Below are positions 1-58,665 of a stretch of 58,665 bases of DNA, one piece after another. Below the pieces are notes generated by a model, which had not been told where the DNA came from, searched no databases, and saw nothing but the letters and a program-made list of their open reading frames with translations. The position numbers and the translations under genes are program-made. This DNA is from Candidatus Merdibacter merdigallinarum (GTDB lineage Bacteria; Bacillota_I; Bacilli_A; Erysipelotrichales; Erysipelotrichaceae). Every line of letters begins with the position of its first letter. Position 1 is the stretch's first letter. The DNA is taken from assembly GCA_019118705.1 (NCBI GenBank), contig DWYK01000183.1, positions 1-58,665 of the forward strand. Reading direction: 5' to 3'.

Positions 1-123
1 GATTTCGCTATCCCTTCTTCTCGCCTGTGCCTCACGGCTACAAACCTTGGGAGTCGCTATGGGGTTGCTCGGCAACTAGCTCCCTTGTGGACTTTCACCA
101 CAGACAGACGGCATGCCCGTCAT
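1..123. other. unassigned end sequence, possible remnant
   Basis: An open + strand frame runs in from the window edge through this stretch, but I recognise no domain in it. It is separated from the minus-strand gene by a hairpin at 124-155. It could be the edge of a repeat or mobile element lying outside the window. There is no inverted repeat or transposase motif here to support that. Confidence 0.2.
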
Positions 124-155
124 ACAAAAAAACCGCCGGTGACCCGACGGCTTTT
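124..155 (-). terminator. intrinsic terminator of the TVP38-like pseudogene
   Basis: A GC-rich hairpin (CCGTCGGG/CCGGCGG on the minus strand) is followed by a run of seven T on the minus strand. It lies just past the stop of the minus-strand gene at 164. Confidence 0.6.
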
Positions 156-163
156 TCCTTCGA

Positions 164-649
164 TCAGCGAAGGCGATGACGAACAAAACCATATATCGCA
201 GTGAATAACAACAAAAGCGTACTGAACAGATACAGCATCGGAATGACCGTGAACACCGGAAAACCGCTCTGTTGTTGGGCAAGAAGCGTATTTGCACTGT
301 CGATGGCCCCGATCGGAAGCAGAGGAAAGAGCACTTGCTTCTCCTCTCCAATAAAGCTGAGCAGCACGACCGGCAACAGCTGCAGACTGATACCGGTCAG
401 CAGTTACAGCAGTTCTCCCGGCAAAAAAGCGAGCACTACTTGCAATGCGATGCAGCCGATGACCGCAAGCATCGCCCATGGCGCATGTTCCTTCGCCAGG
501 ATCAGCCATCCCTCCTGCTTTTCCATCAGCTGCCGCAGCCAGGGCAGACACAGCAGTGAACCGACCATGAGAAAGAGGAAAAACAGGACAGGCCACAGTA
601 ACTTTTTCCGGTTGTCTTTTCTTCGTATCCAATCCCGACACTTCTGCAT
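164..649 (-). pseudogene. TVP38/TMEM64 (VTT) family membrane protein, interrupted
   Basis: The reading frame starts at ATG 649 behind GGAAGG and has a basic N-terminus, a hydrophobic segment (about residues 20-40) and a second one ending in FLPGELL. FLPGE is the conserved first reentrant-loop motif of VTT/DedA-like membrane proteins. A TAA at 404-406 then interrupts the frame. The same frame continues after it to 164 with about 79 codons of hydrophobic sequence ending in a basic tail. That second part does not look like the rest of a VTT domain, which needs roughly 100 more residues. It resembles the C-terminus of a multi-pass permease. I infer an internal deletion joining two genes, or a VTT gene with a stop and decay. 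The larger minus-strand frame up to 967 is non-coding upstream sequence. Confidence 0.55.
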
Positions 650-809
650 AGTGACATCCTTCCGTTTCGTTTTCATCAGATATAACCATTGTTCCCGCAA
701 AAAAGATGGATAACCTAACAGGTTTTTAAAAAAGCGGATGCATCCGCACCCGCTGATCAAAAACAGGATCATTCCATTTCCTGTCAGATGGAACGATCCT
801 GCTATTCTT

Positions 810-2036
810 TTATTGATCCTGTTTGGCCAATCCCTTTTCCCGGGAAATCGTCCATAATACCCGCGCGATCCGTTCCAGCGCATCAAACACTTTTTCATTC
901 TCGCGATAAACGCCCAGAACGATACGGAAGCCCCGCTCACCGCCAGGTCCATAGTTGATACCGTCATTTACCGACACATTGGCTTCCTTCAACAGGCGGG
1001 CACAGATCTCACTGCTGCTGCCCAGTTCATGGATATCGACCCAGCACAGAAAACCGGACTGTGGCAGCTGTACCTCCACACCGGGAATATTCCCTAACAG
1101 TTCCACTGCCTTATGCCGGCGCGCATCATAGGCCTGTGCATACGCTTCCATGAACGAAGGATCCTCAAATGCCGCGATGATCGCCTGCTGAGATGCCGTA
1201 TGCGTTGCCCCGACCACGCTGACCGCACATCCATACAGTACATCCATCACTGTATCATCCGCAATGATCCATCCGACACGATAACCGCTGAGACCAAATC
1301 CCTTGGATGCCGAGCAGACCGTCACCGTATGAGGGAGCATCCCTTCCATCGCAGCCGGAGCGATCATCGGATGTTCAAAGGTGAAGTCCTCAAACGCCTG
1401 GTCGCAGACGAGCACCAGATCGTGTGTCAGGACCGTTTTCCGAATGGCAGACAGGGATGCCTCGTTGAACACGGTCGTCGTCGGATTGTTGGGATGGGTC
1501 AGTACGATCATCTTCGTGCGCGGTGTGACCAGCGATTCCAGAAGCGCACCGTCGATCTGATAGCCGTTTTCCGCCTTCAGTTCCATGAAGACCGCCCTGG
1601 CATTGGCCATCGTTATGTTCTGCAGATTATTGGGATAGCAGGGTGTCGGTACGATGACCTCATCGCCTTCTTCCAGAAACGGCAACATTGCAAAATAGAG
1701 CGCACTGTCACTGCCCGGGGTGATGATGATATTGCGCGCCGGGTCCAGTGCCAGACCATAGCGTGTTTCCCAGTGTTTCGCAATGCAGGTGCGCAGATGC
1801 AAGTTTCCGGTCGGTGCAGTATAGTGCTCCCCATCCGCTCCTTCGATGGCGCGCAGGGCCGCTGCCCGTACATGTGCGGGAACGGCATCATCCGGCTGAA
1901 ACGGATCGGCCCAGCTCATCATATCGACACCGGCGGCGCGCATCGTTTCAAAACCGTCACCGACATCTGCTTTCTCCACGCTGGAAAACAGACCGCCTTC
2001 AAACTGCTGAAATGTTTTTTTCATCTTAGACTTCAT
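810..2036 (-). CDS. PLP-dependent class I/II aminotransferase
   Basis: This is a 408-residue fold-type I aminotransferase. Visible landmarks are NxxITPGSDSAL near the PLP phosphate loop, THPNNPTT, the aspartate in VCDQAFEDF, and SASKGFGLSGYRVGW with the Schiff-base lysine. RIVLGV near the C-terminus carries the substrate-carboxylate arginine. The family moves amino groups between amino acids and 2-oxo acids. The exact substrate cannot be read from the sequence. ATG 2036 is chosen because AGGAGG lies seven bases upstream; a second ATG is at 2024. The start overlaps the stop of the EamA transporter gene by 11 bases, so the two are probably translationally coupled. A transporter plus aminotransferase pairing suggests an amino acid or related metabolite as substrate. 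Confidence 0.85.
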   Translation of the reverse strand: MKSKMKKTFQQFEGGLFSSVEKADVGDGFETMRAAGVDMMSWADPFQPDDAVPAHVRAAALRAIEGADGEHYTAPTGNLHLRTCIAKHWETRYGLALDPARNIIITPGSDSALYFAMLPFLEEGDEVIVPTPCYPNNLQNITMANARAVFMELKAENGYQIDGALLESLVTPRTKMIVLTHPNNPTTTVFNEASLSAIRKTVLTHDLVLVCDQAFEDFTFEHPMIAPAAMEGMLPHTVTVCSASKGFGLSGYRVGWIIADDTVMDVLYGCAVSVVGATHTASQQAIIAAFEDPSFMEAYAQAYDARRHKAVELLGNIPGVEVQLPQSGFLCWVDIHELGSSSEICARLLKEANVSVNDGINYGPGGERGFRIVLGVYRENEKVFDALERIARVLWTISREKGLAKQDQ

Positions 2037-2907
2037 AGAACTGCCTCCTGTGCATCGTTCGCGATGCGATAAAATTCAGAATGCCTGCGCCGATCAGCAG
2101 TGCACCGCCTGCCAGCGACAGCAGATCCGGCACCTCATCAAAGACCACGATCCCGATGAGGAATGCAAACAGGCTCTGGGAATACAGATAGACCGAGATC
2201 TTCGTCGAGGGCGCATAACTGTAAGCGAGCGACAGAAAAAACTGTGCCGCTGCGGTCACTGCCCCCAGCAACAGCAGGATCCCGATCTCAAAAAGACCCA
2301 ATGGGTGCATCCCCTGCCAGAGCGCCAGCGGAAATGAAACGATCACGCTGAACACCATGAAAAAGAACGTGATCGAATACGGAGATTCTCCCTTCAGACG
2401 GCGTACGACCGTATACGCCAGACCGGCGAAGAAACCGCCGCCCAGCGCCAGCAGCGATTCCTGTTCCAGAAAGCCGCCGGTCGGCTTCAATAACAGCACG
2501 ATGCCGCCAAACGCGATGAAGATGGCAAGCACCTGTCCTCGGCTCATCCGCTCCTTCAGCCAGACGACTGCTGCGATCAGCGCAAAGATCGTCGAGGTGG
2601 AGCTCAACAGCGACAAGTTTGCGATCGGATACGCATCTGTAGCGGCCGCAAAGACGAGAATCGTCGACAGAAACCCGAACAGCGAACGAAAGAACAGCAA
2701 CTTTGGCTGTGCCCCCATGAGCGGCACCTTTTCCTTCTTGCAGAGCATTGCCATGATCACGGCAGCCACCAGTGAAAAATAAAACGTCCGTTCAAAGCTG
2801 CTGAGATAATACAGCACCTTTCCTAATGCCTGCTGCGAGGAAAAGAGAAAGGAAGTCAACAGCAGATAGCAGACTCCCTTTTGAATATTCTCGCTGCGCA
2901 AGGTCAT
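2026..2907 (-). CDS. EamA-family drug/metabolite transporter
   Basis: A 293-residue integral membrane protein with about ten hydrophobic segments in two EamA repeats (roughly residues 10-140 and 150-285). This is the usual size for the DMT superfamily, whose members export or exchange small metabolites. The repeat ends are recognisable as SSTSTIFALIAAVVWLKERMSRGQ and, in the second half, a shorter equivalent near VVFDEVPD. Its ATG overlaps the TGA of the guanylate kinase-like gene (ATGA), so it is translationally coupled to it. Its own stop lies inside the start region of the downstream aminotransferase gene. Substrate unknown. Confidence 0.85.
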   Translation of the reverse strand: MTLRSENIQKGVCYLLLTSFLFSSQQALGKVLYYLSSFERTFYFSLVAAVIMAMLCKKEKVPLMGAQPKLLFFRSLFGFLSTILVFAAATDAYPIANLSLLSSTSTIFALIAAVVWLKERMSRGQVLAIFIAFGGIVLLLKPTGGFLEQESLLALGGGFFAGLAYTVVRRLKGESPYSITFFFMVFSVIVSFPLALWQGMHPLGLFEIGILLLLGAVTAAAQFFLSLAYSYAPSTKISVYLYSQSLFAFLIGIVVFDEVPDLLSLAGGALLIGAGILNFIASRTMHRRQFYEV

Positions 2908-3476
2908 CCCTTCGCCTTTGCCTTGTGCTCTGCCAGCATCCGGGCAATTTCCTCTTTTGCCTTCTGTGCATCGCTGTTTTTGACCTGGTGGCGGAACAGC
3001 GAGCTCAGCTCCATCTCCATGCTGGCCTTATTGACACGCAGATCCGCACTGGCCGTATCATTATAACGTTCACGAATCTGTTTCTCCAGTTCTTCCATGC
3101 TTTCCGGTACGACAAAGACCGACAGTGCATCCGGATAGCGCAGCTTGATCTGACCGACGCCCTGCGCCTCCACCTCCAGCAATACGTTCTTTCCGATCCG
3201 CAGCAGGAAGTCGATATACGCTAATGGCGTACCATAGTAATAGCCGTCAAACTGCGTATATTCCAACAGCTCATGTGCGCGCACCGCCTCCGCAAACGTC
3301 TTGCGGTCGACAAAATAATAATCGCTGCCGTCCTTTTCCGTTTCCTTTTGCGGACGCGTCGTCATGGAAATCGAATAAAACAGATGCAGGCTTTCATCCT
3401 CCAGCAGGCAGTCGCGGATCGCTCCTTTTCCGACGCTGCTGGCTCCGGTCAATACAAGCAATGTTCCCTTACTCAT
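2904..3476 (-). CDS. guanylate kinase-like protein
   Basis: A 190-residue protein of guanylate kinase fold. The P-loop reads GASSVGKGAI instead of the usual GPSGVGKGT. Downstream come SISMTTRPQKETEKDGSDYYFVD, which carries the GMP-binding Ser/Arg/Tyr residues, and EYTQFDGYYYGTP, which matches the family's ExxxxxGxxYGT. LLEVEAQG replaces the usual DID/EIDVQG. The lid and C-terminus are atypical: RYNDTASAD rather than RGTES, and no VIVND. It may be an active GMP kinase, but it looks like a divergent paralogue rather than the housekeeping gmk. It lies 12 bases past the M24 peptidase stop and overlaps the transporter start, so it belongs to a minus-strand operon with the two preceding entries. 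Confidence 0.75.
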   Translation of the reverse strand: MSKGTLLVLTGASSVGKGAIRDCLLEDESLHLFYSISMTTRPQKETEKDGSDYYFVDRKTFAEAVRAHELLEYTQFDGYYYGTPLAYIDFLLRIGKNVLLEVEAQGVGQIKLRYPDALSVFVVPESMEELEKQIRERYNDTASADLRVNKASMEMELSSLFRHQVKNSDAQKAKEEIARMLAEHKAKAKG

Positions 3477-3488
3477 ACAGGCTCCTCC

Positions 3489-4715
3489 TTATTTGATCAG
3501 CGTGATCTGATCTCTTCCCTCATATAAGAATTTTACACCATTTTCATCCAATAAAACAGTTTCTTCCGTATAAATATAATAATCTTTGTTTTTGCATGGC
3601 ACCTTGACATTCAGCTCCAGCGCATACGTCGTATCATTGTCCAGTTCGACGTCTCCCTTGACCGGGATCGCGCTCTGCTGGTTCCACAGCCCGATCGTCG
3701 GACCCGGGCCATGCCCGTACATGTTGCATGGATGAGAGTACAGTGTGGCCTCGATCCCCTCTTCCTTCGCCTGTGCCAGCGCTTCAGCCAGCACTTCATT
3801 TCCGGTCTTGCCCGCCTTCATACAGCCGCGGACGATGTCCTGGAAACGGTTGTTGACCTTCATGCCATTGGCCAGATCCTTTGGAATGGCGTCTTCTCCT
3901 TCTTTTGCGACATATGCCAGTCGCTGGGTATCCGTACACAGATTCATATAGCGAATGCCAAAGTCACAATGCAGCAGATCACCGCGTCGGATCACGCCGG
4001 TGATGTGAGAGTCGTCACTACCTTCCCGCTGCAGATCCATCGTCGGTTCAAACCAGTAATCCAGGCCCATGTCCTTGACCTTCTGCATCATGAACCACTC
4101 CAGATCCTGTGTCGTCGTTACGTCCGGCTCAACGACTTCCGACGTATACATCGCATTCATGACCGAGAAGGCCGCCTCTACGACCTCCGGCAGCAGCTTT
4201 CGCTCCGTCGGCGTCCGCAGTTCCATCAGCTTGATGGCCAGATGATCATCGCTGATCATGCGATCCAGCCACTTTTCATCCAGCTCCTTCAGCCAGGTAG
4301 TGTAGATGCCCATGCTCAATCCGTCACCGAAGGCAAAGTCCGCTGAGGCGTTGATGGCGATCTTCTTTGGATCGACCTCTTCCAGCAGCCGCTTCAGCGC
4401 ATCCATCTGGCTTTCTTTTCCAAACTGCCAGTACGGCGTATAGAATGCATTGAGATGTTCATCCGGCATGCTCAGCGAATAACGGATGACATCCTCTCCA
4501 TCCTTGACGAACGCAAACATCGTGATCCTTCTCGCTGTCGGATACTGTGCCGGTGTCAGCGCACGAAAGGTCGGATCTTCGTTGTACTCTTTGGAGGCAT
4601 GCAGCCACAGATCTGCTTCACTTTCCATCATCACCCGGGGCAAGATGGTCTCCAGACGCTCTTTCAGACATTGATTGCGCAGTTCATATTGTTCCTTCAC
4701 ACTACGGATATTCAT
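3489..4715 (-). CDS. M24 family (Xaa-Pro aminopeptidase-like) metallopeptidase
   Basis: About 408 residues with the pita-bread fold signature of M24 enzymes in the C-terminal half. The five metal ligands are visible: Asp in HCDFGIRY, Asp in CTDTQRLAY, His in YGHGPGPTIG, Glu in ALELNVKVP and Glu in YTEETVLL. The N-terminal third resembles a creatinase-like domain. Such enzymes remove N-terminal residues from Xaa-Pro peptides, though substrate specificity is inferred. ATG 4715 follows AGGAGG; upstream in-frame codons to 4754 have no ribosome binding site. It lies just downstream of the oligopeptide transporter, which fits processing of imported peptides. No secretion signal is seen, so it is probably cytoplasmic. 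Confidence 0.85.
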   Translation of the reverse strand: MNIRSVKEQYELRNQCLKERLETILPRVMMESEADLWLHASKEYNEDPTFRALTPAQYPTARRITMFAFVKDGEDVIRYSLSMPDEHLNAFYTPYWQFGKESQMDALKRLLEEVDPKKIAINASADFAFGDGLSMGIYTTWLKELDEKWLDRMISDDHLAIKLMELRTPTERKLLPEVVEAAFSVMNAMYTSEVVEPDVTTTQDLEWFMMQKVKDMGLDYWFEPTMDLQREGSDDSHITGVIRRGDLLHCDFGIRYMNLCTDTQRLAYVAKEGEDAIPKDLANGMKVNNRFQDIVRGCMKAGKTGNEVLAEALAQAKEEGIEATLYSHPCNMYGHGPGPTIGLWNQQSAIPVKGDVELDNDTTYALELNVKVPCKNKDYYIYTEETVLLDENGVKFLYEGRDQITLIK

Positions 4716-4742
4716 GATCTTCCTCCTTTTTATCCTTATTAT

Positions 4743-4778
4743 GAAATAAGGCACACAGTTCCCTGTGTGCTTTATTTC
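4743..4778. terminator. long inverted repeat after the opp operon
   Basis: Near-perfect 16-bp arms flank a TTCC loop. A second short inverted repeat (GCCCATC/GATGGGC) lies at about 4784-4801. Together they separate the opp substrate-binding gene from the peptidase gene. The T-run on the minus strand is short, so termination may be partial. Confidence 0.55.
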
Positions 4779-4821
4779 ATACGCCCATCCGCAGATGGGC
4801 GCAGGAATTCGATCGTCTGTC

Positions 4822-6483
4822 TTACTCGAAGTAAGCGTGTGTCAGATCGTAGTGACCTTCTGGTGAAGAACTGATGTTCGTCAGGTTCTTGACCTTCAGG
4901 AACGGCTCTGTATATCCGAACAGCGGGATGATGTAACCCTGCTCGATCAGATATGCTTCTGCCTCATGCAGCTTCTCCATACGCTCCTGGCCGCTCAGCA
5001 GGTTGGCCTCGTTGACCATCTGCTCGAATTCAGGATCATCCACGGTGTTACCGCTTGTCGTGGAACCAACATACATGGACAGATAGCACATTGGATCCAG
5101 ATAGTCCGCCGTCATCGCATGACGAGCCAGTTCAAAGTTACCGGCATCACGGTCGTTGAAGAATGCTTCCTTCTCAGAACCGGACAGCTGCAGATCGATA
5201 TAGATCTCACGCAGAGATGCCTGCATTGCCTCAGCAACTGCCTTATGCGTTGCCAGGTTGTTGTACTTGTAAGTCAGCGTCAGCATGTTGTCCTCGCTGT
5301 ATCCCTTCGACTCCATGATCGCCTTGGCAGCTTCTACATCGTCTTCGATCAGATGTCCGCCCTGCTCATAGAAATCGTTGCCTTCTGCATCCGGAATACC
5401 ACTTGGGATCAATGCATACAGATCATAAGAATAGTCATCGCCGTAACCATATGCGTTACGTGCCGTCGTACGGCCGATCGCCATGGAGATCGCCTGACGG
5501 ATCTCTACGTCTTTCAGAGCAGCCAGACCATCCGTAGAACCATCGTTTTCTTTACCGGCATTGACCAGTACGAAGTAGTTACATACGAACGGATCGACGG
5601 CATATACATGACCCTGCAGCTGCTCATCGTTGTTGATCTGCTCAACGTTGACAGCAGTAGCGAAGTCAACTTCACCGGAGATGAATGCCTGTGTCTGAGA
5701 ATCCAGATCGCCCATGACCTTGAATTCGATCGTCTCCAGCTGTACGTTGTCTGCATCCGAATAGTTTTCGCTCTTGCTCAGCGTAATGGCATCCTTGATG
5801 TTGACGCCGGTGATCTCAAATGCACCGTTGGTAACGATCGGATCGTCCGCAGATGCGTTCTGTGCCCATTCAGAGCTGCTTGGATCGGAACCGACCTCAT
5901 CCTGCTTGACCGGATAGAATACGGTGTTCGTCAGCATGGATGTGAAGTATGGCGCAGCCATCTTCAAAGTGATCTCGATCGTCGTGTCATCGACGGCACG
6001 TACGCCCATGTTGGCATCCAGATCCTCCATGTTCGTATATGGGTTGCCGTCTTCACCGGTCGTACCGGCGATATAACCATACATGAAGTTTGTATAGTAG
6101 CCTTCGGTCGTCATGGCACGCTTCCAGGACCATACGAAGTCCTCTGCAGTCAATGGCGTACCATCGCTCCATGTCAGACCGTCCTTCAGCTTGATCGTAT
6201 ACGTCAGACCATCTTCACTGATCGTCGGCAGATCCTCTGCCAGATTGGCAACGACGTTACCGTCTTTGTCCAGCTTGTAAAGTCCGTCATAGCACTGCGC
6301 CAGGACGTTTGCCGTGATGGAATCATCAACGATTGCCGGATCCGGCAATGCAAAGTCACCGCCGACAGCTGCTGTCAGGTTTTTCTTACCAGATTCAGCA
6401 GTGATGTCGCCGCTTCCTCCACAGCCTGTCAGTGTAGTCGCAACCATTGCGAGCGCAGCTGTGGAAGCCAAGATTTTTTTCAT
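4822..6483 (-). CDS. oppA: oligopeptide ABC transporter substrate-binding lipoprotein
   Basis: A 553-residue family 5 solute-binding protein. It starts with a lipoprotein signal peptide and lipobox LTGC (Cys about residue 21), so it is anchored on the outer face of the membrane. The family signature is visible as QCYDGLYKLDKDGNVVANLAEDLP and YTIKLKDGLTWSDGTPLTAEDFVWSWKRA. It captures extracellular peptides and passes them to the OppBC permease. ATG 6483 follows AAGGAGA. It is the last gene of a minus-strand operon in the order oppB-oppC-oppD-oppF-oppA, 27 bases after oppF. Peptide length preference cannot be told from sequence. Confidence 0.92.
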   Translation of the reverse strand: MKKILASTAALAMVATTLTGCGGSGDITAESGKKNLTAAVGGDFALPDPAIVDDSITANVLAQCYDGLYKLDKDGNVVANLAEDLPTISEDGLTYTIKLKDGLTWSDGTPLTAEDFVWSWKRAMTTEGYYTNFMYGYIAGTTGEDGNPYTNMEDLDANMGVRAVDDTTIEITLKMAAPYFTSMLTNTVFYPVKQDEVGSDPSSSEWAQNASADDPIVTNGAFEITGVNIKDAITLSKSENYSDADNVQLETIEFKVMGDLDSQTQAFISGEVDFATAVNVEQINNDEQLQGHVYAVDPFVCNYFVLVNAGKENDGSTDGLAALKDVEIRQAISMAIGRTTARNAYGYGDDYSYDLYALIPSGIPDAEGNDFYEQGGHLIEDDVEAAKAIMESKGYSEDNMLTLTYKYNNLATHKAVAEAMQASLREIYIDLQLSGSEKEAFFNDRDAGNFELARHAMTADYLDPMCYLSMYVGSTTSGNTVDDPEFEQMVNEANLLSGQERMEKLHEAEAYLIEQGYIIPLFGYTEPFLKVKNLTNISSSPEGHYDLTHAYFE

Positions 6484-6510
6484 AACCTTTTTCTCCTTTC
6501 CTAGATTCTC

Positions 6511-7503
6511 CTAGTTTTCATCGTACATGAAACATGATACGAGACGATCTCCGACCCGTACGGTCGGCGGTTTTGCCTGCGCACATCTTTCAGTGGCGTT
6601 CGGGCAGCGTGTGCGGAACACACAGCCGCTCGGCGGATCGATCGGACTTGGTAACTCTCCCTCCAACACGATCCTCTGTTTTTCACGGGCCGTTTTCGGA
6701 TCCGGAATCGGTACAGCCGAAAGCAATGCCTGTGTATATGGATGAAGCGGGCGATGATAGACATCATCGCTGTCCCCCACCTCTACCAAGTGACCTAAAT
6801 ACATGACACCGATACGGTCTGAGATATGCTTGACCATGCTCAGGTCATGCGCGATGAACAGATAAGCGATCCCCATCTCCTTCTGGATATGCTCCAGCAG
6901 GTTGATGACCTGCGCCTGAATGGAAACATCCAAAGCAGAGATCGGCTCATCACAGACGATGAACTTTGGGTTCAGGGCCAGGGTACGGGCAATACCGATA
7001 CGCTGACGCTGACCACCGGAGAACTCATGCGGATACCGGCGAATGTGATCCGGCTTGAGGCCAACGACCTCCAGCAGTTCACGCACGCGGTTTTCCCGCT
7101 CTTCCTTCGTCTTGTAGATCTTGTGGATATCCATCGGTTCGCGAATGATCTCGCCGACCGTCATACGCGGGTTGAGACTGGCATACGGGTCCTGGAAGAT
7201 CATCTGCACGTTCCGACGGAATTCCTTGAGGTCATCTCCCTTGATCGAAGTGATGTCCTCCCCTTTATAATAGATCTTTCCTTCTGTCGGATTATAGATT
7301 TTTACGATGGCGCGTCCCGTTGTGCTCTTTCCGCAGCCACTTTCACCGACCAGTCCGAAGGTCTCTCCTTCCATGATCTCAAAGCTGACACCATCGACCG
7401 CTTTGACGATCTTCTTTTTCTTGAAGAGTCCGCCGCCGGCATTGAAGTGAACCTTGAGGTCTTCTACGCGAAGGATGGGTTCCTTTTTGTTTTCTTCACT
7501 CAT
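6511..7503 (-). CDS. oppF: oligopeptide ABC transporter ATP-binding protein OppF
   Basis: A 330-residue ABC ATPase. Walker A is GESGCGKST, the Q-loop is in MIFQDPYASLNPR, the signature is FSGGQRQRIGIAR, Walker B is FIVCDEPISALD, and the H-loop is in FIAHDLSMV. The C-terminal oligopeptide/dipeptide extension has the typical cysteine cluster (CVFRTRCPNATERC, then SCF). It pairs with OppD to energise peptide import. ATG 7503 lies three bases after the oppD stop, behind AAAGGAG. Confidence 0.93.
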   Translation of the reverse strand: MSEENKKEPILRVEDLKVHFNAGGGLFKKKKIVKAVDGVSFEIMEGETFGLVGESGCGKSTTGRAIVKIYNPTEGKIYYKGEDITSIKGDDLKEFRRNVQMIFQDPYASLNPRMTVGEIIREPMDIHKIYKTKEERENRVRELLEVVGLKPDHIRRYPHEFSGGQRQRIGIARTLALNPKFIVCDEPISALDVSIQAQVINLLEHIQKEMGIAYLFIAHDLSMVKHISDRIGVMYLGHLVEVGDSDDVYHRPLHPYTQALLSAVPIPDPKTAREKQRIVLEGELPSPIDPPSGCVFRTRCPNATERCAQAKPPTVRVGDRLVSCFMYDEN

Positions 7504-7506
7504 GGC

Positions 7507-8517
7507 CTACACTCCTTTCCCCTGTGCGTACGGATGATTCAGCCAGCAGCTGCAGAAGTGCGTTTCACTGAACTTTTCTGCCTGCGGCATGGCCATCTTA
7601 CACACCTTCATCGCATGTTCACAGCGATCCGCAAACGGACAGTTGTTCTCGATGTTGAGCAGATCCGGCGGAGATCCCGGAATCGGATGCAGCTCTTTGC
7701 GCTCCAGCTCCTCCGGGTTGGAAATACAGCTTAACAAGCCCTTGGTATATGGATGTTTCGGCTCGTAGAAGATCTCATCGGTCGTTCCTTCTTCTACGAT
7801 CTTTCCGCCGTACATGATCGCAATGCGGTCACAGATGCTCGCCACGACACCGAGGTCATGCGTGATCATGATGATGCTGGAATCGATCTCCTCTTTCAGG
7901 TTGCTGATGAGCTCCAGCACCTGCGCCTGGATCGTAACGTCCAGGGCGGTCGTCGGTTCATCGGCGATGATGATCTTCGGATCACACGCCAGAGCGATCG
8001 CGATGATGATACGCTGGCGCATACCGCCGGAGAACTGGAACGGATACTGACGGATCCGCGTTTCCGGTGAAGGAATGCCGACCTTGCGCATCAGTTCGAT
8101 CGCCCGATCGATCGCCTCCTTCTTGGAGATGCCCGGGTTGTGGTTGATGATCGGTTCGATGAGCTGTGTCTGAATGCGGAGCACCGGATTCAGGAAGGTC
8201 ATCGGATCCTGGAAGATCATCGCCATATCATTTCCGCGGATGCGGTCCATCTTTGCCTCATATTCTTTTTTCTCGGTGATGACCGCCGGGGAGATCTCCT
8301 CTCCGTCGATCTGAATGGAACCGTTGGTGATCTTGCCGTTCTGTGCCAGCAGGCCCATGACGGAGAACATCGTCTGGCTCTTACCGGAGCCGGATTCACC
8401 GACGATTCCCAGCACTTCACCTTTTTCTACATGCAGACTGACATCACGTACGGCCCGTACGACCCCGTTCTCGGTCGTAAACTCAGTAGTCAGGTGCTTA
8501 ATATCCAACATTGCCAT
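7507..8517 (-). CDS. oppD: oligopeptide ABC transporter ATP-binding protein OppD
   Basis: A 336-residue ABC ATPase with Walker A GESGSGKSQ, FQDPMTFLNPVLR, signature FSGGMRQRIIIA, Walker B IIIADEPTTALD and H-loop MITHDLGVV. The C-terminal extension carries the conserved cysteines (CPFADRCEHAMKVC). An ATG at 8517 follows GGAGGGG with an 11-base gap; a second ATG at 8511 is also possible. It lies 15 bases after oppC in the opp operon and forms the NBD heterodimer with OppF. Confidence 0.93.
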   Translation of the reverse strand: MAMLDIKHLTTEFTTENGVVRAVRDVSLHVEKGEVLGIVGESGSGKSQTMFSVMGLLAQNGKITNGSIQIDGEEISPAVITEKKEYEAKMDRIRGNDMAMIFQDPMTFLNPVLRIQTQLIEPIINHNPGISKKEAIDRAIELMRKVGIPSPETRIRQYPFQFSGGMRQRIIIAIALACDPKIIIADEPTTALDVTIQAQVLELISNLKEEIDSSIIMITHDLGVVASICDRIAIMYGGKIVEEGTTDEIFYEPKHPYTKGLLSCISNPEELERKELHPIPGSPPDLLNIENNCPFADRCEHAMKVCKMAMPQAEKFSETHFCSCWLNHPYAQGKGV

Positions 8518-8532
8518 TGAAAACTTCCCCTC

Positions 8533-9513
8533 CTACTTTTTCTTCGGGTCAAGGGCGTCGCCCAGACCGTCGCCGATGAAGTTCAGCGCCAACATCGTCA
8601 GACAGATGGCGAGCGTCGGCCAGATGACCTGCATTGGCTGTGTCGTCATAAATCGTTTTGCGTCATTGGCAAGCGTGCCCCAGCTTGCGTTCGGCGCCGG
8701 AACACCGATGCCCAAGAAGCCCAGGAACGCCTCGTTGAAGATCGCGCTTGGAACCAGCAGGGTAACCGAAACGATGATCGGGCCCATGCTGTTGATGATC
8801 AGATGTTTGAACAGGATGCGCTTTTTGCTGGCGCCAAGGACAAAGGCTGCCAAAGAGAACTCCTGCTCCTTGAGCGTCATGACCTGTGCGCGCACCTGAC
8901 GTGCCATGCCCATCCAGCTGGAAATACAGATACCCAGCAGGATCGAACCCATGCTCGGTTCCAGTACGACCGTGATCAGGATGATGTAGAGCATATCCGG
9001 AATGGAATACATCGCATCGACGATCCGCATCATGACCATATCGACCTTACCGCCGAAATAACCGGCGATACCGCCGTATGTGATACCGACGCACATCGAG
9101 ATCGCCGCCGCCGCAAAGCCGACGGAGAGCGAGATGCGTCCGCCCATCATGACACGTACCAGCAGGTCACGGCCAAGGTAATCCGTTCCCATCGGATGAG
9201 CCAGAGAACTCATTTCATTGATGGCATTCAGATCCTGACCGTCATACGTATAAGGAGAGAAAACCGGGACCAAGATACACATCAGGATCATGAAGGCCAG
9301 AAAGATCAGTCCGACCATGGCCATCTTATTCTGTTTGAAACGCCCCCAGGCATCCTTGAAATACGTCTTGCTCTCATAAGCGATCTTCTCTGCGTTCTTG
9401 CTGGATTCATCCAGCTTCTCAAACATGTCCGGCGTCGGCTCGAAGACTGCCTCGGCTGCCGCGGCACCGGCCTGTGGAGTTGGCGTAATATCTGTCTTTT
9501 TCTTCTTAAACAT
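8533..9513 (-). CDS. oppC: oligopeptide ABC transporter permease OppC
   Basis: A 326-residue membrane protein with a hydrophilic N-terminal extension of about 75 residues, then an OppC N-terminal transmembrane segment (FKQNKMAMVGLIFLAFMI). The BPD permease core carries the family motif HPMGTDYLGRDLLVRVMMGGRISLSVG and the EAA loop (QEFSLAAFVLGASKKRILFKHLI). ATG 9513 follows AAGGAGGG, 12 bases after the oppB stop. Confidence 0.93.
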   Translation of the reverse strand: MFKKKKTDITPTPQAGAAAAEAVFEPTPDMFEKLDESSKNAEKIAYESKTYFKDAWGRFKQNKMAMVGLIFLAFMILMCILVPVFSPYTYDGQDLNAINEMSSLAHPMGTDYLGRDLLVRVMMGGRISLSVGFAAAAISMCVGITYGGIAGYFGGKVDMVMMRIVDAMYSIPDMLYIILITVVLEPSMGSILLGICISSWMGMARQVRAQVMTLKEQEFSLAAFVLGASKKRILFKHLIINSMGPIIVSVTLLVPSAIFNEAFLGFLGIGVPAPNASWGTLANDAKRFMTTQPMQVIWPTLAICLTMLALNFIGDGLGDALDPKKK

Positions 9514-9525
9514 ACGTTTCCCTCC

Positions 9526-10443
9526 TTACTTCAGCTTGATGCGCGGATCGATGATCGCGGATATAATGTCGGTCAAGATATTAAAGGTAATGATCAATGC
9601 GCCCAAAAACAGCGTCAGACCCATGATCATCTGATAATCTCGGTTTGAAATGTTGGAGACGAATTCACGTCCGGTACCCGGGATCGAGAACAGCGTCTCG
9701 ACGATGAAGCTTCCCGTCAGCATGAAGGCAAATGCCGGACCGGCATACGTAACGACCGGCAGCATCGCATTTTTCAGTGCATGCTTGATGACGACCTTCT
9801 TATACGGCGTACCCTTGGAGCGCGCCAGTATGATATAGTCCTGCTTCATGACCTCCAGCATGGAGCTTCGCGTCAGTCGGGCGATCATCGAGATCGGATA
9901 CAGCGACAGCGCAATGACCGGCAGCACATAATTGGCCGGGGTCCGCAGGCCGACAAACGGCAGGATGCGCAGCTGCACGCCGAAAATGATGATCAGGAAC
10001 ATACCCAGCAGGAAGGAAGGTACGCTGACACCGATCGTCGCGACGAACATACATAGATTGTTGACCCATTTCTTGTTGGAAAGGGCAGCCGTCGTTCCCA
10101 GGGTAATGCCGACGACCAGGGCAAAGACGAACGTAATTCCGCCCAGGCGAGCCGTTACCGGGAATGTCGTAGCGATCGTACGGTCTACATAGACACCCTC
10201 TTTGATATAGCTCTCACCGAGGTCTCCATGCGCCAATCGACCCAGATACGCTGTATATTGCTCAAAGACCGGCTTATCCAGACCATAACGAATTCTGGCC
10301 AATCGCTGTGCCTCTGCTGTACGGTAGCGCTCACCGCTGACCGGTGAACCAGGTACCGCCTTCATCAGGAAGAAGGTGGCACTGCCCAATACAAACAGGG
10401 TGATGAAGCCGATCAAAACACGTTTTAACACATACTTAAACAT
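9526..10443 (-). CDS. oppB: oligopeptide ABC transporter permease OppB
   Basis: A 305-residue membrane permease and the first gene of the opp operon. The N-terminal YVLKRVLIGFITLFVLGSATFFLMKAVPG segment is typical of OppB. The EAA loop is visible as QDYIILARSKGTPYKKVVIKHALKNA, followed by a C-terminus ending in IIDPRIKLK. It forms the translocation pore with OppC. A good sigma-A promoter lies upstream at 10477-10505, giving a leader of roughly 30 bases. Confidence 0.93.
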   Translation of the reverse strand: MFKYVLKRVLIGFITLFVLGSATFFLMKAVPGSPVSGERYRTAEAQRLARIRYGLDKPVFEQYTAYLGRLAHGDLGESYIKEGVYVDRTIATTFPVTARLGGITFVFALVVGITLGTTAALSNKKWVNNLCMFVATIGVSVPSFLLGMFLIIIFGVQLRILPFVGLRTPANYVLPVIALSLYPISMIARLTRSSMLEVMKQDYIILARSKGTPYKKVVIKHALKNAMLPVVTYAGPAFAFMLTGSFIVETLFSIPGTGREFVSNISNRDYQMIMGLTLFLGALIITFNILTDIISAIIDPRIKLK

Positions 10444-10476
10444 ACATCACCAGTTCCTTTTCTTAGTATAGTGTAA

Positions 10477-10505
10477 AGGATACACCATTTTTTGAAAATT
10501 TTCAA
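10477..10505 (-). promoter_or_regulatory. sigma-A promoter of the opp operon
   Basis: On the minus strand TTGAAA is followed after exactly 17 bases by TATCCT, about 30 bases before the oppB start. The surrounding 150 bases are AT-rich, unlike the coding DNA around them. Confidence 0.65.
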
Positions 10506-10634
10506 TATTTCGCTGCAAGTTATTTACATGAAAATCCCATAGTTTTTTACAATTCTTCAATTTGTTTGCAATTCTTTCACATTTCAGTCAAATTTGTCCA
10601 TGATTTGGAAACACTTGTATGTGTTTGGTGGAAT

Positions 10635-10670
10635 AAAAAAGAGAATCCGTAAGAAATGACTTACAGACTC
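10635..10670 (-). terminator. intrinsic terminator of the liv operon
   Basis: On the minus strand a GAGTCTGTAAG/CTTACGGATTCTC hairpin is followed by TTTTTT. It lies just after the stop of the CBS-ACT gene. Confidence 0.8.
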
Positions 10671-10688
10671 CCTTGCCTGTCTTTCATT

Positions 10689-11336
10689 TTACTTTTTGTG
10701 ATGCAGGATGCTGGTCACTGCGTATCCGCTCTTCGTCAGATCGTCTTCCAGGCGATCAGTATCGAAGGAATCGATGCGGAAGATGATATCGGCCAGCCCG
10801 TTTTCATTCTTATATACGCCGATATGGGTGATGTTGCAGTCATTGCGTACGAACACCTTGGAGATCTCACCGATCGCTCCCAATTCGTCCTTGACGCTGA
10901 TCGTGATGCGGCTGCCTTCCTCCCGATAGCCCAGGATCTCCAGAAAGGCGTTGAAGACGTCGTTCTGGGTCAGGATGCCGCTGATCTCACCGTTGTCATT
11001 CACGACCGGCAAACAGCCGATGTCGTTCTTCAGCATCATCATCGCTGCATCCTCCATCAGGGCGTTCTCGTTGATCGTGATGACGTTTTTGATCATCACC
11101 GTATCCACGGTCGTCTTGGAGAGCAGATAGTTCAGCTCATAGATGCTCAGGCTGGTCGCCTTGCTGGCACCGCTGGAAGAGATGACGCCTTCCGTTACCA
11201 GACCGACGATGCGCTTGCCGTTCACCACCGGCAGACGATGCAGCCCTTTTTCGCTCATCAGGTCCACGACCTGTGTGATCGTGCTTTCCGGCGTGATGCA
11301 CACCGGATCCTTTGTCATATTTTCTCTTACAAACAT
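10689..11336 (-). CDS. CBS-pair plus ACT domain protein (AcuB-like)
   Basis: A 215-residue cytoplasmic protein with two CBS motifs (about residues 5-60 and 78-135). Typical phrases are MTKDPVCITPEST, GLHRLPVVNGKRIVGLVTEG and DIGCLPVVNDNGEISGILTQNDV. A C-terminal ACT domain follows (ITISVKDELGAIGEISKVF, about residues 140-210). CBS pairs bind adenosyl ligands and ACT domains often bind amino acids, so this is a likely ligand-sensing protein. AcuB of Bacillus has this architecture, but no acetoin genes are nearby. Its ribosome binding site GGGAGG lies inside the end of livF and the gap is four bases, so it is part of the liv operon. I infer a role as a sensor linked to branched-chain amino acid uptake. 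Confidence 0.8.
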   Translation of the reverse strand: MFVRENMTKDPVCITPESTITQVVDLMSEKGLHRLPVVNGKRIVGLVTEGVISSSGASKATSLSIYELNYLLSKTTVDTVMIKNVITINENALMEDAAMMMLKNDIGCLPVVNDNGEISGILTQNDVFNAFLEILGYREEGSRITISVKDELGAIGEISKVFVRNDCNITHIGVYKNENGLADIIFRIDSFDTDRLEDDLTKSGYAVTSILHHKK

Positions 11337-11340
11337 CGTT

Positions 11341-12051
11341 TTATCCTCCCAGGTATGCCTTTTGAATCTGTTCGCTCCTGCTCAGCTCCTCACCGCTGCC
11401 GCTCAGCACGATATTGCCGGTCTCCATGACGTAGGCCCGGTCACAGACCGCCAGTGCCATGCGGGCATTCTGTTCGACCAGCAGGATCGTCGTTCCCTGT
11501 TTGTTGATCTCCTGAATGATGCGGAAGATCTCCTTGACGAGGATCGGTGCCAGGCCCATGCTCGGCTCATCCAGCAGCAGGATCTTCGGCCGTGCCATCA
11601 GCGCACGTCCCATGGCCAGCATCTGCTGCTCACCGCCGGAGAGCGTGCTGGCATCCTGTGCGCTGCGCTTGCCCAGGATCGGAAAGCGTTCATAGACGTT
11701 CTGCAGATCCCGGCGGATGCCTTCTTTGTCCTTGCGCAAAAACGCGCCCATCAGCAGGTTCTCATATACGCTCAGCCCCGAGAAGATGCGCCGGCCCTCC
11801 GGCACCTGTGTGATGCCCATCTCAACGATCTTCTTCGCATTTGCCTTGTTCAGCGATGTTCCTTCAAACAGGATCTCACCACCGCTTTTCTTCTGAATGG
11901 CGCTGATCGCATGCAGCAGCGTCGTCTTGCCGGCGCCGTTGGCACCGATCAATGCGACGATCTCTCCCTGTTCCACCTGCATGCTGACACCTTTCAGCGC
12001 GTGGATCACACCATAGTGCACATGCAGATCCTTGATTTCCAGCATTGCCAT
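11341..12051 (-). CDS. livF: branched-chain amino acid ABC transporter ATP-binding protein LivF
   Basis: A 236-residue ABC ATPase: Walker A GANGAGKTT, Q-loop in QVPEGRRIFSGLSV, signature LSGGEQQMLAMGRAL, Walker B ILLLDEPSMGL, H-loop LLVEQNARMAL. The QVPEGR phrase is characteristic of LivF. ATG 12051 is chosen because GGAGGAG precedes it and homologues begin there; the open frame to 12162 runs inside livG. One base separates it from the livG stop. Confidence 0.93.
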   Translation of the reverse strand: MAMLEIKDLHVHYGVIHALKGVSMQVEQGEIVALIGANGAGKTTLLHAISAIQKKSGGEILFEGTSLNKANAKKIVEMGITQVPEGRRIFSGLSVYENLLMGAFLRKDKEGIRRDLQNVYERFPILGKRSAQDASTLSGGEQQMLAMGRALMARPKILLLDEPSMGLAPILVKEIFRIIQEINKQGTTILLVEQNARMALAVCDRAYVMETGNIVLSGSGEELSRSEQIQKAYLGG

Positions 12052-12052
12052 A

Positions 12053-12829
12053 TCAGATCTCCTCCCCGAGGTATGCTTTGATGACAAACTCGTTATTCTT
12101 GATTTCCTGCGGCGTGCCGTTGGCGATGCACTTGCCGTAGTCCAGCACATAGATGCGCTCACAGATCTTCATGACCAGCGACATGTCATGTTCGATGAGA
12201 ACGATGGTGATGCGGAAGTCATTGCGGATCTGATGGATCAGCTGGGTCAGGCTCGCCGTTTCCTGCGGGTTCATGCCGGCAGCCGGCTCATCGAGAAACA
12301 GGATCCGCGGCCGGGCAGCCAAAGCACGGGCGATCTCCAGACGGCGCTGTTCGCCATAAGGCAGATTGTCCGCGCGCTCATTTCGCTTCTCATACAGCCC
12401 CACGACCTTCAGCAGCTCCTGCGCCTCCCGCTCAACGCGCTCTTCTTCCTTATAATAAGAAGGCAGGCGCAGGATGGCGGAAAGCGATCCGTAGCGGATG
12501 TCTTTGTGCATGGCGATCTTGACATTTTCGATCGCGGTCATCGACTTGAACAGACGGATGTTTTGAAAGGTACGCGCCAGCCCCAGCTGGGTCACACGAT
12601 ACGGCTTCATCCCGGCGATGTCGGTCATCTTGCCGTTGACATTGAGCTCGATGGTTCCCTCGCTTGGCTCATAGACGCCCGTCAGCAGGTTGAAGAAGGT
12701 CGTCTTGCCGGCGCCGTTGGGTCCGATCAGTCCGATCAGCTCCCCTTCGCCGATCTCCATGCTGACATTGGAAACGGCGCAAAGTCCGCCGAAGTTCTTC
12801 GTCAGTCCCTTTACACTTAACAATGTCAT
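12053..12829 (-). CDS. livG: branched-chain amino acid ABC transporter ATP-binding protein LivG
   Basis: A 258-residue ABC ATPase: Walker A GPNGAGKTT, LARTFQNIRLFKSMTAIENV, signature-like LPYGEQRRLEIARAL, Walker B ILFLDEPAAGMNPQET, H-loop VLIEHDMSLVM. The LPYGEQRRLEIAR signature and NPQET are typical of LivG. Its ATG overlaps the livM stop (ATGA) and AAGGAGAAGG precedes it. It forms the NBD pair with LivF. Confidence 0.93.
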   Translation of the reverse strand: MTLLSVKGLTKNFGGLCAVSNVSMEIGEGELIGLIGPNGAGKTTFFNLLTGVYEPSEGTIELNVNGKMTDIAGMKPYRVTQLGLARTFQNIRLFKSMTAIENVKIAMHKDIRYGSLSAILRLPSYYKEEERVEREAQELLKVVGLYEKRNERADNLPYGEQRRLEIARALAARPRILFLDEPAAGMNPQETASLTQLIHQIRNDFRITIVLIEHDMSLVMKICERIYVLDYGKCIANGTPQEIKNNEFVIKAYLGEEI

Positions 12830-13788
12830 TTTCTACCCTTCTCCTTTCGTTTGCGATGCAAGAGCGCTGAAAAGGTAAATTCCTTCGTGCCCAGCAGACC
12901 GCCCGGTCGAAAGATCATGATGGCGACCAGAACGACGCCGTAGATGACCATGCGGATGCTGGAGAAGTTCTGCAGCAGCATGTTCAGCACACCGATGAAG
13001 GCTGCGGCGATCACGCTGCCCGTCATCGAGCCCATGCCGCCGAATACGACCATGACCAGGATATCGATCGATTTGTTGAACGTGAACAGATCCGGTTTGA
13101 TGACATAGAAGTTGCAGGCGTACAGCGCACCGGCCACACTGGCTAACGCCGCACCGATGACAAACGCCGTCGTCTTGTAGCGGGTCGTATTGATGCCCAT
13201 CGCCTCGGAAGCGATCTCATCCTCACGGATGCTGATGCAGGCACGTCCCTGACGGCTGCGGGAAAAATTGGTCACGATGACGATGCTCGCCACCATCAGG
13301 ACAAACAGCAGCGGCCATGTCGTCAGCTTGGCGATGCCGGAAAGACCGGCGGCCCCGTTGGTGATCTTCAGATTGAGCACGATGATGCGGATGATCTCGG
13401 AAAAGCCCAGCGTGGCGATCGCCAGATAATCACCGCGCAGACGCAGCGTCGGAATGCTGACGATGAGCGCCGCGATCGTCGAGATGACGATGCCGATGCC
13501 CACGCCCAGCGCAAACCCCAACAGATTGCTCATGGAGCGCACCACGATAGCGGCGCTGTACGCACCGATGCACATAAACCCGGCATGTCCCAGCGAGAAC
13601 TGCCCGCAGACACCGATGATCAGATTCAGCGAAACGGCCAGGATGACGTTGATGCAGATGTTATACAGCGTGATCTGATAATAGCTGCCGATGACGCCGA
13701 CGTTCATCAAAAAAGTGATCAGCGTAAAGATGACCGCCGCAAATATGATCCAGCAGATATTTTCCTTTGAAAAATATTTCTTCAGCAT
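12826..13788 (-). CDS. livM: branched-chain amino acid ABC transporter permease LivM
   Basis: A 320-residue permease with about nine hydrophobic segments. The family motif GQFSLGHAGFMCIGAYSAA is followed by LRLRGDYLAIATLGFSEIIRIIVLN and GRACISIREDEIASEAMGIN. It ends in a basic, cytoplasmic tail. Its start lies three bases after the livH stop behind GAGAAGG. It forms the permease heterodimer with LivH. Confidence 0.93.
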   Translation of the reverse strand: MLKKYFSKENICWIIFAAVIFTLITFLMNVGVIGSYYQITLYNICINVILAVSLNLIIGVCGQFSLGHAGFMCIGAYSAAIVVRSMSNLLGFALGVGIGIVISTIAALIVSIPTLRLRGDYLAIATLGFSEIIRIIVLNLKITNGAAGLSGIAKLTTWPLLFVLMVASIVIVTNFSRSRQGRACISIREDEIASEAMGINTTRYKTTAFVIGAALASVAGALYACNFYVIKPDLFTFNKSIDILVMVVFGGMGSMTGSVIAAAFIGVLNMLLQNFSSIRMVIYGVVLVAIMIFRPGGLLGTKEFTFSALLHRKRKEKGRK

Positions 13789-13791
13789 CCT

Positions 13792-14673
13792 CTACACCTT
13801 CTCTTTCACATGTTTTCCCAACAGTCCGGCCGGCTTGATGATCAGGATCAGGATCAGGATGACATAGACGATGGCATCCTTATACAGAGAGGAGCCATAC
13901 GCGATGACCAGCGTCTCTGCGATACCGATCGAAAGACCGCCGATCATCGCCCCAGGAATGATGCCGATGCCGCCGAATACGGCAGCGATGAACGCCTTCA
14001 GTCCCGGTGTCATGCCCATCAGCGGATTGATGGAGTTATAATAGACGCCAACCAGCACTCCGGCCGCGCCGGCCAGGACGCTGCCCAGCAAGAACGTAAA
14101 GGAAATCGTGCGGTCCACACTGATGCCCATCAGCTGCGCCGCCTCTTCATCGACGCTGACCGCACGCATCGCACGTCCCATCCGCGTCCGGTTGACGATG
14201 TATGTCAGCGCCAGCATCAGCAGGATCGTCACCGCAAAGATCATGATCTGCTGCATGCTGATGCGCACGCCCCCAAGCTCCAGCGTCAGATTGCCTAACA
14301 GTCCCTCCGGAAACGTCTTGACATCGCTGCCGGCCAGAAACTGCGTTCCATACTCCAGTATATAGCTGACCCCCATCGCAGTGATCAGCGCGGTGATCCG
14401 CGTCGCATGCCGCAGCGGCTTATACGCGATCCGTTCGATCACGACCCCAAGCACGCCGCAAAACAACATGGCCACGATCAGCGCCAGAAAGAAATTCAGT
14501 TGAAAATACCTCGTTGCATAAAAAGCGACAAACGCTCCCAGCATGTAAATATCGCCATGCGCAAAGTTGATCAGCTTGATGATACCGTAGACCATCGTAT
14601 AGCCCAAAGCGATCAGCGCATAGATGCTTCCCAGCGAAAGCCCGTTTACCAGCTGCTGTAAAAACTGTGTCAC
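13792..14673 (-). CDS. livH: branched-chain amino acid ABC transporter permease LivH
   Basis: A 293-residue permease beginning QQLVNGLSLGSIYALIALGYTMVYGIIKLINFAHGD, the standard LivH N-terminus. GRAMRAVSVDEEAAQLMGI forms the cytoplasmic coupling loop. The start codon is GTG at 14673, preceded by GGGGAG. A hairpin between livJ and livH (14700-14730) probably lowers its expression relative to livJ. Confidence 0.93.
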   Translation of the reverse strand: MTQFLQQLVNGLSLGSIYALIALGYTMVYGIIKLINFAHGDIYMLGAFVAFYATRYFQLNFFLALIVAMLFCGVLGVVIERIAYKPLRHATRITALITAMGVSYILEYGTQFLAGSDVKTFPEGLLGNLTLELGGVRISMQQIMIFAVTILLMLALTYIVNRTRMGRAMRAVSVDEEAAQLMGISVDRTISFTFLLGSVLAGAAGVLVGVYYNSINPLMGMTPGLKAFIAAVFGGIGIIPGAMIGGLSIGIAETLVIAYGSSLYKDAIVYVILILILIIKPAGLLGKHVKEKV

Positions 14674-14699
14674 TGTTCTCTCCCCTTCCTGCTGTTATG

Positions 14700-14730
14700 A
14701 AAAAGTGGAGAAAGAAACCTCTTCCTCCAC
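14700..14730 (-). terminator. intercistronic attenuating terminator between livJ and livH
   Basis: On the minus strand a GTGGAG/CTCCAC hairpin extended by AAG/CTT pairs is followed by TTTTT. It lies within the operon, after the binding protein gene and before the permease genes. It fits partial termination that keeps binding protein in excess. Confidence 0.65.
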
Positions 14731-14742
14731 ATGCGCATCGTG

Positions 14743-15927
14743 TTATTCAGCGTCCAGATCGATCTTGATCGGATTTACCTGAACACCGTCCTGCAGTTCA
14801 ACGACAAGTACCGGCTTTGTCGGTGAATGTTCCTCATCAAATGCGAAGCTTCCTGTCAGTCCCTCAAACTGGATGTTCTTGATTGCTTCATTCAGCTTTT
14901 CACCGGTTGCGCCCGCTTCCTCCAATGCCTGTAAGCCGAGGTTGGTCGCATCGTATGCCAATACGGAGAACATATCCGGTTCCTCGTTGTACTCCGCCTT
15001 GTACGCCTCGATGAAGCTGAGCAGCTCATCGGAAGCATCTACCGTCGTATAGGCGGTCGTGAAGTATACATCATTCAGTGCGCTCGCTCCGGCCAGCTCT
15101 GCCAGCTTTGGCGAATCCATGCCGTCCGGTCCCAGGATCGGCTGATCCAGACCGGCTGCACGCGCCTGCTTGATGATGAGTCCGGCCTCACCGTAGTAGC
15201 CCGGTACATACAGCACATCAAAATCTTCTTCCGTCAGAGAGGAGATGACCGCATTGAAGTCCGTATCTCCCTGAATGTAGTTTTCCGTAGTGACGATCTC
15301 TCCGCCCAGTGATTCGAACTTCTCGATGAAGCTCTCTGCCAGGCCCTTCGCATAGTCGTTGCCGCTGTCGCTGTAAACGACCGCTTTGCGCTTGCCCAGG
15401 TTCTCATAGGCAAAGACCGCCATCGCGCTCGCCTGCGCATTGTCCTCGAAGCAGACACGCCATGCATACGGATAGGCTTCTCCGTTCGCATCCAGCATGC
15501 CGCCGTTCTGCGTAACTGCCGGTGAGAGCACCGGTACCTGCGCATCCGTAGAGATCGGATACGTCGCCAGGGAATCCGGTGAAGTTGCCGGTCCGACCTG
15601 GAAGGCCACGCCTTCCTCCGTCATCAGACGGCTGGCGATCGACTGTGCTTCCACCGAATCGCTCTTGCAGTCCTGTGAGATGACCTCGATCGTATACTTT
15701 CTGTCTTCCCGCTCGTTGTACTGTTTGATGGCCAGCTGACTGCCCTTCTCCATCGCCAGACCATAGGTAGCGGTCGCTCCGCTCAGCTCATAGTTCAAAC
15801 CAACCTTGACCGTATCGCCCTCGTTGAGCTCTACCGCAGTAGCCGCATTGCCGCCTTCGCTGCCGCAGCCGGCCAGAAGAGACAGCGCCATCACTGAGGA
15901 TGCCAAAATCTTTGGAAATTTCTTCAT
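14743..15927 (-). CDS. livJ: branched-chain amino acid ABC transporter substrate-binding lipoprotein
   Basis: About 394 residues: a signal peptide with lipobox LAGC (Cys about residue 21), then a periplasmic-binding-protein-like I domain. Family phrases are VKVGLNYELSGATATYGLAMEKGSQLAI and a mid-protein VYSDSGNDYAKGLAESF. The linker region near VLYVPGYYGEAGLIIKQAR is also typical of LivJ/LivK. It captures amino acids outside the cell for LivHMGF. ATG 15927 is chosen because the signal peptide starts there; the frame to 15963 has no signal value. A strong sigma-A promoter lies at 15997-16025. Substrate as Leu/Ile/Val is inferred from the family. Confidence 0.88.
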   Translation of the reverse strand: MKKFPKILASSVMALSLLAGCGSEGGNAATAVELNEGDTVKVGLNYELSGATATYGLAMEKGSQLAIKQYNEREDRKYTIEVISQDCKSDSVEAQSIASRLMTEEGVAFQVGPATSPDSLATYPISTDAQVPVLSPAVTQNGGMLDANGEAYPYAWRVCFEDNAQASAMAVFAYENLGKRKAVVYSDSGNDYAKGLAESFIEKFESLGGEIVTTENYIQGDTDFNAVISSLTEEDFDVLYVPGYYGEAGLIIKQARAAGLDQPILGPDGMDSPKLAELAGASALNDVYFTTAYTTVDASDELLSFIEAYKAEYNEEPDMFSVLAYDATNLGLQALEEAGATGEKLNEAIKNIQFEGLTGSFAFDEEHSPTKPVLVVELQDGVQVNPIKIDLDAE

Positions 15928-15996
15928 TTGAATCGCTCCCTTTTCTATACTGTGAATTCCCATCCTACACTCATCTAAAAAGAGGTTGTTGTTAAT

Positions 15997-16025
15997 AGTA
16001 TAAGATGTTTACATGGTAATTTCAA
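15997..16025 (-). promoter_or_regulatory. sigma-A promoter of the liv operon
   Basis: On the minus strand TTGAAA, a 17-base spacer and TATACT precede livJ by about 70 bases. The rest of 16026-16220 is AT-rich intergenic DNA with no gene. Confidence 0.7.
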
Positions 16026-16249
16026 GGAGTTTTTCACAAACTTTTCACATTCTTTTCATAAAATTGTCGTAATTTCATTTTCACCGATCAGCGATCCTCT
16101 GTTTTTTGCGATGATCAAGCCGTTTTTTCCCTGTTTTCTGTAGGAAGAAATGATGAAAATATTTTCATTCCTCCTGTTTTTTTTCAAATGTACTTGTATC
16201 CGTCATGGAAGTATGACATACTATAAACCAGTTATCGGTCAGTAAGGAG

Positions 16250-16400
16250 GAGAGTGACTGCTGGTAATGAGCGCCTGGACCTACGTGGTTGACGAGGTTG
16301 ACAGTGATCGAAAGACTCGGCGGGTACTGTCACGGTATGAGGTGAATCGTAAGAACGGATGACAAAAGGCAGATCATACGCTACAAAACACCGTTCCCCA
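16250..16400 (+). ncRNA. glmS ribozyme/riboswitch
   Basis: The conserved glmS catalytic RNA core is present. AGCGCC marks the self-cleavage site, predicted between 16270 and 16271. Then come TGGACCTACGTGGTTGACGAGG as shorter matching segments, ATCGAAAGACTCGGCGG, and a P4-like GAACGG/CCGTTC pairing ending near 16397. Glucosamine-6-phosphate acts as cofactor for self-cleavage and lowers glmS mRNA stability. It lies about 240 bases upstream of glmS on the same strand, as expected. A possible promoter (TTGTAT, 17 bases, CATACT) lies just upstream near 16195-16225. Recognition is by eye, not by a covariance model. Confidence 0.9.
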
Positions 16401-16637
16401 CCCATGATGTTTTCATCATGACTGATCCCTATTCTGCTGATCATCCAAATACGGCGGGAATGGCGGACAGCGGCGATCAGCGCTGTCACGTTTTCTGTGG
16501 GCTTTTCCCCGTATTTTCATGATGTCGAATGAACGGCCGCAGCGATCATATCCATCCATTTTTGTCCCGCTGGTGACGGGATCCTTTTTCCTGCGGCTTT
16601 TTCACCACAAACACAATACAGGAGGTATCGATCATAT
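16401..16637 (+). other. long glmS leader between ribozyme and start codon
   Basis: This gene-free stretch holds a CATGATG/CATCATG hairpin (16403-16420), a GACAGCG/CGCTGTC hairpin (16466-16487), and a short TCCCG/CGGGA hairpin followed by a T-rich run (about 16562-16590). It ends with the glmS ribosome binding site GGAGG at 16621. The last hairpin is terminator-like but weak. Confidence 0.45.
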
Positions 16638-18452
16638 ATGTGTGGAATCGTCGGATACAGCTCGACAGGCTTTCGTGCGGCCCATGTGCTGCTGCACGGC
16701 CTGCAGACGCTGGAATATCGCGGATATGACTCCAGCGGCACCGCTTTTTTCACTGCGCGCGGCGTGGAGATCATCAAAAGCAAAGGAACGGTCTCACAGC
16801 TGCAGAAGCGGCTGGAACAGTGTTCGATCCGCAGCAGCTGCGGCATCGCACACACGCGCTGGGCAACGCACGGCGCACCGGATGAACGCAACGCACACCC
16901 GCATCGTCAGGGCAGCGTCACGCTCGTACACAACGGCATCATCGAAAACCATGCGCTCCTGGCGAAGGAGCTGGAAGCGAAGGGCTATCGCTTTCACACG
17001 CAGACCGACAGCGAAGTGGCCTGCGCCTGCATCGATGAGGCTTATCAGCGGCTGAAAGATCCGCTGCGGGCACTGCAGTGCGCACAGACACGGCTGAAAG
17101 GCTCTTACGCATTTGCCGTCCTCTTTGACGAATGCCCGGATACGGTCTATGCGACACGCTTCGACTCCCCGCTCATCGTCGCCAAAGGGGCGGATGCTTC
17201 ATATGTCGCCAGTGATGTCCTGGCCTTTCTCGCCTATACGAAGACCTATGTCGTCCTCGAACAGAAGCAGATCGCCATCCTGCATGGGACCGACATCCAG
17301 CTGGTCGACACAGATGGGCAGCAGCGAGCGCCCCGCTATCAGGAGGCGGTGATGGATGCGCATTCCATCGAGAAGAACGGACACGATCATTTCATGATGA
17401 AGGAGATCTGTGAAGGACCGGATGCGATCGAGCGGACCCTGCGCACCTTTGCGCAGACCGGCATCCAGGGCAAACAGGGACGCACATTTGACCTGCAGCG
17501 TTACCGGAAGATCTCGATCGTCGCCTGCGGCAGTGCCTACCATGCGGGGATGATCGCCAGAGAGCTCATCGGATCCGAGGCGCACCTGCCCGTACAGGCA
17601 GAGGTGGCCAGCGAATTTCGTTATCGCGATCCGCTGCTGGATGCAAAGACGCTCGTCATCCTCATCTCGCAGAGCGGAGAGACCGCAGATACGCTGGCGG
17701 CGCTCAAGCTCGCCAGAGAACGTGGGGCCGACACACTGGCCATCGTCAACGTCCCGGGAAGCTCCCTCGAACGAGAAGCAGACTTCGTTGCACATACGAT
17801 GGCCGGTCCGGAAATTGCCGTCGCGACGACCAAGGCCTACACGGCACAGGTGGCGCTGCTGGCCTGCATCGCCCTGCAGGCAGCGAGCGGATGCGGACAG
17901 ATCGACGAAGGGCGCAAAGCGCGCATCTGCCGGCAGCTCAAAGAGCTTCCAGAAGCGCTGAGCGACCTGCAGGAGCACCTGCACCTGATCGAAAGCGCCC
18001 GCCGTCTGGCGACACAGGAACACGTGTTCTTCATCGGACGCGGCCTGGATCATGCGCTGTGCATGGAAGGTTCCTTAAAGCTCAAGGAGATCTCCTATAT
18101 CCACAGCGAGGCCTATGCGGCCGGAGAGCTCAAACACGGCACCATCTCCCTGATCGAACCGGGCACACCGGTCATCGCGATCGCCACGGAGAGCGCTCTG
18201 TTTGACAAGACCGCCAGCAGCATCCGCGAGGTGCGCGCCCGGGGCGCATACGTCATCCTGATTGCCCGTCAGGATCTTCCGGTATCGGACGATCTTTGCG
18301 ATGCACGGATCCTGCTTCCGGCGCGAGACCGGATGGTACAGCCGCTCCTGACGGCGCTGCCGCTGCAGCTGCTTGCCTATCACACCGCCTGTCTGCGCGG
18401 ATGTGCGATCGATAAGCCGCGCAATCTCGCCAAATCCGTTACCGTGGAATGA
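16638..18452 (+). CDS. glmS: glutamine--fructose-6-phosphate aminotransferase
   Basis: A 604-residue enzyme that makes glucosamine-6-phosphate from fructose-6-phosphate and glutamine, the first committed step of peptidoglycan amino-sugar synthesis. It begins MCGIVGY, so Cys2 becomes the N-terminal nucleophile of the glutaminase domain (HTRWATHG, HNGIIEN). Two SIS domains follow from about residue 285 (SQSGETADTLAAL, VATTKAYTAQ, GRGLDHALCMEGSLKLKEISYIHSEAYAAGELKHG). The C-terminus ends DKPRNLAKSVTVE, as usual. ATG follows GGAGG with a longer than average gap. It is controlled by the ribozyme upstream and is monocistronic, ending at a terminator at 18531-18557. Confidence 0.97.
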   Translation: MCGIVGYSSTGFRAAHVLLHGLQTLEYRGYDSSGTAFFTARGVEIIKSKGTVSQLQKRLEQCSIRSSCGIAHTRWATHGAPDERNAHPHRQGSVTLVHNGIIENHALLAKELEAKGYRFHTQTDSEVACACIDEAYQRLKDPLRALQCAQTRLKGSYAFAVLFDECPDTVYATRFDSPLIVAKGADASYVASDVLAFLAYTKTYVVLEQKQIAILHGTDIQLVDTDGQQRAPRYQEAVMDAHSIEKNGHDHFMMKEICEGPDAIERTLRTFAQTGIQGKQGRTFDLQRYRKISIVACGSAYHAGMIARELIGSEAHLPVQAEVASEFRYRDPLLDAKTLVILISQSGETADTLAALKLARERGADTLAIVNVPGSSLEREADFVAHTMAGPEIAVATTKAYTAQVALLACIALQAASGCGQIDEGRKARICRQLKELPEALSDLQEHLHLIESARRLATQEHVFFIGRGLDHALCMEGSLKLKEISYIHSEAYAAGELKHGTISLIEPGTPVIAIATESALFDKTASSIREVRARGAYVILIARQDLPVSDDLCDARILLPARDRMVQPLLTALPLQLLAYHTACLRGCAIDKPRNLAKSVTVE

Positions 18453-18530
18453 GGTATTTGATGCCGGCCATCCTATTTCCCGATCTCTCTTGCCGGCATT
18501 AAATATATGGAAAGGAGCTCCTTTCCAGTG

Positions 18531-18557
18531 AAAAAGCATCGACACCCGATGCTTTTT
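18531..18557 (+). terminator. glmS intrinsic terminator
   Basis: The hairpin AAAAAGCATCG/CGATGCTTTTT is followed by a T-run on the + strand. Its A-run on the other side makes it potentially bidirectional. Confidence 0.8.
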
Positions 18558-18585
18558 CTATGCAGATGCACGCCTGCTCCAAACA

Positions 18586-18629
18586 ATTGAAAATGAGCGA
18601 ACAGGAAACGTCCCGATCCGCTCATCTTT
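18586..18629 (-). terminator. terminator of the M50 protease gene
   Basis: On the minus strand GATGAGCG and CGCTCATTTTC form a stem around an 18-20 base loop. It lies about 60 bases past the stop of the protease gene. No gene lies in 18453-18686. Confidence 0.45.
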
Positions 18630-18686
18630 GAAAACAGGTCCGTACCCTCCTGCCCACAGGAGCGCTCACGGTCATTTCTGCCCTTT

Positions 18687-19337
18687 TTAAAACAGGATGC
18701 CAAAGGCGATCTCTGCCATCCCGTTGAAGATCGTGTTGCGCAGCTGCAGCAGCGGTCCGTTGATGATGTTGGTGAACAACAGCACAAAGATCAGCATCGA
18801 CAGCAGCTGTTCATTGCGCAAAAACCACTCATAGATGTGATCCGGCAACAGGCCGGCGATGATCTTGGAGCCATCCAGCGGCGGTACCGGGATCATGTTG
18901 AAGATCGCCTGCCCCAGCGAGAGCAGCGCGGTGTAATTCAGCAGTTCCCCCAGATAATCGATGATGGTTTCCAGCCAGAGGACATCCGGCAGCAGATAGC
19001 CAAAGCGCAGCAGCGCCATCAGCAGAAAGATGCAGACAAACGACAGCAGGAAATTGGCGAGCGGGCCGGCAAAGGCCGTCCACACCATCCCGCTCTTGGG
19101 ATCTTTGTAATAGCTGGGATCCACCCGTACCGGTCTTGCCCATCCAAAGCCTGCAAACAACAGCGCCAGCGTTCCGAAGAAATCCAGATGCCGCAGCGGA
19201 TTGAGAGACAGCCGCCCATCCAGCTTCGGCGTCGGATCGCCCAGCTTATACGATACATACCCATGCGCCATCTCATGCAGCGTCACGCTGATCAAAATGG
19301 CAGGTACGACATAGATCAATGTGCTGATACGAAACAT
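18687..19337 (-). CDS. site-2 protease (M50) family zinc metalloprotease
   Basis: A 216-residue integral membrane protease. The zinc motif HEMAH lies in TM1-2 (about residue 21), and NMIPVPPLDGSKI in the third core segment supplies the third metal ligand (Asp). This matches the short M50 subgroup without PDZ domain, whose members cleave within membranes. Substrates cannot be predicted. ATG 19337 follows AGGGAGG. It stands alone, divergent from the response regulator gene. Confidence 0.88.
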   Translation of the reverse strand: MFRISTLIYVVPAILISVTLHEMAHGYVSYKLGDPTPKLDGRLSLNPLRHLDFFGTLALLFAGFGWARPVRVDPSYYKDPKSGMVWTAFAGPLANFLLSFVCIFLLMALLRFGYLLPDVLWLETIIDYLGELLNYTALLSLGQAIFNMIPVPPLDGSKIIAGLLPDHIYEWFLRNEQLLSMLIFVLLFTNIINGPLLQLRNTIFNGMAEIAFGILF

Positions 19338-19444
19338 ATGTGACCTCCCTTGTATGGAATACTATCTATTATAGAGGGTGATGCTTTGCTTTTCAACCGC
19401 TGCCGGAATGATCTTCCATTCGCTTCTGCTTTGTTTTGTTGCTA

Positions 19445-19453
19445 TGATATAAT
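19445..19453 (+). promoter_or_regulatory. extended -10 promoter of the two-component operon
   Basis: TGA-TATAAT forms a perfect extended -10 about 40 bases before the response regulator start. No convincing -35 is seen. Confidence 0.5.
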
Positions 19454-19491
19454 ATACATACAGAACATGTACAAAGAGAGGAGGTGTGCCC

Positions 19492-20163
19492 ATGCGGATA
19501 TTGATCGCAGAGGATGAACGAGATCTCAACGATCTGATCACACAGCGGCTGATCCAGGAACATTACAGCGTCGATTCCTGCTATGACGGAGAAGAGGCGC
19601 TGGACTTTCTGCGGATGGCCGATTATGATGCGCTCATCCTGGACATCATGATGCCTCGTCTCGACGGACTGAGCGTGCTGCGCACCCTGCGGGAAAACAA
19701 GAACGATGTCGCCGTGCTGCTGCTGACGGCAAAAGACAGCATCGAAGACCGGGTGAAGGGGCTGGATGCCGGTGCGGACGATTATCTCATCAAGCCGTTT
19801 GCCTTTGAAGAGCTCTCTGCCCGGCTGCGGGTGCTGTTACGCACTCCGCAACAGAAACAGAATGAACTGCGTGTTGCCGATCTGTGTCTCTCTCTGGACA
19901 CCCGGCAGGTCACGCGCGGGGGACGAGCGATCACCCTTTCCTCAAAAGAATATACGCTGCTGTGCTACATGATGCGAAATGCCGGCATCGTTTTGACCAG
20001 AGAGCGGCTGGAACAGCATGTCTGGAATTATGACTTCACCGGCGCCTCCAATGTCATCGACGTCTACATCCGCCATCTGCGCAAAAAGATCGATGACGGC
20101 TTTGAGACAAAGCTGATCCACACCATACGCGGACACGGCTATGTCCTGAGGGAGCCCTCATGA
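19492..20163 (+). CDS. OmpR/PhoB-family response regulator
   Basis: A 223-residue DNA-binding response regulator. The receiver domain (1-115) shows the acidic pair in AEDERD, phospho-acceptor Asp51 in LILDIMMPRLDG, Thr/Ala in LLTAKD and Lys101 in DYLIKPF. The winged-helix output domain (about 125-220) ends with SNVIDVYIRHLRKKID and TIRGHGYVL. ATG 19492 follows GAGGAGG at good spacing; the GTG at 19486 is less likely. Its stop overlaps the kinase start (ATGA). Targets unknown; the PepSY lipoprotein in the same operon suggests envelope control. Confidence 0.93.
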   Translation: MRILIAEDERDLNDLITQRLIQEHYSVDSCYDGEEALDFLRMADYDALILDIMMPRLDGLSVLRTLRENKNDVAVLLLTAKDSIEDRVKGLDAGADDYLIKPFAFEELSARLRVLLRTPQQKQNELRVADLCLSLDTRQVTRGGRAITLSSKEYTLLCYMMRNAGIVLTRERLEQHVWNYDFTGASNVIDVYIRHLRKKIDDGFETKLIHTIRGHGYVLREPS

Positions 20164-21560
20164 AACGGCTGTCCTTAAAAGCACGGCTGACCCTGCTGTA
20201 TACCGGGCTGATGATCCTGCTGTTCGTGATCATCAGCGCCCTGCTGTTTTCACTGGGCTCTCAGGCGATCCTCACCGATACACGTTCCCTCCTGGAGGAG
20301 CGGGTCTCTTCTTCCTTCGACCTGGTGGAATACCGCCACGATCGGCTGGAGTTCGATTCCGATCTGCTGCAGGTGGAGGACGGCGTCTATCTCTCGGTCT
20401 ATGACACAGAGGGAGAACTGCTGTATGGGCGGCTCCCCTATCATTTCACCTATGATCTGCCGTTTGAACAGGATGCGCTGCGCCGCATCGACACAGACGA
20501 TTTCTCGTATTATGTGCTGGACATGTCCTTTCAGGCCGACGGTCGCATTGACCTGCGCATGCGCGGCGTCATCTCCATCACGGATGCGGAGCGCAATTTC
20601 CGCTTCATCCTGCGGCTGGCCTTCATCTTGTTTCCGCTCTTCATCCTTCTCAGCGCCATCGTCGGATATCTGATGAGCCGCCGGGCACTCGCTCCCGTCA
20701 GCAAGATCACCGCGACGGTGCGGGACATTCAGAAAGAAAAGGACCTCAGCCGCCGGGTCAAGCTGGGAAAAGGACGCGATGAGATCTATACGCTGGCGGC
20801 CACCTTTGATGAGATGCTCGACAAGATCGAAGCCGCCGTCAAACGGGAACGTCAGTTTACCAGCGATGTCTCTCATGAGCTGCGCACGCCGCTCAGCGTG
20901 CTGACGATGCAATGCGAAACGATGCTGGCACGCGACGACCTGGATGCACAGACACAGAAACAGGTCGAACTGCTGCAGCAGAAGATCCATTCGCTGAACG
21001 TGATGATCGCCCAGCTTCTGCAGCTGTCCCGCGCAGATCAGGGAAGAGAACAGCTGCACATGGAAACCTTCTCCTTCAGCGAACTGTGTGAAAGCATCGC
21101 GGAAGAATACAGCGAACTGGCGGCCGAAGCGCACATCCATCTGACCGCGACGATCGAGGAAGATCTCATCGTTCACGCCGATCAGACACTGATGATCCGC
21201 CTGCTCACCAACCTGCTGCAGAACGCTGTCACCTATGGTCGGGAACACGGACACATCTGGCTGCGCATCTGCCGGCAGGAACAGCTCTGCATCGAAGTCA
21301 GGGACGATGGCATCGGCATCCGTGAGGAACAGCTGCCGCACATCTGGGAACGCTTCTATCAGGCCGACCCTTCCCGCAACAAGGGAAGCGGCCTGGGCTT
21401 GTCTATGGTGCGCTGGATTGTCCATGCACACAAGGGCGAGATCCGTGTCCAAAGCGAGTGGCAAAAGGGAACGAGCTTCTTCTGTCAGCTGCCGATCCTT
21501 ACCTGCGTGAAGCCGGAATCGCCCGATCGTAACCAAAGCAACAAGGAGGAATCGCCATGA
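20160..21560 (+). CDS. membrane sensor histidine kinase
   Basis: A 466-residue HK. TM1 is about residues 10-36, followed by an extracellular sensor region of about 110 residues and TM2 about 148-172. Then come HAMP (RRALAPVSKITATVRDIQ), the H-box FTSDVSHELRTPLSVL (His about 240), N-box LLTNLLQNAVTYG, G1 VRDDGIGI, F-box ERFYQAD and G2 GSGLGLSMV. It phosphorylates the preceding response regulator. Both ends overlap neighbours by ATGA, so the three genes form one coupled operon. The sensed signal is unknown. Confidence 0.93.
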   Translation: MKRLSLKARLTLLYTGLMILLFVIISALLFSLGSQAILTDTRSLLEERVSSSFDLVEYRHDRLEFDSDLLQVEDGVYLSVYDTEGELLYGRLPYHFTYDLPFEQDALRRIDTDDFSYYVLDMSFQADGRIDLRMRGVISITDAERNFRFILRLAFILFPLFILLSAIVGYLMSRRALAPVSKITATVRDIQKEKDLSRRVKLGKGRDEIYTLAATFDEMLDKIEAAVKRERQFTSDVSHELRTPLSVLTMQCETMLARDDLDAQTQKQVELLQQKIHSLNVMIAQLLQLSRADQGREQLHMETFSFSELCESIAEEYSELAAEAHIHLTATIEEDLIVHADQTLMIRLLTNLLQNAVTYGREHGHIWLRICRQEQLCIEVRDDGIGIREEQLPHIWERFYQADPSRNKGSGLGLSMVRWIVHAHKGEIRVQSEWQKGTSFFCQLPILTCVKPESPDRNQSNKEESP

Positions 21561-22330
21561 CATCTTTTTCCATGAAACATGCGCTCACCGCGCTCGCCGC
21601 CGCTGCGCTGCTTTGGGGCTGCAGCGCCAATTCCATCAGTGAACAGGATGCCAGGGAGATCGCCATGCGCTCCGCCGGCGTAGAGGAAAACAACGTCAGC
21701 GCCATGAGCGTGGAAACCGGCACCCTGGATGGAACCGAAGCCTACATCATTCAGTTTGAAACGGCCGACCGCAGTTACCAGACGATCCTCTCCCGCACGG
21801 ACGGCGAAGTGCTGCGCTCCTCTTATCAAAGCAAGGGTCCTGCTTCGGATGCCGGGGAGGGCACACAGGGAAACGATCCCGGGGAGGGCAGCGATCCTTC
21901 TGTCATCTCCCTGGAAGAGGCCAAGTCGATCGCCCTGAAAGATGCCGGTGTCGGCGCTGCTGATGCCACCTTCACCAAGGCAAAGAATGACGGCAGCGCT
22001 TCTTATCCGCTCTATGAGATCGAGTTTCACTCTGCTTCCACCTACTATGAGTATGAGATCGGCGCAGACGGCACCATCTACCAGCTCGAGCAGGAATCCA
22101 GCGGCCACCAGAGCGGATCCGGCAATGAGATCTCGCTCGCCAGGGCGAAACAGCTGGCCCTGGCCAAGGTCGAAGGCGCCACAGAAAGCGACATCTTCAT
22201 CGAAGAGGAGTGGGACGACGGCATGCACCTGTATGAAGGGGAGATCTATCATGACAATGTCAAATACGAATTTGAGATCGATGCCGGCAGCGGCAGCTTC
22301 CTGAAATGGAGCATGGATTACCGCGACTGA
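21557..22330 (+). CDS. PepSY-domain lipoprotein, three repeats
   Basis: A 257-residue exported protein with a signal peptide and probable lipidated cysteine at about residue 22 (LLWGC; Trp at -2 is unusual). Three PepSY-like repeats follow, each beginning with a helix of the type ISxxxAxxIAxxxAGV (about residues 28-85, 115-175, 188-255). A Gly/Asp/Ser-rich linker at about 92-112 separates the first two. PepSY modules are associated with inhibition or regulation of extracytoplasmic proteins. The start overlaps the kinase stop, so it may be a partner of the sensor. It ends at a strong terminator shared with the convergent CotH gene. Confidence 0.85.
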   Translation: MTSFSMKHALTALAAAALLWGCSANSISEQDAREIAMRSAGVEENNVSAMSVETGTLDGTEAYIIQFETADRSYQTILSRTDGEVLRSSYQSKGPASDAGEGTQGNDPGEGSDPSVISLEEAKSIALKDAGVGAADATFTKAKNDGSASYPLYEIEFHSASTYYEYEIGADGTIYQLEQESSGHQSGSGNEISLARAKQLALAKVEGATESDIFIEEEWDDGMHLYEGEIYHDNVKYEFEIDAGSGSFLKWSMDYRD

Positions 22331-22336
22331 CCGAAC

Positions 22337-22388
22337 AAAAACGGATGTGGATACGCACCTGCTTCGTGCAGGGATCCACATCCGTTTT
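22337..22388. terminator. bidirectional terminator between PepSY and CotH genes
   Basis: Long inverted repeat arms (AAAACGGATGTGGAT and ATCCACATCCGTTTT) with an inner GCACCTGC/TGCAGG stem and TTCG loop. T-runs lie on both strands, and it overlaps the CotH stop codon. Confidence 0.85.
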
Positions 22389-23826
22389 ATTTCGCATCCG
22401 TGATGCGCGCCAGCGCTGCCTGCTGCCGCTCCTTTGCATTACGAAGATCGTCAAAATCACCCAGCGCACGCAGATCGATCATAGCGGCATCCACACCGAC
22501 ATCCGGCTGTGCCTGCTGCTGGGCCAGGGTCGAAGGATAGCGGCCTTCCAGCTGTCCCCGGATGCTCTCCTTTCGCTTCTGACACACCTGCCGCAGCGTA
22601 TCGACTGCCAGCTGATGATCCGCATAGGAACAAAATGCCGTCGGATCCTTTTTTACATACGGGGCGATCAGCGCTTCCTTTTCCTGCAACAGCGCTTCAA
22701 AGCGGCCGCTGTCAAAGTAATCGGCAAGGAAGGAAGAAAAGAGCGAGTGATACTGTGCAAAGAGCGCATCCTCTTTCATGAGCTCATGATACAGCGGGCG
22801 CTGTCGCATGATGCTGCCCTCTGCCGGCGTATCGATCGGATAGTTGATCAGCACGTTTGGATCTCGGATCGGGTCGCGCATGCCCAGCGCATAGGTGCCA
22901 AAGGCCAGATTATAATCCCATGGCAACATCCACAGCCGGCCTTCTTCTTCATACAGGATGTAATTGTGCCCGGTATGGCCCAGATAGCTGTCCCAGTTCA
23001 TCACGAACACCTGTACGACGAAATAACGCAGCACTTCATCGGTGTGGACCGCCGTCGTCACCTCACCCTGTGACAGCTGCCGCAGGGACTCGATCAGCCG
23101 GCGCTGATCGCTGTGGACCATCGGTGTCTTTGCGTGATCGAAGATGTTGGGATAGCTCGATGGCTGTTCATCGATGTAACGCAGGGCCACATCTGCATTC
23201 TCATCGTTCAACGAACGATAGTCCGGCTGATACAGCACCCCGTGATCCCAGCCGAAATTCCGGCCGGCAAACGCTTCCTCACACTCTTCAACAGCCAGAA
23301 ACAGCCCCCAGTCCTCACCGTTGACACGCACCCACGCATAGCTGCACAGCGGTGTCGGAACCCCCATGAAGCGCATCATGTCAAATGCCAGCACCGTCTT
23401 GAGATAGCTGTTGTCCTGAAACGAAGCGTCCAGCGACAGCTTGTCGAGCCCATGATAATTCCCCTGCGGCAGATAGTGGTCGAATTCCACCTTCAGACTG
23501 TAACGTGTCAGCTCGTATTCACTTGTCAGACGCAGCGAGTTGTTGCCTTTGGCGCGGATACCGACCTGTCGGAAGACCTCATCGTCGATCGTCATCGTAC
23601 ATGGAACATAGCGCTCTTCCTGTGCCTCTTCGATCAGCGCGCCCCAGTCATCGATCGTAATGTCGATCGTATGCACCCGCGTATCATCAAACAGCCGCGT
23701 CTCATATGCCATGGCGACCCCGTTTTCCTCCTGTACGGACGCCCACACAGACAGCAGCGCCGTGATCATTAGCGCCACGACCAGACCTGCCAGACAGATC
23801 TGGTCCACCAGCCGATGACGGATCAT
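22387..23826 (-). CDS. CotH-family protein kinase
   Basis: A 479-residue protein with an N-terminal membrane anchor (about residues 10-32) and a CotH kinase domain outside the membrane. Recognisable parts are VGIRAKGNNSLR, the K/E-type phrase DWGLFLAVEECEEAF, VMNWDSYLGHTGHNYILY and LPWDYNLAFG, which carry the Asn/Asp residues expected for nucleotide and metal binding. CotH of Bacillus phosphorylates spore-coat proteins on serine; many homologues are non-sporulation surface proteins. Here it is the last gene of lipoprotein-VTC-DUF4956-CotH, with a two-base gap from DUF4956. Its substrate is unknown; the repeat-tailed lipoprotein of the same operon is a candidate. Confidence 0.85.
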   Translation of the reverse strand: MIRHRLVDQICLAGLVVALMITALLSVWASVQEENGVAMAYETRLFDDTRVHTIDITIDDWGALIEEAQEERYVPCTMTIDDEVFRQVGIRAKGNNSLRLTSEYELTRYSLKVEFDHYLPQGNYHGLDKLSLDASFQDNSYLKTVLAFDMMRFMGVPTPLCSYAWVRVNGEDWGLFLAVEECEEAFAGRNFGWDHGVLYQPDYRSLNDENADVALRYIDEQPSSYPNIFDHAKTPMVHSDQRRLIESLRQLSQGEVTTAVHTDEVLRYFVVQVFVMNWDSYLGHTGHNYILYEEEGRLWMLPWDYNLAFGTYALGMRDPIRDPNVLINYPIDTPAEGSIMRQRPLYHELMKEDALFAQYHSLFSSFLADYFDSGRFEALLQEKEALIAPYVKKDPTAFCSYADHQLAVDTLRQVCQKRKESIRGQLEGRYPSTLAQQQAQPDVGVDAAMIDLRALGDFDDLRNAKERQQAALARITDAK

Positions 23827-23828
23827 GC

Positions 23829-24500
23829 CTACCCCATGTAATCGCCGTTATAGGAAACCAGGGCGCTCCGACTGACGCCCGGGATCTTTGCCAGCGCATG
23901 GATGAAGCTGCTGTCCGCTTTCTTCAGACGCACCTCATAGTTCAGCTCGATCCCTTCCGGATCGACCTGCTTGCTTTTCAAAGACAACCGGCGCACGCTG
24001 TCTTCCACAAGCGTACGCACCTGATCCGCCGCTTCCTCATCGACACAGCGGATGACGAGGATATACGGCTGTTCCCCATCCTTCTGACGGGCAAACACCA
24101 GCAGCACCGCTCCGATCAGCGCACTGCCCAGCACGGCCAGCGGTACCAGGCCGGCAGCCAGCACGATCCCCACAGCGATCGACCAGAACAAAAAGACGAT
24201 GTCCATCGGTTCCTTGATGGCGGTGCGGAAACGAACGATCGACAAGGCACCGACCATGCCCAGCGAAAGGACGACGTTGCTGACGACGGCCATGATCAGC
24301 AGCGTCGTGATCATCGACAGGGCGATCAGCGTCACCCCGAAGGAAGCTGCGTACATGATGCCGCAGTAACTGTGCTTATACACAGAAAAGATGAACAGCC
24401 CCAGCAGAAAAGAAAGCGACAGGGCGATCACCATGTCGGCCAGGGAGATGCTGGCGATGTTCTCCAGAAAACCGGAACGAAAGATATCATCAAAGGTCAT
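23829..24500 (-). CDS. DUF4956 membrane protein
   Basis: A 223-residue protein with four hydrophobic segments (about residues 22-40, 48-75, 105-122, 124-140) and a soluble C-terminal domain of about 80 residues. The conserved core SLGMVGALSIVRFRTAIKEP followed by a membrane helix is the DUF4956 signature. No function is established. Genes of this family often sit beside VTC-domain and CotH genes, as here. GAGGAGAGG precedes ATG 24500, 17 bases after the VTC gene stop. Confidence 0.85.
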   Translation of the reverse strand: MTFDDIFRSGFLENIASISLADMVIALSLSFLLGLFIFSVYKHSYCGIMYAASFGVTLIALSMITTLLIMAVVSNVVLSLGMVGALSIVRFRTAIKEPMDIVFLFWSIAVGIVLAAGLVPLAVLGSALIGAVLLVFARQKDGEQPYILVIRCVDEEAADQVRTLVEDSVRRLSLKSKQVDPEGIELNYEVRLKKADSSFIHALAKIPGVSRSALVSYNGDYMG

Positions 24501-24517
24501 AGACAGTTTCCTCTCCT

Positions 24518-25225
24518 CTAATCAAACCGCCGGCACAGCGCATATTTGGAACAGGCCATCGCCTGCCGGCCCGGCACCTGTACCGCCATCGAAACGATTG
24601 TCGGCAGATATGCATCATATTTGACTTCCAGTACACAGATGTCCGCCAGCACGGAAAGCGAAGGCGGCGAAGGGTGCAGAAAGTGGCGAACAGCGACGGT
24701 TTGGATCTTCCGGTCCAGAGTGATCCGCACATTTCCATGCGGATACAAAAACGCCTCCCGCTCATAGCTGACCACACAGACCGGACGCAGCAGCTCTCCC
24801 TGCAGCTTGCTGTAAAGCTCCAGCAACAACGGATCATCGCTCTCTCGCAGACACGCAGGATTCCCCTTCAAAAGCTCCTGCAACATCGCTTCTGACAGAC
24901 GAGTGCTGCGCTTGGCACACAGCCCACCGCGTTTCATCTTCTTTTCCAGGCGGACGAACGACGCATCCGTCCCATAATAACGCAGGCGAAACTTCTCCCG
25001 ACGATCGACCCCGTCAATCTTTTCACGCAGCGCACGGTCATACGGCGTATCGAAATACAGGGAGTGAACGCTGTAAGAACCGTCATGCCCGGCATGCGGA
25101 TCCAGGGCAAACAACCGTTTCAGACGAGCGGAAAGCACCAGTCCCTCCTGCAAAGAGAGCTGGTGCTTTTGTTCGTGGCGAAACTTCAGCGGGACATGTG
25201 CGCTAATCGTAATCGGAGCCGCCAT
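24518..25225 (-). CDS. VTC-domain (polyphosphate polymerase-like) protein
   Basis: A triphosphate tunnel metalloenzyme fold of the VTC type. Landmarks are KFRHEQKH, SLYFDTPYDRALREKIDGVDRREKFRLRYYG, FVRLEKKMKRGGLC, the strand TLDRKIQT and LEVKYDAYLP, which supply the basic and acidic tunnel residues. Yeast Vtc4 makes polyphosphate from ATP; bacterial homologues are mostly unstudied. The start is uncertain. Homologues begin at the KFRHE segment, where the codon is CTG at 25189 with no obvious ribosome binding site. The nearest in-frame ATG is 25225, inside the end of the lipoprotein gene. Either way translation is likely coupled to the lipoprotein stop at 25203. No signal peptide, so the domain is probably cytoplasmic. 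Confidence 0.8.
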   Translation of the reverse strand: MAAPITISAHVPLKFRHEQKHQLSLQEGLVLSARLKRLFALDPHAGHDGSYSVHSLYFDTPYDRALREKIDGVDRREKFRLRYYGTDASFVRLEKKMKRGGLCAKRSTRLSEAMLQELLKGNPACLRESDDPLLLELYSKLQGELLRPVCVVSYEREAFLYPHGNVRITLDRKIQTVAVRHFLHPSPPSLSVLADICVLEVKYDAYLPTIVSMAVQVPGRQAMACSKYALCRRFD

Positions 25226-26252
25226 CGTCGTAGTTGCTGTCGCCGTCATCGTAATTGGAGTCCTGGCTCGAATCACCGTATGCGCTGTCGTTATAATCGG
25301 TCACACCATCGTTGTTCGGGCCATAATCGGTATCGTTGTAGTCCGTGACACCGTCATTGTTCGGGCCATAGTCCGTATCGTCATAATCGGTCACGCCATC
25401 GTTGTTGGGACCGTAGTCCGTATCGTTGTAGTCCGTGACACCATCGTTGTTCGGCCCATAGTCCGTATCATCATAGTTGCTCGCCTGCTGGCTGCTTCCG
25501 CTGTTCGTCTGACCGGAAGAAGCCGGCTTTTTTGATCCGGAGGAAACCGCCTTGTGCTGCGCCTGGATCACCTTGCCGCTGACCGCATGCACATCGTATT
25601 CATATTCCACACCATTTGCGGTAAACTCCAGCTCAAACACCGGGGTCCCGTCATCATGATCAAATTCTTTGTCCTCGAACACCGCATCAGCCGCAGAGAC
25701 GTTTGCCTGTGCCAGCGCGATCTCCTGTGCCTTTGCCAGCGTGATATACGGAGACGGACTGCCATCCTTCGCATAAGCCGGGTCGTAGTCATCATCATCG
25801 ATCATCAGGATCTGGCTGCCCAGCGAAAGATCGCTGACTGCCTGCTGTGTGCTTGCGCTCATGTTTGCCAGAAAATCATCCTCCGGCAGGATCGATCCCG
25901 GTTCCAGCTGCAGCACGATGTTCTTCTTATGTCCGTCGACCTCTTCTGTGAAGTAGCCGGCCTCATTGATCTCGATGATCAGATCCTGCAGCACCACATC
26001 ACACTCCTTGCCGACATAGTCCGGATAAGATGCAACGATGGCCTCTCCGTCCTCGTTCACACCGGTGAGCGCCGTGACCTTTCCCTCGCTGTTATACGTG
26101 ATCTCGATCTCCGGATTGACACTCAGGATCAGTGTCCCGCTCTCGCTCAGCGCAGCGCCGTCGGATGGATCTGTTCCGCATCCGCTCAATAAGAGCACGC
26201 TCATACACGCCATGGATGCGACTGCCGATAATAGTTTTTTCTTGTGTTTCAT
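25203..26252 (-). CDS. RsgI-like/PepSY lipoprotein with acidic Tyr-Asp repeat tail
   Basis: A 349-residue lipoprotein with lipobox LSGC (Cys about 25). Residues 38-110 resemble the extracellular domain of RsgI anti-sigma factors (LILSVNPEIEITYNSEGKV, LTGVNEDGEAIV). Residues about 170-235 form a PepSY-like module (ITLAKAQEIALAQANVSAADAVF). A Ser-rich linker leads to four 15-residue repeats of the form (N/D)DTDYGPNNDGVTDY and a final Asp/Ser/Tyr-rich end. The tail is strongly acidic. AAAGGAG precedes ATG 26252, and a promoter identical in pattern to the sigI promoter lies at 26290-26319. It heads the operon with VTC, DUF4956 and CotH, and may be their modification target. Confidence 0.85.
   Translation of the reverse strand: MKHKKKLLSAVASMACMSVLLLSGCGTDPSDGAALSESGTLILSVNPEIEITYNSEGKVTALTGVNEDGEAIVASYPDYVGKECDVVLQDLIIEINEAGYFTEEVDGHKKNIVLQLEPGSILPEDDFLANMSASTQQAVSDLSLGSQILMIDDDDYDPAYAKDGSPSPYITLAKAQEIALAQANVSAADAVFEDKEFDHDDGTPVFELEFTANGVEYEYDVHAVSGKVIQAQHKAVSSGSKKPASSGQTNSGSSQQASNYDDTDYGPNNDGVTDYNDTDYGPNNDGVTDYDDTDYGPNNDGVTDYNDTDYGPNNDGVTDYNDSAYGDSSQDSNYDDGDSNYDDGGSDYD
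25293..25472 (-). repeat. four in-frame 45-bp tandem repeats
   Basis: Four 45-bp units encode the 15-residue acidic repeat of the lipoprotein tail. The DNA copies are nearly identical, with alternating Asn/Asp at the first residue, which suggests recent expansion or ongoing recombination. Confidence 0.9.
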
Positions 26253-26289
26253 TGGAAATTCTCCTTTCTTTTCCCTGTCACTGACAGAT

Positions 26290-26319
26290 TACGCAACGGG
26301 CAGATGTAAACCGGGGTCA
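26290..26319 (-). promoter_or_regulatory. SigI-type promoter of the lipoprotein-VTC-DUF4956-CotH operon
   Basis: On the minus strand TGACCCCGGTTT is followed after 13 bases by GCGTA. The same two elements at the same spacing lie upstream of sigI at 28029-28058. A C-rich -35 and a CGWA-like -10 are features reported for SigI promoters. Predicted transcription would begin about 30 bases before ATG 26252. Confidence 0.75.
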
Positions 26320-26341
26320 CTTTTTTATTTTTTCAATTTTT

Positions 26342-27283
26342 TTAATCGTCATATCCCGATGCGCCCTCATAGGCGGAATCATTCTCCGTCGACGAATCGT
26401 ATCCACTGTCGCCTTCCGCATCGTCCTCTTCATAGGAGGAATCGGACTCGATCGGCTCTTCCTTCGGCGGGGTCACCGGTGTCGAAGGGGCAGCCGGCGT
26501 GCGATCACCATACGATCCGTCTCCATAATCGGACGTACCGGCGGAAGATCCGCTCTGTGAGCTGCCGCCTTTGGAAGGGGTGGGTGGCGTGTTTTCCGGT
26601 CTGGTCTCCTGCTGTACATCATCGGAAGCATTTACCGTTTCTTCCCCTGCCGGTGCCTGTGTGGAAGAGTCGGATCCGGATGTCGTCGGGATGCTGTCGC
26701 CATAGGCGATGATGACGACCGTCATTCCCTCCTGTCCTTTCAGGTGTTCTTCCACCTCGCTTCGCAGCTGGGCGCCATATTCCTGAAAGAGCGCTTCCTG
26801 CGGCGCATCGATCGAGAAGGAGATCTGTCCGCCGGCAGAGAGATAGCCCATCTCGATCGCCCGGTCGATCAGTTCATCACTGACCGTCAGCTTATCCTTG
26901 CCATAGCCGTCATAACCTTCCAGCAGCGCTTTTCCATCAGCGTTCGTCCCTTCCAGATGGATGACATTTCCTCTGCGGTTGAGATCCATGCGCACTTCCG
27001 GGTTGATGCGGAGATAGATCGACGAATACAGCGTCTGGTTGTTCACATAGTAATCATAGCCAAAGAATCCGACCACCAGCAGCAGACAGGCCGCCATCAG
27101 GCTCACGACGGCCGGTTTCCAGCGGAAATGTGGTGTGGAAGCCCGCTCTTCCCGCATCAGGACCGGATCCACGATGGTCTCTCCGATCGTATAGGAGAAG
27201 TCGGCCGCTTTGACGAACCGGCCTTCCTCATCCAGCAGGACCACATATCCGGGGTGACGTTCCATTACGATATATCGCATCAT
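26342..27283 (-). CDS. rsgI: RsgI-family anti-sigma-I factor
   Basis: A 313-residue single-pass protein. The cytoplasmic N-terminal RsgI domain (about residues 3-50: YVVLLDEEGRFVKAADFSYTIGETI) binds SigI in known systems. TM is about 58-77. The extracellular RsgI region is about 85-195 (SIYLRINPEVRMDLNRRGNVI, ALIDRAIEMGYL-like). A long disordered Ser/Gly/Asp/Tyr/Pro tail runs from about 205 to 313 and ends SGYDD. Cellulolytic clostridia carry carbohydrate-binding modules in this position; none is seen here. The start overlaps the sigI stop; ATG 27280 is better spaced from GGAGG than ATG 27283. It would hold SigI inactive until an envelope signal arrives. Confidence 0.85.
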   Translation of the reverse strand: MMRYIVMERHPGYVVLLDEEGRFVKAADFSYTIGETIVDPVLMREERASTPHFRWKPAVVSLMAACLLLVVGFFGYDYYVNNQTLYSSIYLRINPEVRMDLNRRGNVIHLEGTNADGKALLEGYDGYGKDKLTVSDELIDRAIEMGYLSAGGQISFSIDAPQEALFQEYGAQLRSEVEEHLKGQEGMTVVIIAYGDSIPTTSGSDSSTQAPAGEETVNASDDVQQETRPENTPPTPSKGGSSQSGSSAGTSDYGDGSYGDRTPAAPSTPVTPPKEEPIESDSSYEEDDAEGDSGYDSSTENDSAYEGASGYDD

Positions 27284-28005
27284 GCCTCCACCCCTCTCTT
27301 TCTGCTCATCAGATGCGTACGGATCATCTCATAGCCATTGGTATGGATCAAAAGCAGTGCGACCAGATATTTTCGATGACGTTCCAGCGTCTTGCGCTCC
27401 ACCTGACTTCCCTCACTCAGCTTTGCGATCGGCAGCCGTCGGCTCTCCACCAGTTGCATCAGCAGGGCAGGCTGCGTCTTTGCGTAAGCCAGTGCCCGAT
27501 GGCACGCATCCAGCGTTCGCTGCTGGCGGGGACAGTTGTCCGCCACATCCGCAAAACAGAGATCATACTGCCGCAGCTGTTTTGACAGCTCAGCGATCTC
27601 CCGCTGAAAGGCTTCCTCCCGCTGTTGTTCTTCATAATGATCACGGGGATCGTGGATCGTATCCAGCAGGGTCCCTTCGGTTTCCTCACCGATGGGGGCA
27701 TCCAGCGACAGCGCATGACGATGACGCTGCTCTTTGCGGGCATGGTCGATGAGACGGCTCTTGATCAGCATGCCGGCATAATGCAGGAAGCTCCCACGCA
27801 GCGAACTGTACCCGCTGATCGCTTCGTGAAAGGCGATCATGGCGATGCTCAGCTCATCGTCCCGCCCCTCCTGCGGGGGACGTTTCAGAAATTTTTCGGT
27901 CTGTGCCTTGATGAACGGCAGATAGGCGCTGATCAGTTCGTCCGCTGCCTCCGTGTTCGTCTTGGCAGCTTCGACCAGTCGGACGATATCCGTCTTTCTG
28001 TCCAT
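27280..28005 (-). CDS. sigI: RNA polymerase sigma-I factor
   Basis: A 241-residue sigma-70-family protein of the SigI group. Region 2 is about residues 20-95 (ELISAYLPFIKAQTEKF, DDELSIAMIAFHEAISGYSSLRGSFLHYAGMLIKSRLIDHARKE). The SigI-type C-terminal DNA-binding part ends with KTLERHRKYLVALLLIHTNGY, a typical group signature. ATG 28005 is chosen because GGAGG lies nine bases upstream and because the predicted -10 element at 28029-28033 overlaps the ATG at 28029. It is co-transcribed with rsgI and probably autoregulated. Signal and full regulon are unknown. Confidence 0.88.
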   Translation of the reverse strand: MDRKTDIVRLVEAAKTNTEAADELISAYLPFIKAQTEKFLKRPPQEGRDDELSIAMIAFHEAISGYSSLRGSFLHYAGMLIKSRLIDHARKEQRHRHALSLDAPIGEETEGTLLDTIHDPRDHYEEQQREEAFQREIAELSKQLRQYDLCFADVADNCPRQQRTLDACHRALAYAKTQPALLMQLVESRRLPIAKLSEGSQVERKTLERHRKYLVALLLIHTNGYEMIRTHLMSRKRGVEA

Positions 28006-28028
28006 ACAATGGTCCTCCATCCATAGCA

Positions 28029-28058
28029 TACGCAGGCGTTTTCTTCAAACCGGGGTCA
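28029..28058 (-). promoter_or_regulatory. putative autoregulatory SigI promoter
   Basis: On the minus strand TGACCCCGGTTT, a 13-base spacer and GCGTA lie immediately upstream of sigI. The pattern matches the one at 26290-26319 exactly in both elements and spacing. The spacer sequences differ, so this is not a simple duplication. Confidence 0.75.
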
Positions 28059-28204
28059 AGGCCACAAAAACGCCGCTTTTTCTTGTTCTGTTACCTTTCA
28101 TTATATCGATACTTCTGACAGCGGACATCAGCGCCTCGTTAAGCAAGCGTTAAACAATGTAAAATCGATATCAAATACATCCCCTCCTCGATACCAGAAG
28201 CGCA

Positions 28205-28246
28205 AAAAAAAAGCAGTTGCTCGGCGGCATCCGCCCAGAACTGCTC
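28205..28246 (-). terminator. intrinsic terminator of the UvrA-like gene
   Basis: On the minus strand AGCAGTT/AACTGCT arms with an inner GGGCGG/CCGCCG stem are followed by eight or nine T. It ends transcription from the gene whose stop is at 28261 and insulates sigI. Confidence 0.85.
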
Positions 28247-28260
28247 AAAAACAGCAGGAT

Positions 28261-30749
28261 TCAGAGAAATTTTGCGGTAACGCTCGCTTCACAGCGGGCG
28301 ACTTCCGCCACGGTTCCGGCAGCGACGATGCGGCCGCCATCCGCACCTCCGCCGGGGCCCATGTCGATGATGTAATCCGCATGGCGCAGCACATCGAGGT
28401 CATGTTCGATCACGACGATCGTCGCTCCCTGCTCGATCAGCCGGCGAAAGACCGACAGCAGCACAGAGACATCCTGCGGATGCAGACCGATCGTCGGTTC
28501 ATCAAAGACAAACAGCGTATCGCTCTGTGTCTTCCCCATCTCCAAAGCGAGCTTGAGACGTTGTGCTTCTCCTCCGGAAAGATGTGGTGTCTCTTCTCCC
28601 AGCGTCAGATAGCCCAGGCCCAGTTCCTGCAGTACCTGCAGACGGTGGGAAACGCCCTTGATGTCTTTGCACAGCGGCAGCGCACGGTTGATATCCATCG
28701 CCATCAACTGTGGCAGCGTACATGAGATTCCATCTTTATTTATATAAGGAAATTCCATGGCACGCCGATCGTAACGAGATCCCCGGCATGATGGACAGGG
28801 CACGTTCACATCCGGCAGAAACTGCACATCCAGGCTGATCTCGCCGACACCGTCACAGATCGGACAGCGAAGCGCGCCGGTATTGTAAGAGAAATCACCG
28901 GCCTTGATGCCCTGGCGCTTCGCTTTGGACGTTCTGGCGAAAAGACGGCGCAGTTCATCGTGCACGTTTGCATAGGTCGCCACCGTCGATCGCACATTGA
29001 TGCCGATCGGCGCCGCATCGATCAGACGGACACGGGCGATGCCTTCCGCCTCCACGAAGCGCACATGCGATGGCAGTTCCCGTCCTTCCAGCGATGCCTG
29101 CAGCGCCGGTACCAGGCTCTCCAGAACGAGCGTGGTCTTTCCGGAACCGGATACCCCGCTGACCACCGTCAGCTTTCCTTTCGGGATCTCCACATCCAGC
29201 GGCCGCACCGTATGGATCGCATCGATGCCCAGACGCAGCGTTCCCTGGCGAAACAGCTCCGCTCTGCTTTCTTTTTCTGCCGGGATGTGTGCATCGCCGT
29301 TCAGATAAGGTGCGATCAGCGAACGAGGCGAGGTCCGGATCTTCTCCAGCGTTCCTTCCGCGATGACCGTTCCGCCCTGTGCGCCCGCACCCGGTCCCAT
29401 TTCGATCATCCAGTCCGCTTCCTTCAGCACCTCAGTATCGTGATCCACCAACACGACCGTATTGCCGTCGTCGACCAGATCGCGCATGACCTGTTTCAGC
29501 CCGATGATGTTGGAAGGATGCAGACCGATCGACGGTTCATCCAGCACGTAGAGCACACCGCTGGTGCGGTTGCGTACGGCACGGGCCAGCTGCATGCGCT
29601 GACGCTCTCCGGTGGACAGCGTCGCACTGCTGCGATCGAGCGTCAGGTATCCAAGTCCCAGCTGCAACAGCCGCTGTGCATTGGACAGAAAGGAGCGCAG
29701 ATGCTCTCTGCCAGCTCCCGCATCTGCGGCGGCAGCTGTTTCGGCACCTCTTTTACCCACTCGTTGAGCTGTATCAGCGGCAGCTGACACGCTTCATCCA
29801 GCGAGATGCCGGCGATCTGCGGCGCCCGGGCCTTCGCCGAAAGGCGCGTCCCATGACAGTCCGGGCAGGTCTCCTCCTTCAGAAACTTCTCGACCCGTTT
29901 CATCCCTTTCTCATCTTTGACCTTGGCCAACGCATTTTCCACGGTGTACACCGCATTATAATACGTAAAATCCAGTTCGGTCGCCTGCTGAGAACGCTTC
30001 GCCTGATACAGGATGTGCCGTTTGACTGCAGGACCGTCGAACACGATCGCACGCTCCTGCTCGCTCAGCTCACAGAAGGGCACATCGGTCCGAACGCCCA
30101 TCGCCCGGCAGACATCCACCATCAGTGACCACATGAGCGAATTCCACGGTGCGACCGCTCCCTGTTCGATGCTCAGCGATTCATCCGGCACCAGGGTCGA
30201 ACGATCGACGCTGCGCACGACGCCCGTACCGCCGCAGCGTTCACACGCCCCCTGACTGTTGAAGGAAAGCTCCTCAGCCGAAGGCGCATAAAACGCTTCT
30301 TTGCAGACCGGACAGACGAGCGCTTTGCCGGCTGCGACATCCAGGCTCGGCTCCAACCGATGGCCGTTGGGGCAGACATGGCTCGCCAGGCGGGAAAACA
30401 TCAAACGCAGGCTGTTGAGCAGTTCACTGCCCGTACCGAACGTCGAACGGATGCCGGGAACGCCCGGCCGCTGCCGCAGGGCCAGGGCCGATGGAAGATA
30501 ACGCACCTCATCGACCGCCGCCTTCGCCGCTGTCGTCATGCGGCGTCTGGTATAGGTGGACAGCGATTCCAGATAACGGCGCGATCCTTCCGCATACAGC
30601 ACGCCCAGTGCCAGGGATGATTTCCCGGAACCGGAGACACCGGCGATCGCCGTGATCTGATGCAGCGGAATGTCCACATCGACATCCTTCAGATTATGGA
30701 CCCGTGCGCCCCGCACGAGGATATGGGTCGGGATCGAATGTTCGTTCAT
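28261..30749 (-). pseudogene. UvrA paralogue, frameshifted
   Basis: Two reading frames together encode an approximately 830-residue UvrA-like protein. The first half (30749 to about 29705) has Walker A GVSGSGKSS and zinc-binding CPNGHRL, CPVC and CERCGGTG. The second (about 29705 to 28261) has the signatures LSTGERQRMQLARAV and LSGGEAQRLKLALEM, Walker A GVSGSGKTT, CPICDGVG/CPSCRGSR, and FDEPTIGLHP. The frames join cleanly if two bases are removed from an AG repeat at 29704-29709. It is shorter than the 940-residue housekeeping UvrA, matching the UvrA2-type paralogues linked to damage tolerance or drug resistance. ATG 30749 follows AAAGGAG. Cause may be true mutation, slippage or sequencing error. 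Confidence 0.8.
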
Positions 30750-30786
30750 ACAGATGGCTCCTTTGCTTGTTTCTCTCTTTCTTCCT

Positions 30787-30795
30787 ATTATAGCA
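30787..30795 (-). promoter_or_regulatory. extended -10 promoter of the UvrA-like gene
   Basis: On the minus strand TGC-TATAAT lies about 40 bases before the start codon. The same CATGCTATAAT occurs upstream of glyA. Confidence 0.5.
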
Positions 30796-30919
30796 TGTTC
30801 CCACGGCAGACACAGGACCTGTGCCGGCAGAGAAAAAGAAACACCTCCCTTCCATGCCGGGCACGATGGAAACCTGCCAAAAAAACAGCGTTCTCTGCTG
30901 CACGGCACGGCGGATCAAA

Positions 30920-30948
30920 TTGAAATTCAACGGTTTTTTTGCTATATT
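30920..30948 (+). promoter_or_regulatory. sigma-A promoter of rpoN
   Basis: TTGAAA, a spacer of exactly 17 bases and TATATT. The expected start of transcription coincides with the rpoN ATG at 30955. Confidence 0.7.
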
Positions 30949-30954
30949 TGGGAT

Positions 30955-32181
30955 ATGAAACAAAAGATTGCGATCCAACAGACACTGACCCACCGATCGC
31001 TCTTTCATCCAAAGATGGAAGATGGGCTGAAGATCTTGAGCTGCGGCATCCATGATCTTCGCTCGTTTCTGCAGGAGACCAGCGTCCATAATCCGTTCCT
31101 GCGCTATTCTTCCACACGGCAGGAGGACACCGATCCGCTGAACTACCTGCAGCGGCCAAAGGAGCTGCGTGAAGAGATCCAACCACAGATCGCTCTCTGT
31201 GAGGAGCGCCTGGACGAAGACCTGTGCGCCTATCTGCTCTCTCAGCTCAACTCCAACGGCTACTTTAAAGTGCCGCTGGAGGTGCTCATCCGGCGCTGCC
31301 GCTTTCCTGCCGATCAGATCCTGCACACCATCGCATGTCTGCGGCGCATGGAACCGGTCGGCTGCTTCTGCTTCACTTTGCAGGAATGCCTGCGCGTACA
31401 GTGTGAACAGAGCGAGGAAGCGCCCAGTGAGACCGGCGAGATCCTCTGTGACCATCTGGAAGCGATCGCGGAAAACGACATTCGCTCCATCCAGGAAGCG
31501 ACCCGACTGCCCGTCGATGAGATCGAGGAGGGCATTCGCTTCATCCGTACGCTGAATCCCAAGCCGGCAGCCAACTACACGCTGGGAGCCGCCTACCTGC
31601 AGGCAGAAGCGGCGATCCGCATCGAACAGGGGACGATCCAGATCGAACTGCTGCAACAGGATTTTCGGCTGGAACTGCAGGAAGGAATGCCGCTGACCGA
31701 GCAGCTCTCCGATGAACTGAGAAAACTGCGCACACAGGCACAGCAGCTGCTGGATCATGTCCGAAAACGAAACCTGACGATGATCCAGATCCTGCAGGCG
31801 CTCTGTGACCTGCAGAAAGATCACTTTCTCACACAGGCCCCGCTGCGCTACTGCACGATGCAGATGGTTGCCGACCGCTGCGGCCTGCATGTGTCCACCG
31901 TATCTCGGGCGATCAGCGGAAAGTCCTTTCTGTTTCAGGGAGCCGAGCATCCCATCGCTTCCCTGCTTCGCCATGACGGCAATCAAGCGCTGGGGGCAAC
32001 GGACATCCAACAGACGCTCGAAACCATCATCCGGGATGAAGATCCGACACATCCTTACAGCGACGCTGCCCTGCAGCGGCTGCTCGCAAAAGCAGACATC
32101 GTCCTTTCCCGAAGAACGGTGGCGAAATACCGGGAAGCCTGCCAGATTCCCTGCTCATCCAAACGACGGCAGCGAACCTGA
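30955..32181 (+). CDS. rpoN: RNA polymerase sigma-54 factor
   Basis: A 408-residue sigma-54 with all three regions. The activator-interacting N-terminus contains LKILSCGIHDLRSFLQE and is short in Gln. The core-binding region (about 75-230) includes LNSNGYFKVPLEVLIRRC and LQECLRVQCEQ. The DNA-binding region has the HTH MVADRCGLHVSTVSRAISGK and the RpoN box SRRTVAKYREA near the C-terminus (consensus ARRTVAKYRE). It directs RNA polymerase to -24/-12 promoters and needs an AAA+ activator. Its likely partners lie next door: the LevR-type activator and the -24/-12 promoter at 35508. No ribosome binding site is visible before ATG 30955, and the mRNA may be leaderless. The in-frame sequence upstream is non-coding. 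Confidence 0.9.
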   Translation: MKQKIAIQQTLTHRSLFHPKMEDGLKILSCGIHDLRSFLQETSVHNPFLRYSSTRQEDTDPLNYLQRPKELREEIQPQIALCEERLDEDLCAYLLSQLNSNGYFKVPLEVLIRRCRFPADQILHTIACLRRMEPVGCFCFTLQECLRVQCEQSEEAPSETGEILCDHLEAIAENDIRSIQEATRLPVDEIEEGIRFIRTLNPKPAANYTLGAAYLQAEAAIRIEQGTIQIELLQQDFRLELQEGMPLTEQLSDELRKLRTQAQQLLDHVRKRNLTMIQILQALCDLQKDHFLTQAPLRYCTMQMVADRCGLHVSTVSRAISGKSFLFQGAEHPIASLLRHDGNQALGATDIQQTLETIIRDEDPTHPYSDAALQRLLAKADIVLSRRTVAKYREACQIPCSSKRRQRT

Positions 32182-32191
32182 CTTTCATCCT

Positions 32192-32211
32192 GCGCCGTTT
32201 TTGAACGGCGC
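32192..32211 (+). other. hairpin between rpoN and the first EIIB gene
   Basis: A perfect GCGCCGTT/AACGGCGC stem with a TTTG loop and no T-run after it. It may be a weak terminator or an mRNA-processing or stabilising structure. Confidence 0.4.
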
Positions 32212-32243
32212 TCTCATGCATAGCGCAAAAAGGGGGAATCGAT

Positions 32244-32747
32244 ATGCAACCGATCATTCAGCTCATCCGGGTCGACAATCGGCTGGTCCACGGTCAGACC
32301 GGCGTCACCTGGAGCAATTCCTTAGATATCGATACGATCATCGTCATCGATGATGAGACGGTTCAAAACATCTTCTCACAGAAACTGATGACCAGCATCG
32401 CCAAGGCCGGCAGCGTCCACATCGCCTTTTATTCCATCGCCGGCTTCATCGACGCTTACTTCAGCGCCAGTGGGGGAAAGAAGCTCTTTCTCGTCGTCAA
32501 ATCGATCCAGGTCGTTCGCACGCTCTACGAACAGGGCCTCCGTTTCCCACGCATCAACATCGGCAACATCCACTATGAACGCGGCCGCTATCCGCTGAAC
32601 AAAAAGATGTATCTGACCCAGCAGGACGTGGAAGACCTCAACTATCTCAACGAGAACGGCAATGAGATCTTCTATCAGGATGTACCGGGGACCCTCAGCG
32701 AGAAGATCGAACGGCTCGACTTTGAACGATTGAAAGCGAGGCGATGA
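32244..32747 (+). CDS. PTS mannose/fructose/sorbose family EIIB (orphan, beside levR)
   Basis: A 167-residue cytoplasmic EIIB of the mannose class. The active-site histidine is in RVDNRLVHGQTGVTW near the N-terminus, and the C-terminal half includes INIGNIHYERGRYPLNKKMYL. Such proteins transfer phosphate from EIIA to the incoming sugar. It lies between rpoN and the LevR-like activator, not with EIIC/EIID, and its stop overlaps the activator start (ATGA). A regulatory role as phosphate donor or acceptor for LevR is possible. GGGGGAA precedes ATG 32244. Confidence 0.85.
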   Translation: MQPIIQLIRVDNRLVHGQTGVTWSNSLDIDTIIVIDDETVQNIFSQKLMTSIAKAGSVHIAFYSIAGFIDAYFSASGGKKLFLVVKSIQVVRTLYEQGLRFPRINIGNIHYERGRYPLNKKMYLTQQDVEDLNYLNENGNEIFYQDVPGTLSEKIERLDFERLKARR

Positions 32748-35467
32748 ACATGGACAACAAGACACAGCTGCTGCAGCTGCTCAAAGAGCGCTGCGAACAG
32801 CAGACGATCGAAGAAAACGAGTGCTTCAGCGCTTCTTCGCTGGCCGATGCCTGTCACATCAGCCGCAACACCGCATCCCAATACCTCAATGAGTTTGTCA
32901 AACAGATGCTGATCGTCAAGGTCAACTCCCGTCCGGTCTACTTCTTCGCAAAGGAAACGCTGGAGAAAAAGCTGGGGATCGAGCTGACAGAAACCAGCTA
33001 TGATTCCTTTGACGATCTGCTCTCGGCTTCCCAAAAAGACTTTGAAAAGCTGATCGGGCACGATGGTTCCCTGCGTGCGCTCATCTCCCGCTGTCAGGCA
33101 GCCGTCGCCTATCCCGATCACGGACTTCCCATCCTGATCCACGGAGCGACCGGTACCGGAAAGAGCCTGATCGCCAATCTCATGTACGAATACGGCATCA
33201 ACCAGGGGATCCTGCAGAAGGATGCCCGCTTCATCGCGCTGAACTGTTCGGAATATGCCAACAACCCGGAGCTGCTCACCGCTAACCTCTTCGGTCATGT
33301 CAAAGGGGCCTATACCGGTGCGGACAGCGATCAGCCCGGACTCATCCAGCTGGCGGACAAAGGCGTGCTCTTTCTGGATGAGGTCCACTGTCTGAAGGCC
33401 GAATGTCAGGAAAAGCTGTTTCAGTTCATGGACAAGGGCATCTATCACAAGGTGGGCGACAATGAAAACTGGTATCATTCCAGCTGCCACATGATCTTCG
33501 CGACGACCGAAGATCCCCAGCAGGCCCTGTTGGGGACGATGCTGCGACGCATTCCGATCACGATCTTCGTCCCATCGCTCAATGAACGCCCGCGCACCGA
33601 AAAGATCGAACTGATCACCAGCATGCTGCAGAAAGAAAGCCGGCATCTGCAGCGGGAGCTGTTCATCTCCAACCTGGCCTACCAGACACTGATGGATCAC
33701 GATTACAAAGGAAACATCGGTGAGCTGCAAAACGTGATCAAGGCAACCTGCGCCAACGTGCTCCTGCACGAAGATGAAGAACAGCTCTGCATCCATCTCC
33801 TCGACCTTCCGGATGCCCTCATCCTGGCAAAGAACTCGCTGCAGATGAAATACTACAACCAGGAACAGGAGGAAACGATGATCCCGGTCCGCAATCTCAA
33901 CCGCGAACGCCGGGCTTCTTCCCCTCTTCTCACCCTCTACAGCCACATCCTGGAGACCTTCCAGAACTCCCGCAGAGAGAAAGAATCGTACGATCAGATC
34001 ATCACCCGCTGTAAATTTCATGTACAGAACTTCTTCGATCTGCTGTTCTTTAACCAGAAATACCGTTTCATCAGTTCCAACGAATCATATCTGCTGAAGA
34101 TGCTCGACAAGATCTGTTCCATCGTCATGAACAAATATTCGCTGATCGTTCCCAACAGTCAGATCAAGATGTATTCCAAGGCCTTCGTGGAATACACGAA
34201 GAATGCCAATGACGCATTGATCTGGCTTTCCTTCCACAAGGATGATGTCGAACCGCTTTGTGCGATGGTCAAAGAGCGCTACCCGCGTGATTACAGCGTC
34301 GCCTGTGAGATCATCGAAAATGCATCGCTCAACCTCGACATCCAGATGGATGACTTCATGAGCATCATCTTCACACTGGCGCTCATCAAGACCGATAAGG
34401 AAGAAAACAACGGGCGGGTCGGATTGATCCTGTGCCATGGCTATTCCACTGCCAGCAGCATCGCTGATACGGCCAATCACCTGCTGCACGAGCACATCTT
34501 TGACGGCATCGACATGGAGCTGAAGATCTCCATCGACAAGATCGTTCAGCTGGTCGATGACTACCTCAAGCAGAAAAGTCCGATCCAGGAGCTGATCCTG
34601 CTGGTCGACATGGGCTCACTGGAAGCGATCTACGAGATGATCTCCCTGTCCAACTGCAACATCGGTCTGATGAACTACGTCTCGACCGCGACCGCCCTGG
34701 AGGTCGGCCACCTCATCCAGCAGGGCAAACCGGTCAAAGACATCCTCTCCGAGGTCAAAGGGCAGTTCACCCTCTCCACTCACTTCATCGAGGGCATGCA
34801 GAAGCAGGATGCGATCCTGACGATCTGTGCGACGGGCTTTGGGGTGGCCAAGAAGATCTCCGAACTGCTGACGGCCTCCTTTCCAAGAGAGATCCCGGTC
34901 AACGTCATTCCCTATGATTATCAGTCCGTGCTCGATCACGGACGGGAAGATACCATCTTCACCCAGTACGATGTACAGCTGATCGTCGGCACGCTGGACC
35001 CGCAGATCGAAGGCATCGAATATCTGGCATTGGAAAGCGTCGTCACCAACGACGGCATCCGGACACTGCTTCGCTATGTATCGCCTTATCTCAGCGAGCC
35101 GGAACAGATCCTGTTCCGTCAGAACATCATGAAAAACTTCACCCTGTCCAACATCGTCAACCATCTGACGATCCTCAATGCCGAAAAGGTGATCGACGAT
35201 GTGGAAGATTTCGTCACTGAAGCGGAAGAACGCATGAACATCAGTGTCGATCCGACCGTCCGCATGGGGCTCTACGTCCATGTCAGCTGCCTGATCGAAC
35301 GGCTGATGCTGCGGCAGGGCATCGAACATGTGGATGGCATCGAAGCATTCCGCAGCGCAAACGAGTGGAAGATGGAAAAGATCCGGGAAGCCTTTAGTGG
35401 GATAGAAATGCATTATAGTGTCGAAATCCCTGATCCGGAAATCATGTACATCCTGAATTATTTTTAA
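32744..35467 (+). CDS. levR: LevR-type sigma-54-dependent PTS regulator
   Basis: A 907-residue activator. Order: N-terminal HTH (SASSLADACHISRNTASQYL), sigma-54 AAA+ domain (Walker A GATGTGKS, GAYTGAD in place of GAFTGA, Walker B VLFLDEVHCL, R-fingers near LGTMLRRIPITIF), and PRD1 (about residues 430-540). An EIIA-Man-like domain follows (LILCHGYSTASSIADTANHLL, about 560-690), then an EIIB-like domain (about 700-790) and PRD2 at the C-terminus (MGLYVHVSCLIERL). Phosphorylation by PTS proteins normally sets its activity. It should activate the -24/-12 promoter at 35508, about 40 bases past its stop. Confidence 0.9.
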   Translation: MNMDNKTQLLQLLKERCEQQTIEENECFSASSLADACHISRNTASQYLNEFVKQMLIVKVNSRPVYFFAKETLEKKLGIELTETSYDSFDDLLSASQKDFEKLIGHDGSLRALISRCQAAVAYPDHGLPILIHGATGTGKSLIANLMYEYGINQGILQKDARFIALNCSEYANNPELLTANLFGHVKGAYTGADSDQPGLIQLADKGVLFLDEVHCLKAECQEKLFQFMDKGIYHKVGDNENWYHSSCHMIFATTEDPQQALLGTMLRRIPITIFVPSLNERPRTEKIELITSMLQKESRHLQRELFISNLAYQTLMDHDYKGNIGELQNVIKATCANVLLHEDEEQLCIHLLDLPDALILAKNSLQMKYYNQEQEETMIPVRNLNRERRASSPLLTLYSHILETFQNSRREKESYDQIITRCKFHVQNFFDLLFFNQKYRFISSNESYLLKMLDKICSIVMNKYSLIVPNSQIKMYSKAFVEYTKNANDALIWLSFHKDDVEPLCAMVKERYPRDYSVACEIIENASLNLDIQMDDFMSIIFTLALIKTDKEENNGRVGLILCHGYSTASSIADTANHLLHEHIFDGIDMELKISIDKIVQLVDDYLKQKSPIQELILLVDMGSLEAIYEMISLSNCNIGLMNYVSTATALEVGHLIQQGKPVKDILSEVKGQFTLSTHFIEGMQKQDAILTICATGFGVAKKISELLTASFPREIPVNVIPYDYQSVLDHGREDTIFTQYDVQLIVGTLDPQIEGIEYLALESVVTNDGIRTLLRYVSPYLSEPEQILFRQNIMKNFTLSNIVNHLTILNAEKVIDDVEDFVTEAEERMNISVDPTVRMGLYVHVSCLIERLMLRQGIEHVDGIEAFRSANEWKMEKIREAFSGIEMHYSVEIPDPEIMYILNYF

Positions 35468-35507
35468 AAAAGCCTTTATTTATCACAAAAACCGTGCTCG
35501 ACAGAAG

Positions 35508-35525
35508 TTGGCACGTTTTTTGCTA
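35508..35525 (+). promoter_or_regulatory. sigma-54 (-24/-12) promoter of the EIIBCD operon
   Basis: TTGGCACG, four T and TTGCT, with exactly ten bases between the GG and GC dinucleotides, matches the sigma-54 consensus almost perfectly. It lies about 35-50 bases upstream of the EIIB start. Confidence 0.9.
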
Positions 35526-35558
35526 TATCATTGGTGTAAACAGAAAGGGGGAACTGTT

Positions 35559-36026
35559 ATGCCAAACATCGTTTTAACAAGGATCGACAATCGTTTGGTC
35601 CATGGACAGGTCGGGGTGACCTGGGTAAAGACGATCGGCGCCAATCTGCTGCTGGTTGCCAATGATGAAGCGGCAAGCGATAAGCTGCAGCAGCAGTTGA
35701 TGAGCGTGACTGCGAAATCATCCGGCGTCGGCATCCGCTTCTTCTCCATTGAAAAGACGGCTGCCATCATCAACAAGGCCGCACCGTCGCAGAAGATCTT
35801 TATCATCTGCAAGACACCGAAAGATGTACGCCGTCTGGTCGATGCCGGTGTCGGCATCACTGAAGTCAATGTCGGAAACATGCACTTCTCTGAAGGTAAG
35901 CGTCAGCTGACCGCTAAGGTCTATGTGGATGATAACGACATGGACGATCTTCACTACCTCGCCTCCAAGGGCATCCATGTCTATGCACAGGATGTACCGG
36001 GAGATTCAAAGACGACGATCGATTAA
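35559..36026 (+). CDS. PTS mannose family EIIB
   Basis: A 155-residue EIIB. The phospho-histidine is in RIDNRLVHGQVGVTW, and VNVGNMHFSEGKRQLTAKVYV follows in the second half. ATG 35559 follows AAAGGGGG; the longer frame to 35508 crosses the promoter and is excluded. It is the first gene of the sigma-54-controlled transport operon, followed by EIIC after 26 bases. Sugar specificity (mannose, fructose, sorbose, glucosamine or similar) cannot be decided from sequence. Confidence 0.92.
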   Translation: MPNIVLTRIDNRLVHGQVGVTWVKTIGANLLLVANDEAASDKLQQQLMSVTAKSSGVGIRFFSIEKTAAIINKAAPSQKIFIICKTPKDVRRLVDAGVGITEVNVGNMHFSEGKRQLTAKVYVDDNDMDDLHYLASKGIHVYAQDVPGDSKTTID

Positions 36027-36052
36027 ACAAAAAGAGAGGAGAAAAAAAGATT

Positions 36053-36856
36053 ATGGAAATTACACTTATGCAAGGCATCCTGCTGGCCATCATGTGTATC
36101 ATCGTCGGATTGGACTTTTTCCTGGAAGCTTTCTTCCTGTTCCGTCCGCTGATGGTATCCACCTTTACCGGTCTGATCCTTGGTGATGTCACTTTAGGAC
36201 TGACGGTCGGTGCATTGATCGAACTTGCTTTTGCCGGTCTGACTCCGGCCGGCGGCACACAACCGCCAAACCCGGTCATGGCTGGTCTGATGGGTACGGT
36301 CCTGGCTTATACGACCGGCTGTGATGCACAGCAGGCGCTGGCACTCTGCCTGCCATTCTCATTCTTAGGTCAGTATATCATCCTGTTTTATTACTCTGCC
36401 TTCTCCTTCTTCATGGGCAAGGCAGATGACTGTGCAGCCAATGGCGATACCAAAGGCATCCGAAACATCAACCTGCTCACGATGACGATCATCTCCGTTA
36501 CCTACGGCGTTCTGGCATTCCTGTGTGCCTATGTCGCACAGGGCCCGATGCAGGCATTTGTCGAATGGCTGCCGGAAGTCGTAACGCACGGTCTGGAAAT
36601 CGCCGGTGGCGTATTGCCTGCGGTTGGTTTCGGTATGCTGCTGCGCGTCATGATGAAGGCAAAGTATGTCCCATACTTCATCGCCGGATTCCTGATGACC
36701 TGCTTCATCGATATGCCTAACCTGTTACCGGTCGCTTTGCTGGGTCTGATCTTCGCGCTGATCGACTTCTTCGGTACGAAGCAGCGTCAGGCAGATATCA
36801 AGGCAGCGATCGAAGATGCCGGAATCAATGGAGGTGACGATAATGTCGGAATCTAA
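36053..36856 (+). CDS. PTS mannose family EIIC
   Basis: A 267-residue membrane protein with about seven or eight hydrophobic segments. The conserved AGLTPAGGTQPPNPVMAGLMGT region is typical of EIIC in the mannose/sorbose class. It forms the sugar channel with EIID. GAGAGGAG precedes the ATG, and the end overlaps the EIID start by 14 bases. Confidence 0.92.
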   Translation: MEITLMQGILLAIMCIIVGLDFFLEAFFLFRPLMVSTFTGLILGDVTLGLTVGALIELAFAGLTPAGGTQPPNPVMAGLMGTVLAYTTGCDAQQALALCLPFSFLGQYIILFYYSAFSFFMGKADDCAANGDTKGIRNINLLTMTIISVTYGVLAFLCAYVAQGPMQAFVEWLPEVVTHGLEIAGGVLPAVGFGMLLRVMMKAKYVPYFIAGFLMTCFIDMPNLLPVALLGLIFALIDFFGTKQRQADIKAAIEDAGINGGDDNVGI

Positions 36857-37640
36857 AAAGTTGACATCAAAAGATATCACGATGCTCGGTATCCGTTCTT
36901 CTTTCCTGCAGGCGTCTTTCAACTATGAGCGCATGCAGTCCGGTGGTTTCACCTGGGCGCTGGCACCTGCCTTAAAGAAGATCTACGGAGACGACAAGGA
37001 AAAGCTGTCTGCTGCGCTGACCGACAACATGGCATTCATCAATACCCATCCAAACCTCGTCGGTTTCCTGATGGGCCTGATGGTCTCTCTGGAAGAGGGC
37101 GGTGCCAACCGTGAAACGGTCAACGGTCTGAAGCTGGCACTGTTTGGTCCGATCGCCGGTATCGGTGATGCGATCTTCTGGTTTACGATCCTGCCGATCG
37201 TTGCCGGTATTTCCTGCTCTTTCGCTTCGCAGGGATCCGTCTTAGGACCGATCATCTTCTTCCTGACGTATCTGGTCATCTGGATCCTGCGTATCGTATG
37301 GACAAAGCTGGGCTATCGTCTGGGTACAAAATCGATCGACATGATCACTTCCAACTCAGATATCCTCGCCAATGCCGCAACGATCCTTGGTATTACGGTC
37401 GTCGGTGCCATGATCGCATCTTATGTATCGATCACGCTGTTGCCGGTCATCACGGTCGACGGCGGCATCGAGGTCGCTGTACAGGAACAGTTCTTCGACA
37501 ACATCTTCCCGAACCTGCTGCCGATGGCTGTGACCCTGCTGTGCTTCTGGCTGCTTCGTAAGAAACAGGTCAGCCCGATCATTCTGATCCTGGGAATCAT
37601 CATCCTTTCCATCGGATGCTCCTGGATCGGCCTGATGTGA
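36843..37640 (+). CDS. PTS mannose family EIID
   Basis: A 265-residue membrane protein. The N-terminus has RSSFLQASFNYERMQSGGF, the standard EIID motif; NTHPNLVGFLMGLMVSLEEG and LFGPIAGIGDAIFW follow. Hydrophobic segments cluster in the second half. ATG 36843 is chosen because GGAGGTGA precedes it. No EIIA gene follows; transcription ends at 37669-37700. Confidence 0.92.
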   Translation: MSESKKLTSKDITMLGIRSSFLQASFNYERMQSGGFTWALAPALKKIYGDDKEKLSAALTDNMAFINTHPNLVGFLMGLMVSLEEGGANRETVNGLKLALFGPIAGIGDAIFWFTILPIVAGISCSFASQGSVLGPIIFFLTYLVIWILRIVWTKLGYRLGTKSIDMITSNSDILANAATILGITVVGAMIASYVSITLLPVITVDGGIEVAVQEQFFDNIFPNLLPMAVTLLCFWLLRKKQVSPIILILGIIILSIGCSWIGLM

Positions 37641-37668
37641 TCACGGTGCACAGAAATTTGTGAACACA

Positions 37669-37700
37669 AAGAGCCGGCAGTGATCCTGTCGGCTCTTTTC
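37669..37700 (+). terminator. terminator after the EIIBCD operon
   Basis: An AAAGAGCCGGCAG/CTGTCGGCTCTTTT hairpin followed by T residues, before the separate ribosome binding site of the Cof gene. Confidence 0.8.
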
Positions 37701-37715
37701 CAGAAAGGAGCTCTC

Positions 37716-38483
37716 ATGAAAGCAGTCTTTTTTGATGTGGACGGTACGCTGATCGCCCGTGACGGCTCGATCAGTGCGCAGACCATCGCATCACTGCGGC
37801 GGTTAAAAGAAAAAGGGATCCGTCTGTTTCTGGCCACCGGACGACACACCACCGAACTCGAAGAACCGCTTTCCCGCATGAGGATCGACTTTGACGGCTA
37901 TGTGACGCTGAACGGACAGCTGACGCTGGATGCTTCCTTTCAGGTCATCGATGAAGCGCCGATCGATGCGCAGGATGCAGCGATCTTGCTGGCACATGCG
38001 GATCGTCGATCCTTCCCGATCGTCACGGTGGAAAAAGACCGTCTGTATATCAACTACGTGGATGAATATGTCCGTCAGGCGCAGGATGCCGTATCCATGC
38101 CGGTCCCGCCCATCGGCCGTCATGACGGCCAAAGTGTCTATCAGTTTACTGCATTTATCGATGATGCACAGACGGCCGCACTGACCAAGCAGCTCTCCGC
38201 CTGTAAGATCACTCGCTGGAACCCCTATGGGATCGACATCATATCCAAAGACGGCGGAAAGGCGAAGGGCATTGCGGCCATGCTCGACCACTACCAGATC
38301 CCACGAGAAGAGACGATGTCCTTTGGGGACGGAGAGAACGACCGGGACATGCTGGCCTATACCGGCATCGGCATCGCGATGAAGGACGCCGACCAGGTGC
38401 TGAAGGACAACAGCGACTACATCACCGAAAGTGCACAGCAGGAAGGAATCACCCTGGCACTGCAGCATTTTCACCTGTTATGA
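37716..38483 (+). CDS. Cof-type HAD phosphatase
   Basis: A 255-residue HAD superfamily hydrolase of the Cof (type IIB) subclass. Motif I is FFDVDGTLI, motif II FLATGRH, motif III Lys in SKDGGKAKGI and motif IV FGDGENDRDML. These enzymes dephosphorylate sugar phosphates, flavin mononucleotide or similar; here the substrate is unknown. Its place after a sugar PTS fits sugar-phosphate relief. ATG 37716 follows AAAGGAG. Confidence 0.88.
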   Translation: MKAVFFDVDGTLIARDGSISAQTIASLRRLKEKGIRLFLATGRHTTELEEPLSRMRIDFDGYVTLNGQLTLDASFQVIDEAPIDAQDAAILLAHADRRSFPIVTVEKDRLYINYVDEYVRQAQDAVSMPVPPIGRHDGQSVYQFTAFIDDAQTAALTKQLSACKITRWNPYGIDIISKDGGKAKGIAAMLDHYQIPREETMSFGDGENDRDMLAYTGIGIAMKDADQVLKDNSDYITESAQQEGITLALQHFHLL

Positions 38484-38505
38484 ACCAAACAATGCTCACC
38501 CAAAG

Positions 38506-38569
38506 AAAAGGGCCGTAACGACCAGATGATACCGGAAAGATCATCAAAACGTTTCGGCCTCTTTTTTTT
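38506..38569 (+). terminator. terminator of the Cof phosphatase gene
   Basis: Outer arms around GGCCGTAACG and CGTTTCGGCC with an inner GATGAT/ATCATC stem, followed by eight T. The stretch 38570-38756 between it and the convergent tpiA terminator shows no gene. Confidence 0.65.
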
Positions 38570-38756
38570 GCCTGTCCTTTCGCCGGGTCATGTCCGGTTG
38601 TGTAAATGCGAAAACAGACGATGGACATTCATCATTGCAGAAAGAAACGATGCCATGAAACAGCAGATCCTCACAATTCTTCCGGCTACCATTCTTTATC
38701 TGCAGCATCCCGCTCATTTTATCCGGAAATTCTCCGAAACAGACCGTCTGCCCTTG

Positions 38757-38796
38757 AACAAAAAGAAAAGGAACCCCGCAACTGCGAAATTCCTTT
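38757..38796 (-). terminator. terminator of tpiA
   Basis: On the minus strand AAAGGAA/TTCCTTT with an inner CGCA/TGCG stem, followed by a T-rich run. It lies just after the tpiA stop at 38808. Confidence 0.7.
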
Positions 38797-38807
38797 CGTT
38801 CATCCAA

Positions 38808-39554
38808 TTACTTCGTCTTTTCGATGATTTCGATGAAGCTGTCTGCCTTCAGACTTGCGCCACCGATCAGTGCACCGTCGATATCCGGCTGTGCCATGTA
38901 CTCAGCGATGTTGTTCGGCTTTACCGATCCGCCGTACTGAATGCGTACTTTTTCAGCGGCTTCTTCTCCATACATCACCTTGACCTGATCGCGAACGATG
39001 CGGCAGCAGTTTTCAGCGATCTCTACGGATGCGCTCTTACCGGTACCGATGGCCCAGATCGGCTCATAAGCGATGACGATATCTGCCACGCACTTCGGGC
39101 ACATGTCAGCCAAAGAACCGGTCAGCTGATCGCGGATGACCTTCTCGGATTCACCGGCATCGTACTGTGCTTCGGTCTCACCGATGCACAGGATCGGTGT
39201 GATGCCTGCTTCGATCAGACGCTTTGCCTTCTTGTTGACCGTCTCATCTGTGTCACCGAACATCGTACGACGCTCAGAGTGACCGATGATGCAGTGGGTC
39301 ACGCCCACTTCCTGCAGCATTGGTACGGATACCTCACCGGTAAACGCACCGCTGTCTTCAAAGTGGCAGTTTTCTGCAGCGATGACCAGATTCTTCGCAG
39401 CAGCGACTGCAGTTGACAGCGCCGTGAACGGTGCGCCGATACCAAAGACCGCGTTCTCGCTGGCTGCAGCTCCGTCCACTGCATCGATGAAGTCCTTTGT
39501 CTCCTTCATCGTCTTATTCATCTTCCAGTTTCCAACAATAATCGGTTTTCTCAT
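38808..39554 (-). CDS. tpiA: triosephosphate isomerase
   Basis: A 248-residue TIM-barrel enzyme interconverting dihydroxyacetone phosphate and glyceraldehyde 3-phosphate. N-terminal VGNWKMNKT carries the catalytic Lys, IIGHSERR the electrophilic His, YEPIWAIGTGKSA the catalytic Glu and phosphate loop, and YGGSVKPNN plus GALIGGASL the C-terminal phosphate site. ATG 39554 follows AGGAGA. It is second in a pgk-tpiA operon, 19 bases after pgk. Confidence 0.97.
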   Translation of the reverse strand: MRKPIIVGNWKMNKTMKETKDFIDAVDGAAASENAVFGIGAPFTALSTAVAAAKNLVIAAENCHFEDSGAFTGEVSVPMLQEVGVTHCIIGHSERRTMFGDTDETVNKKAKRLIEAGITPILCIGETEAQYDAGESEKVIRDQLTGSLADMCPKCVADIVIAYEPIWAIGTGKSASVEIAENCCRIVRDQVKVMYGEEAAEKVRIQYGGSVKPNNIAEYMAQPDIDGALIGGASLKADSFIEIIEKTK

Positions 39555-39573
39555 ATGTCTTCTCCTCGTTTGT

Positions 39574-40752
39574 TTACTTCTCACTGATGACAGCGATGCC
39601 TGGCAGTTCCTTGCCTTCCATGTACTCTAAGGAAGCGCCGCCGCCGGTAGAGATGTGAGAGAACTTCTCCTTGAAGCCCAGCTGGATCGCTGCAGCTGCG
39701 GAATCACCGCCGCCGATGACCGTCGTTGCGCCCGGCAGCTCAGAGATTGCCGTACATACCGCCAACGTACCTTTTGCGAACGGCTCCATCTCGAATACGC
39801 CCATCGGACCGTTCCATACGACCGTCTTGGCACCGGCCAGCGTCTCCTTGAACAGCTCGACCGTCTTCGGACCGATGTCCAGACCCATCCAGCCATCCGG
39901 GATGTCGTTGCCGCATACCTGCGTATCGGCATCTGCCGCAAACTTGTCAGCGATGACATTGTCGACCGGCAATACCAGCTTGTCGCCGGCCTTCTCGAGG
40001 TATTCCTTTGCCAGTTCGATCTTGTCTTCCTCTAACAGGGAGGAACCGACGTTATGACCCTGTGCCTTCATGAAGGTATACGCCATACCGCCGCCGACGA
40101 TGACCTTGTCTGCCTTCTTGAGCAGGTTGTCAACGACTGCGATCTTGTCGGATACCTTCGCACCGCCGATGATGGCGATGAACGGACGCTCCGGCGTATC
40201 CACTGCCTTGCCCAGCATCGTAACTTCCTTCTCTACCAGGAAGCCCAGACCGTTTTCCTTGATGATGCTCGGGATGCCTGCCGTAGAAGCATGTGCACGG
40301 TGAACCGAACCGAATGCATCTTCTACGAATACTTCACCCAGGCTTGCCCAGTACTGTGCAAGCTCCGGATCATTCTTGCTTTCACCCTTCTCATAACGGG
40401 TGTTCTGCATCAATACGATCTCGCCGTCCTTCAGGTCAGCGACCATCTTCTCCAGCTCTTCCCCTCTGGTAACCGGGCAGAAGCTGACTTTTGTATCTAC
40501 GAGCTCAGCCAGACGCTCTGCAACGCAGCGCAGATCGTTCTTCGCCTTATCTTCCTCTGTCTTCACCTTTCCCAGATGGGACATCAGGATGATTCTCGCC
40601 TTGTTTTCGATCAAATATTTGATTGTTGGTAACGCCTGGACGATACGGTTGTCGTTTGTGATCTTTCCATCCTTACGCGGAACGTTGAAGTCACAGCGAA
40701 CGATGACCTTTTTTCCAGCAACATCAAGGTCTTTTACAGTTCTCTTTGCCAT
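39574..40752 (-). CDS. pgk: phosphoglycerate kinase
   Basis: A 392-residue enzyme making ATP and 3-phosphoglycerate from 1,3-bisphosphoglycerate. Substrate-site residues are in [19 protein letters not shown] and [39 protein letters not shown] and [13 protein letters not shown] form the nucleotide domain, ending [21 protein letters not shown] 40752 follows GGAGG. gap and eno are not in the window. Confidence 0.97.
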
Positions 40753-40783
40753 TGTCAAATTCCTCCTTATTCTGACTGAACAT

Positions 40784-40792
40784 ATTATAGCA
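40784..40792 (-). promoter_or_regulatory. extended -10 promoter of pgk-tpiA
   Basis: On the minus strand TGC-TATAAT, about 35 bases before the pgk start, with a weak TTTCAT -35 at 17 bases. Confidence 0.6.
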
Positions 40793-40874
40793 CTAAACAT
40801 TTTCAGATGAAAGCATTTCCCAGCGGTATCGGATCGTTTTTTCACAAAGGACAAAGGTGGATTTCAAAGGAAAT

Positions 40875-40917
40875 ACGCCCCTTTCTCCCGGTGTCCGTCA
40901 GCGTGAGAAAGGGGCGT
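40875..40917 (-). terminator. terminator of glyA-rlmH
   Basis: Perfect 13-bp arms ACGCCCCTTTCTC/GAGAAAGGGGCGT, just past the rlmH stop, followed on the minus strand by ATTTCC. Confidence 0.75.
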
Positions 40918-40925
40918 TGAAGCTC

Positions 40926-41402
40926 TCATTTATGATAGGGGCGGTGATGGCGGATCATATAGGCCCGATAGATCTGTTCCAGCACGAGCAGACGGGTCAT
41001 CTGATGGGTGAAGGTGAGGTCGCTGAGCTTCCAGCGCAGATTGCTGCGGCGGATGACCTCCTCGCTTGGCCCCAGCGAGCCGGCGATGACGAAGGTCAGG
41101 GTGCTGTTGCCCTGTGTCTGCAGCTGTTCCAGTTCTCTGGCGAAGCGTACGCTGTCATACATCTTGCCCCACAGATCGAGCAGGATGACGTACTCATTGT
41201 CTTTGATCGCCGAGAGCAGGCGACGGCCTTCCTTCTCCTTGACCAGAGTGTTTTCCGCTTCGCTGTTGTTCTGAGGCGCATGCTCATCGCTGACCTCGAC
41301 GATCTCCAGCCGGGTGAAAGGGGTCAGACGCTTGCGATACTCATCGATCAGCTGCACCATCGCCTTCTCCTTGATCTTGCCGACCGCTACGATGCGGATC
41401 AT
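40926..41402 (-). CDS. rlmH: 23S rRNA pseudouridine-1915 N3-methyltransferase
   Basis: A 158-residue SPOUT methyltransferase that modifies helix 69 of 23S rRNA. The knot and SAM-binding part reads VIAGSLGPSEEV, and the C-terminus LEQIYRAYMIRHHRPYHK is the family signature with the final Tyr-His. The start lies one base after the glyA stop, so the two are co-transcribed. Confidence 0.95.
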   Translation of the reverse strand: MIRIVAVGKIKEKAMVQLIDEYRKRLTPFTRLEIVEVSDEHAPQNNSEAENTLVKEKEGRRLLSAIKDNEYVILLDLWGKMYDSVRFARELEQLQTQGNSTLTFVIAGSLGPSEEVIRRSNLRWKLSDLTFTHQMTRLLVLEQIYRAYMIRHHRPYHK

Positions 41403-41403
41403 G

Positions 41404-42630
41404 CTAATCGTGACGGATCGGATACTGTGCGGTCAGGGCGAGGACCTCTTCCCGCAGGGAGCGGATCTCTTCACTGCCGGACGTGCAGCGAAGCGCACGA
41501 ACGATCCATTCTCCGATCTGTTCAAACTCTTTTTCCTTGAAGCCGCGGCTGGTCATCGCCGCGCTGCCCAGGCGGATGCCGCTGGTGACGAACGGCTTTT
41601 CCGTATCGAAGGGGATCGTGTTCTTGTTGCAGGTGATGCCGGCCTCATCTAACAGTGCCTCGGCCTGTTTGCCGCTCATGCCGATGCTGGCCTTGACATC
41701 CACCAGCAGCAGGTGATTGTCGCTGCCCCCGCTCACGATGCGATAGCCATGCTTCTTGAGCGTATCGCACAGCGCCTGGCAGTTGGCGACGACCTGTCTG
41801 GCATATTCGACGAACGAAGGCTGCATCGCTTCATACAGACATACGGCCTTGGCGGCGATGATGTGCATGAGCGGCCCGCCCTGAACGCCCGGGAACAATG
41901 TCTTGTCCAGCGCTGCCGCATATTCCTTGCGGCACAGGATCAGACCGCCGCGCGGACCGCGCAGCGTCTTATGCGTGGTGGTCGTCACAAAGTCCGCATA
42001 CGGCACCGGGCTTGGATGGACCCCGGCCGCGACCAGACCGGCGATGTGCGCCATGTCGACCATGAGCAGTGCGCCCACTTCATCGGCGATCGCACGGAAC
42101 CGTTTGAAATCGATGATGCGCGGATAGGCGCTCGCTCCGACGACGATCAGCTTCGGCTGTTCCTTTCTGGCAATTTCCAGCACCGCATCATAGTCGATGC
42201 GCTCACTTTCCCGATCGACCCCATAATCCACGATACGGTACAGCTTTCCGCTGAAATTGAGCGGATGGCCATGCGTCAGATGACCGCCGGCGCTCAGATT
42301 CATGCCCAGGATCGTATCGCCCGGCTGTAATACCGTCATGTAGACGGCCATGTTCGCCTGGGAACCGCTGTGCGGCTGCACATTGGCATGTTCCGCATGA
42401 AACAGCTGTTTTGCCCGCTCTCTGGCCAGTTCTTCGATCTCATCGACACAGAAGCAGCCTCCATAGTAGCGTTTGCCCGGATAGCCTTCTGCATACTTGT
42501 TGGTCAGGATGCTGCCGGCGGCCTGCAGCACCTCATCCGAAACATAGTTCTCACTGGCGATCAGCTCGACATTGTGCAGCTGCCGCTGCGCTTCTTTTTC
42601 GATCATCTGCTCGATCTGTACATCTCTCAT
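41404..42630 (-). CDS. glyA: serine hydroxymethyltransferase
   Basis: A 408-residue PLP enzyme converting serine and tetrahydrofolate to glycine and 5,10-methylene-tetrahydrofolate. Landmarks: [50 protein letters not shown], the Schiff-base lysine in [22 protein letters not shown] and [18 protein letters not shown] 42630 is chosen because GGGAGG precedes it and homologues start there; the frame continues to 42753 without a good ribosome binding site. The promoter at 42767 implies a leader of about 130 bases. Confidence 0.95.
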
Positions 42631-42766
42631 CTCTTCCTCCCGGGACAGCGGCATGCACCCGGCATACGCCTCGTTTCCCTGTCCCTTTTCCTTTCTACCC
42701 GGTCTGCTCTCTGCCGGGATCTCGTCAGCGTCCAATGTCGGCAAGCTGACCATGTCCTGTGCTCTG

Positions 42767-42775
42767 ATTATAGCA
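42767..42775 (-). promoter_or_regulatory. extended -10 promoter of glyA
   Basis: On the minus strand CATGC-TATAAT, about 135 bases upstream of the glyA start. The intervening leader has no clear riboswitch fold. Confidence 0.5.
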
Positions 42776-43006
42776 TGTGCCGCTTTCTTTCCAAAAGGAT
42801 TCTGCTTCTTTTTCGTTCATTTCTCTTTCTTTGTCATCGATGTGCACTGTGTACAGACAAGATCAGTGCGATCGTCCACGATTCATCGACCGCACGATCC
42901 AAACATGCGCAAATGTGTCCCGTTCGCCGACCATTTTCCCTTTTCCTGCGTTATAAAGGTGAACCAGGCATACACAGAGACAGCCATTTCAAAGGAGGAA
43001 GCCGAT

Positions 43007-43163
43007 ATGGAACTGAAATGTGAACGATTATCCCGCCAATTCCGCGATAAGAAAGCGGTCGATCAGGTCAGCTTTACGATTGCCAAAGGAAGCGGAAGAC
43101 GACGCGGATCCGTATTTCCACATTCAATTCAGCGACCTCTCTGTCATCGGCCATTTTGCATGA
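43007..43163 (+). pseudogene. ABC transporter ATPase remnant
   Basis: A perfect AAAGGAGG ribosome binding site leads ATG 43007 into about 29 residues typical of an ABC ATPase N-terminus (LSRQFRDKKAVDQVSFTIAKG). It breaks off right where the Walker A should begin. A different frame then carries about 23 residues (EDDADPYFHIQFSDLSVIGHFA) to a stop at 43161-43163, looking like the end of another protein. I infer a deletion that fused the start of one gene to the end of another. Confidence 0.5.
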
Positions 43164-43479
43164 CTCGCTTTGCTGATCACCGCGAAGCACTGCGACTCGC
43201 CCATTCGGGATTGAGTTTATCAAGAGGATTTCGGTAACTTTTTTAAAATTGAAGATTGCCTAACACTTCGTGCCTGCATATCTCTTGAAACACTATATCG
43301 AATGTCTTTTCGCACATTTCGATCGTTTTATATCTATGCGAAAAACAATTGGCACGCTGAACGGACATCCGCGATCCGCTACCTTTTCCGTGTAGCCGCC
43401 ATTGTTTCTCGATGCTCTTTAGCAGACAGCTCCCTTCCTTCCACGGTCGGAGCTTGGTGAATCAACAACAAAGCGTCGC
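43164..43479. other. gene-free AT-richer stretch
   Basis: No gene, terminator or RNA motif is recognised here. It lies between the ABC ATPase remnant and the end of the ABC exporter operon, and probably marks decayed DNA at the edge of an acquired segment. Confidence 0.4.
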
Positions 43480-45213
43480 TTACGTCAGCTTCCACTGTTG
43501 GCTCTCACTTTGTAGCTTCACCATATGCGCATACAGACCGTTTTGTTTCATCAGCTGTTCCGGCGTTCCTTTCTCTGCCACAGTTCCCTCTGACAGCACC
43601 ACGATCTGATCCGCCCCGGCAACGGTGCGCATGCGATGGGCGATCACCAGCACGGTCTTATCCGCAATCAGGCGGGAGAGCGCCGTTTGGATCAAGGTCT
43701 CGTTTTCCACATCCAGCGAAGCGGTGGCCTCGTCCAAAAGAATGATCGGTGCATCTTTCAGGAAAGCGCGGGCAATGGAAATTCGCTGACGCTCCCCACC
43801 GGAAAGTGCGCAGCCATTCTCCCCAATCGTAGTCTGCCAGCCATCCGGCAATTTTTCAACAAATTCATCCACATTTGCAAGCTTGGCGGCTTCCAATACC
43901 TGTTCGTCGCTTGCGTCCTTATTTCCGATTCGGATGTTCTCCAAAATGGTATTATCAAACAGCGTAACGTCCTGAAACACGATGGAAAACAAGGAAAGCA
44001 ATGCTTCCGGATCAATTTTGGAAATGTCCATGCCACCCACGGTGATCGTCCCCTGACCGGCATCCCAAAATCTTGCGGCCAGCCGCGAAACAGTCGTCTT
44101 GCCGCCGCCGGAAGGCCCCACCAGTGCCGTGACTTCCCCCTGCTTGGCGGTAAAGGAAACATCTTTCAGCACAGTTTCTCCTGCATGGTATGCAAATCCC
44201 ACTCGATCGAAGACAATATCATAGCCATCGTTGGACAGCGTGACGTCACCCTGCTGCAACGGATGGTCCAGGATCTCATTCATACGGGCGATATTGGTGC
44301 GAGTGCTGATGATCGCCGCCAGATTTTGCAGTGCGCCTTGCAGCGGATCATAAAGCCTGGACACGACGAGCAGGAAAAGAAAGAAGGTCAGCACATCAAG
44401 ACTGCCGTTTATCAGCAGAACAGATCCTGTCAGCGCCACCGTGACGATTCCCAGCTTTAATAACAGCGAGGCGGAAACGACAAAGGCAGCTAATCCAAAT
44501 TCATTCAGGATCGAACGATGTTCTACGGCGCGGATCTTCTTTTCTAATCCTTTCAGATACATCTGCTCTACGTTATTGGCTTTCAAATCGCGCACGCTCT
44601 CGATACACTCCTGGATCCCATCTGCACAGGCCATTTTCACATCCATCGCTTTTTGATTCAGGCGCTCCTGTACCTTGGAGGAAAAACCTACGATGGCAAA
44701 AGAGAGCGGCAATACCCACAGCGCCGCTGCTGCCATGCGCCACTCCATCACCAGCAGACCGATGGAAATCAGGATCGTAGAGAGGATGGATCCCGCCAGT
44801 TCTGGTATAAAATGAGAAAAACTCTGTTCTAAAAACGTACAGTCGGCCATGATCGTACTGGTGAGGTCTGCCAGATCTTTTTTGCCGAAGAACGACAGCG
44901 GTATTTTCCGCAACCGTTCCGCCAGCGTGATCCTTCGTACGCCGCTTTCTGTATAGGTGGCAAAATATGTCGCGTTGTACTGAAGGTATGTGGTCAGCAA
45001 GATCAAGCCGACACACACTGCACAGCCCCCTATATAGAAGCTCCATCTTTCATCGGGGATGCCGCCGTTCATCAAATCGGCAACCAGACGATACAACAAT
45101 CCCACCGGAAACATAAACGAAAGATTTTGAAGAACGCAGGCCAGACACCCTTTTACCAGATCTTTTGCGCCCTGTTGAGAGAGGGCATAGCGCTTCTCGA
45201 GCCACTTGATCAC
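43480..45213 (-). CDS. ABC exporter half-transporter, subunit B
   Basis: A 577-residue half-transporter. Six-helix type I exporter membrane domain (about 1-310) plus NBD: Walker A GPSGGGKTT, Q-loop VFQDVTLFDNT, signature LSGGERQRISIARAF, Walker B IILLDEATASLD, H-loop VIAHRM. The start is GTG 45213 with GGAGG, one base after the partner's stop. It forms a heterodimer with the next entry. Substrate is unknown; TetR-linked pairs of this kind often export drugs or, in YbtPQ-like cases, handle metal chelates. Base composition looks less GC-rich than surrounding genes. Confidence 0.88.
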   Translation of the reverse strand: MIKWLEKRYALSQQGAKDLVKGCLACVLQNLSFMFPVGLLYRLVADLMNGGIPDERWSFYIGGCAVCVGLILLTTYLQYNATYFATYTESGVRRITLAERLRKIPLSFFGKKDLADLTSTIMADCTFLEQSFSHFIPELAGSILSTILISIGLLVMEWRMAAAALWVLPLSFAIVGFSSKVQERLNQKAMDVKMACADGIQECIESVRDLKANNVEQMYLKGLEKKIRAVEHRSILNEFGLAAFVVSASLLLKLGIVTVALTGSVLLINGSLDVLTFFLFLLVVSRLYDPLQGALQNLAAIISTRTNIARMNEILDHPLQQGDVTLSNDGYDIVFDRVGFAYHAGETVLKDVSFTAKQGEVTALVGPSGGGKTTVSRLAARFWDAGQGTITVGGMDISKIDPEALLSLFSIVFQDVTLFDNTILENIRIGNKDASDEQVLEAAKLANVDEFVEKLPDGWQTTIGENGCALSGGERQRISIARAFLKDAPIILLDEATASLDVENETLIQTALSRLIADKTVLVIAHRMRTVAGADQIVVLSEGTVAEKGTPEQLMKQNGLYAHMVKLQSESQQWKLT

Positions 45214-45214
45214 G

Positions 45215-46987
45215 TCACTCTACCTCCTTTGCCATCTTCCATTGAACGGAAGCCTGATAATCTTGCCACATCCGGCTGAAAATGCCGCTTTTTTTCAAAA
45301 GCTCCTGACTGTTTCCGCTTTCGGCGATCCGTCCATCTTCAATGACATAGATTCGATCGGCGCCGGTTATCGTAGAGAGCCGGTGAGCGATCATGATCAC
45401 TGTTTTTCCCTCACACAATTTGGAAAAGGCTGTCTGTATGCGAGCCTCATTATCCGGATCGGCAAAAGCCGTAGCCTCATCAAGAAGGACGATCGGCGCA
45501 TCTTTCAGCATGACGCGGGCGATGGCGATCCGCTGCTGTTCCCCGCCCGAAAGGTAAACGCCCTTTGTGCCGATCATCGTATCGACACCTTGTGGCAGCT
45601 TTTCGAGAATGTCGTCACACTGGGCATCGTGAAGTGCGGTCAGAATTTCTTCACGGGTCGCATCCGGTTTGCCCATGCGTACATTTTCCAAGATCGAGGC
45701 TTTGATCAGATGACTGTTCTGGAACACAAAGGAGATGGTATCCATCCGTTCTTCTTTTGAAATGTCTTTCACATTCACGCCGCCGACCGACACACTGCCG
45801 CTTTGCGGATCAAAAAAACGGCAGATCAAATGGGCAAGCGTCGTTTTTCCTCCGCCGGACGGTCCTACGAAGGCCACTTTCTGACCTGCAGGAATCATGA
45901 GCGAAAGATCTTTGATCACCTCATTTTCACCGTCATAGCTGAAACAGACATGTGCCAGCTGCAGCGAAGCATCCGCTGGGTGTCTCGGGTATTTTGGCTC
46001 CGCAAGCGGCAGCAACTTCCCTATGCCATCCATTCGCTGCATGGCATCATCTACGATCATAGCGTTTTCGCTTTGAAACATGATGCGCGTCAGCGTGAGA
46101 GAGATGATCGGGGTCAAAATGATGTAGAACAAAAGATCCAATAGGAAATCGTTCGTAACACCGCTTTTCGTAAAGAACATCGCACCGGCGATCAATACGG
46201 TAAAGACACCGTTGATGGCGGCCGTGTAACACACCATCGGCATGCGAAGTTCCTTGGTGTAGGCGATCACCCATACTTTGTAGCGGTCGATGGCGCCCTT
46301 GAACTTTTTGAAAGAGAAGATGGTCTGCCCAAAAGTCTTGACGATCGGAATTCCTCGTACATACTCCACCGCTTCATTGGACATATCCTCCAGGGCATCT
46401 TGGTATTCTTTCATCTTTTCCTGCATTCGCTTCCCCGTCATCGCCATCATGATCAAAAATCCCAGCACGACCGGAATCAGGCTCAAAAGACCCAAACGCC
46501 AATCAAACGTCAATAACAGAGCCAAAAGCCCACAAGGAGTTGCGATCGCATTGGCGCGGTCGGGGAGCTGATGCGCCAGGTAGGTTTCGGTAGCTGCGCT
46601 GGATTCATTGACGATCTTACGCAGCCTGCCGCTGCCAAATTGCTCCACCTGGCCGATCGGCAGCCGGACGATCTGTTCCATCATCTGCAGGCGCAAATTG
46701 GTGGCAATGCGAAAGGCACCTTTGTGCGAGCACATCAGTCCCCCGATATAGATCAATACCGACGCTACGGCAAACAGCACTGCCATCCAGCCATTGCGCA
46801 CCAGCTGCTGGGCACGGTCAAAATCCGGTGCGACCGCCAGCACTTCCTGCATGATCTTCCAGATATAGTAGAAAGGCACCAATGCGATGAGCGCACTGAC
46901 TGCCGAAAGCACCCAGGATGCGTAGATCAAATATCTGTGATTGCCTGCAATCTGCAACAGGCGTGACAGATTCGATTGTTTTTTCAA
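45215..46987 (-). CDS. ABC exporter half-transporter, subunit A
   Basis: A 590-residue half-transporter with an N-terminal membrane domain (about 1-320) and NBD: Walker A GPSGGGKTT, VFQNSHLIKASILENV, signature LSGGEQQRIAIARVM, Walker B IVLLDEATAFADPDNE, H-loop MIAHRLS. The glutamate after Walker B is present in both subunits, so both ATP sites could be active. The start codon is TTG 46987, behind AGGAGGG. It is preceded by tetR after about 105 bases. Confidence 0.88.
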   Translation of the reverse strand: MKKQSNLSRLLQIAGNHRYLIYASWVLSAVSALIALVPFYYIWKIMQEVLAVAPDFDRAQQLVRNGWMAVLFAVASVLIYIGGLMCSHKGAFRIATNLRLQMMEQIVRLPIGQVEQFGSGRLRKIVNESSAATETYLAHQLPDRANAIATPCGLLALLLTFDWRLGLLSLIPVVLGFLIMMAMTGKRMQEKMKEYQDALEDMSNEAVEYVRGIPIVKTFGQTIFSFKKFKGAIDRYKVWVIAYTKELRMPMVCYTAAINGVFTVLIAGAMFFTKSGVTNDFLLDLLFYIILTPIISLTLTRIMFQSENAMIVDDAMQRMDGIGKLLPLAEPKYPRHPADASLQLAHVCFSYDGENEVIKDLSLMIPAGQKVAFVGPSGGGKTTLAHLICRFFDPQSGSVSVGGVNVKDISKEERMDTISFVFQNSHLIKASILENVRMGKPDATREEILTALHDAQCDDILEKLPQGVDTMIGTKGVYLSGGEQQRIAIARVMLKDAPIVLLDEATAFADPDNEARIQTAFSKLCEGKTVIMIAHRLSTITGADRIYVIEDGRIAESGNSQELLKKSGIFSRMWQDYQASVQWKMAKEVE

Positions 46988-47052
46988 AAAAGTCCCTCCT
47001 TTTCTGGTTCCCTATTTGACAGCAGGGATCCCTGTCCATGTTTCTTTCTTAT

Positions 47053-47068
47053 GTTAGCTTTGGCTAAC
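47053..47068. promoter_or_regulatory. palindrome upstream of the ABC pair, possible operator
   Basis: GTTAGC-TTTG-GCTAAC lies in the 105-base gap between tetR and the ABC genes. No T-run follows on the minus strand, so an operator is more likely than a terminator. Confidence 0.45.
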
Positions 47069-47092
47069 TTTTTAGATAAAAATCACAGGGCA

Positions 47093-47713
47093 TCACTGCC
47101 CCATAATTTTCATCCATCCGGCCGTATAAAAATCGCGCATTTCCTTTACATAATTCTCTGCATCCGCAAGCGGCATCTCATGGATCACCAGTTCAAAGAA
47201 CGTGTGAAACATGCCGGTAATCAGGATATGCTCCAATACCGGATCGATCTGTGGAGATGGCCGTCCCAGCTTCTCCAGAACCCTTTGATAAGCGTGTGTC
47301 GCCTCTGTCTCGATCGTGACCATTTGGTCAATGAGACCAGAAAATTTCGTTCCTTCTGAACAACAGAGGATCAGCTTGCATTCCTCCAGATGCGCATAAG
47401 CATAATGGAGCATCTCAAACATACAGGCACCGGATATCTCGCTCATGACCTCCGGCTGCTGTTCATGTGGCAGCTTTGCAAACGATTGCTGCGCCTTTTT
47501 GAAGCAGGTGAGCATATGGTCATAATGCTCGCCGACCAACGCTTCAAACAGCTGTTCTTTGCTTTTATAATATCCATAAAATGCCCCGGTGGTCATGCTG
47601 AGCGATCGAACGATGTTTCGCAGAGAAGCACCTTTATACCCTTTTTCCAAAAACTCTCTTTTGGCCGCTCGATGGATACGCTCCAAAGTAGTCAAAGACG
47701 TTTCGATCTGCAT
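47093..47713 (-). CDS. TetR-family transcriptional regulator
   Basis: A 206-residue regulator. The N-terminal HTH reads IHRAAKREFLEKGYKGASLRNIVRSLSMTTGAFYGYYKSKEQLFEAL, the standard TetR form. The C-terminal ligand-binding region is all helical and unrecognised. ATG 47713 is chosen because the domain begins shortly after; GGGGGG abuts it. It probably represses itself and the ABC exporter downstream. Confidence 0.88.
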   Translation of the reverse strand: MQIETSLTTLERIHRAAKREFLEKGYKGASLRNIVRSLSMTTGAFYGYYKSKEQLFEALVGEHYDHMLTCFKKAQQSFAKLPHEQQPEVMSEISGACMFEMLHYAYAHLEECKLILCCSEGTKFSGLIDQMVTIETEATHAYQRVLEKLGRPSPQIDPVLEHILITGMFHTFFELVIHEMPLADAENYVKEMRDFYTAGWMKIMGQ

Positions 47714-47724
47714 CCCCCCTCTTA

Positions 47725-47743
47725 TATATAACACTGTTATATA
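47725..47743. promoter_or_regulatory. tetR autoregulatory operator
   Basis: A perfect palindrome TATATAACA-C-TGTTATATA lies immediately downstream of the predicted tetR transcription start and about 12 bases before ATG 47713. Position and symmetry fit a TetR dimer site. Confidence 0.65.
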
Positions 47744-47753
47744 AGACAGTTTC

Positions 47754-47782
47754 ATCATAGTCTGCGGCAACTGGTTTGTCAA
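47754..47782 (-). promoter_or_regulatory. sigma-A promoter of tetR
   Basis: On the minus strand a consensus TTGACA, 17 bases and TATGAT. The start would fall near 47747, just ahead of the operator palindrome. Confidence 0.75.
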
Positions 47783-47953
47783 GGGGAAGACGATGACCGC
47801 CGATCAAAGATGTACGAACCGGCTAACATCTGCCTGCTTCGCCCGTCAGTGAACCTTGCAAACAGCACAAAGGCAGCACTTGCTTTGCATGCTCTTTCTT
47901 GCCGGACGATGCATAACACGCGCAGATGTCGGGAGCGTGTGTGACTCACAGCG

Positions 47954-47982
47954 CAAAAAAAGGCAGGCAGCGATGTGCCTGC
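47954..47982 (-). terminator. terminator of ptsG-glcT
   Basis: On the minus strand GCAGGCA/TGCCTGC with a CATCGC loop, followed by CTTTTTTT. It lies about 70 bases after the glcT stop. The rest of 47783-48050 contains no gene. Confidence 0.8.
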
Positions 47983-48050
47983 GATCGTTTGTGCCTGTTT
48001 ACCGCTCTCAGCGGCTGATGGCAATTTTTTATGATTGAACGCTGTTACTG

Positions 48051-48887
48051 TCAGGCCTTTTCCTGTTCGCTCCTGCAGACACGTTCGATGTGCATCGCCA
48101 GATAGCCCGTTTCCACCTTTGGCACCTGTTTGTGCAGGGTACGTTCGATCCGTGCGATGATGTGCTGCGCCACCTGATAAGAATAAGGAAAGCTGCTGCG
48201 CGTATAGTCTTCCATGTCCAGCGCCAGCACCTCTCCCTCCCGCAGACGGGCGAGCAGATATTTCATATGGGTCAGCAGACGGGTGTACGACAGAGAGTGG
48301 ACATCGATCGACAGGCCACATTCCGCTTCCACCTGCTGGATGCTCTCATTGATGATCACCGCAATCAGCATGCCCTCATCGACCTGTTCGCCCAGCGCAC
48401 TGTGAATGTGCAGGGTGATGTACCCCACCTCATCTTCGTTGATCGTATAGCCGCAGCGTTCCTGAATGATCGCTTTTCCCTGCAAGGCGATCGCATATTC
48501 TTCCGGATACAGCAGACGGATGTCGTTGGCAAACGGATTGGTGATGTTCAGATTGCTTTTGATGCGGGTGATCGCAAAAGCGATGTGATCGGCCAGCGGA
48601 AGCAGGATGTTGCGGTCGATGTTTTGAAACTTCTTCTGTGCCAGTGTGATGATCTCACTGCTCACTTCCAGATACACCGGTTCCAGATGGCTGAGCACGT
48701 CCCGGGTCGGTCCTTTGCTCGTATCTTTCTGCAGCTCATAGACCCTGCCGGAATAAGGAGCGTCCATCTGTTCGTTGAGCTTGCGTCCAAAGCCGATGCC
48801 CTTGTCCAGAAGCAGGAGAACACGGTTGCTGGACACTTCATGCACGATGACAGCATTGTGATTCAATATGCGTATGATCTTTGCCAT
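48051..48887 (-). CDS. glcT: BglG/GlcT-family transcriptional antiterminator
   Basis: A 278-residue antiterminator: N-terminal RNA-binding CAT domain (1-58; ILNHNAVIVHEVSSNRVLLLLDKGIGFGRK), PRD1 (about 70-170; HIAFAITRIKSNLNI, EVGYITLHIHSALGE) and PRD2 (about 175-275; ETGYLAMHIERVC). It binds the antiterminator RNA at 51131-51160 when PTS phosphorylation is low and allows ptsG expression. It lies 18 bases after ptsG in the same operon, whereas Bacillus glcT precedes ptsG. Confidence 0.9.
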   Translation of the reverse strand: MAKIIRILNHNAVIVHEVSSNRVLLLLDKGIGFGRKLNEQMDAPYSGRVYELQKDTSKGPTRDVLSHLEPVYLEVSSEIITLAQKKFQNIDRNILLPLADHIAFAITRIKSNLNITNPFANDIRLLYPEEYAIALQGKAIIQERCGYTINEDEVGYITLHIHSALGEQVDEGMLIAVIINESIQQVEAECGLSIDVHSLSYTRLLTHMKYLLARLREGEVLALDMEDYTRSSFPYSYQVAQHIIARIERTLHKQVPKVETGYLAMHIERVCRSEQEKA

Positions 48888-48905
48888 GTTCTCCGCTCCC
48901 TTCTC

Positions 48906-51032
48906 TTATCGCACGCGGATGATCTCGTCTCCGACCTTGACCTCACCGAGCTTCAGCAGCTCCAGATGGTGATCGCCCAGATTGGTGAATACCAGTACGG
49001 TCGCATCCGACGGTGCATGTTCCCGTATATATTGTAAATCAATTTCCATCAGTTTTGCACCCTTTTTGACTGTTTGTCCGTTTTCGACGAATACCTGGAA
49101 GCCCTGACCGCCCAGTTGAACGGTATCGATACCGACATGGATCAGCATCTCCACACCTTCTTCGGACACCAGGCCGATGGCATGTTTCGTATCGAACACA
49201 AAGGAAACGGTCGCATCACACGGTGCATACAGCGTACCGTCCTGCGGGAAGATCACGATGCCATCGCCCATCATCTTCTGGGCAAAGGTCGCATCCGGCG
49301 TCTCACTGATCAGCTTGGCCTCTCCCTGGATCGGAGCCGTGAACACTTCGCTGATCTCCGGTTTCTCTTCCGGCTTCGTTTCCGGTTCCACCACGACCGC
49401 CGATCCTTCAACCGCCCTCGGATCTTGCAGATACTCTTCCAGATCGGATTTGATGACGGATACACGCGGTCCGTAGATGACCTGCACGCCCTTGCCTTTT
49501 TTGATGACACCGGCAGCACCGGACTGTTTCAGCGTGCTTTCCTCCACCTTGTCGGCATCCTTTACGGTCACGCGCAGACGGGTCGCACAGCAGTCGACAT
49601 CGGCGATGTTGTCGGCACCGCCAAGGCCCTTTGCGATCATCGCAGATAAAGCGCTCGGCTGTGCACCGGCTTCCTTTTCCGCTTCCTTGCGGGCATTGAC
49701 ATCCGCCTTGGTGTAAAGTCGGGTCTCTTCATCGTCCTCCTCACGTCCCGGTGTCTTCAGATCAAACTTTTTGATCAGGAAGCGGAAGATGAAGTAATAC
49801 AGGAAGAAGTACACGATACCGACCGGAATGATCAGCAGCCAGCTCGTCTTGTCATTGCCCTGCAGGATACCAAACAGCAGCAGATCGAGGAAACCGCCGG
49901 AGAAGGTCAGACCGACCGCGATGTTGAGCATGTGGGCGATCATATAGGCCGCACCGGCCAGGATCACCTGTACGACAAACAGCATCGGCGCAACGAACAG
50001 GAAGGAGAACTCGATCGGTTCGGTGATGCCGGTGAACATGCTGGTCAGTGCCGCAGACAACAGCAGACCGCCGGCGACCTTCTTCTTTTCCGGCTTTGCG
50101 CAGTGATACATGGCCAGTGCCGCACCCGGCAGACCAAAGATCATGAAGATGAACTCACCGGAGAAATAGCGGGTCGCATCCGCACTGAAATGCACGGTGT
50201 TCGGATCGGCCAGCTGAGCAAAGAAGATGTTCTGACCGCCCTGGATCAGCTGTCCGCCGACTTCCATCGTACCGCCGACCGCCGTCTGCCAGAATGGCAG
50301 ATAGAACACATGATGCAGACCAAACGGGATCAGTGCACGCTTGATGATACCGAAGATCAGCGTACCCAGATAGCCCGTGCCGGTCACCAGTGAGCCCAGC
50401 GCATAGATGCCGTTCTGCACGATCGGCCATACGAAGAACATCAGGATGCCGACAAATACGAAGGTGATCGTGGAGATGATCGGCACGAAGCGACTGCCTC
50501 CGAAGAAGGAGAGCGCATTCGGCAGCTCGATCTTATAGAATCTGTTGTGCAGCGCCGCAACGCCCAGACCGACGATGATACCGCCGAACACACCCATCTG
50601 CAGCGTCTGGATACCGCACATCGAAGCGATCGTTCCGCTCAGCACATCCGGCGCGATGCTGCCGTCTGCCAGGATCTGTCCGTCGATCGTCAGCATGGCG
50701 TTGATGGATACATGCATGACGAAGAAGGCGATGACTGCCGAGAGGGCCGCAACCTCTTTTTCTTTCTTCGCCATACCGATGGCCACACCGCCCGCAAAGA
50801 TCAGCGGCAGGTTGTCAAAGATGGCACTTCCCGCCTTGCTCATGACCGTCAACAGACCATGCAGCAGCGTGCCATCTCCCAGGATGGACTGTAAGCCATA
50901 CGAAGCGATCATCGTTTCGTTGGTAAAGGAGCTTCCGATGCCCAGCAGCAGCCCGGCAACCGGAAGGACGGCGATCGGAAGCATGAAGCTTCGCCCGATG
51001 CGTTGAAGAACGCCAAAAACCTTGTCTTTCAT
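48906..51032 (-). CDS. ptsG: PTS glucose-specific EIICBA
   Basis: A 708-residue fused transporter. The EIIC membrane domain (1-400; RIGRSFMLPIAVLPVAGLLLGIG, and GITEPIEFSFLFVAP) is followed by EIIB (about 470-550) with phospho-cysteine in NIADVDCCATRLRVTV. EIIA (about 575-708) has ATPDATFAQKMMGDGI-like, LIHVGIDTVQLGGQGF with the phospho-histidine. It imports and phosphorylates glucose. ATG 51032 is chosen because AAGGAAAG precedes it and the conserved domain begins there; the frame to 51101 crosses the terminator. Control is by a GlcT-type RNA switch. Confidence 0.95.
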   Translation of the reverse strand: MKDKVFGVLQRIGRSFMLPIAVLPVAGLLLGIGSSFTNETMIASYGLQSILGDGTLLHGLLTVMSKAGSAIFDNLPLIFAGGVAIGMAKKEKEVAALSAVIAFFVMHVSINAMLTIDGQILADGSIAPDVLSGTIASMCGIQTLQMGVFGGIIVGLGVAALHNRFYKIELPNALSFFGGSRFVPIISTITFVFVGILMFFVWPIVQNGIYALGSLVTGTGYLGTLIFGIIKRALIPFGLHHVFYLPFWQTAVGGTMEVGGQLIQGGQNIFFAQLADPNTVHFSADATRYFSGEFIFMIFGLPGAALAMYHCAKPEKKKVAGGLLLSAALTSMFTGITEPIEFSFLFVAPMLFVVQVILAGAAYMIAHMLNIAVGLTFSGGFLDLLLFGILQGNDKTSWLLIIPVGIVYFFLYYFIFRFLIKKFDLKTPGREEDDEETRLYTKADVNARKEAEKEAGAQPSALSAMIAKGLGGADNIADVDCCATRLRVTVKDADKVEESTLKQSGAAGVIKKGKGVQVIYGPRVSVIKSDLEEYLQDPRAVEGSAVVVEPETKPEEKPEISEVFTAPIQGEAKLISETPDATFAQKMMGDGIVIFPQDGTLYAPCDATVSFVFDTKHAIGLVSEEGVEMLIHVGIDTVQLGGQGFQVFVENGQTVKKGAKLMEIDLQYIREHAPSDATVLVFTNLGDHHLELLKLGEVKVGDEIIRVR

Positions 51033-51082
51033 TTCTCTTTCCTTTCTTCTCCCGATCCTTCTGTGTTCTCCCTGCGGCAAAA

Positions 51083-51142
51083 TGAAAAGGCATGAACACA
51101 AAAGAAATCCCCATGGAGATCCATTCTTTCATAGTTCATGCC
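51083..51142 (-). terminator. conditional terminator in the ptsG leader
   Basis: GGCATGAAC and GTTCATGCC form the base of a hairpin followed by TTTTC on the minus strand. Its 5' arm overlaps the antiterminator RNA element at 51131-51160, so the two folds exclude each other. Confidence 0.85.
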
Positions 51143-51160
51143 TGCATGACCAGTAACACT
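51131..51160 (-). promoter_or_regulatory. ribonucleic antiterminator (RAT) for GlcT
   Basis: A 30-base element of the GTTACTGG...GCAGGCATGA type lies in the ptsG leader just after the transcription start. It matches the RAT sequences bound by GlcT/LicT-family proteins and overlaps the terminator stem. Confidence 0.85.
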
Positions 51161-51173
51161 CTATTTCACCAAT

Positions 51174-51202
51174 ATTCTAACCAAGTAAGCGGTTACTGTC
51201 AA
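51174..51202 (-). promoter_or_regulatory. sigma-A promoter of ptsG-glcT
   Basis: On the minus strand consensus TTGACA, 17 bases, TAGAAT. Transcription would start near 51167, just before the RAT. Confidence 0.85.
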
Positions 51203-51271
51203 CTGTTTTCGGCTTTTTTTTGTGATAAATGCCTTTGTCGGCAGACGAGAGATGAAGAACGGACCTCCCTG

Positions 51272-51280
51272 TGGTATAAT
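51272..51280 (+). promoter_or_regulatory. extended -10 promoter of the zinc-ribbon membrane protein gene
   Basis: TGG-TATAAT lies 25 bases before the start codon at 51306. Confidence 0.5.
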
Positions 51281-51305
51281 GCCCCTTGAGAAAGGCAAGG
51301 TGGAT

Positions 51306-51806
51306 ATGATGGAACAACTGACCACACAGCAGATGGAGCGGGTCGCCATGCTGCAGCTGCGCAATCAGATCTGGATGGTTGCCCTGATCATCTGGGGCTG
51401 TCTGCTGCTTCTGATCCTCCTCCTGTGCGCCCTGCAGTTTTATCTCGACCTTCGACGCAGGGCAAGACAGAGCAGCGACACGCTGACATTGACCTGCGAA
51501 CACTGTTCACGTTCCTTCCCCGTACCGCTTGCCCACTTTTACCGGCATCCGTTTCTTCTGAAAAAACGCGTGCGTATACAGGCCGGCATCTCTCATCCGA
51601 TCGCACAGAGCTATCGAATGCAATGCCCGCACTGCCACCGAAAGAGCTGGTGCACACTGTCGGCGGAAGATTCCCGTTCCCTTGCCGCATCACTGCTGAA
51701 AGGGATCTGGCACAGGCATCTGCTTCGCTTTCTGCTGTTGGAAGGCGCAGTGTTCATCTTCGGCCTGCTTTGCCTCTTTCTGATCCGCACGCTGCTGACA
51801 CCATAG
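51306..51806 (+). CDS. small membrane protein with zinc ribbon
   Basis: A 166-residue protein I do not recognise by name. It has an N-terminal hydrophobic segment (about residues 22-46), a central soluble region with paired cysteines (CEHC about 64 and CPHC about 106) that look like a zinc ribbon, and a C-terminal hydrophobic segment (about 140-160). AAGGTGG precedes two consecutive ATGs at 51306 and 51309. It is divergent from ptsG and convergent with rpiB. No function is assigned. Confidence 0.7.
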   Translation: MMEQLTTQQMERVAMLQLRNQIWMVALIIWGCLLLLILLLCALQFYLDLRRRARQSSDTLTLTCEHCSRSFPVPLAHFYRHPFLLKKRVRIQAGISHPIAQSYRMQCPHCHRKSWCTLSAEDSRSLAASLLKGIWHRHLLRFLLLEGAVFIFGLLCLFLIRTLLTP

Positions 51807-51814
51807 ACAAGGGC

Positions 51815-51846
51815 AAACAGCTGCTCCCACACGGGAACAGCTGTTT
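51815..51846. terminator. shared terminator of the membrane protein and rpiB
   Basis: AAACAGCTG/CAGCTGTTT arms with an inner TCCC/GGGA stem. T-rich flanks lie on both strands and it abuts the rpiB stop codon. Confidence 0.75.
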
Positions 51847-52290
51847 TCATTCTTCTTCGATCGCCATGACCTTTCGGATGCGCTGAATGTGACGCTCGCC
51901 ATTGCTGAATGGCGTGCCCAACCACACATTGACGATCTCCTTCGCCATCTCACTGCCGATGATGCGCTGACCAAACGCCAGCATATTGGAATCATTGTGC
52001 TCTCTAGTGAGCCTTGCGCTCAGCGGATCACTGCACAGGGCACAGCGGATGCCTTTGACCTTGTTGGCCGTAATGGAAACACCGATACCGGTGCCGCACA
52101 TGACGATGCCGCGCTCACATTCGCCGCTCGCCACTGCCTTTGCGCATGGCAATGCCGTATCCGGATAATCCATGGATGCGGTCGAATCCGTACCAAAATC
52201 GACCACCTCATGCCCCTGCGACAACAACATCTCCTTGATCATTTCTTTGTACTCATACGCACCATGATCACAAGCAACTGCAATTTTCAT
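51847..52290 (-). CDS. rpiB: ribose-5-phosphate isomerase B
   Basis: A 147-residue RpiB/LacAB family isomerase: IAVACDHGAYEYKE at the N-terminus, DYPDTALPCAKAV, catalytic Cys in IVMCGTGIGVSITANK, and SDPLSARLTREHNDSNMLAFGQR. It interconverts ribose-5-phosphate and ribulose-5-phosphate. A LacAB-like role in galactose-6-phosphate use is less likely, because it is single. Confidence 0.93.
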   Translation of the reverse strand: MKIAVACDHGAYEYKEMIKEMLLSQGHEVVDFGTDSTASMDYPDTALPCAKAVASGECERGIVMCGTGIGVSITANKVKGIRCALCSDPLSARLTREHNDSNMLAFGQRIIGSEMAKEIVNVWLGTPFSNGERHIQRIRKVMAIEEE

Positions 52291-52347
52291 AGCTGACCTC
52301 CACTTTCTATCTTTCTGTATCTACACTAACGGATTCCCGCACGCTTG

Positions 52348-53244
52348 TCAATGACGCCGTTCATTCAGCAAAGGCCGTCCCTCATGATAACGGCGCAGAT
52401 TCTCGATGACAAGCTCTTCAAACTGAGAGAAGCTGGCTGCGTTTGCAAATGTGCCGGCCACATGCGGAGTGATCAGCACATTCTCATGATCCCAGAGCGG
52501 ATGATCGCTTGGCAACGGTTCTTCCTCCATGACATCCAACACGGCGCCGCCGATGCTCTTTTCATCCAGCGCCCGGCAGACATCCGCCAGAGAGACCAGC
52601 GATCCTCTGCCCACATTGACAAAGATCGCATCCGCTTTCATCAGCGTAAACAGCCGATGGGTAAAAAAACCTCGGGTCGCCGCATTGGCAGGGACACACA
52701 GGACGACCGCATCCGCGATGGGAAGCACTTCGTCCAGCTGCGCCAACGCGATCATGCGCTCCACGCCCGGCACTTTCTGATCCGGATGTGCCCGCACACC
52801 GATCACATTGGCTCCCAGATGATGGAGACGATGCGCCAGCGTCGCACCGATGTTGCCCATACCGACGACCACGATCGTCGATCCGCTGATCATCCGCACC
52901 CGCTCCTCTTTTTTCCAGCAGTGCTCCTGCTGCCGACGCACGTAACGATCCAGCCGCTGAAACATCAGGATCAGCGCACCGATCACATATTCACTGATGA
53001 CATCTCCAAAACAGCCGGAAGCGTTGCACAGCCGGATCTTATGTTCATTCAGGGCCTCCACATCGTATTGATCATAGCCGGCACTTTCCAGTTGGATCAA
53101 AGACAGATGTGCATAGTCCGGGATGCTTTCTGGATCCGGATTCCCGACGAGGATCTGCGCACTGTAATCTTCACAGAATTCATACCACTGGCTCAGTTCT
53201 TCCATCGCCTGTGAACTGAGCGTTCGTAAACATCGTACTTTCAT
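52348..53244 (-). CDS. D-isomer-specific 2-hydroxyacid dehydrogenase family protein
   Basis: A 298-residue NAD(P)-dependent oxidoreductase. The Rossmann motif is VVVGMGNIGATLAHRL, the catalytic Arg is in VNVGRGSLV, Glu in MEEEPLP and His in LITPHVAGTF. It should reduce a 2-oxo acid or oxidise a D-2-hydroxy acid; the exact substrate is unknown. ATG 53244 lies one base after the glpK stop without an obvious ribosome binding site, suggesting reinitiation. A slightly longer start at 53259 inside glpK is possible. Confidence 0.85.
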   Translation of the reverse strand: MKVRCLRTLSSQAMEELSQWYEFCEDYSAQILVGNPDPESIPDYAHLSLIQLESAGYDQYDVEALNEHKIRLCNASGCFGDVISEYVIGALILMFQRLDRYVRRQQEHCWKKEERVRMISGSTIVVVGMGNIGATLAHRLHHLGANVIGVRAHPDQKVPGVERMIALAQLDEVLPIADAVVLCVPANAATRGFFTHRLFTLMKADAIFVNVGRGSLVSLADVCRALDEKSIGGAVLDVMEEEPLPSDHPLWDHENVLITPHVAGTFANAASFSQFEELVIENLRRYHEGRPLLNERRH

Positions 53245-53245
53245 A

Positions 53246-54727
53246 TCATGCGAAGGCAATGGCCGCCTGCACTGCCTTCTTCCATCCTTTCAATAATCGT
53301 TCTCGCGTCTGCGGATCGATCGTCGGCACATAACGCCGCGCGATCTGAAACTGTTCCTTTATCGCCGCCTGATCCTTCCAATATCCGATGGCCAGTCCTG
53401 CCAGATAGGCAGCCCCCAACGCGGTCGTCTCGGATATCGTGGAACGGATGACCGTCGCATTGAGCAGATCGCTTTGAAACTGCATCAGGAAGCTGTTGCG
53501 ACTGGCATCACCATCCACCTGCAGATGATGGATCTTCATGCCGGCATCCTCTTCCATCGCTGTGATGACATCACAGCTCTGATAAGCCAGCGATTCCAGG
53601 GTCGCCCGAATGATGTGTTCCTGTCGGGTCCCGCGAGTCAGCCCGAACATTGCGCCTTTGACCTGTGGCTTCCAATAAGGGGCTCCCAGACCGGTAAAGG
53701 CCGGAACAACGATCACGCCGTCGCTGCTTTCCACTAAACGGGCCCGCTCCTCGCTCTCTGCACTTGTTGTGATCAGATGCAGGCCATCCCGCAGCCACTG
53801 TACTGCCGCACCGGCGACGAATACACTGCCCTCCAGCACATAGTCACAGACTCCCTGGATGCGCCAGCCGACACAGGTGACCAGGCCATGCTTCGAGCGA
53901 ATGATGCGATCCTTCGTATTCATCAGCAGAAAGCAGCCGGTTCCATAGGTGTTCTTAACGTCTCCGCCATCAAAACATGTCTGTCCAAACAACGCCGCCT
54001 GCTGATCACCGACGATGGCCGTGATCGGAATAGCAGATGCGAACACCGTTTCACAGACAGCCAGCATCCCGCTGGTGTCGACGATCTTTGGCAGCAGACA
54101 GCGCGGAATGTTCCACAGCGCCAGCAGCTCCTCATCATAATCCAGCGTTTCCAGATTCATGAGCATCGTCCGGGAAGCGTTGGAGACATCCGTGATATGC
54201 TTCCTGCCGTTGCTCATCTTCCATACCAGCCAGCTGTCGATCGTGCCAAAGCACAGCTCTCCCCTCTCTGCACGTTCTTGCAGTCCGTGTCTGTCCAGAA
54301 GGAAACGGATCTTACTGGCGGAAAAATACGGATCGAGCTGCAAACCGGTCTTTTCCCGGATCCACGCTTCCCTTCCTTCCTCCTTCAGCTGCTGACAATA
54401 CGAATCGCTCTGGCGGGACTGCCATACGATCGCAAAACCGATCGGCTGGCCGCTTTCCTTTTCCCAGATGACGCTGGTCTCCCGCTGATTGGTAATGCCG
54501 ATCGCCGCGATCTGCTCGCTACGGATACCGGAACGGGCAGCCACTTCGTTCATCACACCGACCACGCTGGCCCATATGTCATTGGCGTTCTGTTCCACCC
54601 ATCCCGGATGCGGATAATACGTATCCACTTCCTTCTGAGCAACCGCCAGGATATTGCTCATCTCATCAAAGAGGATCGCCCGGGAGCTCGTCGTTCCCTG
54701 ATCGATCGCTAAGATATATCGCTTCAT
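53246..54727 (-). CDS. glpK: glycerol kinase
   Basis: A 493-residue FGGY-family kinase. AIDQGTTSSRAILFD is the N-terminal phosphate loop; GWVEQNANDIW, ITNQRETSVIWEKESGQP, the second-domain YVLEGSVFVAGAAVQWLRDGL and VDGDASRNSFLMQFQSDLL are GlpK signatures. It phosphorylates glycerol to glycerol-3-phosphate. The regulatory His of PTS-controlled Gram-positive GlpK sits in a loop near 230; here that loop shows QTCFDGGDVKNTYGTG without an obvious HxxF. ATG 54727 follows AGGTG. No glycerol facilitator or glycerol-phosphate oxidase is adjacent. Confidence 0.95.
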   Translation of the reverse strand: MKRYILAIDQGTTSSRAILFDEMSNILAVAQKEVDTYYPHPGWVEQNANDIWASVVGVMNEVAARSGIRSEQIAAIGITNQRETSVIWEKESGQPIGFAIVWQSRQSDSYCQQLKEEGREAWIREKTGLQLDPYFSASKIRFLLDRHGLQERAERGELCFGTIDSWLVWKMSNGRKHITDVSNASRTMLMNLETLDYDEELLALWNIPRCLLPKIVDTSGMLAVCETVFASAIPITAIVGDQQAALFGQTCFDGGDVKNTYGTGCFLLMNTKDRIIRSKHGLVTCVGWRIQGVCDYVLEGSVFVAGAAVQWLRDGLHLITTSAESEERARLVESSDGVIVVPAFTGLGAPYWKPQVKGAMFGLTRGTRQEHIIRATLESLAYQSCDVITAMEEDAGMKIHHLQVDGDASRNSFLMQFQSDLLNATVIRSTISETTALGAAYLAGLAIGYWKDQAAIKEQFQIARRYVPTIDPQTRERLLKGWKKAVQAAIAFA

Positions 54728-54760
54728 ATACACACCTGCCCTTCCAATTTATATACCCTC

Positions 54761-54769
54761 ATTTTAGCA
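54761..54769 (-). promoter_or_regulatory. extended -10 promoter of glpK
   Basis: On the minus strand TGC-TAAAAT, about 35 bases before ATG 54727. The remainder of 54770-54990 holds no gene. Confidence 0.45.
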
Positions 54770-54990
54770 CTTTTCACTTTTGGTGGAAACAGACTTTCTC
54801 TGTGAACGTGCACACGACGGTCATGACATCATTGACGATGTTCATCGTCTTCCTGCAATGATCCCGCCTGGAATGACGCTATTCTTTTCCGGAGAACCCA
54901 GACAATTTTGTCACTTTTGTTTACGGTCACTTTTCTTTTTCCATGTTCATTGTTAAAATAAGACAAGTACCTGAAAGGACGATGGTAATT

Positions 54991-55653
54991 ATGAAACAGC
55001 TGTTCTCATGGATCAAAGAACACCCATACAGCCTCTGGCTGCTTTATTATATTCCCTATCTGATCTGCTTCGTTTTGCTGGAATACTTCGCTGTTCCTGT
55101 TTTCATCATCCACACACCGATCGATGATCAGATCCCGTTCAACGAATATTTCATCCTTCCGTATCTGCTGTGGTTCCCGTTCATGTTCGGTTCCCTGCTG
55201 TACTTTCTCATCAAGGACAAGCGATCCTTTCAGGATCTCTGTTTCTTCATGTTCTCCGGTATGTCCGTCTCTCTGCTCACTTATCTCGTCTTGCCCAACG
55301 GACTGGACCTGCGCGTGGACTTTTCGGTCAACAACATCTTCGCGTGGATGGTCTCCCTCATTCAAAATGTCGATGATTCTGCCAATGTATGTCCGTCGAT
55401 CCATGTGGCCAGCACGTTTTCGATCATGCTCGTCATCCTGCGTTATTCCAAATTCCGACATCCGTCCTGGACCAAGCTGGGCACCTCGCTGATCGCAATC
55501 TCCATCATTCTCTCAACGATGTTCCTCAAGCAGCACTCCATCATCGATGTGATCGCCGGGCTGGCACTGAGCGGGATCCTCTATTTTGTCACGTACCGCT
55601 TAAACTGGCGGCGCCTGTTTTACTCGACAAAGCTGCATTTCCTCGCAGACTGA
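54991..55653 (+). CDS. PAP2-superfamily membrane phosphatase
   Basis: A 220-residue membrane protein with about six hydrophobic segments. The PAP2 motifs C2 and C3 are visible as CPSIHVAST (PSxH) and LKQHSIIDVIAG (His/Asp nucleophile pair). C1 (KxxxxxxRP) is not clear, as in inositol phosphorylceramide synthase-like members. It likely hydrolyses or transfers a lipid phosphate at the membrane. ATG 54991 is preferred with AAAGGACG 11 bases upstream; ATG 54982 is an alternative. Confidence 0.82.
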   Translation: MKQLFSWIKEHPYSLWLLYYIPYLICFVLLEYFAVPVFIIHTPIDDQIPFNEYFILPYLLWFPFMFGSLLYFLIKDKRSFQDLCFFMFSGMSVSLLTYLVLPNGLDLRVDFSVNNIFAWMVSLIQNVDDSANVCPSIHVASTFSIMLVILRYSKFRHPSWTKLGTSLIAISIILSTMFLKQHSIIDVIAGLALSGILYFVTYRLNWRRLFYSTKLHFLAD

Positions 55654-55685
55654 TCCCGAGCGTTTTTCCCAGACATGACTCCATG

Positions 55686-55718
55686 ACAGGGCATCTCTGA
55701 CAAATGCTCTGTTTTTTT
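55686..55718 (+). terminator. terminator of the PAP2 gene
   Basis: ACAGGGCAT/ATGCTCTGT hairpin with a nine-base loop followed by seven T. Confidence 0.75.
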
Positions 55719-55787
55719 CATCTGCTGCCTGGACGGATCGCTGCCACACAAAAGCGATCGATCCCCGATGGGATGCATCCGTTCCTT

Positions 55788-55816
55788 TTGTACTTTCGTC
55801 CGCTTTGGTGTATCAT
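55788..55816 (+). promoter_or_regulatory. sigma-A promoter of the YggS-like gene
   Basis: TTGTAC, 17 bases, TATCAT, ending about 20 bases before the start codon. Confidence 0.65.
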
Positions 55817-55837
55817 AGATGCAGAAAGGGTGATCGT

Positions 55838-56491
55838 ATGAATCATGAGAAGCTGAAAGAGATACAGGAGGCACTGCCGGCCCATGTCACGCTGGTCGCC
55901 GTCAGCAAAACACGCACCAAGGAAGAGATCGATGAAGCCTATGCGGCCGGATGCACGGTGTTTGGTGAAAACAAGGTGCAGGAGATCGTCCGCAAACACG
56001 ATCCTCGCTATCACTGGCACATGATCGGTCATCTGCAGCGCAACAAGGTTCGACAGGTATTGCCGCTGGTCGATATGATCCAGAGCCTGGACTCTCTTTC
56101 ACTGGCGAAGGAGATCGAGAAGCAGGCCGCAAAGATCGACAAGAAGGTGGCGGTCCTGGTCGAGGTCAACATTTCCCAGGAAACGAACAAGAGCGGCATC
56201 ACGGCAGAGGAAACGATGGATTTCATCGATATTTGCCGCCGGGAATTTCCGCATATCGAAGTACAGGGACTGATGTGCGTAGGACCAAACACCGACGATA
56301 CGAAACGGATCGAAGCGTGTTTTGAACAGATGCATCAGCTTTACATGCAGGCACAGGAGCGCTTTGGCGATTCCATCCGCTGGCTGTCCATGGGCATGAG
56401 TGCGGACTGGAAGCTGGCCGTTCAGCACGGATCCAACATGGTACGGATCGGTTCTGACATCTTTGGGCCGCGGCAGTACGACACACAGTAA
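55838..56491 (+). CDS. YggS/PLPBP family pyridoxal phosphate homeostasis protein
   Basis: A 217-residue single-barrel PLP-binding protein. The PLP lysine is in LVAVSKTRTKEEI. FGENKVQEIVRK, WHMIGHLQRNKVR, VEVNISQETNKSGI, LMCVGP and SMGMSADWKLAVQHGSNMVRIGSDIFG are family signatures. It handles free PLP and affects amino acid balance; no enzymatic reaction is established. In many Bacillota it lies near sepF and division genes, but not here. GAAAGGGTG precedes ATG 55838. Confidence 0.93.
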   Translation: MNHEKLKEIQEALPAHVTLVAVSKTRTKEEIDEAYAAGCTVFGENKVQEIVRKHDPRYHWHMIGHLQRNKVRQVLPLVDMIQSLDSLSLAKEIEKQAAKIDKKVAVLVEVNISQETNKSGITAEETMDFIDICRREFPHIEVQGLMCVGPNTDDTKRIEACFEQMHQLYMQAQERFGDSIRWLSMGMSADWKLAVQHGSNMVRIGSDIFGPRQYDTQ

Positions 56492-56558
56492 ACTTGCATC
56501 TTCGGACACGTGGCCGCAGACGACTCGCTCTGTCCGATCAAAAATCTCTGAAAGCACC

Positions 56559-56612
56559 AAACAGGCGGCGCAAGATCCATGGACCATCATCCGGATCGCA
56601 CCGCCTGTTTTT
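56559..56612 (+). terminator. terminator of the YggS-like gene
   Basis: AAACAGGCGG/CCGCCTGTTT outer stem with an inner GATCC/GGATC stem, followed by TTTTT. Confidence 0.75.
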
Positions 56613-56660
56613 CTGCAACCTGCACTGCCGCAAAGCAGACGCAGGCACTCTCATATCCGA

Positions 56661-56691
56661 CCCCCCCCCCGGCGACCTCTGCCGGGTTTTT
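56661..56691 (+). other. C10 tract and second terminator-like hairpin
   Basis: Ten consecutive C (56661-56670) run into CCCGGC/GCCGGG with a seven-base loop and TTTTT. It lies in the convergent gap between the YggS-like gene and the glycosyltransferase gene, which has no other features in 56613-56760. Confidence 0.5.
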
Positions 56692-56760
56692 GTCAAACAT
56701 GCTTTTTCTTCCCTTCCGCTATCACGCTGGAATACCGTTACGCATGCCCGCACAGGCATC

Positions 56761-57819
56761 TCATCCCTGTTCTCGTTTAAAGTACGGTTCGTTTTTTATG
56801 ATGAGGGAATGGGAGGGATGCTGTGCCTTCGCCGCTTCAAACCATGCCCGGGCAAGCTCGTTTTCCTTTAGATAGTAATAACAGATCGCCAGCTCCAGCA
56901 TCGGCAGAAACAAGTGCTCATCCTCATTTTCAAAGCCGCCGCGGTGAGTCGAACGCAGCGCCTGATCGAACCAGTAAGCGGCCTGTGCATAGCGCTGCAC
57001 ATCTAAAAACCAGAAGCCGATGGCGTTGCAGATGCGGCTGGTGGGCACTTCATAGGAGAAGCTGCGCAGATATGCCTGCAATGCCTGTTCTCGATCGTTG
57101 TTTCGCAGATGACAAACACCCAGATCATAACAGGCCTGCAGCTGATCTTCCACCCAGCCTTCCTGTGACAAGAATGTTTCATACGCCTGAATTGCCGCAT
57201 CCCGCTGGCCATGGTCGTTCAGCTCCCGTGCATAATAAAACCAGTCACGGGGCGAAAACGGCTCATCGTTCTGACGCATGATCTGAAAGATGCGAAGATT
57301 ACGGTCCGGATCGTTGACGACTTCTTTCTGATGACAGATCGTGATGTCGCTGTGCAGGATCGTTCCCTTCGTTGCGATGGTTTCATGGATGCGCCCCTGC
57401 CAGTGAAAACCGCAGCTTCGCTTTAAAAGCCGTTCCCGCTCAAAAACGATCGGTGTCGCTCCTTTCGCATGTGCCATCGCATAGCGCATCATCACTACAT
57501 CGACGGAGGGATCCAGATGCTGTTTCAGCTCACACAGCTTCCTCTGATTTACCTCATCGATCACATCATCGGCATCCAGCCAGAAGATGTAGTCTTTTGT
57601 CGCCCTGGAAAACGAGGAATTGCGTGCCGCCGCAAAGTCATCGTTCCACGCAAAGGTGTCGACCAGAGCTCCCATTTCCCGGGAAATTGCTGCGGTCTGA
57701 TCCTGTGATCCGGTATCGATGACGATGATCTCGTCCGCAAAACACTTCACACAGGACAGACAGCGGCGGATCACCGGCTCCTCATCTTTTACGATCATGC
57801 AGACGCTGATGGTTATCAC
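56761..57819 (-). CDS. GT2 glycosyltransferase with TPR region
   Basis: A 352-residue cytoplasmic protein. The GT-A family 2 domain (about 1-225) begins ISVCMIVKDEEPVIRRCL and has DEIIVIDTGSQDQTAAI and the metal-binding FWLDADDVID. A helical repeat region (about 225-340) resembles TPR units (QAYETFLSQEG, ACYDLGVCHLRNNDREQALQAYL). Enzymes of this build glycosylate proteins or glycopeptides in Bacillota. The start is GTG 57819 behind GGGGGG. It follows the collagen-like gene after 41 bases, so that protein is its probable acceptor. Confidence 0.85.
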   Translation of the reverse strand: MITISVCMIVKDEEPVIRRCLSCVKCFADEIIVIDTGSQDQTAAISREMGALVDTFAWNDDFAAARNSSFSRATKDYIFWLDADDVIDEVNQRKLCELKQHLDPSVDVVMMRYAMAHAKGATPIVFERERLLKRSCGFHWQGRIHETIATKGTILHSDITICHQKEVVNDPDRNLRIFQIMRQNDEPFSPRDWFYYARELNDHGQRDAAIQAYETFLSQEGWVEDQLQACYDLGVCHLRNNDREQALQAYLRSFSYEVPTSRICNAIGFWFLDVQRYAQAAYWFDQALRSTHRGGFENEDEHLFLPMLELAICYYYLKENELARAWFEAAKAQHPSHSLIIKNEPYFKREQG

Positions 57820-57860
57820 TGTTTTCCCCCCTTATGTACAGCCGCCCACAGGCGGCCTAT

Positions 57861-58665
57861 TTATGAGATTTTTTTCACCATGAGGATACTGTTGTTAAAA
57901 TGTGTGTTAGCTAAGGTATTTCGTAAGAACAGCGTTGATGAGCTGCTGGCATAGAAAACAGCATAGCCGCTGAGAGGTTCACTGTCACTGCTGGAAGATA
58001 TGGCCACGCTGTCTTGTGTATGCGGAACTGTATCACCATCAAAAACAATGACCGTTTCTGCCGTTACCGGATAAGAACTGGCAGTTACTCCCACTGTGGT
58101 CTGATAATAAACTTCATACAATCCAGGTTCCGTAATCTCAAAAAACGGAGAACCAGACGTATGTGTAATTGCTGTTCCATTGGTCGCCAGGTTCTGATAG
58201 AAGCTCAGTAACCCATTTCCGGATACAGTAGTGTCGTTGTTATTGGCAGATGCCAGAGACTGTGCCGTATCGCCGGAAGGTCCCGTCGGACCGGTCGGAC
58301 CTGTAGGGCCGGTAGCCCCAGTTGGACCCATTGGTCCGGTCGGTCCCGTTGGACCGGTCGATCCATTCATGCCCATCGGGCCCTGTGGACCAGTTGAACC
58401 AGTCGGGCCGGTTGCACCGGTTACACCAGCAAGCCCCTGTACGCCCTGCAACCCTTGAATGCCTTGTTCGCCACGCGGGCCAGTCGGACCGGTCGGACCT
58501 GTAGGGCCGGTAGCCCCAGTTGGACCCATTGGTCCAGTCGGTCCCGTTGGACCGGTCGATCCATTCATGCCCATCGGACCCGGTAGACCAGTTGGACCAG
58601 TCGGGCCGGTTGCACCGGTTACACCAGCAAGCCCCTGTACGCCCTGCAACCCTTGAATGCCCGGT
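57861..58665 (-). CDS. collagen-like repeat surface protein (5' end outside window)
   Basis: The open frame enters from the window edge, so the N-terminus is missing. At least 130 residues of Gly-X-Y repeats ([14 protein letters not shown] type, with [13 protein letters not shown] and [11 protein letters not shown] interruptions) are followed by a globular C-terminal domain of about 130 residues. That domain resembles the BclA/TNF-like trimerising heads ([35 protein letters not shown]). Bacterial collagen-like proteins form trimeric filaments on the cell or spore surface, often heavily glycosylated on Thr. The Met codons inside are not convincing starts, because the repeat continues to the edge. 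Confidence 0.88.
58269..58665 (-). repeat. 198-bp near-identical repeats in the collagen-like gene
   Basis: The same DNA recurs with a period of exactly 198 bp (for example GTAGGGCCGG at 58303 and 58501), equal to 66 residues or 22 Gly-X-Y triplets. The second copy continues to the window edge. Few substitutions separate the copies. Confidence 0.85.

Follow-up and report, generated by a model that had tools for sequence, protein, structure and literature searches.

The SigI Cassette and Its Two Putative Promoters

The window, i.e., the whole stretch of 58,665 nucleotides that was analysed, carries on its minus strand a cassette extending from 22387 to 28058. It begins with sigI, which encodes a sigma factor of a SigI subtype (27280-28005; matches to NCBIfam, PDB, and Pfam sigma region 2), followed by rsgI for a transmembrane anti-sigma factor (26342-27283; RsgI_M with an NP motif, weak RsgI_N). 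Then come a lipoprotein gene, hereafter LIP (25203-26252; lipobox, RsgI_M with NP, PepSY, and C-terminal repeats DTDYGPNNDGVTDY), a gene for a polyphosphate-polymerase-like VTC-domain protein (24518-25276; Pfam VTC, E = 4.9e-36), one for a DUF4956 membrane protein (23829-24500; Pfam DUF4956, E = 2e-11), and, at the end of the operon, one for a CotH-family kinase (22387-23826; Pfam CotH, E = 2e-55).

Two putative SigI-type promoters, both on the minus strand, precede these genes. P1 (28024-28058) lies before sigI-rsgI, at a site conserved in orthologues, and consists of a -35 box TGACCCCGGTTT (28058-28047), a 13-base spacer and a -10 box GCGTATGCTA (28033-28024). P2 (26285-26319) lies before the lipoprotein operon and consists of TGACCCCGGTTT (26319-26308), a 13-base spacer and GCGTAATCTG (26294-26285). 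It sits 22 bases past the rsgI stop, with A-rich DNA before it, and no terminator was detected when one was sought in the rsgI-P2 interval. Taking the C of CGTA as position -14 (numbering from PMC10575876), transcription from P1 is inferred to start near 28018. The open reading frame of sigI is listed from an ATG at 28029 that overlaps the P1 -10 box; because of its GGAGG and of the orthologues, the ATG at 28005 is the likely start instead, which leaves a leader of about 13 nt. A possible sigma-A -10 element (TATAAT, 28094-28106, minus strand) was found upstream of P1, the exact TATAAT being at most 110 bases upstream and the -35 weak, and it could provide basal sigI expression. In relatives, sigma-A-like -10 elements were commoner than in shuffled sequences before sigI, not before LIP.

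The Twin Motif in the Window and the Genome

The original prediction was that a single motif occurs twice on the minus strand, just before sigI and just before the lipoprotein gene, with unrelated 13-base spacers. Both parts held: TGACCCCGGTTT-N13-GCGTA is present letter for letter at 28029-28058 and 26290-26319, the 12-base -35 boxes of P1 and P2 are identical, and the spacers do differ (GAAGAAAACGCCT and ACATCTGCCCGTT). The two 30-mers were the sole matches in the window with up to three mismatches allowed (expectation 0.05), and none of 100 shuffles of the window gave the two-motif outcome. The genome-wide scan proposed along with the prediction showed the motif to be essentially confined to the sigI and lipoprotein genes: with up to two mismatches, the whole 2.24 Mb draft genome yielded the twin sites only, and at the three-mismatch level five further matches, for three with the backward control. 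This draft is 86% complete, so that additional targets could have been missed.

The extent of the motif had to be refined. The -10 box is longer than the predicted GCGTA (CGTATGCTA and CGTAATCTG in the window, CGTAWNCTR in relatives), the leading TG is not conserved, and the conserved core across relatives is RCCCCGNTTT-N14-CGTAWNCTR. A strict regular expression (TGACCCC plus GCG[TA]A) recovered only one relative besides the window; it was too stringent because neither the TG nor the G before CGTA is conserved, and a looser scan and a matrix were adopted afterward. With the sigI-trained matrix, P2 and P1 scored 31.5 and 30.3 bits and the next, non-twin site of the window 3.3.

Conservation at Orthologous Loci

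A protein-only scan of public genomes yielded 80 sigI loci (50-64% identical), mostly from Lachnospiraceae and Oscillospiraceae-type gut bacteria. The absence of the motif from orthologous sigI and lipoprotein loci would have refuted the prediction, and this was not what we observed. The strict pattern lay directly before sigI in 74 of the 80 orthologues, with the identical 13-base spacing in 70, and CCC, TTT, CGTA, and then CT were invariant or nearly so. The matrix, trained solely on sigI-upstream sites, was then run over all 80 loci (1.82 Mb, threshold of 11 bits) and returned 140 sites, 75 before sigI and 65 before LIP, with none in these loci away from either gene; a first-order Markov null gives one site at threshold per 2 Mb. 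The sigI sites being the training set, the independent test is provided by the LIP sites, which were recovered in 64 of the 67 loci having a LIP gene. A few loci (L062, L093, and L113) had no clear P2. Twin sites were also present in most of 24 other Erysipelotrichaceae genomes, picked by protein similarity, and the pair at sigI and LIP was found in about 90 related loci. These loci are related by descent and the counts are not independent trials.

The motif moves with the genes. The usual order of the cassette is sigI-rsgI-P2-LIP-VTC-DUF4956-CotH. At two loci (L104 and L111), LIP and CotH lie ahead of sigI-rsgI and the sole motif is in front of LIP, and at a locus of the same family (L010) sigI and LIP are divergent with one motif each. 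In the genome G743, sigI-rsgI and LIP occupy separate contigs, one of the two positions being well away from the contig ends, and each has the motif. In that genome (L266 and L267), they are each located beside very large surface proteins, of 1376 and 1840 aa. Tandem pairs of the motif precede LIP at four loci (L110, L148, L189, and L194), and in the genome G704 (L265, 7408-7734, G704:C2) a single LIP gene is preceded by four SigI-type promoters in tandem, spaced by about 105 bases. Across 61 genomes, the likeness between twin boxes was 17.4 of 22, vs. 17.2 for shuffled pairs; the within-genome coherence of the twins is thus weak.

A Regulon Apparently Limited to One Locus

In the 20 genomes reached via the loci, the pattern CCCCGNTTT-N13-15-CGTA-N1-3-CTR gave 33 matches, among which 31 were at the sigI locus. 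The regulon therefore looks like a single locus with two operons and no other apparent SigI target, which is likely, although inferred from the sequences of genomes many of which are drafts. The 291 Clostridia genomes that we searched, most of them without this SigI, contained 16 matches distributed in 10 genomes (11 at cassettes, one at the unlinked lipoprotein gene of G743, and four strays). Clustered matches were observed in carriers only, and in every multi-match genome such a SigI is encoded on the same contig.

A Divergent SigI With Its Own Promoter Code

The sigI product aligned with SigI6 and SigI1 of the PDB over residues 15-239 (SigI6 8i24, E = 7e-20) and met the criterion for full-length SigI homology, with sigma region 2 and the SigI C-terminal domain and no sigma 4. 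Ten NCBIfam SigI models matched it (best E = 3e-49), every one of them under its curated cut-off (167.5 bits vs. a cut-off of 306; TIGR02895 157.8 vs. 185), and nearly all clade members likewise scored under these cut-offs. These scores show that the SigI of the window belongs to a divergent subgroup. The minor-groove KHR of SigI6 (170-172) is not kept, RQQ being present in the window, and a Gln occupies the SigI6 His171 position in 83 of 85 aligned relatives; we are therefore dealing with a SigI subtype and not with a canonical SigI.

Tested sigma-I3 promoters follow CCCYYAAA-N13/14-CGWA and those of Bacillales ACCCCC--AA-N15-CGAA (PMC4711584), and the A-tract is essential in C. thermocellum sigma-I promoters (PMC6056542). 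ECF promoters have a T-tract at the same position, proposed to avoid crosstalk with SigI, and an AAC upstream of the tract in their -35 elements (PMC6056542). The twins meet the SigI promoter criterion of a CCC run, two bases, a tract, 13-14 bases, and CGWA; they do not meet that of a coding-strand A-tract, both having TTT. The prediction that they fit known SigI promoters thus held for the arrangement CCC-N2-tract-N14-CGWA (PMC4711584; PMC6056542), with a tract of T, not A.

Among the promoters of the clade and related ones associated with Gln, TTT was found in 84 and AAA in eight. The simple rule that Gln171 goes with a T-tract and His171 with an A-tract was only partly true, given these eight promoters with Gln and AAA and one with His and TTT. 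One genome (L149/L188-L191) has AAA before sigI and TTT before LIP. In G218 (L151 and L192), both twins have CCCCGAAAT, with an A-tract, and SigI has a His at the tract-reading position, possibly a joint reversal, which would fit the tract rule but is one event. Judged by counts, Gln goes strongly with T and His or Lys with A, yet there are exceptions, and shared ancestry confounds the association. We consider that the twins represent a SigI promoter subtype not described before.

RsgI, Lipoprotein Repeats, and CotH

The rsgI product matched Pfam RsgI_M (E = 1.7e-17) and, under the cut-off, RsgI_N (E = 0.005). It met the criterion for RsgI (RsgI_N, membrane helix, RsgI_M, and location next to sigI), the hydrophobic stretch and the adjacency being read from the sequence, and its tail is rich in Tyr, Asp, and Ser. 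LIP repeats the sensor domain RsgI_M of RsgI without the anti-sigma part (Pfam), and the PDB RsgI outer domain 8t9n aligned with it (E = 5.5e-4) with NP on NP. This motif, which we take to be the autocleavage site of the RsgI outer domain, is kept in 77 of 80 RsgI and in 65 of 68 LIP. The RsgI outer domain cleaves itself (PMC12203970).

Both RsgI and LIP terminate in acidic Tyr-rich repeats. We counted 178 copies of the repeat unit DTDYGPNNDGVTDY in 35 loci, and in the LIP of the window tandem 45-base units (25288-25475) encode YNDTDYGPNNDGVTD. The 14-residue repeat unit is also the same, residue for residue, in 35 loci belonging to different genera. When the 291 Clostridia genomes were searched with a degenerate DNA pattern for the repeat, five contained it, always at the cassette. 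Considering the 50 loci with sufficient flank, LIP had at least three Tyr/Asp repeats in 42 of the 44 loci that have CotH, vs. zero of the six that lack it (Fisher p = 1.8e-6, uncorrected for ancestry), and Tyr/Asp repeats in the RsgI tail were confined to loci also having CotH. The CotH gene product aligned with PDB CotH 5jd9 (E = 6.7e-14), and its putative kinase Asp/Asn columns are invariant in 41 relatives, meeting the homology and active-site criterion for CotH. In B. subtilis, CotH phosphorylates the C-terminal repeats of CotB and CotG (PMC7821199). Because of this activity and of the association between repeats and CotH, it is possible that the Tyr/Asp repeats are CotH substrates, their phosphorylation being inferred by analogy with CotB and CotG, and that RsgI reads the output of CotH.

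Origin of the Cassette

The cassette is missing as a unit from the congener G002. At the empty site (22331-28260 of the window), the flanking PepSY lipoprotein and UvrA-like genes end 66 bases apart (601 and 667), so that the cassette and both promoters are present or absent together. The grouping of SigI with Oscillospirales-type sequences suggested a transfer; the closest node is poorly supported and the acquisition of the cassette by this route is no more than a possibility. A misbinned contig could be ruled out: with 68-70% matches to the same genus for both glmS and the UvrA-like gene next to the cassette, the contig is native. The genes at 19486-22330, a two-component system and a PepSY lipoprotein, are convergent with the cassette; they were rejected as part of it, being present in the congener that lacks it.

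Discussion

The identity of the twin motifs, their position, spacing, and conservation, their restriction genome-wide, their movement with the genes and the sensor domain shared by RsgI and LIP are facts established at the sequence level. It is very likely that the motifs serve as promoters for the SigI whose gene is adjacent; the binding of SigI and the start of transcription at these sites are inferred, without transcript-end or binding data. In our model, RsgI would keep SigI at the membrane, and its NP-containing outer domain would be expected to cleave itself by analogy with other RsgI proteins, signalling by autocleavage being itself inferred here. With the anti-sigma part lost, SigI would be released, and P1 and P2 would fire together. 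P1 would drive sigI-rsgI in a positive autoregulation and P2 the lipoprotein-VTC-DUF4956-CotH operon, and SigI would serve this locus alone. The predicted tie of the VTC/DUF4956/CotH operon to SigI control is supported, control being inferred in the absence of transcription data. Against it stand the T-tract, which departs from the essential A-tract of C. thermocellum (PMC6056542), and the sigma-A-like -10 upstream of P1; read-through from P1 could also partly reach P2.

Could the motif be bound at both operons by another regulator, activator or repressor, rather than being a sigma promoter? Conservation alone cannot distinguish a promoter from an operator. However, the motif is made of two boxes at a near-fixed spacing of 13 bases with a freely varying spacer, is not palindromic, invariably lies on the coding strand not far from a start codon, shares its register with tested SigI promoters, and tracks sigI across genomes, and the cassette has no other conserved regulator gene. 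We therefore consider this explanation very unlikely. We give even less credit to the reading of the promoters by a different sigma factor, e.g., of the ECF type. It can invoke the T-tracts reported at the same position in ECF promoters (PMC6056542) and the other sigma factors of the genome, but ECF -35 elements have AAC before the tract (PMC6056542) and not CCCC, and the multi-match genomes among the 291 Clostridia all carry such a SigI on the same contig.

Another alternative is that P1 is a true SigI promoter, whereas P2 arose by recent duplication or is a relic, and that read-through from sigI-rsgI accounts for most of the expression of the lipoprotein operon. The short distance between rsgI and P2 (22 bases), without a detected terminator, and the identity of the 12-base -35 boxes in the window would favour it. 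Yet the spacers differ, P2 is retained where LIP and sigI are divergent or unlinked, and it has been multiplied in tandem. Moreover, twin boxes in the 61 genomes were barely more similar than shuffled pairs, and they are thus old and separately maintained. This scenario also seems to us very improbable.

Our preferred reading remains that of two promoters recognised by the local SigI, a sigma factor that apparently controls nothing beyond the locus encoding it. It links the VTC, DUF4956, and CotH genes, which are poorly understood, with one particular signalling system, and it yields a promoter code, both defined and testable, for a clade of SigI factors widespread in gut Bacillota. The T-tract contradicts the use of A- vs. 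T-tracts as a separator of SigI and ECF promoters (PMC6056542). A bolder reading would start from a subclass of SigI that has a promoter code of its own (T-tract, extended -10, and Gln for the tract-reading His) and runs a one-locus circuit. RsgI, bearing the Tyr/Asp repeats of the lipoprotein whose expression it governs, would mimic the substrate of CotH and in this way sense what the kinase (or the VTC machinery) produces. This has not been shown and we lean against it; the repeats shared by RsgI and LIP nevertheless make the substrate choice of CotH and the sensing by SigI jointly testable.

Compared with the sigma-I promoters of C. thermocellum and Bacillales, the twins have the same C-run, two-base step, homopolymer tract, spacing of about 14 bases and CGWA, and the same placement before sigI-rsgI and before targets. 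They differ by the TTT (A-tract on the opposite strand) of nearly all clade members, by a -10 extended to CGTAWNCTR and by a regulon confined to one cassette. The RsgI/SigI units of C. thermocellum similarly pair a sigma and an anti-sigma factor, with RsgI_M and NP and a C-terminal outer region facing the environment. Here, by contrast, RsgI has no carbohydrate-binding module, its tail being made of Tyr/Asp repeats, and a target gene encodes a second RsgI_M protein without the anti-sigma part.

As in the CotB/CotG/CotH system of the B. subtilis spore coat (PMC7821199), a gene for a CotH-family kinase is near that of a surface protein ending in tandem repeats, but the repeats are acidic (Tyr/Thr/Asp instead of Ser/Lys/Arg), their phosphorylation is inferred and the cassette is under putative SigI control. 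C. perfringens NELoc-2 (PMC2879425; PMC11677781) also groups VTC, DUF4956-type, and CotH genes with a sigma and an anti-sigma gene, although the literature searched neither identifies its sigma factor as SigI nor describes a promoter motif. From this literature, without sequence comparison, the NELoc-2 set of sigma, anti-sigma, VTC, and CotH genes may possibly be a related SigI cassette. Finally, the accessory genes of Gram-positive Pel loci (PMC7112168), which add polysaccharide genes absent here, bring together the same VTC, DUF4956-type, and CotH genes as the cassette.
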